A DNA stretch of 36,496 nucleotides from assembly GCA_013152145.1 (NCBI GenBank), contig JAADGW010000230.1, positions 1 through 36,496 on the forward strand, written 5' to 3'. Below the pieces are notes generated by a model. It was not told the DNA's origin, did no database searches, and was given only the letters and a program-made list of their open reading frames with translations. The translations under genes and the position numbers were made by a program. Of this stretch, positions 1 through 36,496 are shown in pieces (the first letter of the stretch is position 1; the number at the start of each line of letters is the position of its first letter). Source of the DNA: Deltaproteobacteria bacterium (GTDB lineage Bacteria; Desulfobacterota; Desulfuromonadia; Desulfuromonadales; Geopsychrobacteraceae).

Positions 1-453
1 TTTTTTCTCGATGCGGTCGATTTCATCCGCAACTATGCCGATCGTTTCCATCACGCCAAAGAGGAAGATGTCCTGTTCGTTGCGCTGGTTGACAACGGTA
101 TGCCGGCAAAGCAGTCACCGATCGAAGCGATGCTGATAGAGCATGACCAGGGGCGGGCTTTCGTCCGGGCGCTGGAATCTGCCGCCGAAAAGGCTCTGGC
201 CGGAGAACCGGGACAGATTCCGCTGATCGCCGCAAACGCTAAAGGTTATGCAGAGCTGCTGCGTGGTCATATCGACAAGGAAGATAACATCCTCTACCCG
301 CTCGCCGAGCGGATACTGCCGGCGGAAGTTCGTCCCGGGATGTTGCAGAAATACCAGCAGGCCGCCGCAAAAACCCCCGGTCTGGAAGAGAAATACTGCT
401 GCCTGGTGGAAAAGTACGAACAACAGGCCGCCATGTCAGCGCCGCTTATCTGA
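1..453 (+). CDS. Hemerythrin HHE cation-binding domain protein (5' truncated by window edge)
   Basis: Frame 1 is open from base 1 and continues into the 100..453 ORF: FFLDAVDFIRNYADRFHHAKEEDVLF...EHDQGRAFVRAL...LLRGHIDKEDNILYPLAERIL, a typical HHE pattern of His/Glu ligands; stop at 451-453. Confidence 0.85.
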   Translation, partial: FFLDAVDFIRNYADRFHHAKEEDVLFVALVDNGMPAKQSPIEAMLIEHDQGRAFVRALESAAEKALAGEPGQIPLIAANAKGYAELLRGHIDKEDNILYPLAERILPAEVRPGMLQKYQQAAAKTPGLEEKYCCLVEKYEQQAAMSAPLI

Positions 454-456
454 TCT

Positions 457-1722
457 TTAACGTCCGGTCTGATCAAGCTGCGATAGCGGCGGACAGGCAC
501 CGACAATCCCTTCGGCGGCCATCTGCAGACGCTCCTGTTCTGACAGGCCGAGCAGATCACCGAGAATTTCCGTATTGTGCTCGCCAAGGAATGGCGGTGC
601 CTGGTGATACTCAACCGGCGTCTGCGAAAACTTCATCGGGCTGCCGACCAGTGAGATCTTCCCGGCCTGCTGATGCTCCAGTTCAATGCGCATCTGTCGG
701 GCCTCGATCTGCGGATCGCTAAAGACTTCAGCGAGAGTGTTGATCGGGCCACAGGGGATACCTTCTCCCTCCAGCAGGTTTGTCCAGTCCGTGCTGTCGC
801 GCCGCAGCAAGGCCTGTTCAAGGATCGGGATCAGTACCTTGCGGTTCTCGACCCGGGCCGCGTTGCTGACAAACCGCGGATCATCGGCCAGTTCAGAATG
901 GCCCGCCAAGCTGCAGAATTTGCGGAATTGTCCATCGTTGCCGATCGCCAGGATGATATGGCCATCGGCAGTTGCCAACGCTTGATAGGGGACGATATTG
1001 GGGTGGGCGTTGCCGAGTCGTTGGGGTTCACAGCCGCTGGTCAGATAGTTCATTGCCTGGTTCGCCAAGGTTGCGACCTGCACGTCAAGCAGCGCCAGAT
1101 CGATATGTTGTCCCTCGCCGGTTCGCTCCCGGTGGGCAAGAGCCGCCAGCACCGAGGTGCTGGCGTACATGCCGGTAAAAATATCGACGATCGCGACGCC
1201 GACTTTCATCGGTCCGCCCCCCGGCTCGCCATCGGGTTCCCCAGTAACGCTCATCATCCCGCCCATCCCCTGGATCAGAAAATCGTAGCCGGCTCGCTGC
1301 CGATAGGGCCCAGTCTGACCGAATCCGGTAATCGAACAGTAGATTAGCCGCGGATTGATCTGCTTCAGCGTTTCATAATCGAGCCCATATTTAGCCAGTC
1401 CGCCGACTTTGAAGTTCTCCAGCAGGATATCGCTCTGTTCCGCCAGACGACAGATCAGCTCCCGTCCTGCCGGACGGGTGAAATCGATACAGACCGATTT
1501 TTTGCCACGATTGGCGGAGAGAAAATAAGCGGCATCAGTCGTCGGGTTCCCTTCGCTATCGGTCAGGAAAGGAGGGCCCCAGCCACGGGTGTCATCTCCG
1601 ACTCCCGGCCGTTCGACCTTGATAACCTCAGCGCCGAGATCGGCCAGTGTTTGACCGGCCCAGGGACCGGCCAGTATCCGGCTGAGATCCAATACGCGAA
1701 TATGACTGAGCGGACCCGCCAT
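457..1722 (-). CDS. CaiB/BaiF (class III) CoA-transferase, possibly a glutarate/succinyl-CoA transferase
   Basis: MAGPLSHIRVLDLSRILAGPWAGQTLADLGAEVIKVERPGVGDDTR... is the classic family III CoA-transferase N-terminus; the substrate is inferred from the neighbouring gcdH. Confidence 0.9.
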   Translation of the reverse strand: MAGPLSHIRVLDLSRILAGPWAGQTLADLGAEVIKVERPGVGDDTRGWGPPFLTDSEGNPTTDAAYFLSANRGKKSVCIDFTRPAGRELICRLAEQSDILLENFKVGGLAKYGLDYETLKQINPRLIYCSITGFGQTGPYRQRAGYDFLIQGMGGMMSVTGEPDGEPGGGPMKVGVAIVDIFTGMYASTSVLAALAHRERTGEGQHIDLALLDVQVATLANQAMNYLTSGCEPQRLGNAHPNIVPYQALATADGHIILAIGNDGQFRKFCSLAGHSELADDPRFVSNAARVENRKVLIPILEQALLRRDSTDWTNLLEGEGIPCGPINTLAEVFSDPQIEARQMRIELEHQQAGKISLVGSPMKFSQTPVEYHQAPPFLGEHNTEILGDLLGLSEQERLQMAAEGIVGACPPLSQLDQTGR

Positions 1723-1879
1723 GATTGTTAATCCTTTCTTCTACAGTTCATAAGTCGGGAGCTTTTCGGTCAGAATTGGCAGCGGGCTATGGCGCGCTGA
1801 CATCGGCCAGCGCGTCAAAGCGATCCGCAGAGATTCGCCGATAAAGATTTCCGACAGCGGAAAGCCTTCTTTTCCAGAA

Positions 1880-3061
1880 TCAGCTGCGATAGGCTGGAAT
1901 GCCGGTAACCTGCTGGCCGATGATCAGGGTGTGCATATCGTGGGTTCCCTCGTAGGTGTAGACCGATTCCAGGTTGTTGGCGTGGCGCATGATCGGGTAT
2001 TCGCTCATGATGCCGTTGGCTCCCAGGATTGTCCGTGCGGTGCGAGCAATTTCCAGGGCGATGTGAACGTTGTTCCGTTTGGCCATGGAGACCTGGGCCG
2101 GGGTGTAGTTGCCGGCGTCCTTCAGCCGCCCCAGTTGCATGACCAGCAGCTGCCCCTTGGTTAGTTCGGTAACCATCTCGGCGAGTTTTTTCTGCTGCAA
2201 CTGATAGGAGGCGATCGGCTTGTCGAACTGGATGCGGCTCAGCGAGTAGTCGAGGGCGGTCTGGTAGCAGGCATCTGCTGCACCGAGTGCCCCCCAGGCG
2301 ATCCCGTAGCGGGCCTGGGTCAGGCAGCCGAGCGGTCCTTTGATTCCTTTGACGTGTGGCAGCAGGCTCTCTTCTTCGTTGACAATAATATCCTCGAGCA
2401 CCAGTTCGCTGGTCACCGAGGCGCGCAGGCTCCATTTGCCCGTCATCTTCGGTGCGCTGAAGCCGGGGGTGTCAGTCTTCACCAGAAAGCCGCGAATCCC
2501 GTCTTCGGTTTGTGCCCAGACGATTGCGACATCAGCGACACTGCCGTTGGTGATCCACATCTTGGTGCCGTTGATTTTCCACTTACCGTTTTTTTCGCGG
2601 ATCGCACGGGTGCGCATGCCGCTTGGATTGGAGCCGAAATCGGGTTCGGTCAGACCGAAACAGCCAATCACTTCACCGGTGGCCATGCGTGGTAACCAGT
2701 AATCCTTTTGTGCTTCGCTGCCGTAAGCGAAAATGGGATACATGACCAACGAGCCCTGCACCGAAGCGAAGCTGCGCAGGCCGGAGTCGCCACGCTCCAG
2801 CTCGTACATCAGCAGGCCGTAGGCAACGTTGGAGAGTCCGGCGCAGCCGTACTTCTCGGGCAGATTGGGGCCGAAAAACCCCAGCTCTCCCATCGGTTTG
2901 ATCAGCTCCGCGGGGAAGGTCTCATTGAGGGCGTGCTGCTCGATATCCGGCAGCACCCGCTCATTGACGAATTGCCGGGCGGTCTCCCGCACCAGTTTCT
3001 CCTCGTCGCTGAGAAGCCCCTGAAAATCCATGTAATCGGTGATGTCTGTACGTGTGCTCAT
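1880..3061 (-). CDS. gcdH: Glutaryl-CoA dehydrogenase (acyl-CoA dehydrogenase family)
   Basis: Start at MSTRTDITDYMDFQGLLSDEEKLVRETARQF (ATG at 3061; the longer ORF to 3259 is unlikely). Contains GCFGLTEPDFGSNPSGM, QARYGIAWGALGAAD and VYTYEGTHDMHTLIIGQ, closely resembling GCDH. Confidence 0.9.
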   Translation of the reverse strand: MSTRTDITDYMDFQGLLSDEEKLVRETARQFVNERVLPDIEQHALNETFPAELIKPMGELGFFGPNLPEKYGCAGLSNVAYGLLMYELERGDSGLRSFASVQGSLVMYPIFAYGSEAQKDYWLPRMATGEVIGCFGLTEPDFGSNPSGMRTRAIREKNGKWKINGTKMWITNGSVADVAIVWAQTEDGIRGFLVKTDTPGFSAPKMTGKWSLRASVTSELVLEDIIVNEEESLLPHVKGIKGPLGCLTQARYGIAWGALGAADACYQTALDYSLSRIQFDKPIASYQLQQKKLAEMVTELTKGQLLVMQLGRLKDAGNYTPAQVSMAKRNNVHIALEIARTARTILGANGIMSEYPIMRHANNLESVYTYEGTHDMHTLIIGQQVTGIPAYRS

Positions 3062-3155
3062 CTGTTGTCTCCTGTGTGTCCTGCAGCCGCGGGCAGGTGG
3101 GGAAGGGCCTTGCAGCCGCAGGCCCCCTGTCCGGGGTCGAATGTTCAGCTTAAAT

Positions 3156-3440
3156 TTAAAATCGGGGGGCCGGGTGACAGCTGCTGATGGCAAACTCCAC
3201 CAGCTTGTCCGGGCAACAAACCCGGTAGTTACCGTCAAAGCCCATTGCCGGAGATTCAATACCGAAGCGCGCGGTCATGATCCAGGGGTAGATTCCCGCC
3301 AGGGCCGTCACGCAGACTGGCGCTGATTCGCGGTAGTCGATCAGCGAACCGTTCAGGTAGATGGTCGCCCCTTTTTTCATCAGCGGGCAGCCGGAGTGGG
3401 TGACAACGATTTTGACTTTATTTTCTGGATCGACTTTCAA
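3156..3440 (-). CDS. Small TIGR04076-like protein
   Basis: 94 aa with GCPLMKKGATIYLNG...VCVTALAGIYPWIMTARFG...CCPDKLVEFAI, resembling the TIGR04076 pattern (conserved Cys, PW and CPD motifs). Confidence 0.55.
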   Translation of the reverse strand: MKVDPENKVKIVVTHSGCPLMKKGATIYLNGSLIDYRESAPVCVTALAGIYPWIMTARFGIESPAMGFDGNYRVCCPDKLVEFAISSCHPAPRF

Positions 3441-3460
3441 TACAGCCTCCGTATCAAGTT

Positions 3461-4795
3461 TCAGGTTCCGCCGGCCAGTTTCTGCGCTGCGGAGTGCTTC
3501 AGTTCTTGCAGCGACTCTTCTAGGATACTCAATCCTTGCTCCAGCTGCTCATCGGTGATCACCAGTGGCATCAGAACCCGCAGTACGTTGCCGAAATTGC
3601 CGCAAGAGATCAGGATCAGCCCCTTCTGATAACAGAGCTGGGTCAGTTTTTTCGCTTCTTCGGCCGCGGGTTCTTTGGTTTGCCGGTCGCGGACCAGTTC
3701 CAGCGCCAGCATCGGCCCCTTACCGCGCACCTCGCCAATGATTTCGTGCTCGGTCTGCAGTTTCTCAAAGCGGCTGCGCAGGGTTTCTCCCAACTGTTCG
3801 GCACGCTGCAGCAGGCCATCCTCAATCAGGATTTCCAGGACCGCTTGAGCCGCCCTCACTGCCAGCGGATTGCCTCCATAAGTACTGCCAAGGCCACCGA
3901 CATGCGGCTTGTTCATAATCTCGCTGCGGCCGGTCACGGCACTCAACGGCAATCCGGCGGCCAGACTTTTTGCGGTGGTGATCAGATCGGGTTCGATCCC
4001 CCAATGCTCGCAGGCGAAAACCTTGCCTGTCCGGCCCATGCCGGTCTGGACCTCGTCGACGATCAGCAGGATGCCGTGCTTGCGGCAGATCTGCTGCAGT
4101 TTGGGGAAATACTCCGGCGGCGGGGTGATAAAGCCCCCTTCGCCCTGGATCGGTTCGACGATGACCGCGGCAACCTGCTCGGCGGCAACGTGGGTGATGA
4201 AGAAATCCTCCAGCAGGTCGGCGCAGGCCACCTTGCAGTCGGGGTATTTCTGTCCTATCGGGCAGCGGTAGCAGTAGGCGTAGGGCATTCGGTAGGTTTC
4301 CGCCGCAAAGGGGCCGAAGCCGAATTTGTAGGGTTTGACCTTGCTGGTCAGGGTCATTCCCAGACTGGTCCGCCCGTGAAAACCGTTCTCGAAGGAGATC
4401 ACCGCCGGTCGTCCGGTAGCATAGCGGGCGATCTTTACAGCGTTTTCCACCGCTTCGGCACCGGAGTTGAGGAACATGGTCATCTTTTCCGCGCGCCCCG
4501 GTGCCAGTTCGTTGAGTCGGGCAGCCAGCTCGATGTAGGGCTCGTAGGGGGCGATATGAAAACAGGTGTGCAGGTACTTGTCGGCCTGATCCTTGATCGC
4601 TTCGACAACCTTGGGGTGACAGTGACCGACGTTGTTGACGCCGATGCCGCCGGCAAAGTCGAGCAGTTCCCGGCCGTCGGCGTCGATCATGATCGCTCCC
4701 TTGGCTGCGGTGATGAAAGACGGAGTGGTAACGGCCAGCCCCGGCGGGGTGTGCTGATTGCGAAGTTTCATCAATTGGTCATTGCGTGTGCTCAT
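3461..4795 (-). CDS. gabT: 4-aminobutyrate / 5-aminovalerate aminotransferase (class III PLP)
   Basis: NSGAEAVENAVKIAR, FHGRTSLGMTLTSKVKPYKFGFGPFA, PIQGEGGFI, VDEVQTGMGRTG and the Lys motif TTAKSLAAGLPLSAV. Confidence 0.9.
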   Translation of the reverse strand: MSTRNDQLMKLRNQHTPPGLAVTTPSFITAAKGAIMIDADGRELLDFAGGIGVNNVGHCHPKVVEAIKDQADKYLHTCFHIAPYEPYIELAARLNELAPGRAEKMTMFLNSGAEAVENAVKIARYATGRPAVISFENGFHGRTSLGMTLTSKVKPYKFGFGPFAAETYRMPYAYCYRCPIGQKYPDCKVACADLLEDFFITHVAAEQVAAVIVEPIQGEGGFITPPPEYFPKLQQICRKHGILLIVDEVQTGMGRTGKVFACEHWGIEPDLITTAKSLAAGLPLSAVTGRSEIMNKPHVGGLGSTYGGNPLAVRAAQAVLEILIEDGLLQRAEQLGETLRSRFEKLQTEHEIIGEVRGKGPMLALELVRDRQTKEPAAEEAKKLTQLCYQKGLILISCGNFGNVLRVLMPLVITDEQLEQGLSILEESLQELKHSAAQKLAGGT

Positions 4796-5156
4796 AAGCG
4801 TTGCTCCTTAGCTCTATAGGTTCCGTTCGGGACAAGCGAATATCCATGCGTAGCTGAGGTCGATCACCGTAATAAGGCCGCGGCGACAGTTGCCTGGTGA
4901 TTATTTATCATTCGACTGTCAGGCTTAATTTCAAAGACCGTACCAAGGCCAATAAACAGCCGTCATAGCTTGTTTTGAGACTGAGATGGGTACGCAGTGA
5001 GTGATGGTCCGGAGAAACTTTGTGGCAAGGAACGATAAATAGTTTCCGATTTGCATAAACCTTGCGTTTATGCATAATGCTGAGAGAGATCCGTTCAAAA
5101 ATGGATTTCAGCACACAAGAGTTTTGTTATGTCGCGGTAAAAAAGGAACCATAGAG

Positions 5157-6905
5157 ATGACCGATAATGATCTGAACTTCACTGGCGAAGCGTTGGATAA
5201 TTTACGCCACACCCTGCTGAATGCCGCTGGTGAAGGCTTGCTGGCGGTCAACACCCTTGGCATTACCCTGCTCGCCAACCGGGTTGCCCGCGAGGGTCTC
5301 GGTTGCTACCCGGGTATTTCCTTAAAAGAAGCCATCCCGGAACTCTGGCCACACGTCTCCGAAACCCTGCAAGACCGGCAGCGGCGGGTGGAAATCCCGG
5401 TGCAGCTGGGGGGAACCAGCTTTTTGACGCGGATCAGTCCCGTGCTGGCTGATGGCGAACTGGCCGGAGCGGTGTGTGTGCTTGAAGAACGCACCAAGCT
5501 GAATGAGCTGGCCGGTGAGATGCTCGCCTACCAGGATCTGACCCACGAACTGGACGCGATTATCGACTCATCCTCCGACGGTTTGTGGATCTGTGATGCT
5601 CAGGCCAAGGTTATCCGTATCAACCGGGCCTCGGAGCGGATCAACAACATCAGCGCCGAAGAGGTGGTCGGGCGCAACATGACCGAACTGATCGAGCACG
5701 GTTTCATCGACCGCTCGGTCACTTTTGAGGTCATCAAAACCGGGCAGGTCAGCAACATTTTGCAGCAGCGCGGCGAGCGCAAGCTGATCCTGACCGGGAC
5801 ACCGGTTTTTGACAGTGATGGCGCCCTGCTGCGGGTTGTGGTCAGCGAACGTGACATCACCGAAATCGACACCCTGCAGCGCAACCTGGAGGAGCAGGAG
5901 GCGATGAAGGATCAGTTCCGGCTGCAGGTACTGGAGCTGCAGCAAGCGTTCCAGAATTCGCGCCAGGTGATCGCCAGAAGCCCCTGTATGGTTAAGTCGC
6001 TGACCCAGGCATTGAAGGTCAGCGGAGCCAATTCGTCGGTGCTGATCCTCGGTGAATCGGGGGTCGGTAAAGGGTTGATCGCCGACCTGATCCACAAGAA
6101 TTCCAGCCGTGCCGAAAAGCCGATGATCAAGATCAACTGCGGCGCCATCCCCGAATCGCTGATCGAATCGGAATTGTTCGGCTATGAAAAGGGGGCTTTT
6201 ACCGGTGCCCAGGGGAGCAAACCGGGCTATTTCGAAATGGCCGACGGCGGCCTGCTGTTCCTTGACGAAATCGCCGAACTGCCGCTTTCCTCGCAGGTGA
6301 AACTGCTACGTTTTCTCGAAGATGGCCAGATCATGCGGCTGGGGGGGACCAAACCGAAAACCGTCGACGTGCGGATTCTCGCCGCCACTCACCGTGATCT
6401 GGAGAAGATGGTCGAAAAGGGGAAGTTCCGCCTCGATCTCTATTATCGGCTGAACGTTATCCCGATTTATGTCCCGGCGGTGCGCGAACGCAAAGACTGC
6501 ATTTTGCCGCTGATTCGCTACTATCTCGACCTCTTCGGCGAGCAGACCAAGGTCAGCAGACGCCTGACCAGGGCCGCCTCGGATGCCCTGCTTAACTACA
6601 GCTATCCCGGCAATGTCCGGGAGCTGATGAACCTCTGTGAACGGCTGGTGGTGATGTCTGAAACCGAACTGATCGACCTGCCCGATCTGCCCGGCCACGT
6701 AGCCCGCCGTGCTATCCAGGAGAACGCATCGACCAGCGACGATTGGCCCGAGCAGATGTCGCTGCGGCAGATCATTGAAAGCGTCGAGCGGGCGGTGTTG
6801 AACAAGGGAACGGAAAGATACAAGAACCAGGCACGCATGGCCGAGGCCCTCAATGTTAACCAGTCGACCATCACCCGCAAGCTGAAACGTTACGGCATCC
6901 GCTGA
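5157..6905 (+). CDS. PAS-domain sigma-54-dependent transcriptional activator (Fis/TyrR-type HTH), copy 1
   Basis: Start MTDNDLNFTG preceded by AAAGGAA. GESGVGKGLIADLIH (Walker A), ELFGYEKGAFTGAQ (GAFTGA), GGLLFLDEIAELPLSSQVKLLRFLEDG, C-terminal NQSTITRKLKRYGIR HTH. Confidence 0.95.
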   Translation: MTDNDLNFTGEALDNLRHTLLNAAGEGLLAVNTLGITLLANRVAREGLGCYPGISLKEAIPELWPHVSETLQDRQRRVEIPVQLGGTSFLTRISPVLADGELAGAVCVLEERTKLNELAGEMLAYQDLTHELDAIIDSSSDGLWICDAQAKVIRINRASERINNISAEEVVGRNMTELIEHGFIDRSVTFEVIKTGQVSNILQQRGERKLILTGTPVFDSDGALLRVVVSERDITEIDTLQRNLEEQEAMKDQFRLQVLELQQAFQNSRQVIARSPCMVKSLTQALKVSGANSSVLILGESGVGKGLIADLIHKNSSRAEKPMIKINCGAIPESLIESELFGYEKGAFTGAQGSKPGYFEMADGGLLFLDEIAELPLSSQVKLLRFLEDGQIMRLGGTKPKTVDVRILAATHRDLEKMVEKGKFRLDLYYRLNVIPIYVPAVRERKDCILPLIRYYLDLFGEQTKVSRRLTRAASDALLNYSYPGNVRELMNLCERLVVMSETELIDLPDLPGHVARRAIQENASTSDDWPEQMSLRQIIESVERAVLNKGTERYKNQARMAEALNVNQSTITRKLKRYGIR

Positions 6906-6920
6906 AACCGAATGGTGATC

Positions 6921-6995
6921 TTGCACAAATGCAAGATCGTCACCTGAACCACTCCCTCGTTGTACCCCTTCAACCCTATTTTTGCATTTGTGCAA
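6921..6995 (+). promoter_or_regulatory. Paired candidate upstream activator sites TTGCACAAATGCAA (6921-6934) and TTGCATTTGTGCAA (6982-6995)
   Basis: The two 14-mers are exact reverse complements of each other and each is a near-palindrome. They lie between the activator gene and a sigma-54 promoter match. Confidence 0.6.
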
Positions 6996-7110
6996 GGAAA
7001 TATGACCCCATATTTCCCTCCTCAATGCCTCCTTTCCGGGCGCATCCCGACAAAGCAGGCCCGATTCATACACACAGCTGTATCTGCGGCAAAACCGGCA
7101 AAACAGTGTT

Positions 7111-7126
7111 TGGCACCACCTTTGCT
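7111..7126 (+). promoter_or_regulatory. Sigma-54 (-24/-12) promoter TGGCAC-CACCT-TTGCT
   Basis: Matches TGGCAC-N5-TTGCW at every fixed position; lies directly downstream of a sigma-54 activator and upstream of the ALDH gene. Confidence 0.75.
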
Positions 7127-7206
7127 ATTTAATCGGGACAGACTGAGCTGCTGTTGATGCTCTGAGCTTCGCGGCATGAAAACTGAACCACTATGCCCTG
7201 AAAGTT

Positions 7207-7281
7207 TTGTAACTATTCAGCCGGATGGCCTTGGAGTGGGTAGTGCGAGGTCATATCCACCGCGCTGCTGAATAGTTACAA
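7207..7281. repeat. 15-bp perfect inverted repeat (TTGTAACTATTCAGC ... GCTGAATAGTTACAA) with 45-bp spacer; MITE/IS-remnant-like
   Basis: Arms 7207-7221 and 7267-7281 are exact reverse complements. Confidence 0.6.
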
Positions 7282-7352
7282 GGTTTTTAAATAAATCCGT
7301 ACATTTTCGCTGGCGTGTTGTGGCTATAACCACCGAATCAAAGGAGCAAACA

Positions 7353-8849
7353 ATGAAAACCGACACCATAACAACTGACATTTCTACCCTCACACAGGGC
7401 GCAATGATCCACGGTAAATGGGTCGATGGATCTGCTGGCACATTTGAGGTTCGCTCGCCTCACACGGGCGAAGTTTTACATAAGGTTGGCAAATGCTCGC
7501 CTGCCGATGTCGAAAAAGCCGTCACGTCTGCCAAAGCTGCCCAACTTGGCTGGGCAAACATGCCCTTAATTGAACGGGTGAAAATTCTGCGTCGTATTCA
7601 TGCCCTGTTTCTGGAGAGGGCGGAACCGATCGCGCAGATGCTCACTGCCGAGATCGGGAAAACTATCACTGATTCGCGGGAAGAGGTTTTTGAATATTCC
7701 GCACCCTCATGGGGAAAAGCGGCTGAGGAAGTCCTACGCCATCGCGGCTTGTCCCTGCCGTCCACGCAAGAACAGACAACCAACAAGCGACTTGTCCTCA
7801 CGCACCGCCCGCTCGGGGTCGTTGCTGCGATCACACCCTATAATTTCCCTACTGATATCTCCTCGATTGCCCTGGCACATATCGTGGCGGCTGGAAATAC
7901 GGTGGTCTGGAAGCCTTCGGAATATGCTGCTGTAGCCTGCGCAATGATGGCAGATATTTTTGTCGATGCGGGCCTTCCTGAAGGTGTAATCAACGTCATC
8001 CAAGGGGTTGGCGATGTGGGAGCCGCGCTGGTAGAGCATGAAGACATTAAGGGGGTTTTCTTTACCGGCTCGACCAAGACCGGGCGGGAGATTGCCATCA
8101 AGTGCGCACTCAAGCCACACCTTTTGGAACTTGGCGGAGATGGTCCCTTTATCATCCTGCCGGATGCGGACATCGACGCGGCAGTTGACGGCGCGATAAA
8201 TGGCTGTTTCTACTACTCCGGCCAAGTCTGCACCTCGGCAGAGCGCCTGCTGGTCCATGAGGACATCTATGACGAATTTGTTGAAAAATTTAAATCACGC
8301 GCTCGAAAACTGAAAATCGGAGACCCTAAGAACGAAGAGACCGAGATGGGGCCACTTTGTAATGAGACAACCTTGCACCGCGTCCGGGAACACGTGAAAG
8401 ATGCCGTAGCCAAAGGTGCAGCCATTGAACAGATTGGTCCAGAGGAGGGTTTGTACTTCCCCGCAACCATCCTGACCGGTGTCACTACAGATATGCTGAT
8501 CGTGCAGGAAGAAACCTTCGGCCCGGTCGCCCCGATCATCAAAATCGGTTCGGCTGAGGAAGCCATCAAGATCGCCAACTCCACAGGTTTGGGCTTGATT
8601 GCTTCGCTTTGGACCCGGGATCTGGCCACAGCCTGGCGCGTAGCCGAGGCACTGCCCCACGGGTCGGTCAATATCAATGAAACAAGCAACTACTGGGATC
8701 AGTTGGCACCCTTTGGCGGTACCGGGAACAGCGGTGTAGGTCGAGAGCTCTCACAATGGTTTTTGGAGTCGTTCACGGAACGCAAATTGATCGTCTTCGA
8801 TTTGGGCGGCGAGATTCGTTATGATCGCCGTGCGGAGGGTGGCTGGTAA
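7353..8849 (+). CDS. NAD(P)-dependent aldehyde dehydrogenase (semialdehyde dehydrogenase or GapN-like; substrate unresolved)
   Basis: ATG at 7353 preceded by AAAGGAG. ALDH motifs ITPYNFP, FTGSTKTGREI, LELGGDGPFIIL, catalytic SGQVCTSAER, EETFGPV. Confidence 0.9.
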   Translation: MKTDTITTDISTLTQGAMIHGKWVDGSAGTFEVRSPHTGEVLHKVGKCSPADVEKAVTSAKAAQLGWANMPLIERVKILRRIHALFLERAEPIAQMLTAEIGKTITDSREEVFEYSAPSWGKAAEEVLRHRGLSLPSTQEQTTNKRLVLTHRPLGVVAAITPYNFPTDISSIALAHIVAAGNTVVWKPSEYAAVACAMMADIFVDAGLPEGVINVIQGVGDVGAALVEHEDIKGVFFTGSTKTGREIAIKCALKPHLLELGGDGPFIILPDADIDAAVDGAINGCFYYSGQVCTSAERLLVHEDIYDEFVEKFKSRARKLKIGDPKNEETEMGPLCNETTLHRVREHVKDAVAKGAAIEQIGPEEGLYFPATILTGVTTDMLIVQEETFGPVAPIIKIGSAEEAIKIANSTGLGLIASLWTRDLATAWRVAEALPHGSVNINETSNYWDQLAPFGGTGNSGVGRELSQWFLESFTERKLIVFDLGGEIRYDRRAEGGW

Positions 8850-8873
8850 AGGCGGTTGCTGCATTTAACAATT

Positions 8874-8922
8874 CCCAGAATCAGTGAGAGAGGCGATGAA
8901 CACCTCTCTCACTGATTCTGGG
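8874..8922. terminator. Hairpin between convergent genes (20-bp perfect stem, 9-nt loop)
   Basis: CCCAGAATCAGTGAGAGAGG-cgatgaaca-CCTCTCTCACTGATTCTGGG, located between ALDH (+) and GAPDH (-) 3' ends. Confidence 0.8.
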
Positions 8923-8933
8923 ATGATAATAAA

Positions 8934-9998
8934 TTAACACCCCAGTCCACAGAGGAGTCCACTGGGGTAATCGTCCCGGTCGTCATTACTCTTCTGATTG
9001 CGATCAGCGATGAGCTTCACCAAGTCAACAAGCCGGTTGGAGTAGCCCCATTCATTGTCATACCAGGCAATCACTCGCACCAGATTATCGCCAACAACTG
9101 CGGTTGAGTCGGCATCGACAATTGCCGATGCCGGATTACCGATGAAGTCTTTTGAAACCAGCGGGATCTCACAATAGTCTAGAACTCCCTTGAGTGTTCC
9201 CTCTGCTGCCTGTTGAAGGGCCGCATTCACCTCAAAAGCAGTAACCTTCTGTTCGGTTTCGACAACCAGATCAATCAGCGAGACATTCGGCACCGGAACA
9301 CGCACCGCCATCCCGATCAGTTTATCTTTAAGCTCCGGGAGCACTAAAGTAACCGCCTTGGCAGCACCTGTTGTCGTTGGGATCATCGACTGACCGGCCG
9401 AGCGGCCACGACGTAAATCGGCTTGCGGAACATCATGGATCGCCTGACCGTTGGTGTAGGAATGCACGGTATTGAGCATCCCTTTGACAAAACCGAACTG
9501 TTCTAAAACAACCTTGGCCACCGGCGCCAGACAGTTGGTGGTACAGGAGGCATTGGAAATGATGTGATGTAGTTCAGGCTGGTATTGTCCTTCATTGATC
9601 CCCATGCAGACCGTTAAATCGGCATCCCGTGCCGGGGCGCTGATAATCACATTGGTCGCTCCTGCCTGCAGATGCTTTTCAGAGTGAATACGGTCGGTGT
9701 AGCGTCCACTCGATTCGATGACAATATCAACACCCAGTTCACGCCATGGCAGTCTCCTTGGATCTGGCTGTTTGAGAACCTTGACCTCTTTTCCCGCAAG
9801 GTAAAATCTATCGGAACCGAGCTCAATTTCGTGGTGGAAGCTACCGTGGACCGAATCGTATTTTAGAAAATGAACCAGCGTCGGCACATCAACCAGGTCG
9901 TTAATGGCAACGATTTCGATATCGGCACAATGGCAAGCGGACCGGAAAAAAGTGCGTCCGATGCGGCCGAAGCCATTAATTGCAAGCCTTACTGGCAT
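8934..9998 (-). CDS. gap: Glyceraldehyde-3-phosphate dehydrogenase (phosphorylating type)
   Basis: INGFGRIGR, catalytic SNASCTTNCLAPVAKV, TVHSYTNGQ, WYDNEWGYSNR. Confidence 0.95.
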   Translation of the reverse strand: MPVRLAINGFGRIGRTFFRSACHCADIEIVAINDLVDVPTLVHFLKYDSVHGSFHHEIELGSDRFYLAGKEVKVLKQPDPRRLPWRELGVDIVIESSGRYTDRIHSEKHLQAGATNVIISAPARDADLTVCMGINEGQYQPELHHIISNASCTTNCLAPVAKVVLEQFGFVKGMLNTVHSYTNGQAIHDVPQADLRRGRSAGQSMIPTTTGAAKAVTLVLPELKDKLIGMAVRVPVPNVSLIDLVVETEQKVTAFEVNAALQQAAEGTLKGVLDYCEIPLVSKDFIGNPASAIVDADSTAVVGDNLVRVIAWYDNEWGYSNRLVDLVKLIADRNQKSNDDRDDYPSGLLCGLGC

Positions 9999-10027
9999 AG
10001 ATCGACACCTTGAATTCCTGCAGTTTC

Positions 10028-10204
10028 TTAAAGTTCGGCTGAAGGTTGATTTTCCAGCATGCGGTTATCCAGCAAATCAAGCTTCATCCGCATCAACTGA
10101 GAAATATTCACTCCAGATTTATTGGCCATTTCAAGCAGCACACTTTTTTCTTCGTTATTCACCCGAAAGGAGATAACAAATTCGTTTCTCTTTTTTACCG
10201 TCAT
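10028..10204 (-). CDS. Small ribbon-helix-helix-like protein (~58 aa)
   Basis: MTVKKRNEFVISFRVNNEEKSVLLEMANKSGVNISQLMRMKLDLLDNR: beta-strand plus two helices as in RHH/antitoxin DNA-binding proteins; RBS-like GGAGATC before ATG at 10204. Confidence 0.55.
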   Translation of the reverse strand: MTVKKRNEFVISFRVNNEEKSVLLEMANKSGVNISQLMRMKLDLLDNRMLENQPSAEL

Positions 10205-10234
10205 GATCTCCTCCATTTTCTCAAACACAGGGAT

Positions 10235-12073
10235 TCAGTCCAGAATCCCCTCCAGCTCCGGCTCAAAGATCTCCCAAACCCGCTTTTCCAACTGAGCGAT
10301 GAATTCTGAACTGGTGATATTCGGCAGATTGATGTGCGAATTTGGATCCTCGCTCACCTCGGCCGGCAGGCAAAATTCCGCCTTGGTGTAGCCCTGACGC
10401 AGTTCCAGGGCCAAACCACGCAGAAAGGCCCGGCGCACGGCTGCACGGATATCATCGGTACTAACCTCCAGGTTGAATTCGCTTTTCAGGCAGTCGACCA
10501 CCATCTGGGTACCGATGCCGTTGGCGATATCGAAGAACTTGCACAGCCCGATCATGTCGAAGCCGACCATATGCAGTTTGTTCTGCGTAATCCCCTTAAC
10601 CCAGGAGTCCAGATCCGACTTTCCCTCGCGGGTCAGAAGACCGTAGGTCGCCATCGACATGTGTCCGCCGGCGATCGCCCAGGCGTAGCCGGGATTGGTC
10701 TCCGGCTGGTAGGCCGGTAGCTCCAGCCCCTTGACGTGATAGGCATAGCCAGTTTCACCGGTGGCCTGCGATAGTCGCATCGAGCCCCGGCCGATCTCCG
10801 GCAGTTCACCCTCACCGGCCTTGATGACCAGCTCGCGAATCTTTTCGTAGTCACCAAAGGTAGCGCCGTTCAGGATCGGCTTTTCGGGATGTCGCTCGTT
10901 GTAGGCGAGGAGGTAAGAGATGGTCACCCCCAAAGAGATGGAATCCATGCCGTAGTTGTCTGCCAATTGAATCAACCGGGCTGCTTCTCCGGCAGCGTGG
11001 ATGCCGAGGTTGGTGCCGAGCAGGTTGAGCGGTTCATAGTCGAACTTGGCGAGAAACTCTCCCTTGCTGCCATCGGCACCCTTCTCGGAGATATTGTTGT
11101 GGCAGGTGATACCGCAGCGATAGCAGGCTTCCGACTTGATATCGTACTCTTTCTCGACATTTTCGCGGAACAGCTTTTCCGGGATGGCATTGCCCTGCGG
11201 GCGAAAATTGTTCACCGGTACGGCATGAAATGCCTGCAACACATCGTATGCAGCCCAGGTGCCACCACCGCCACCGCGACTGATCGGCTGCAGGCGGGCG
11301 GAACCGCCTCCCTTGATGACGTTGAGATTGACCTTCTTCACCGCCTCGCTGACTTTGCCGAGCTTGTCGCGACTCTGGGCCACCAATGCAAGGATATTTT
11401 TGTAACCCATCAGACTGCCCATGCCACCGCGACCGGCAAAGCGACATTTATCCTGTTTCGATTTGAGCTGATTCTCAGTCGACAACGCCACGGCGCCCAT
11501 ATAGTTCTGCTGCCAGTTTTCCCCGGCCGGGCCGATGGCGGCGAAGTGAGCATTCGGATACTCCTGCTGCAATGCCATGATTTTGGCGTGGGTCGAGAGG
11601 CCGAGCAGATGCTCCGCCGGTTTGAGCTCGACCTGCGGCCCCGCTACGGTCTCCTTGATCAGCACATAGACCGGTTGTTCCGAGCGGTTTTCGAAAATCA
11701 GTTCATCGAGCCCGGTCCACTTGAATTTGGCGCCGAACTTACCGCTGCCGGTTGACCACATCGCTGCCGGGCGCCCCGCCTTCGAGCCTTTGATCGGGCT
11801 GTAGCCGGAGAAGTAGGTACGCAGAGCGGTCATCGCAGTGCTGCCGGTGAGCAAACCGGTGTTGACGATCAGCGGGTTCTCATCGCAGTAGGCGTTGTCA
11901 ATCTGCCGCATCGCCAGATCCTGAAAGGAGCGGCCGAAACCACCCAGCACATCCTCGAGGTTGCGACAAGGAACATCGGTGTAGCGCAGTTCACCGGTTT
12001 TCAGATCAACTGTACAGCGATGGTAGAGGATTGCGGCAGGATTTGCGGCGGGGTCGGTGGTCAGACTTTTCAT
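10235..12073 (-). CDS. Aldehyde:ferredoxin oxidoreductase family protein (W/Mo pterin enzyme), copy 1
   Basis: RFAGRGGMGSLMGYKNILAL, [4Fe-4S] motif CYRCGITC plus distal Cys (DMIGLCKFF), KGLELPAYQPETNPGYAWAIA. Confidence 0.9.
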   Translation of the reverse strand: MKSLTTDPAANPAAILYHRCTVDLKTGELRYTDVPCRNLEDVLGGFGRSFQDLAMRQIDNAYCDENPLIVNTGLLTGSTAMTALRTYFSGYSPIKGSKAGRPAAMWSTGSGKFGAKFKWTGLDELIFENRSEQPVYVLIKETVAGPQVELKPAEHLLGLSTHAKIMALQQEYPNAHFAAIGPAGENWQQNYMGAVALSTENQLKSKQDKCRFAGRGGMGSLMGYKNILALVAQSRDKLGKVSEAVKKVNLNVIKGGGSARLQPISRGGGGGTWAAYDVLQAFHAVPVNNFRPQGNAIPEKLFRENVEKEYDIKSEACYRCGITCHNNISEKGADGSKGEFLAKFDYEPLNLLGTNLGIHAAGEAARLIQLADNYGMDSISLGVTISYLLAYNERHPEKPILNGATFGDYEKIRELVIKAGEGELPEIGRGSMRLSQATGETGYAYHVKGLELPAYQPETNPGYAWAIAGGHMSMATYGLLTREGKSDLDSWVKGITQNKLHMVGFDMIGLCKFFDIANGIGTQMVVDCLKSEFNLEVSTDDIRAAVRRAFLRGLALELRQGYTKAEFCLPAEVSEDPNSHINLPNITSSEFIAQLEKRVWEIFEPELEGILD

Positions 12074-12142
12074 AAAATCTCCTCAAGCTATGAAATAACA
12101 GAATCAATTCAGGCAAAGATAGTCTGCCAGGAGACAGTCGGA

Positions 12143-12367
12143 CTATCCGCCACCCAGAATCGGTAAAAGAGTCAGCGTATCCCCCTCATTAAGCACGTCA
12201 TCCAAGCGGGCATGGAGCCCGTTTAACAGTACGGTTCCCAAGGCCCGTTTGGGAATTTGCAACTGGGAGAAAATTTCTTCAACTCTTGTACCATCGGGAT
12301 ATTCCGCAATATTTTCTTTGAAACGGTCGGTACGAAACGCTCCGATCAGCTTTACCTTAACCTGCAT
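12143..12367 (-). CDS. MoaD/ThiS-family ubiquitin-like sulfur carrier
   Basis: 74 aa ending ...LLPILGGG (C-terminal Gly-Gly); beta-grasp pattern; sits next to the pterin-dependent AOR. Confidence 0.8.
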   Translation of the reverse strand: MQVKVKLIGAFRTDRFKENIAEYPDGTRVEEIFSQLQIPKRALGTVLLNGLHARLDDVLNEGDTLTLLPILGGG

Positions 12368-12378
12368 TTCAGCACTCC

Positions 12379-15300
12379 TTATCTACTTTCCGGTTCATCT
12401 AAGGATTCCATCCGCCCCAAATGTCCCTCTATCATCTCCATATAGGTCGCTTCTTCGTTGCTTTTGTAAACCATGAAAGAGGCAATCTCACTGGCCAGGA
12501 TCGCATACTTGATCTTTGCCGGCAGTTGCTCGATACGGTTGCGGAAACGTCTGACCTTGCTGATCAGACGCGGCAGGTGCAACAGGATCGCTTTGTGATA
12601 GAGCGGCTTATCACAGAGTTGCGGATTATTCTGAAAGACTCGGAATAGCCGTGAATAGTGCACGTTGATTTTCTGACTGATCTCTGCAGAAGCCTCGGTG
12701 TACAGGAGCGGCGTAGTGCTGTTCTGCACTCGGCGGAAAATCAGCTCCGCCTCATCCTCCGCCCGACGGTTGAGAATGTCGATAACATCGGCGACATACT
12801 GCGCCTTGTTGGCGAGAAACTCCTTCTCCGTCAGCATCAGGTTGGCGATGATTTCATACGATGATGAAATAACCCCGCACTTGTTGGCCGAAGCATCACG
12901 CAGGATGACGACACCGCGTTGCTGCAATTCGATCCGCGCATCGGGCGTGATGAAGGAGTTGGCGCCCTCAACAATGATCTTTGCTCGTGGATTGCCCTCT
13001 TCATCGAAGAACCGCCCGCAGTTACTGGCGTCGAGGGTTTCCGGCCGGCCACCGGCCGGGATGAACAGGTCAGTGGTGACTTTGAAGATCAGCTGGTTGT
13101 ACTCACGATAGAATTCATCGTTGGTCACCCACTGTTCCTCGAGTCCATCGACGGTAGCTACCACTTTCTTGAACAGTTTACGCAACCCATCCTGACGCGT
13201 CTGGTTCCGGTAAAGGATAAAACTGCCCGGGTGCAGCGCCTGCGGCTCATAAGCCTCCATATCCTGCTTGAGAACAATCTGCTTCAGCGCTTTGTGGTCG
13301 GCCCCCTCCGGGTCGTAGAAAGCACCGGTGCCATCGACAATCAGACAGATTCTCACCTGCGGGCAGCGCTCCAGCATCAGCTGCATGGCGTTGCCGGCAA
13401 CATCGCCGTTGGGACCGCCGGTCAGCTTTACGGTGAAGGAGTCCTGGTGCATATTGATACCCAGTTTGCCCATGGCGACCTCGGCAAAACGGACCACCCC
13501 GGTTGAAGTGACAGCGTATTCCTTGTGATTGATACCGACCTTCTTGCTCGACATGATCCCGGTGCCAAGCAGATAGCCGCGCCGCTGCGCCTGCCGGGCG
13601 ATCAGTTCGATCATGACATCGTGCATATTTTCGTCGGGACCGAGCTCGATCGGCTCATCCTCACCGTAGTAATCGACCACGCGGGGATCTTTGGCGCGAC
13701 CATTCTCAGTGACGAAAATATCGAGGAAGGCGTTGATAAAGCCGTACTGCAGCTTGTAAAGCCGCGGGATCAGCATCTCCTTGTCGAGATTGCCACCGGC
13801 ATCCAGCACCGCAACCATCTTCGAACCGCCCTCATAGATATCCTTGTTTTTCAGATGCTGGGTATGGGCCAGGACATAATTTTCCTTGAACACCGTATTG
13901 GCGGCGGTGACGTACTCATCCCGACCCTGCGTGATCAAGGTCCGCCAGCCCCCGCGGGCGATGTCGGAAAAACCGATATGATAGCCGGTACCGTAGCGAC
14001 CGTAGAAATAGGTCACCCGAAATGGCCGCTCCGGCGGCAGGTCTGAAATAAGATCGCCACCGAGCTGCTCCAGATAGACCGGATCGAGCCGGAACGCCAG
14101 GGCATGTTTTTCGGGAACAAAGAAATTGGTTTTCAGCGTGTTACGGATAAAGGTCAGTGCGCAGTTAAAAATCCGCCGCCGGAATTTATCGAGAAAATGC
14201 CGTCCGGTATTGTACTGTTCAATCAATTGCACGGTTTCAGTCAGGACCTTGGCGTACTCTTCGTTACGCTGCGCCTGCTGCGGATCGAAACGGATCCGGA
14301 ACAGTTTTACCAGTTGCAAAGCAATATCGGGATGATTGTGAAAAGCCCGCATCACCCCTTCAAGATCGTAGGTATCGGGGTGGGTGTGCGCCATGTTGGT
14401 GTGGCAGAAGCCGACCATGGCGCACACCAAAGAGGCATCCATGCCGCTGGCCAGGCCGGTCGGCACCAGTTCACGGTAGGTTTGCGAAGAGGAACGCAGA
14501 ATCTGGGTATTGTACAGTTCCTCCTGTAATTGGCAGTAGAGCTCCGAGTCCTTTTCGATGCGGCCACCATCGGCGGCGGTCACATAAAAGGTCGAAAGAA
14601 AATAGGGATGGGTGCCGTTACTGATCGTCAAACCGTAAGCACGCTCAACCGAAACCTTGAGCCGCCGGAAGATTTCCAGTACCTGGGTCAGGAAATCATT
14701 TTCCGGGGGATTGCTGACGCCGAAAAAGAGCCGAGCTTCATTGGCAAGCCCTTCATCGGCATCGGGAATTTCCAGGTCGAGATAAATTCCGTCATGCATC
14801 ATCGTCTGCTGATAGAGCCAGAGGATCTTGGCGACCCGGCGCGGCGGTGAGTCGAGCACATAGTGCTGATTGTTCAGCCAGAGAATCGCCAGTAGCTTCT
14901 CCCGCTGGCCGTGATCAAAGCCCGGATAATATGTTTTCAGGGCCGCAGTGACCCGCTGCTTGATTTGCCGTGGGATACTTGGAACTTCTGCCTCGGCAAT
15001 TGCCCGATGTTTTTTACGGTCAAATACGTATTTCTGAATTTCCAGAAATTGTTCGGTGCCCGGCAGTTTAGTTTTTGAATCAGTGAACTCCGCAAAAGAA
15101 ATCTGTCTTTCCTGTGCAATTTTCAGCGTTTCATAAATCGAACCGGGCCTATTTAACCCAGCGAGGATCAGTGTCTTTTCACGGTCGGCAAGAATTATCC
15201 GGCGGTTATTTTTCGTCCCGGACAACCCGTATGCTAAAGCCGCTAACGCATCCGGTTCATTTTGCATAGAAACAAAAAAATAGGGATGCATATTCTCTTT

Positions 15301-15414
15301 GAGCCAGGTCAGATTGGCGTTCATCTGTTCATATTTCCCCCTGATCGCCTGTAGAAAATCGGGCTCCTGCAGCTGATACTTCTGGTCGTTGGTAACGCTG
15401 CTTGCGATACTCAT
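12379..15414 (-). CDS. Large NAD-dependent glutamate dehydrogenase (Glu/Leu/Phe/Val dehydrogenase family)
   Basis: 1011 aa. GYHIGFSDIARGGWRTLITQGRDEYVTAANTVFKENYVLAHTQHLKNKDIYEGGSKMV, KLTGGPNGDVAGNAM, KIIVEGANSFITPDARIELQQRGVVILRDASANKCGVISSSYEI. Confidence 0.9.
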   Translation of the reverse strand: MSIASSVTNDQKYQLQEPDFLQAIRGKYEQMNANLTWLKENMHPYFFVSMQNEPDALAALAYGLSGTKNNRRIILADREKTLILAGLNRPGSIYETLKIAQERQISFAEFTDSKTKLPGTEQFLEIQKYVFDRKKHRAIAEAEVPSIPRQIKQRVTAALKTYYPGFDHGQREKLLAILWLNNQHYVLDSPPRRVAKILWLYQQTMMHDGIYLDLEIPDADEGLANEARLFFGVSNPPENDFLTQVLEIFRRLKVSVERAYGLTISNGTHPYFLSTFYVTAADGGRIEKDSELYCQLQEELYNTQILRSSSQTYRELVPTGLASGMDASLVCAMVGFCHTNMAHTHPDTYDLEGVMRAFHNHPDIALQLVKLFRIRFDPQQAQRNEEYAKVLTETVQLIEQYNTGRHFLDKFRRRIFNCALTFIRNTLKTNFFVPEKHALAFRLDPVYLEQLGGDLISDLPPERPFRVTYFYGRYGTGYHIGFSDIARGGWRTLITQGRDEYVTAANTVFKENYVLAHTQHLKNKDIYEGGSKMVAVLDAGGNLDKEMLIPRLYKLQYGFINAFLDIFVTENGRAKDPRVVDYYGEDEPIELGPDENMHDVMIELIARQAQRRGYLLGTGIMSSKKVGINHKEYAVTSTGVVRFAEVAMGKLGINMHQDSFTVKLTGGPNGDVAGNAMQLMLERCPQVRICLIVDGTGAFYDPEGADHKALKQIVLKQDMEAYEPQALHPGSFILYRNQTRQDGLRKLFKKVVATVDGLEEQWVTNDEFYREYNQLIFKVTTDLFIPAGGRPETLDASNCGRFFDEEGNPRAKIIVEGANSFITPDARIELQQRGVVILRDASANKCGVISSSYEIIANLMLTEKEFLANKAQYVADVIDILNRRAEDEAELIFRRVQNSTTPLLYTEASAEISQKINVHYSRLFRVFQNNPQLCDKPLYHKAILLHLPRLISKVRRFRNRIEQLPAKIKYAILASEIASFMVYKSNEEATYMEMIEGHLGRMESLDEPESR

Positions 15415-15459
15415 TGCTCTGCTCCTCTTTCGACGTGACTCCTGGCAGGTGCTTGAACA

Positions 15460-15487
15460 CTGCCTACCTCAAAAGGGAGGTAGGCAG
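15460..15487 (-). promoter_or_regulatory. Intercistronic hairpin between ureohydrolase and GDH genes
   Basis: CTGCCTACCTC-AAAAGG-GAGGTAGGCAG, 11-bp perfect stem. Confidence 0.55.
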
Positions 15488-15537
15488 ACCAAACCGTTTC
15501 TTTTTCTATACTCATGAAAAACTCTTGAAGGGATTAA

Positions 15538-16482
15538 TTAATCGAGGGCACAACTCAACAGCTCAATCACACAACGGCTTGCCAGGTGAGAAGTGATATC
15601 TCCGGGTCCGTCAACCTGCGGATTGACTTCCATAATATCAAACCCAAGGATATTTCCACGACGGGCAATCAGGTAGATCAAGTCGGAAAATTCCGGAAAT
15701 AACAGGCCGCCCGGTTCTGGAGTCCCCGTGCCTGGAGCTGCCGTTGGATCGAACACATCAATGTCAACACTGATATAGTAATCACCTTCGGCAAACAGTT
15801 CGGCCAACGACTCCAGCCTGGTCTGTTTCAGTTCCCGGGCGGTGACTATTTTAGCGCCTTGCTGCTGAATCCATTCCACATCGTTCCCTGAATTGGCCAG
15901 TCCCCGGATACCCAGCAAGGTGATCGATTCGGCCAGACCATCCTCCAGGATGCGGGCAACGGGACTGCCGTGGGTATATTCGCTTTTAAAAATCCGGTCG
16001 CAGTCGACATGAGTATCGAAATGAACATAATGGATCTTCCGGCCGGAAAACGCCTTGACGACCGGGTAGGTAATCGAATGATCGCCGCCAAGCACCGCAG
16101 GCACGGCCCCCTTGTTCAAGATGGCACTGACTGCACCGGTGATTGCATCAAAGTTTCTCTCCCGGCAGAGGGGCTCGATATCCACATCTCCGGCATCAAC
16201 AATATTTTTTCCCCGCAAGATCCACTTGCGCCGGTCCGCATCGTAAAAACGCTCCTCAACCCCCTCATAGGCATAAAGCATAGAGGCCTGGCGGATCGAT
16301 CGCGGCCCGAACCGGGTCCCGGGCTTATTGGAGCAGCCCTCATCATAGGGGACTCCCAGGATGGCCGCATCGGCACGACTCTGAATATCCCAGAAAGGGT
16401 AGCCGGCAAAGGTGGCAATCCCGACGTAAGGAGAGGTCCCGCTCGGCTGGGCAAAGGGGTTGTTCTGGACAAATTTTTCCAT
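15538..16482 (-). CDS. speB: Agmatinase / ureohydrolase family
   Basis: GTRFGPRSIRQAS, LGGDHSITYPVV, HFDTHVDCD, YISVDIDVFDPTAAPGTGTPEPGG. Confidence 0.85.
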   Translation of the reverse strand: MEKFVQNNPFAQPSGTSPYVGIATFAGYPFWDIQSRADAAILGVPYDEGCSNKPGTRFGPRSIRQASMLYAYEGVEERFYDADRRKWILRGKNIVDAGDVDIEPLCRERNFDAITGAVSAILNKGAVPAVLGGDHSITYPVVKAFSGRKIHYVHFDTHVDCDRIFKSEYTHGSPVARILEDGLAESITLLGIRGLANSGNDVEWIQQQGAKIVTARELKQTRLESLAELFAEGDYYISVDIDVFDPTAAPGTGTPEPGGLLFPEFSDLIYLIARRGNILGFDIMEVNPQVDGPGDITSHLASRCVIELLSCALD

Positions 16483-16723
16483 CTTGAAACCTCCGATATT
16501 GATTTTATTCTCATTCTTTCGCCTTCGATCTCATCGGATGGTTCAGCTATCGATAAAATTCTCGATATCAAAAATCAAAATCCCCAGTGGAATCACGACT
16601 TACTCCTGATGGCCTGTTGCGGGGCCAGCCCTTGGTGGGTTCGGACCGTAAACACTTTGTTCAACGTTTATTTATTTCGCCCACTGTCGCAAGCTTTTCT
16701 TGATCGATATTATCTTGAAGAAA

Positions 16724-16739
16724 AGCACAAGCTGTGCCA
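16724..16739 (-). promoter_or_regulatory. Candidate sigma-54 promoter TGGCAC-AGCTT-GTGCT
   Basis: GG-N10-GC spacing with a full TGGCAC -24 box; lies upstream of the ureohydrolase operon and directly downstream of sigma-54 activator copy 2. Confidence 0.6.
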
Positions 16740-16760
16740 GAGACAGGCAAAACAGTAGAT

Positions 16761-16779
16761 CGATTGAGTAACTCAATCG
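16761..16779. promoter_or_regulatory. Palindromic candidate activator site CGATTGAG-TAA-CTCAATCG
   Basis: Perfect 8-bp inverted repeat ~22 bp upstream of the -24 box of the candidate sigma-54 promoter. Confidence 0.35.
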
Positions 16780-16934
16780 GTTGAGGCACGCAAAAAAAAT
16801 ACTCAAAAATGAATATAATCCTTATTATTCAAACTGGTTAAGCAATGTTTCTATCGAGAAAGAAATATCACACAGAAAAAGATAAAAAGGAAACAAGCTG
16901 CAAACGTCTCAGAAAAAATCTACGTGATAAAAAA

Positions 16935-16976
16935 GCGGCCGAGACTGGATGCATAAGTGCATCCAGTCTCGGCCGC
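16935..16976 (-). terminator. Strong intrinsic terminator of sigma-54 activator copy 2
   Basis: 19-bp perfect stem GCGGCCGAGACTGGATGCA-(4 nt)-TGCATCCAGTCTCGGCCGC, followed on the minus strand by TTTTTT. Confidence 0.9.
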
Positions 16977-17007
16977 GTCACAATTTGCGGTGGGAATGTC
17001 TTAAGCC

Positions 17008-18768
17008 TCAGGCAATACCATAGCGCTTGATCTTACGGGCCACGGTCGACTGATTAATTCCCAGAGCATCAGCCACTTTGTACTGATTGCCAAACTCTTC
17101 CATAGCTTCAGCGAGCAATGACCGCTCGTAACTGTTCATCGCCTGCTGCAGCGTCAACCGCTCTGTCGGCAGCGTCCCTCGCGAGCTGTTGCCAGCGATA
17201 TTTTGCGGCAGATCCTGAATATCGATCACATCACCATCTGCCATGACCAGGATCCGCTCACAGACATTCATCAACTGCCGCACATTGCCGGGCCAGTGGT
17301 AAGAGAGCAATACGTCCATGGCCGCACTGGTAATTCGTTTGTTGATACCGTTGCGTTTGCTGAACAGGTCGACATAATGCTGAATCAGCGGAACGATACA
17401 ATCCTTGCGATCGCGCAGTGATGGGATATGCAGCGGGATAACATTTAAACGATAGTAGAGATCGAGACGAAATTCCTTTCTCTCCACCATCTCTTCAAGG
17501 TCGCCATGGGTGGCCGCCAGAATACGAACATCGACTTGCTTGGCCTTGGTACCGCCAAGCCGCGTCACGTTACCATCCTCAAGAAAACGGAGCAGTTTCA
17601 CCTGGGATGCAAGTGGCAGTTCAGCAATCTCATCGAGAAACAGCACCCCCCCGTCCGCCAGCTCTATATGTCCCGGCTTGGCTGCCTGGGCTCCAGTAAA
17701 GGCCCCCTTTTCGTGGCCGAACAACTCAGACTCGATCAGGGTTTCCGGGATCGCACCGCAATTGATTTTGATCAGCGGTTTCTCCGCACGATGAGAGCGC
17801 ATGTGGATCAGATCAGCAAACAGCCCCTTGCCGACCCCCGATTCCCCCAGAATCAGGACTGAGGAATCGGCGTGGCTGACCTTGATCGCCTGGTTCAGGG
17901 CCCTGATCATGGAAGGACTCTTGGCGATGATCTTGGTTGACGCCAGTTCTGCTTGTTGCATTTCCAGAATCTGATGTTGAAACTGGTTGCTCAGGGCGGC
18001 TTGCTCTTCCAACTGGCGCTGCATCTGGTCCATTTCAGTAATATCCCGCTCACTGACAACAATTTTGATCAACTGCCCGTCATCATCAAAGATCGGAGTT
18101 CCCGATTTTATCAACTTGCGTCCCTCTCTGGTGCTGCAGAGGAAACTGACCGCTTTTTTCTTCTCTATAACCTCCAGAGCCGCAGAACGTTCCACCAGTT
18201 CAGTTTTGACCAGATCGTACATATTATGGCCGATGACATCCTCGGCCGTAATATTATTGATCCGTTCAGCCGCGGTATTGATACGCAGAACATTGGCCTG
18301 GCCGTCATAAACCCAGAGTCCCTCGTAACAGGAATCGATAATAACCGCGAGTTCTTTTGATAAATCCCTGAAGTCACGCATTTCCCTGGCAATGATCTCA
18401 ATTTCGGTATTTTCGGAAAAAACACAGATGGCACCGAATACCTTGGAGCCGGAGAGGATGGGACTGATCGTGACAAGAAACTCATGCCCCTCCTTCATCA
18501 CCGAAAACCCTGTGCGAGGATTTTTATCCTTGAGAGTTGCCTCAACCTGCTCCCACAATCGCGGAAAATGCTCGACAAGTGAACTGCCGGGGTGGATATC
18601 AAGGTTCTGCCTGCTGACCCGGTCGGACAGCAGGACAGAGCCCTCGTTATCAACCGAGAGCACACAGTCACCACCGACATTGCTCTGGGTCTGATTAAAG
18701 GCCTCCCGGTGCTGCTTATGATCCAGATCCTGCTCTGCATTTCCGGTCAATTTCAAATTTCCAGACAT
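17008..18768 (-). CDS. PAS-domain sigma-54-dependent transcriptional activator, copy 2 (paralog of 5157-6905)
   Basis: GESGVGKGLFADLIH, ELFGHEKGAFTGAQ, FLDEIAELPLASQVKLLRFLEDG, C-terminal NQSTVARKIKRYGIA; start MSGNLKLTG at 18768. Confidence 0.95.
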   Translation of the reverse strand: MSGNLKLTGNAEQDLDHKQHREAFNQTQSNVGGDCVLSVDNEGSVLLSDRVSRQNLDIHPGSSLVEHFPRLWEQVEATLKDKNPRTGFSVMKEGHEFLVTISPILSGSKVFGAICVFSENTEIEIIAREMRDFRDLSKELAVIIDSCYEGLWVYDGQANVLRINTAAERINNITAEDVIGHNMYDLVKTELVERSAALEVIEKKKAVSFLCSTREGRKLIKSGTPIFDDDGQLIKIVVSERDITEMDQMQRQLEEQAALSNQFQHQILEMQQAELASTKIIAKSPSMIRALNQAIKVSHADSSVLILGESGVGKGLFADLIHMRSHRAEKPLIKINCGAIPETLIESELFGHEKGAFTGAQAAKPGHIELADGGVLFLDEIAELPLASQVKLLRFLEDGNVTRLGGTKAKQVDVRILAATHGDLEEMVERKEFRLDLYYRLNVIPLHIPSLRDRKDCIVPLIQHYVDLFSKRNGINKRITSAAMDVLLSYHWPGNVRQLMNVCERILVMADGDVIDIQDLPQNIAGNSSRGTLPTERLTLQQAMNSYERSLLAEAMEEFGNQYKVADALGINQSTVARKIKRYGIA

Positions 18769-19116
18769 AGTCCAGGTCCCTTCTCTTCTCCCCAATGGTC
18801 AGATCTTAAATTATCCACAATTCGAATACGCATCACAGCATGCAAAACAGAATCATGAGACCACATCAGAATCAAAAACGCAAGCGATACACTCGTTTTT
18901 GCCGACATAAGACCCTGGCGGCCGATAAAAAAACAGTGCAATTCCCGATCCAGTAATACGGACCCGAGAATGCACCGTTTAGAGGTTAAACAAGCTTGCA
19001 GGGAATGCAAACGATTGGGAGAAGTACTTCAGGTGAGTCTGGCAGCTCTTTACCGTCGATCGCTTCGCGGCAGGCGACGGTCCGGCAGGTAACGTGGTTG
19101 TCAATATGTCTGGGGT

Positions 19117-19150
19117 GCCGGGTGTGGCGGGATATCCCGCCGCACCCGGC
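19117..19150 (-). terminator. Hairpin downstream of potD
   Basis: GCCGGGTGTGGCGGG-ATAT-CCCGCCGCACCCGGC: 15-bp stem with one G-U type position; no clear T-tract. Confidence 0.6.
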
Positions 19151-19165
19151 TGCGGTAATCTGTCT

Positions 19166-20224
19166 TTAGTGTGACTTGGCCCGGGTCCAGGCTTCGTCAA
19201 CCAACTTCATCTTATTACCGAGATCTTTGGAAAAGAACAGGGTCTTCATGGTTGCTTCATCTGGGTAGATGCCGGGGTTCTTGAGGTCTTCGGGGGTGAT
19301 GAACGGCATCGAAGCTGCGTTTGGCGTGGCGAATCGGTTGTAGTTGGACAGCTTGGCGCCGACCTTGGCGTCGAGGATATAGTTGATCCACTTGTGGGCG
19401 GCATCGGGGTTTGGCGCCTTGGCCGGGATGGCCATGGAGTCGTACCAGAGCTCGCTACCTTCTTTGGGGATGGCAAAGGCGAGTGGAATGTCCGGGTTGT
19501 TGCTCATGGCCTGAATGCCGTCGCCGTTGTAGACGATCGCTACGGCGGCTGAACCGGCAACTACGTCATTTTTGCCGCCGACGCCCCCCTTGAAACCGAG
19601 GCAGTCATCGCGCTTCTTGGTTGTGGCGAGGAGGTCGGCTGCCGCTAACAGTTCTTTCGGGTCGGTACTGTTGAAGTCATAACCGAGATAGAGCAGGGTG
19701 ATGCCGAGCATCTCACGACTGGAGTCAAGCAGCAGGAAGTTGCCGGGGTTTTTGGTCGGGTCGAAGAGGGTGGACCAGCTGCCGTTGTAATGCTTGAGCA
19801 AGTCGGTGCGATAGAGCAGGCCGATGGTGCCCCACTGGTAAGCCACCGAGTACTTGTTTCCCGGATCGTAGCTGGTCTCCTTGAAGAGTGGTTTGAGGTT
19901 CTTCAGATTGGGGATTTTTGCATGGTCCAGTTTCTGCAGCATGCCGAGCTGAATCAAGGCCGGCATGATGTAGTCGGAAGGAACAATGATATCGTACTGG
20001 CTGACACCGCCGGCCTGCAGCTTGGCCAGCATATCCTCGTTTGACTCATAGAGGTCTATGCGGACCTTGATGCCGGTTTCTTTCTCAAAGGCTGCGGGGA
20101 TCGCCGGGTCGAGATATTCAGACCAGATGAATACCCTGAGTTCCTTCTGTTCGGCCCAGACACTCACCGACAGCAGCAGCAACATGGCTGTCAACAGCAG
20201 GATCGTTAGTTTTTTCATGTGCAT
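19166..20224 (-). CDS. potD: Spermidine/putrescine ABC transporter substrate-binding protein
   Basis: Signal peptide MKKLTILLLTAMLLLLSVSVWA; LRVFIWSEYLDPAIPAAFEKETGIKVRIDLYESNEDMLAKLQAGGVSQYDIIVPSDYI. Confidence 0.93.
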   Translation of the reverse strand: MHMKKLTILLLTAMLLLLSVSVWAEQKELRVFIWSEYLDPAIPAAFEKETGIKVRIDLYESNEDMLAKLQAGGVSQYDIIVPSDYIMPALIQLGMLQKLDHAKIPNLKNLKPLFKETSYDPGNKYSVAYQWGTIGLLYRTDLLKHYNGSWSTLFDPTKNPGNFLLLDSSREMLGITLLYLGYDFNSTDPKELLAAADLLATTKKRDDCLGFKGGVGGKNDVVAGSAAVAIVYNGDGIQAMSNNPDIPLAFAIPKEGSELWYDSMAIPAKAPNPDAAHKWINYILDAKVGAKLSNYNRFATPNAASMPFITPEDLKNPGIYPDEATMKTLFFSKDLGNKMKLVDEAWTRAKSH

Positions 20225-20262
20225 CTCCTTTTTTCAACGGCAGTCGGAACATTCCGACAACA

Positions 20263-21060
20263 TTAGGCTTTATTTGACCGGGTCAGGCGTTCGGCAAAGA
20301 CCACCAGGATGATGGTTGCCAGCACAACCAGGGTCGACAAAGCGTGGATTTCGGGTGTGACGCCGCGTCGCACTGCGGCGTAGATGAACAGCGGCAGAGT
20401 GACGGAGTCGGGACCTGAGGTAAAAAAACTGATCACGAAGTCGTCCAACGACAGGGTGAAGGCCAGCATGCCGCCGGCGATGATACCAGGCATCAGCAGT
20501 GGCAGGGTGACGCGCCGGAACTGGTAAAATGCGCTGGCGTAGAGGTCGCGGCCAGCCTCCTCAATGTCCCGTCCCAGGGAGGTGAGTCGGCTGCGCACCA
20601 CCAGTGCCACGAAAGCGATCTGGAAGGTGATATGTCCCAGGATCATGATAAATATCCCTGGCTCGAAGATCGAGGAAACCGCGCGCAGCAGACCGAAGGC
20701 GACCACCAGAGCGGCTGCCAGGATGATGTCGGGAATGACCACCGGCAGGTGCAGGACCACATCGAGAAAGGTGTTGGTCCGGCGCGACCAGGGAAAGCGG
20801 TCCATACCGAAGGCGAGCGCGGTACCGAGTACCGTGGCGACAAGGGTTGAAGACACCGCCAGTATCAGGGTGTTCCTTGCTGCTTCGAGGATGATCTCGT
20901 TGTGAAATAGCTTGACATACCAGTTCAGGGTGAAGCCATGCCAGACGAGGCCGTAGCGGGTATCGTTCACCGAATAGATGGCGACTGAGATCAGCGGCAG
21001 GTAGAGAAAGACCATCGAGCCCAGGGCAATCAAGGTAACCAGGGGGTGAGATCTTTTCAT
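20263..21060 (-). CDS. potC: Polyamine ABC transporter permease
   Basis: Start [30 protein letters not shown] (ATG at 21060, ATGA overlap with potB). FSLDDFVISFFTSGPDSVTLPLFIYAAVRRGVTPEIHALST. Confidence 0.92.
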   Translation of the reverse strand: MKRSHPLVTLIALGSMVFLYLPLISVAIYSVNDTRYGLVWHGFTLNWYVKLFHNEIILEAARNTLILAVSSTLVATVLGTALAFGMDRFPWSRRTNTFLDVVLHLPVVIPDIILAAALVVAFGLLRAVSSIFEPGIFIMILGHITFQIAFVALVVRSRLTSLGRDIEEAGRDLYASAFYQFRRVTLPLLMPGIIAGGMLAFTLSLDDFVISFFTSGPDSVTLPLFIYAAVRRGVTPEIHALSTLVVLATIILVVFAERLTRSNKA

Positions 21061-21968
21061 ATCGGTTCGATCTCCTTGCTTTTCTTGCGGTAGATCTGCA
21101 GGCTGATCATGGTCAGGACCACCAGGCCCATGCTGATCGCGGCGCCGAAGGGCCAGTCGCGGCTCGAGCCGAACTGTTGCTGGATCAAGTTGCCGACCAG
21201 CATGAACTTGGAGCCGCCGAGCAGATCCGGTACCACGAACATGCCCATGGCCGGGACGAAGGTCAGGATGACGCCAGCCGTCAATCCCGGCTTGGTCTGC
21301 GGAAAGATAGCCTGCATGAATACCCTGACCCGAGAGGCATAGAGATCCTGAGCCGCCTCGACCAGCGACCAGTCCATCCTCTCGATGCTGGAGTAGAGCG
21401 GCAGCGTGACGAAGGGCAGGAACATCGACACCATCCCCAGATAGACCGCAAAGGAGCTCGGGTAAAGTGGTGTGTTCGCGGGATGTATACCGAGATAGAC
21501 TGCCAACTTCGCCAGCGGCATCTCCGGGGCGAGGATTAAGAACCAGGCATAAGCCCGGATCACCATATTGGTCCAGAAGGGGACGATCAGCACTGTCAGC
21601 CACAAAAAGCGCTGGCGTGGCGGCCGGTTGACGATGAAGAAGCTGATCGGGTAGGAAAGCAGAATGGCGATCAGAGTGGTGACGAAGGCTACCCAGATCG
21701 AACGCCAGATAATCGCCAGGTTGTCCGCTGACCAGCCGAGCATGCCGAAGCCGATCAGACGCTTGTAATTATCGACGGAGAAGAGCCATTCGATCTGCCC
21801 GTAAGCACCACGTTCGGTGAAGCTCACCACAACCAGCACCAGTCCGGGCAGGACCAGTAAAGCGAGCAGCCAGAGGATGCCGGGTGAGAGGAATGCCGAG
21901 CCGCGACGGGCCAATTGCTTGCGCAAGACCAACTCACCGTACCAGACGGTCAGGCGATTTCTAATCAT
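21057..21968 (-). CDS. potB: Polyamine ABC transporter permease
   Basis: Start [23 protein letters not shown] (21968), overlapping the potA stop. Membrane protein with [15 protein letters not shown] and [26 protein letters not shown]. Confidence 0.92.
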
Positions 21969-23118
21969 TGAGAACCACCAGCCTTTCCGGAGGGAACGAC
22001 AGCCAGATTTCCTCTCCTTGGGTGAATAGACGATGGGTATCGGTTCGCACGCGAAAGCCGCGGTCGAGCAGCAATTCGACATTGGAGCCAAGGTAGATAA
22101 CATCCAGAATGCGGGCCTTGACGCCGTTAACCTCCGGTTGGTTGTCGTGGATACTGACCCGCTCCGGGCGGATCGCCAGGGTGCCTTTCTGCCAGGGGAT
22201 TTCCTTGACAACCTGCAGAGCGCCGAATTCGGTCTCTACGCCGTTACCGGCCCGGATGCCGGAGATCAGGTTGGCGGCACCGAGAAATTCGGCGACAAAA
22301 CGGCAGGTCGGCCGTTCATAAACCTCTTTTGGGGTGCCGTGCTGAATAATCTCCCCATGGTTCATGACTGCGATGCGGTCGGAGACCACCAGGGCTTCGT
22401 CCTGATCATGAGTGACCAGGATAAAGGTCTGGCCCAGTCGCTGGTGGAGGCGTTTCAACTCGACCTGGACCTGAGTCCGTAATTTGGCATCGAGAGCCGA
22501 CATCGGTTCGTCGAGCAGCAGCACCTCCGGCTGGTTGACCAGGGCGCGCGATAGGGCCACACGCTGTTGTTGTCCGCCGGACATTTGTTGGGGGAGTCGG
22601 TCAGCCATACCTGTCAGGTCGACCATAGTCAGGGCTTCCGTGACGCGCTGATTGATCTCATCTTTATGAACCTTCCTGGAGCGTAGTCCGAAGGCAACGT
22701 TTTCGAAGACCGTCAGGTGGGGGAAAAGGGCATAGCTCTGGAAGACCGTGTTGACATGCCGTTTATTTGCCGGCAGCCGTGAGATGTCCTTGCCGCTGAG
22801 AAGTACGGTGCCGGTATCGGCCAACTCCAGACCGGCGATGATGCGCATCAGGGTTGTTTTGCCGCAGCCGGACGGACCGAGCAGGGTAAAGAACTCGCCC
22901 GGCTTGATCTCAAGGGAAGTGTTGATCAAAGCCTTGACCTCACCAAAACTCTTCGAGACCTCGCAGATCGACAAACCTGTTTTGGTTGCTTCGATTGTCA
23001 TATTGTCGTCAACACCCGACTGGCTTTCGATGGAAGTGTCGATCGAGGCGTTAACCTCGTCGGAACTCTTCGAAATATCGCGGATCGACAGCCCGGTCTT
23101 GATTGCTTCGATTGTCAT
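21961..23118 (-). CDS. potA: Polyamine ABC transporter ATP-binding protein (alternative start at 23001)
   Basis: [20 protein letters not shown] (Walker A), [33 protein letters not shown]-terminal TOBE-like region. N-terminal ~39 aa is tandemly duplicated. Confidence 0.93.
22885..23118 (-). repeat. Tandem duplication of the 5' end of potA (two ~117-nt units)
   Basis: [35 protein letters not shown] followed by [35 protein letters not shown]; units 23118-23002 and 23001-22885. Confidence 0.85.
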
Positions 23119-23302
23119 AATGCTGTCAACTTTCTACTAAAAGCCTGGATCATGGATCAGCGGCGGGCCGATTCCAACAGATTCAGGACCAGATTCTTGT
23201 GTCTCTCACGGGTTCTACCGGATAGCGGGTTTTTATCTGCACACCCTCGAACGGCCATGAAAAAACAGCTCATTCATCTATAGTCCCGTATCGCGTCCTG
23301 CG

Positions 23303-24052
23303 TTAAAAGCTGAAAGTGATGTTCAGGCCGGCGGTCATTTCGTCGTCGATTCCGGCAATATTCTCAGCATCGTCACTGATCGGGGTGGAGTAGAGAAAAG
23401 AGGGGCTCAAGGTGAGCTGATCGGTAAGTGCATAATCGATCCCCACGCCGAATTCTGCATTGTGCCAGTTATTGTAATCGCCGATCAAGAAGTCACTCTC
23501 CTGGTTGTACCCGCAGCTTGCCGAGAGGCTCAGAGTGAGTTGCTTCGAAAGCTCAATGTCGTGGCCAATTGACAGGATATAAAACAGCCCCGACTGTTTG
23601 GCCTTGTCCCAATCCCAGTAAGCCGTCAGGGAGGGGCTAAGAAAGGTGTTCAGGGCGACCGTCAGATAAGCCTCATTGGTGTCATCGATCCCCTCAACGG
23701 CATAAAACGCGTTGCCGATACTCAGAGAGACCTGCTCATTGACATCAAAGGAATAGTCAATAATAAGATCAGTTTCATTCATTTCACCAGCACTGTAGCC
23801 GTCACCGGCATCGTTGAACATCTGCAGGTTACTCCAGTAGCTCAGGGTAAAGCCGCCGGCGCTCAAATCCACTCCACCCTGAGCCACCGGCTGACTGCCG
23901 CTCAGGTCAAAACCACGCCACAGGTACTTATCGAAAACACCCACATATGTATCGCCTTCGACTTCAATCGCCGCTGGAGCAACAGATACCAAGCCGACAA
24001 CCAGTACCATCACAAAAACCAACACAATTCCTGCTTTTCTTACCTGGTCCAT
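23303..24052 (-). CDS. Outer-membrane beta-barrel protein, TIGR02001-like
   Basis: Signal peptide, then DTYVGVFDKYLWRGFDLSGSQPVAQGGVDLS..., alternating beta strands and terminal aromatic residue (NITFSF). Confidence 0.75.
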   Translation of the reverse strand: MDQVRKAGIVLVFVMVLVVGLVSVAPAAIEVEGDTYVGVFDKYLWRGFDLSGSQPVAQGGVDLSAGGFTLSYWSNLQMFNDAGDGYSAGEMNETDLIIDYSFDVNEQVSLSIGNAFYAVEGIDDTNEAYLTVALNTFLSPSLTAYWDWDKAKQSGLFYILSIGHDIELSKQLTLSLSASCGYNQESDFLIGDYNNWHNAEFGVGIDYALTDQLTLSPSFLYSTPISDDAENIAGIDDEMTAGLNITFSF

Positions 24053-24085
24053 TAGATAAACCTCCTCGATAGATAGAGCCCCGGG

Positions 24086-24604
24086 TTAATCCCGAGACAG
24101 TAAAAGTAGAGCCTTGCCCAGCTGATGCCTCTTCTCAGCCGGCAAACCCTCGGTAGCACGTTGCTTCATCTGTAGTCCCTTGATCTTCACAAGAGCAGGG
24201 GTCTTTTCCTGAAAAACCAGTGCGCCGGAAAAACACTCCTTGACGCAGGCCGGATCACCGTCGCAGCAATCACACTTGTAGGCGACCTTCTGCTCATTCT
24301 GTTCGATCATGCCGTAGGGGCAAGCCGTGACACAGTTGCCACAGGCGGTACATTTTTCCGCATCAACCACCACCACATCATCAGCATTGCGTGAGATAGC
24401 ATTCGCGGGACATGCCTTGTGACATGGGGCACCCGGGCATTGAAAACAGATACTGGGAGCCGCAAACCCTTTATGGGGAAAGTTGTTGATCTGAATATGA
24501 GCCCTGCTTGGTGCAAACTGTCCGGTCTTCACCGCAGAACAGACATAGGTGCAACGATTACAGCCGGTACACTTGTCGGGATCGGCGAATAGCATTTTGT
24601 TCAT
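24086..24604 (-). CDS. Multi-[4Fe-4S] ferredoxin (electron-transfer subunit type)
   Basis: CTGCNRCTYVCSA, CFQCPGAPCHKACP, CTACGNCVTACPYG, CDCCDGDPACVKECFSGAL: four Cys-rich motifs. Confidence 0.92.
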   Translation of the reverse strand: MNKMLFADPDKCTGCNRCTYVCSAVKTGQFAPSRAHIQINNFPHKGFAAPSICFQCPGAPCHKACPANAISRNADDVVVVDAEKCTACGNCVTACPYGMIEQNEQKVAYKCDCCDGDPACVKECFSGALVFQEKTPALVKIKGLQMKQRATEGLPAEKRHQLGKALLLLSRD

Positions 24605-24624
24605 GGACTTCTCTCCTCCCGTCC

Positions 24625-26388
24625 TTAAAGTTGATCCAGTCCCAGTTCAGCCAGTTTGGCTGCTCCAGGCTGCCCCTGCTCATCCCAGCCACGTAACTTG
24701 TAGTAGAATTGCAGGGCGGCAGAAAAGTCCTCCGAGTTGAAGGTTTTGCCGGCATTCGGGCCCTTCTTCAGGGGGTTTTTCAGGACCTTTCCCGGAAGGT
24801 TGTCATCCTTGGAGGTGAAACCAATACGTTGGTTGAACAAGCGCGAAAGGTTCCAGATCCGCTCACCGGCCTGGTCCAGCTCGGCCGCAGTCACTTCTTC
24901 ACCAAGCCCGACAGTCAGCAGCTCTGCGGTGATCTCAGTATTGATCGAACCCCAGAAATCGCAGTAACACATCGACCATTTAATGCCGTTGAAGTTCTGT
25001 GCCTCGATAACATCCTGTACCTGAGTCTCAATATCGAAAGGCGTCTCGGAAAAGATGGTGAAGGCGCGCAGATGGCAGGCACCTCGTTCGCTGGTCGCAT
25101 AGGCCAGCCCCATACCGTAGTTGCCGCGCGGTTCATAGGCCGGCAGCTCAAGCCCCTTAACCTCCATCGAGAGATCAGCGGAATGGTACTTTTCCGCCAG
25201 TTTCTTGGCCCCCATGGCCAGGTCGCGGCCACGTTCAGTTGACAGGTTGGCGATCTCCTCTACGACTTTCAGGTACTCTTCTGCATCACCGAACTTCAGG
25301 CCGAAATCGTGACGGCCGCTTTCGGCCATCTCCATTGCCATGCTGATGGTGCTGCCGCAACTCATGGTGTCGAGACCAAGATCATCACAGCTGCGGTTGT
25401 ACTTGATGACCGCTTCAAGATCGTGAACTTCGCAGTTTGAGCCACCGAGGCAGAGAGTTTCGTACTCCGGTCCTTCGACTTCGGTCTCGCCGATGCGGGT
25501 AAACTTACCGCAGCCCAAGGGACAGCCCGCACAGGCCCGGTCACTTAATTTTGCAGCCTTGATGGCGTCGGAATTCAGGGTGTCTTTCTGCTCGCTGATA
25601 CCGGCAGTGTAGTTTCTGGTCGGGTGAATCCCCATTTCGTTGGTGGCGTCAACCAGTACGGCGGTACCGTCGCTGTTCGCCCAGAGGTTATCTTCGGTAA
25701 ATAGGTTTTCGGTTTTATAGTGGGTAACCCGCTCGATAAACTTGGCCATATCGGCCACCTGTACTGATTTACTCCCTTTGCAGACCACTGCTTTGAGATT
25801 CTTCGAGCCGAACAAGGCACCGGTGCCACCACGACCGAACTGGCGATAGGACTCCGAGCCGATCATGCTGTAGGTAATCAGGTTCTCGGCGGCAGGGCCG
25901 ATGGCCAGGGTCTTGGCACCGGTGAAGCCGACTGCCGCTTCAAGACATTCTTCCGTTTCGAAAATCCCCTTACCCATCAAGGCGCTGGCATCTTCGAGGC
26001 TGACCTGATCGTCGATAATCTTCAAATAGACCGGCGAATCTGAGGCGCCTTTGATAATCAGGCCGTCGTAGCCGGCATATTTCAGTTCCGGTCCGAAGGC
26101 GCCACCGACGTTGCTGGTGAAGATAGTACCGGTATGTGGCGATTTGGACACTAGGCTGAGTCGTGAAGTCAGAGGCATCAGGGTGCCGGAAAAGGGGCCT
26201 GTCATGATGACGATCACATTGTTCGCCGAGAGCGGATCGACCTCAGGATCGACCGCATCCCAGTAGTAACGTAGCGCCAACCCCCAGCTCCCCCAGTACT
26301 GCCTGATCCACTCCTGACACAGGGGTTCGGTGCTGATCTTCTTCTTGGTCAGATCGACAACAAGGAGCTTGCCCACGTAAAGATTCAT
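24625..26388 (-). CDS. aor: Aldehyde:ferredoxin oxidoreductase (W/Mo pterin enzyme), copy 2
   Basis: Start MNLYVGKLLVVDLTKKKISTEPL (ATG at 26388 preceded by AAGGAG). RQFGRGGTGALFGSKNLKAVVCKG, [4Fe-4S] motif CAGCPLGC with distal Cys, KGLELPAYEPRGNYGMGLAYATSERGACHLRA. Confidence 0.93.
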   Translation of the reverse strand: MNLYVGKLLVVDLTKKKISTEPLCQEWIRQYWGSWGLALRYYWDAVDPEVDPLSANNVIVIMTGPFSGTLMPLTSRLSLVSKSPHTGTIFTSNVGGAFGPELKYAGYDGLIIKGASDSPVYLKIIDDQVSLEDASALMGKGIFETEECLEAAVGFTGAKTLAIGPAAENLITYSMIGSESYRQFGRGGTGALFGSKNLKAVVCKGSKSVQVADMAKFIERVTHYKTENLFTEDNLWANSDGTAVLVDATNEMGIHPTRNYTAGISEQKDTLNSDAIKAAKLSDRACAGCPLGCGKFTRIGETEVEGPEYETLCLGGSNCEVHDLEAVIKYNRSCDDLGLDTMSCGSTISMAMEMAESGRHDFGLKFGDAEEYLKVVEEIANLSTERGRDLAMGAKKLAEKYHSADLSMEVKGLELPAYEPRGNYGMGLAYATSERGACHLRAFTIFSETPFDIETQVQDVIEAQNFNGIKWSMCYCDFWGSINTEITAELLTVGLGEEVTAAELDQAGERIWNLSRLFNQRIGFTSKDDNLPGKVLKNPLKKGPNAGKTFNSEDFSAALQFYYKLRGWDEQGQPGAAKLAELGLDQL

Positions 26389-26415
26389 GTTTTTCTCCTT
26401 CATAAACGGCGAAAC

Positions 26416-26460
26416 AAAAAGGCCGGGCAGCAACATTCTCTGTCGCCGCCTGGCCTTTTT
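26416..26460 (-). terminator. Intercistronic terminator/attenuator between patA and the AOR gene
   Basis: Minus strand AAAAAGGCCAGGCGGC...GCTGCCCGGCCTTTTT begins four bases after the patA stop. Confidence 0.75.
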
Positions 26461-26463
26461 CAT

Positions 26464-27864
26464 TTATGCAATACTCTTAAAGGTATCCTCGAGGCGATTG
26501 AGGACTTCATCCAACAGCTCATAGGAAATATTCAGCGCCGGCTCGATGCGGATTGCCTTGGCGTTAGTCAGGGTGCCGGCGGTCAGCACCTTGCGCTTGA
26601 ATAGCCCGGAAGCGACCCGGTAGCCGGTTTCATCAGTGGCGAACTCCATACCGATCAGCAGGCCCTTGCCACGATAGCCGTCGAGAATCTGCGGGTACTT
26701 GGTTTGTAACTCGGCCAGCTTGTCCATGATGTAGTCGCCCTTTTCGGCGGCTTGGCCCGGCAGGTCTTCCCTGAGCATCACATCGATGTAGGCCAGTGCG
26801 GCGGAACAAGCCAGCGGATTACCACCCGTGGTCGAAGTGTGCATGAAGGGGTTCGGCTCCATCACCTTCCAGATCTTCGGCGAGGCGACGAAAGCGGCCA
26901 TCGGCATGACGCCACCCCCCAGGGCCTTGCCCAGGGCCATGATGTCGGGGACAACATCCCAGTTGTCGACGCCGAACAGCTTGCCGGTCCGACCGAGGCC
27001 GGTCTGGACTTCGTCGGCAATCAGCAGAATGTCGTAGCGATCACAAATTTCGCGCACTCGTGGCCAGTAATCATCGGGCGGAACCACGGCACCGGCTTCT
27101 CCCTGAATCGGCTCGGCAACGAAGGCGGCGATGTCATCACCGACCTGCTCGGCGATCGCCAGCTGCTGCTCAAGAGCATCGGCATCACCGAAAGGGACGT
27201 GACGGGTATTGCTGAGCAGCGGCATCAGCGGCTTGCGGAAGACGCTCTTGCCCATCAACGACAGGGCGCCGAGGCTTTTGCCATGGAAAGCTCCGGTGGT
27301 GGCAATGAAACCGGTCCGGCCGGTGTAGAACTTGGCCAGTTTCATCGCTCCTTCCACCGCCTCGGTACCGCTGTTGTTGAAGAACATGTACTGCAGATCA
27401 CCCGGGGTCAGATTGCCGAGCACCTTGGCCAGGTGGGCCCGCAGGGGATCGAGCATCTCTTGGGAATACTGCGGGCTGCGGTCGAGTTGAGCCTTGACCG
27501 CAGCTACGATCTTCGGATGGCGGATTCCGGCAGAGTAGATGCCGAAGCCGCCGAGCACATCGATGAACTCGCGCCCCAGGACGTCCGTCAGCATCGAGCC
27601 CTGTCCCTTCCATTCGGTCAGGGCGAAATCGCCCGCCTCGGTAACCGACTTGCGGTATTCGAGGAATCCCTTATTTATATGGTTGGCAAAGTTCTCGATG
27701 GTCTCTTTGGCGACGCGCTCACGATCTTCTGTCGTCACCTGGTCTTCGGACTTGGTGATCAGCTCGACCATCCGGGCCGCCTCCGACTGGGCAAAATCGA
27801 TATTGCGAAATTTTTTTCTCTCACTTGCGCTGGCTTCTGCCAGTGTCTTGTTTCCGTCCAGCAT
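26464..27864 (-). CDS. patA: Putrescine aminotransferase (class III PLP)
   Basis: Close to E. coli PatA as recalled: GFLEYRKSVTEAGDFALTEWKGQ, FIDVLGGFGIYSAGIRHPKIV, IATTGAFHGKSLGALSLMGKSVFRKPLMPLL, ALGKALGGGVMPMAAFVAS. Confidence 0.9.
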   Translation of the reverse strand: MLDGNKTLAEASASERKKFRNIDFAQSEAARMVELITKSEDQVTTEDRERVAKETIENFANHINKGFLEYRKSVTEAGDFALTEWKGQGSMLTDVLGREFIDVLGGFGIYSAGIRHPKIVAAVKAQLDRSPQYSQEMLDPLRAHLAKVLGNLTPGDLQYMFFNNSGTEAVEGAMKLAKFYTGRTGFIATTGAFHGKSLGALSLMGKSVFRKPLMPLLSNTRHVPFGDADALEQQLAIAEQVGDDIAAFVAEPIQGEAGAVVPPDDYWPRVREICDRYDILLIADEVQTGLGRTGKLFGVDNWDVVPDIMALGKALGGGVMPMAAFVASPKIWKVMEPNPFMHTSTTGGNPLACSAALAYIDVMLREDLPGQAAEKGDYIMDKLAELQTKYPQILDGYRGKGLLIGMEFATDETGYRVASGLFKRKVLTAGTLTNAKAIRIEPALNISYELLDEVLNRLEDTFKSIA

Positions 27865-28028
27865 TTTTCTTCCTTTCTCTATCTTGCTGTTTTAAGGACT
27901 TGAGTCGTAAAATTTCGAGAAGTCCTTTATTGACAAATTGTATCTAAAACCCGAATCGAACCATGATATCCGCTCGAGGTTGAAGACTTCAGCATACGCA
28001 ATGCTGTTCTATTGACGGTGAGCTCTTG

Positions 28029-28044
28029 AGCATGAGGCATGCCA
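28029..28044 (-). promoter_or_regulatory. Weak candidate sigma-54 promoter TGGCAT-GCCTC-ATGCT upstream of patA
   Basis: GG-N10-GC spacing is kept, but the flanking consensus is imperfect; lies ~165 nt upstream of the patA start. Confidence 0.35.
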
Positions 28045-28990
28045 TGAAGAGAAAATGTGGAGTGGCGAAGAAGGAAAAGCGAAGAGGGACATCAATACCG
28101 ACAGGCATAGAGAAAAATCTTATCTATCGCTAAATAACCTCTATTTATCAGTTTGTTATGTGGTTCTAGTGGCAGTGTTTAAACGTACTAAAACAGTTTC
28201 TTTATCGCTGATATTTTTTTTGATTTAACAGAATAAACGACAGTTCAACCTATCGATAAGTCTTCAGCGTACAGATGCGGTCATGCATCACAAATAAAAC
28301 AGCAGTCTAAAATCGACCCAAGATGTCTCTTTAACAACAAAGGACGATCTGCAAACAATGCTGAAAATGATTCCACAACACGGGAATTGGAGCATTCAGG
28401 CTAGATTTATATGTAAAAACCCGTCCCGGCCAAATGCCACCAGTGTTGGCAAACAGATGCATATTTAAGCTAGACAGTGACAAATGAACACCTCACCAAT
28501 CCCCACCGGAAATGCATACAAGCCGGGTTCCATCTATCTGAAGAGAGGAAAATACATTACCGTGATTCTTTCTTGCATCAAAAATGCTATACGGAATCAA
28601 GCTTCAGGCATTCCCGCACGCGTATGCCACACCTCTAAAAAACAAAGAGAAACTGCAATATCAGCCAGTTAAGTCTCGAGTTCGCCCCCCTTAAAGGGCG
28701 TTGGTATGGTCCTTGATCAATGAACCAATCAGCTAGGTACCGCTCAGGACATAGTTCCTCACGCAGAGCCGAACCTCATAAACTCACTCCCTGTCCCATA
28801 AAAGATCGATACAAAGCTCACGGGATTAAATAAACATTAGTGAATAAAAGGCAGCTACCGAGAGAGCAGCAGTTTGACAACCCTTCTTTTACTCCAGCGG
28901 TAGTGACCAGTTTTGAGGTGGTTGAGACCTGTAAACTCCTTCTCGGCAAGGAAGGGCTGCCAAGGAATAGAAAACTGACTATCGATCTTC

Positions 28991-29365
28991 TTGCTATGGA
29001 AATCGGAGAAATTCCCCTTTAACCCCGCTCCTGCAGCTCTGGGGTTAAAAAATCAGGAGTATAATGAATTGGTCGACAATCTATTCGATTTAAGTCGCTC
29101 AGACCAACAGTTGACACTGCATAAAGAGGTGATTGCCTACTGGACCGCCGCAGGCTTTGCCTATTCTGGCGAGGGCGAGGTCACAGCCCTCGATCGGGAC
29201 AGTGTCACCATCAAGTTGTTAGAGCCAGCGGACAGTAACGGTGAATATCCCCGTGGCAAACGGATCAAAATACCGAGGTTCGCCGATCAGACCCGCTGGT
29301 CTTCCCACAATCGGGTGCGACCAGCCAAAACCGGCAACGCAACTCAAAGGCCTGCCAGAAGCTGA
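28991..29365 (+). CDS. Hypothetical protein or degenerate gene remnant
   Basis: Only moderately sized ORF in the gene-poor 27.9-29.4 kb interval; NELVDNLFDLSRSDQQLTLHKEVIAYWTAAGFAYSGEGEV... looks protein-like but no family was recognised. Confidence 0.3.
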   Translation: MLWKSEKFPFNPAPAALGLKNQEYNELVDNLFDLSRSDQQLTLHKEVIAYWTAAGFAYSGEGEVTALDRDSVTIKLLEPADSNGEYPRGKRIKIPRFADQTRWSSHNRVRPAKTGNATQRPARS

Positions 29366-29450
29366 ATAACACCAATGAATCGCTGAGGTGCTGCAGCAGG
29401 TTGGACTGTCGGGATTTGAACTCATTAAACGAAAAGAAAGGGAAGAAAAA

Positions 29451-30794
29451 ATGCTAAAAGGAGATCTAATACCTCAAACAGGCAATACTCTCGGGAATAA
29501 AACCGAAACCCTACGAAAAAAGAAAGAGAAGTACGTTGCCAGAGGGATTTCGAGTCTCGCCCCCATTTTCATCGAAAAGGCCAAGGGAGCCGTTATTGAG
29601 GATAGCGACGGTAACAGCTATATCGATTTTTATGGCGGTATTGGCGTCATCAATGCCGGGCACTGCCCCGAAACCGTGGTCGACGCCATCAAGGAACAGG
29701 CAGACAAGCTGCTGCACAGCTGTTTCATGATCGGCATGTACGAACCCTATGTGCAATTGGCGGAAAAACTCTGCCAGATCACTCCCGGCGAGCACGCCAA
29801 AAAAGCCATGTTTGTCAACAGCGGTGCCGAGGCGGTGGAGAACGCCATCAAAATCGCCAAAGCCTACACCAAGCGCCCAGGCGTAATCGCCTTTGAGGGG
29901 GGCTTTCACGGCCGGACCCTGCTGACCATGACCCTGACCAGCAAGGTCAAGCCGTACAAACATGAGTTCGGCCCCTTCGCACCGGAGGTCTACAAGGTCC
30001 CTGCCGCCTACTGCTATCGCTGCATGTACAAGTCGAGCTACCCCGGCTGCGGCATGGCCTGTTTGGAGTATTTCGAGCGCTTCTTCATCTCCGAGGTTGA
30101 TCCAGAGAATATCGCCGCTATGATCATCGAGCCGGTCCAGGGAGAAGGCGGCTTCATCGTGCCGCCCAAGGAATTTCTCGCCGGTCTGAAACGGATCTGC
30201 GAACAGCACGGTATCGTCTTCATTGTCGATGAAGTCCAGTCCGGCTTCGCCCGGACCGGCAAGATGTTTGCCTGCGAACACTTCGATGTGGTTCCCGACC
30301 TGATGACTCTGGCCAAGGGAATCGCCTCCGGAATGCCGCTCTCCGCCGTGGTCGGCCGCGCTGAAATCATGGATGCGCCGACCCCCGGTCGGATCGGCGG
30401 CACCTACGGCGGCAACCCCGTGGCCTGCGCCGCTGCCCTGGCCACCATCGAGTTGATGGAAAAGGAAGATTTGAGCGGCAAAGCCGAGGAAGTTGGCAGT
30501 AAAATCGTCAGCAAACTGGAAGAGTTGCAGCAGAAGTATCCCCAGATCGGCGATATCCGCGCCCTGGGTTCAATGGTTGCCCTGGAACTGGTCAAAGATC
30601 CGCAAAGCAAAGAACCGTTCAAGGAGGCCGTCCCGGTAATTATCGAGGAGTGCTTCAAGCGCGGACTGCTGACCATGGGGGCCGGAATCTACGGCAATGT
30701 GGTCCGTTTCCTGCCGCCGGTTGTGATTACCGATGAACAGCTGAGCAAGGGCCTGGATATTTTTGCCGAAGCTCTCGAGATAGCCCTCGGATAA
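29451..30794 (+). CDS. gabT: 4-aminobutyrate / omega-amino acid aminotransferase (class III PLP), copy 2
   Basis: ATG at 29451 after GGGAAG. NSGAEAVENAIKIAK, FHGRTLLTMTLTSKVKPYKHEFGPFAPE, PVQGEGGFIVPPKEF, LAKGIASGMPLSAV. Paralog of 3461-4795. Confidence 0.9.
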   Translation: MLKGDLIPQTGNTLGNKTETLRKKKEKYVARGISSLAPIFIEKAKGAVIEDSDGNSYIDFYGGIGVINAGHCPETVVDAIKEQADKLLHSCFMIGMYEPYVQLAEKLCQITPGEHAKKAMFVNSGAEAVENAIKIAKAYTKRPGVIAFEGGFHGRTLLTMTLTSKVKPYKHEFGPFAPEVYKVPAAYCYRCMYKSSYPGCGMACLEYFERFFISEVDPENIAAMIIEPVQGEGGFIVPPKEFLAGLKRICEQHGIVFIVDEVQSGFARTGKMFACEHFDVVPDLMTLAKGIASGMPLSAVVGRAEIMDAPTPGRIGGTYGGNPVACAAALATIELMEKEDLSGKAEEVGSKIVSKLEELQQKYPQIGDIRALGSMVALELVKDPQSKEPFKEAVPVIIEECFKRGLLTMGAGIYGNVVRFLPPVVITDEQLSKGLDIFAEALEIALG

Positions 30795-30923
30795 TTGCAA
30801 CAGAACGACGGGTACGTTTCAGTGAGAACCAGCCTGTCGGTTTGCGGGTCTTTTCTTCGTAAACTATTTTTTTGAAGAACAGACTGGGGAAGCGACCGCC
30901 CGGAGCGGGCAGACCGCATTGAC

Positions 30924-31076
30924 CTCGATGCGGTCGATTTCATCCGCAACTATGCCGATCGTTTCCATCACGCCAAAGAGGAAGATGCCCTGTTCGTTGC
31001 GCTGGTTGATAACGGTATGCCGGCAAAGCAGTCACCGATCGAAGTGATGCTGATGGAGCATGACCAGGGGGGGGCT
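30924..31076 (+). pseudogene. Truncated second copy of the hemerythrin-domain gene
   Basis: Aligns without gaps to bases 7-159 (offset 30917) with about five mismatches by eye; homology ends abruptly and the frame then reads a short unrelated tail. Confidence 0.9.
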
Positions 31077-31129
31077 GAATGGTTACCGAAATGGTTTACG
31101 GTACACCCGTCCGCGTTTCAGGATGGGGC

Positions 31130-32305
31130 TTAATTCAGATCCGTCATTTCATAGTTAATTTTGATTCCCCGTTTCGACAGTTCTGCCATGAAGCTGTCAT
31201 GTGGAATGTCCAGGACCGGAGACAACAGGCCCCTGCGGGTAATTTCACCCCGTACAATCATCTGTGCGACGATGGTTGTCGGATAGCTGACCCCCATGTT
31301 CATGGCGAAGAGGCCGGTTTCCAGATCTCTTTCGATCAACAGGTTTGCCACCAGCCGTTTTTTCTTGCCGGCTTTTTTGCCCTCAAAAATATTCTGTAAA
31401 ATAACGATATCCTTCTCTCCCTCCTGAAATTGGATCTGGGGCTCAATAAGAGATACAAGAAAATCGTGGGGGCTGACCTGACAGCCGGAAACATTCAGGA
31501 GATCAGAAGAGAGAAACCCGAGTTTTTTCAGCGGCCTCCAGAAGTCACACCAGCCCGGCCAGCGCAGAGCATAGCGTCCTGTTTCCTGAATCGTCTCGGT
31601 AATCCCCAGAAGATCGGTGTAAGCAACAGCATCACCGTTGGGGATTGCTTCCAGCTCACCAATGCCAGGGACGGATATGTTGTGAATGTTACATTTCTCA
31701 TGTTGCTCTGCAGCTGACACAATCAGTCTATGACCATTTCTTATGAAAAAAGAATCCCGTTTTGTCGAGCGCAGCACCATATCCCAGTTCCAGGTGACTT
31801 TGTAATTCAGTGGGTTATCACAGGCACTTTTCTCAGGAATTCCTCCACCGTAAGATTTGAGGACACTGACTTCGTCGAACTGTTTGACGGCATGGCCGTA
31901 GATAATCAGGTCAATACCGGGGTCCAGACCGCACTCCGGCATGAGAGTAATCCCGGCCGCTTCAGCCTGAGCGTGAAGATGATGCAAGCTGTGGGCATAA
32001 TTGGTACTGACCAGTGGTACCTTGGCCTTTATGGCAGCTTCAAAGATATTCAGCATGAAGGTAAGAGGCAACAGATCGATGGCGACGTCCACCCCCTGCT
32101 CCAATACCGAGAGCAATGCTTCCGGCGAAGTTGCGTCAATTCTTAGAGGAACGATTTTTGTGCTGTCAAATGTTCCAGAGAAGGCATTCCACCCGTCGAG
32201 ATTTGCGTCGGCACAGATGATTTCATCAACATCAGCACTCCTGGACAGGTCAACCAGAGCTGCCCGGCCCTGTAAACCCAAACCACCCAATACCACTACT
32301 TTCAT
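31130..32305 (-). CDS. Saccharopine dehydrogenase-like / lysine dehydrogenase-like oxidoreductase
   Basis: MKVVVLGGLGLQGRAALVDLSRSADVDEIICAD (Rossmann), PECGLDPGIDLIIYGHAVKQFDEV, DLLGITETIQETGRYALRWPGWCDFWRPL. Confidence 0.85.
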   Translation of the reverse strand: MKVVVLGGLGLQGRAALVDLSRSADVDEIICADANLDGWNAFSGTFDSTKIVPLRIDATSPEALLSVLEQGVDVAIDLLPLTFMLNIFEAAIKAKVPLVSTNYAHSLHHLHAQAEAAGITLMPECGLDPGIDLIIYGHAVKQFDEVSVLKSYGGGIPEKSACDNPLNYKVTWNWDMVLRSTKRDSFFIRNGHRLIVSAAEQHEKCNIHNISVPGIGELEAIPNGDAVAYTDLLGITETIQETGRYALRWPGWCDFWRPLKKLGFLSSDLLNVSGCQVSPHDFLVSLIEPQIQFQEGEKDIVILQNIFEGKKAGKKKRLVANLLIERDLETGLFAMNMGVSYPTTIVAQMIVRGEITRRGLLSPVLDIPHDSFMAELSKRGIKINYEMTDLN

Positions 32306-32345
32306 TGTCTCAATCCTTTTCAGATCTCAATCCGTCCGTCGGTTT

Positions 32346-33074
32346 TCAGTGGGTCAGAATTTTGCTGATGAAATCAGCGGCACGGTCGGTTTTTGGATTG
32401 TCAAAAAAAGCACCCGGTTTGCCGGTTTCGATAATTTTTCCTTCATCCATAAAGAGAACCCGGTGCGCCACTTTTTTGGCAAACCCCATTTCGTGGGTTA
32501 CGACACACATGGTGATACCTTCAGAAGCCAGCCCAACCATAACGTCCAGAACCTCACCTATCATTTCAGGATCTAATGCAGAGGTTGGTTCATCAAAAAG
32601 CATAATTTCCGGGGACATGGCCAAATTGCGAGCAATAGCGACCCGCTGCTGTTGACCCCCGGAAAGCTGTATCGGGTAGGCAGCCGCTTTTTCAGACAAG
32701 CCAACCCTCTCCAGTTTTTCCCGAGCAATTTTTTCAGCGTCAGCTTTGGCAATCTTTTTCACGTGAATCGGAGCCAGCATTATGTTTTGCAATACGGTCA
32801 TATTCGGGTAAAGATGAAACTGTTGAAATACAAAACCAACTTCACCCCGAAGCTTGGTCAGGTTTGTCGATGGCTTATGTACAGACATCTCATTGACAAT
32901 AATTTCACCTTCCTGAATGGGCTCCAGCTTGTTGATACATCTGATCAGGGTTGATTTACCGGAACCACTGGGACCACAGATCACCAGAACTTCACCTTTA
33001 GGTATGAATAAATTGATTTCAGCCAATACATGGAGTTTTCCAAACCACTTGTTGACGCCTTTAAATTCAATCAT
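32346..33074 (-). CDS. Polar amino acid ABC transporter ATP-binding protein
   Basis: Start [82 protein letters not shown]. Confidence 0.93.
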
Positions 33075-33203
33075 TTTCCTTTTGACCCTTCTATAATTTC
33101 CACCGTAACTTTCGTGAATAGTCAGACCGGTTGCTGTTTGGAAGCTCAACTCTTTTCATCCGGAATTTTCGGATGGGCACCAGGCCAACATCTGATCTTC
33201 AGG

Positions 33204-33857
33204 CTATACCGTCATCCTGCGCTCCAGATAATTCGAAAGGAGAATCAGAGGATATGAGATGGAAAAATAAAGAACGCCCACGAGTGCAAACACCATCAAC
33301 CCCTCAGGAATTCTGACTACGGTAATCCATCCAACCCTCGTCAGTTCTGTGACCCCGATCACTGATACAACAGAAGTATCTTTTATCAGGAGTACATACT
33401 GTCCCACCAGCGGTGGGATGATCACCTTCATCGATTGAGGAATAATGACCAGGCGAAGCTGTTGAATTTTAGTCAATCCAGAGGAAGCAGAAGCTTCCCA
33501 TTGGCCTTTAGGGATAGAGTTGATGCCTCCTGCGACAATTTCACAGACAAAGGCCGACCCCATAATGGCCATTGCCAGCAGCGCGGCAGGAAAGGCTTCC
33601 AGTTGAATTCCCCATTCGGGAAAAACAAAAAAGACAATAAAAATCTGAACGACAAAAGGAGTTCCTCGGGCAAAGGCGACATACACACCAACGATACGCT
33701 TTAACCAGACATTGTTGCTTGCCCTGATCACTCCCAGTACAAACCCAATCAGGGTACAAATAATCAGGCTGATAAAGGCAATTTTGGTGGTCATCCATAA
33801 TCCCTTGAGGAAAAAGGGAAAAATTTCTACCAGGCGGCTAAGATAAAAAGCCATCAT
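33204..33857 (-). CDS. Polar amino acid ABC transporter permease
   Basis: HisM-type: FPFFLKGLWMTTKIAFISLIICTLIGFVLGV, FVCEIVAGGINSIPKGQWEASASSGLTKIQQLRLVIIPQSMKVIIPPL. Confidence 0.92.
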   Translation of the reverse strand: MMAFYLSRLVEIFPFFLKGLWMTTKIAFISLIICTLIGFVLGVIRASNNVWLKRIVGVYVAFARGTPFVVQIFIVFFVFPEWGIQLEAFPAALLAMAIMGSAFVCEIVAGGINSIPKGQWEASASSGLTKIQQLRLVIIPQSMKVIIPPLVGQYVLLIKDTSVVSVIGVTELTRVGWITVVRIPEGLMVFALVGVLYFSISYPLILLSNYLERRMTV

Positions 33858-33858
33858 G

Positions 33859-34527
33859 CTAATAAGCCTCCCGGAAAATCAGTTTTTTCTGGGACCAGTC
33901 CGCCAAAGTCTTAAGGCCGAAATAAATGCACATATAAAAGAAGGCAACGGTCAGAAATGCTTCTGTCGGCATGAAGCGCTCGGACGTCAGGGTTTGACCA
34001 CTACGGGTTAATTCCGCAACTGATATCAATGAGAGCAGGGCCGTATCCTTAACCAGGACGATGGCTTGTCCCAGCAAGGGGGGAATCGTCACTCCAAAAG
34101 CTTGGGGAAGAATAATAAAGCGCATGCGCTGGACGTAATTTAATCCTGAGGAGAGACCCGCCTCAATCTGTCCCTGGTCTACTGATTTAATCCCGGCACG
34201 GATAATTTCCGCAATATACGCACCGGAATTGAGCATTAATGCAATAATCCCGGTTTGAATTTCGGGAACGCTGACACCAAGAGTCGGAAGACCAAAATAG
34301 AAAAAATAGATTTGAACCAGAAGTGGTGTTGACCGGATTATCTCAATATAGGTGATAACTGGATATCTGAGAATTTTAAAACGTGAAATTCGGCACGCAC
34401 AGGCGATTATCCCGGTGATAAGGGCAAGAACCAGGGCTATAATCGCAATAAAAACGGTATGCTTCAGTCCCTCCAGGAATAGGGGCATATATTCCAGAAT
34501 GACCCTGAAATTAAAATCAGTCAGCAT
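33859..34527 (-). CDS. Polar amino acid ABC transporter permease
   Basis: YMPLFLEGLKHTVFIAIIALVLALITGI, YIAEIIRAGIKSVDQGQIEAGLSSGLNYVQRMRFIILPQAFGVTIPPLL. Confidence 0.92.
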   Translation of the reverse strand: MLTDFNFRVILEYMPLFLEGLKHTVFIAIIALVLALITGIIACACRISRFKILRYPVITYIEIIRSTPLLVQIYFFYFGLPTLGVSVPEIQTGIIALMLNSGAYIAEIIRAGIKSVDQGQIEAGLSSGLNYVQRMRFIILPQAFGVTIPPLLGQAIVLVKDTALLSLISVAELTRSGQTLTSERFMPTEAFLTVAFFYMCIYFGLKTLADWSQKKLIFREAY

Positions 34528-34547
34528 GTTATTTTTCCACCGTCTGC

Positions 34548-34583
34548 CAGGTAGGTACAGAAGAAGTCTTCTGTACCTACCTG
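34548..34583 (-). promoter_or_regulatory. Intercistronic hairpin between substrate-binding protein and permease genes
   Basis: CAGGTAGGTACAGAAG-AAGT-CTTCTGTACCTACCTG, 16-bp perfect stem with 4-nt loop. Confidence 0.75.
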
Positions 34584-34646
34584 TTGATTGTCTTCTTTTA
34601 TCCTATGGTTTGCACGAGTGAAAATCCTTCAGAGGTACGGACCCGA

Positions 34647-35450
34647 TTAATGGTCTTTTTTCCAGTCTGTGCCTTGCATCCAGTAGGCGATATTCTTATC
34701 ATAAGTACCATTCGCTCTGATGGTTTTAAAATAGAGATTGATCCACTGCCATAAATTGACAGACTCCGGTCTTACCGCAAAGGCAAGAGGGTCTTTCCCT
34801 TGGCCCAGGCGTTTGTCGAGAAGACGGATAGAGTTAGGTGGGAAATCGGGGAGAACGGTAAGGACCGCCAGGTCATCATTAACTCCCGCATCGATGTGAC
34901 CGGCTTCGAGAGCCTGAACGACCATCCGACCACCACCTTTATAGGATTTTATCTTGGCATTGGGCAGATATTTCTTGGCAATGACTTCACCGGTAGAACC
35001 CAGAAGAACACCAACCGTCACACTCGGCTTGTTGACATCTGCAAGGGTTTGAAAACTGGCTTCCGTTTTGGTGAAGATACAGGGCTGCACATAAATCCAG
35101 GGATCGGTAAAGGTTACCTTTAACGCCCGCTTCAAAGTAGGAGTCATATCCGCCGCTAAAATATCGGCCTTACCCGACAGAAGTGCCGGAATCAAACCGT
35201 CCCAATCATAATCGAGAATCTTCAGTTTGACACCCATGGCATCTGCCATCCCCTTAGTGAAGTCAACCATTGATCCCGACGGGTCACCATGTTTGTCTAT
35301 AAAGGCATAAGGTGGGGCACCGGACTGAACAGCAACACGAAGTTCACCCCGACTCACGATCTCCTCCAGCGTGCTGGCAAAACTGCTGCCCACAAAAAAT
35401 ACCGTCATCAACAGGGCAAGAAGGATTGATACGAGCTTTTTCAGTTTCAT
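34647..35450 (-). CDS. Polar amino acid ABC transporter substrate-binding protein (family 3)
   Basis: Start MKLKKLVSILLALLMTVFFVGSSFAS; VSRGELRVAVQSGAPPYAFIDKHGDPSGSMVDFTKGMADAMGVKLKILDYDWDGLIPALLSGKADILAADMTPT. Confidence 0.92.
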   Translation of the reverse strand: MKLKKLVSILLALLMTVFFVGSSFASTLEEIVSRGELRVAVQSGAPPYAFIDKHGDPSGSMVDFTKGMADAMGVKLKILDYDWDGLIPALLSGKADILAADMTPTLKRALKVTFTDPWIYVQPCIFTKTEASFQTLADVNKPSVTVGVLLGSTGEVIAKKYLPNAKIKSYKGGGRMVVQALEAGHIDAGVNDDLAVLTVLPDFPPNSIRLLDKRLGQGKDPLAFAVRPESVNLWQWINLYFKTIRANGTYDKNIAYWMQGTDWKKDH

Positions 35451-35824
35451 GTGCATCTCCTTTTTCAAGTGTTGCTTGTCGCCAAGCAAGTCTGCAGTAT
35501 GCCTATCCGAAAAATACCAGATGGGCGAGATGGGCCATCACCAGAATTGAATATCAAACCTGATCCTTTGAGCCGGAGGATGTGCTCTGCCGTAGTTAAT
35601 GGTGTCGATCAGGGGGGCAACTTGGTTATTTTTGCCGAGAGGATCGCCGATCTTCTTCAGCATCTAAGCAGTATAAGTGAAAGAGGCTCAAAAGATAAAA
35701 TATTGTTTTGTTTTATGGGGTAAAGCTACAGACTATAGCTGGAAATCAGATCGATTCGACCCGGTCAGAAATGGTTTTAGTCAGAGTGCAGAAATCCTGG
35801 AATATTCCTTGGTTTATCGAGTAG

Positions 35825-36496
35825 TCATAAATCAATTTCCTGCTCAATAAACATAATTCCCAAGTCCTCCAGTTCTTCTAGAACGCAGTTATATATTTCT
35901 GGAAATGTCGGAATTCGGACCCCGGATGGATTGATAACGCCGGTGGCGAGCAGTTTTACCGCAATGGCTAATGGTGTGCCCACCGTGTACGACATCGCGG
36001 TATGTTTTTTATCCACACCTTCATAACTCATGGAGGAGACAATGCGTTTTTTTTGTCCGGCCAACTCAAAATCAAACTGATGCTGCATGACTAGCAGGTC
36101 TCGATCCTGAGAACCCATCGTCCACTTTTGTTCCAGAATTTTCCGCATGATCAATGCCGGAGTCGCGGCCTTGAGGCCAATGATCTCATCTGAAAAAATA
36201 TCCAGCCAACGAAGTTTGTCCATTATCGCTGATCCACTTGAAATCCCAATAAATTCAGCTAGTTTTTCCTCAGTGGTCGTATTTTTCATACTGGGAAGGA
36301 AGCTCTCCAGAAACTGCCGATAGCTCAACAAATGAGAATTCTCCATAATGTAGGTATCATCGGTGCACCCCAACTGGACAAAGACGTTCCAGGCCTCGGA
36401 AAAACCGGGACGGCGCATTGTCCCCCGGATAATTGTGGCGAGATCTTTAAGCCCATATAGTTCTGAGTACTGCAGGGAATTCCGATTTGGATAAAC
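35825..36496 (-). CDS. Saccharopine dehydrogenase C-terminal region (truncated by window edge)
   Basis: Frame open to the window end: VYPNRNSLQYSELYGLKDLATIIRGTMRRPGFSEAWNVFVQLG...QDRDLLVMQHQFDF...HTAMSYTVGTPLAIAVKLLATGVI...PEIYNCVLEELEDLGIMF. Confidence 0.85.
   Translation of the reverse strand, partial: VYPNRNSLQYSELYGLKDLATIIRGTMRRPGFSEAWNVFVQLGCTDDTYIMENSHLLSYRQFLESFLPSMKNTTTEEKLAEFIGISSGSAIMDKLRWLDIFSDEIIGLKAATPALIMRKILEQKWTMGSQDRDLLVMQHQFDFELAGQKKRIVSSMSYEGVDKKHTAMSYTVGTPLAIAVKLLATGVINPSGVRIPTFPEIYNCVLEELEDLGIMFIEQEIDL

Follow-up and report, generated by a model that had tools for sequence, protein, structure and literature searches.

A sigma-54 control module in which an activator gene is very probably joined to its own binding sites and to the promoter of the next gene

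GabR of Bacillus thuringiensis, a PAS-AAA+-HTH sigma-54 activator from a gabT-gabR-gabD cluster, activates the gene for GABA aminotransferase; it responds to GABA through its PAS domain and binds upstream of gabT, at a 21-bp repeat region, and not at its own promoter (PMC4279683). The LuxO and SypG sites at qrr1 are paired TTGCA...TGCAA sequences upstream of a sigma-54 promoter, and the LuxO motif is TTGCAWWWTGCAA, with a spacer of 3 bp (PMC10162802). PrdR, the activator of proline reductase in Clostridiales, has the UAS TGT-N10-12-ACA (PMC6615313). One-component enhancer-binding proteins (EBPs) of Desulfovibrio co-localise with their own sigma-54 promoter, which in one case lies downstream of the EBP gene, and in their regulons the similarity of the motifs does not always follow that of the DNA-binding domains (PMC4641369).

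The window, by which we mean the whole analysed stretch of 36,496 nucleotides, is the complete contig C17 of a 2.71-Mb genome assembled in 294 contigs. The features that matter most are these:

3461 to 4795, minus strand: aminotransferase of the GABA/5-aminovalerate type (TIGR00700, above cut-off), divergent from the activator
5157 to 6905, plus strand: activator (EBP) with PAS, Sigma54_activat (GAFTGA), AAA lid and Fis-type HTH, helix VNQSTITRKLKRYGIR
6921 to 6934, no strand: candidate UAS site 1, TTGCA-CAAA-TGCAA, TTGCACAAATGCAA, from sequence match and orthologs
6982 to 6995, no strand: candidate UAS site 2, TTGCA-TTTG-TGCAA, TTGCATTTGTGCAA, with a counterpart in the relatives G032 and G027, there at 59-60 bp from site 1
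7111 to 7126, plus strand: sigma-54 promoter TGGCACCACCTTTGCT, exact consensus, conserved in orthologs, start predicted near 7137
7353 to 8849, plus strand: aldehyde dehydrogenase (ALDH, SSADH-like), likely target, from profile and homology searches

The product of 5157-6905 scores 231 bits against PF00158 (Pfam), contains GAFTGA in its translation and has an N-terminal sensory PAS and a C-terminal Fis-type HTH (Pfam PF00989, PF18024 and PF02954), and its predicted architecture is that of the one-component bacterial enhancer-binding proteins (PAS-AAA+-Fis HTH). PrdR (NF041552) is its best NCBIfam profile and both are tied to amino-acid catabolism, but identity with PrdR was rejected at 400 bits against a cut-off of 795 and with a conserved site that is TTGCA-N4-TGCAA and not TGT-N10-12-ACA. 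The half-sites are nearly identical to those of LuxO, whereas the window has a 4-bp spacer and an activator with a PAS domain; the LuxO UAS (TTGCA-W3-TGCAA, 13 bp) was likewise discarded, the spacer being 4 bp in every site-bearing member of the clade. GabR is the closest functional parallel, likened by function and layout only, and differs in that the 14-bp sites of the window follow the activator gene, whose own promoter carries an operator-like block. The aminotransferase is retained as a neighbour in G032 and G027. In the window two more genes are divergent from the activator, one for an acyl-CoA dehydrogenase and one that is succinate-glutarate CoA-transferase-like, both below their equivalog cut-offs. 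With a semialdehyde dehydrogenase or an amino-acid permease on the other side, this context makes a PAS-type activator of GABA/5-aminovalerate catabolism the best reading of the predicted product, and the targets in the relatives are functionally coherent (SSADH equivalog, amino-acid permease, GABA-type aminotransferase). A glutamate dehydrogenase-like protein of 1011 aa is encoded at 12379-15414, and G032 and G027 have a relative of about 60% identity close to their activator.

The coordinates that the earlier note gave for the two 14-mers, the promoter at 7111 and the activator stop at 6905 are exact to the base, and so is its spacing (about 61 bp, with placement 115-190 bp upstream): the starts of the sites are 61 bp apart, and the promoter begins 190 bp after the first and 129 bp after the second. 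It had also called the 14-mers exact reverse complements, which is true of the sequences, but the mirrored N4 is incidental, since each 14-mer is in itself a dyad with TTGCA and TGCAA arms and the inner N4 varies in the orthologs. Allowing at most two mismatches, TTGCACAAATGCAA has three matches in the window against 0.37 expected, and a scan of the genome finds TTGCANNNNTGCAA at just three places in the 2.71 Mb, two of them in the control region and the third at C22:7184. The full-consensus -24/-12 promoter that it described is confirmed at 7111 as TGGCAC-N5-TTGCW, with GG/GC at -24/-12, and is kept in the orthologs. Because this consensus occurs 8 times in the genome and 3 times in a reversed control, the promoter alone is weak evidence; its position and conservation turn it into strong evidence. 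A further match, TTGCATAAATGAAA at 26458, spans a gene start and was judged to be due to chance. The 9-bp palindrome GGAAATATGACCCCATATTTCC 3' of site 2 was not seen in the orthologs, and an Rfam search of the window gave no family at threshold.

Orthologous activators in four other genomes are followed by one or two palindromes and a sigma-54 promoter, positioned as in the window. The palindromes and the promoter are thus held in place as a phylogenetic footprint, which argues that the control region is real. In G032 and G027, where the activators are 87-88% identical, there are two palindromes 59-60 bp apart (TTGCATTTGTGCAA and TTGCATTTACGCAA in G032, the second with one mismatch; TTGCATTTATGCAA and TTGCAATTGTGCAA in G027) and the promoter TGGCATCTCCCTTGCA, and the gene after it is an APC-type amino-acid permease. 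The orthologs in G131 and on contig C74 of G017 (73-75%) have one exact palindrome and the promoter, and then a GabD-type SSADH. A sixth member of the clade, on contig C24 of G017, has an imperfect TTGCA-AAAT-GGCAA that overlaps the stop codon, and faces an SSADH equivalog. In all five activators with an NQSTITR helix and an exact site (those of the window, G032, G027, G131 and contig C74 of G017), TTGCA-N4-TGCAA lies at most 80 bp from the stop, and TGGCA[CT]-N5-TTGC[AT] begins 178-214 bp past it. With a permease in two relatives, a GabD-type SSADH in two others and an unrelated ALDH in the window, the control module is conserved while its cargo gene is exchanged. The proposal that activator, likely UAS pair and promoter are one unit thus holds beside the orthologous activators, and rpoN is present in the genome (contig C243).

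The same arrangement extends to more distant homologs. A site of the form [AT]TNCA-N4-TGNA[AT], fixed as [AT]TNCA before the tally and with looser forms left unscored, lies between stop and promoter in 46 of 85 homologous activators, against none in reversed and 0.2 in shuffled controls; many paralogs lack an exact site under this strict definition. The type of helix matches the type of palindrome in every one of the 45 activators with a site in the 83-row tree set: NQSTITR goes with TTGCA, NQST[IV]AR with ATGCA, SQ[PA]T[IV]AR with ATTCA and TQATIAR with ATACA. A distant IH[TP]TTLWR helix also goes with TTGCA, which among close relatives is restricted to NQSTITR helices. The tree requires only two changes of the outer base and four of the third, so that independence is limited, much of the match could be due to shared ancestry alone, and we claim no significance for it. 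The agreement links each site to the activator beside it and not to another protein, and differs from the Desulfovibrio regulons in that the motif does track the DNA-binding domain within this subfamily. Two paralogs that we examined face a P5C dehydrogenase, one of them adjoined by proline dehydrogenase and amino-acid ABC transporter genes, which fits a family of activators of amino-acid catabolism. The paralogs with the helix GMSQPTVARKL (L101, L105, L107, L109, L112, L113, L115, L117 and L136-L138) lack a downstream site and a sigma-54 promoter, and in several genomes they are separated from a first copy by about 10 kb.

The genome of the window has three related activators, the focal one with TTGCA, and a second (17008-18795, minus strand) and a third on contig C169 with ATGCA. 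The third (L054, G000:C169:1-1600) has a frame break in the fragment, an ATGCA-N4-TGCAT site and the promoter TGGCATTCTCTTTGCT, and is followed by a reading frame that may be P5C dehydrogenase-like. Hairpins at the first two, and the layout around the second, are as follows:

6913 to 6942, plus strand: hairpin with a 13-bp stem, its loop the 4-nt UAS spacer, at the 3' end of the activator mRNA, without a T-run
16949 to 16962, no strand: UAS of the second activator, ATGCA-N4-TGCAT, forming the tip of a 19-bp stem (16935-16976) with a T-run behind it
16724 to 16739, minus strand: promoter-like TGGCACAGCTTGTGCT of the second activator, sigma-54-like, facing an agmatinase-like gene (15538-16482)

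The hairpin at site 1 and the parallel layout of the second activator, like a third operator at 5052-5074, are absent from the earlier note.

It could be argued that site 1 and its counterparts are primarily an RNA hairpin or terminator of the activator mRNA and not an activator site. The stem at site 1 has -14.8 kcal/mol and its flanking pairs covary in the orthologs, and at the second activator the stem and the TTTTTT after it form a textbook intrinsic terminator. Yet site 2 is conserved though it has no long stem, many members of the family retain little beyond the 5-bp arms and N4, and the core sequence itself is fixed beyond its pairing and tracks the helix; there is, moreover, no T-run at site 1 of the window, and the two roles are compatible, so we consider this explanation quite unlikely. 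Around 15 of 55 sites have arms extended by at least four further perfect pairs (chance 1/256 each; a few loci are double-listed), and we take this to mean that one palindrome may have two roles, as an enhancer site and a hairpin at the 3' end of the activator gene. We found no paper on an enhancer within a terminator among the open-licence literature. Another explanation is that the sites are real and mainly used by a paralogous activator of the same genome (17008-18795 or that on contig C169), as the site cores of the three are almost the same except at the outer base. This we regard as highly improbable: the paralogs' own sites are ATGCA-N4-TGCAT, TTGCA keeps to its one helix type in close relatives, and the adjacency of activator and site is conserved. 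The chances seem to us even that there is a wider rule in this activator subfamily, namely a recognition code between helix residues and two half-site bases, with one outer base pair separating paralogous circuits, and with site 1 often inside the hairpin or terminator of the activator gene, one palindrome then being both enhancer and RNA terminator.

Which gene the module drives in the window is a separate matter, and here a repeat in the ALDH leader has to be considered:

7209 to 7279, no strand: MITE-like element of 71 bp, terminal inverted repeat GTAACTATTCAGC, 8-bp target-site duplication at 7201-7208 and 7280-7287

As an inverted repeat it spans 7207-7281. The 14-bp end of this repeat has 256 matches in the 2.71-Mb genome (both strands, at most one mismatch) and none in a reversed control. 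The copies are 42-144 bp long with variable middles, and in 11 of 12 complete ones the flanking 8-mers agree at seven or eight positions, whereas cross-paired flanks average 3.2. By this pattern the repeat is MITE-like and duplicates 8 bp of its target; the genome has two Y1 transposases, and a REP/RAYT identity was dropped after the duplications indicated a MITE. The earlier statement that the promoter drives the ALDH gene is less well supported than the rest of its claims, and it is conceivable that the module is real while the ancestral target was lost and the ALDH has a promoter of its own behind the MITE. The closest orthologs have the permease at this place, the MITE lies between promoter 7111 and the ALDH, and a search of 97 other genomes at E<=1e-110 gave no homolog of the ALDH. 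The ALDH is only 37-38% identical to the GabD at the equivalent place in the relatives and of a different subfamily; its nearest solved relatives include succinate-semialdehyde dehydrogenases. No close copy of the permease was found in the genome of the window. Still, the flanks of the element (AAAGTTTT/AAGGTTTT) match at 7 of 8 positions, and this duplication suggests that the promoter already stood before the ALDH when the element inserted, the leader then being about 147 nt long, as for the permease. No sigma-70-like site was found between MITE and ALDH, and a GabD-type ALDH holds the target position in two relatives. We therefore think it unlikely that the ALDH is not the target, and take it as the likeliest target of promoter 7111 in this genome. 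That the ALDH was swapped in through recombination or misassembly at the repeat is disfavoured, the same duplication arguing otherwise.

Two further elements lie on the other side of the activator gene:

5052 to 5074, no strand: candidate third operator TGCATAAACCTTGCGTTTATGCA, conserved, over the sigma-70-like promoter of the activator
4930 to 4945, minus strand: weak conserved sigma-54-like element TGGTACGGTCTTTGAA, facing the aminotransferase, with the GC at -12 replaced by GA/GT

The operator is near-invariant in G032 and G027 and kept in G131 despite a different upstream neighbour, and its overlap with the sigma-70-like promoter match (5050-5078) suggests that the activator probably autoregulates through it. 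The pattern of the aminotransferase-facing element is conserved in the orthologs as TGGTAC-N5-TTG[AT]A.

On the sites, the promoter, their conservation and the helix-site match, all taken from sequence and comparison, we consider it very probable that the activator, its own UAS sites, promoter 7111 and the downstream gene, here the ALDH, form a compact sigma-54 enhancer-promoter module. Counting against it are the two clade members with one exact site only and the sixth with an imperfect one, as well as the MITE in the leader and the differing ALDH subfamily. For the module we infer a mechanism in which the activator, as a dimer, would bind each TTGCA-N4-TGCAA just past its own stop codon. Its PAS domain would sense a signal, likely GABA or 5-aminovalerate, or its semialdehyde, upon which a hexamer would assemble and loop to the RNA polymerase-sigma-54 at 7111, and the leader of the downstream gene (in the window, the ALDH) would be transcribed. 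The activator would probably also occupy 5052-5074 and thereby set its own level.

Many sigma-54 activators have, to our knowledge, no assigned binding site. For the activator of the window, position and conservation are enough to assign one, and the sequence of the site tracks the recognition helix. If this match holds, the sites of many unstudied activators could become predictable. The module also illustrates how a ready-made inducible control unit can retain its parts while swapping the gene that it drives.
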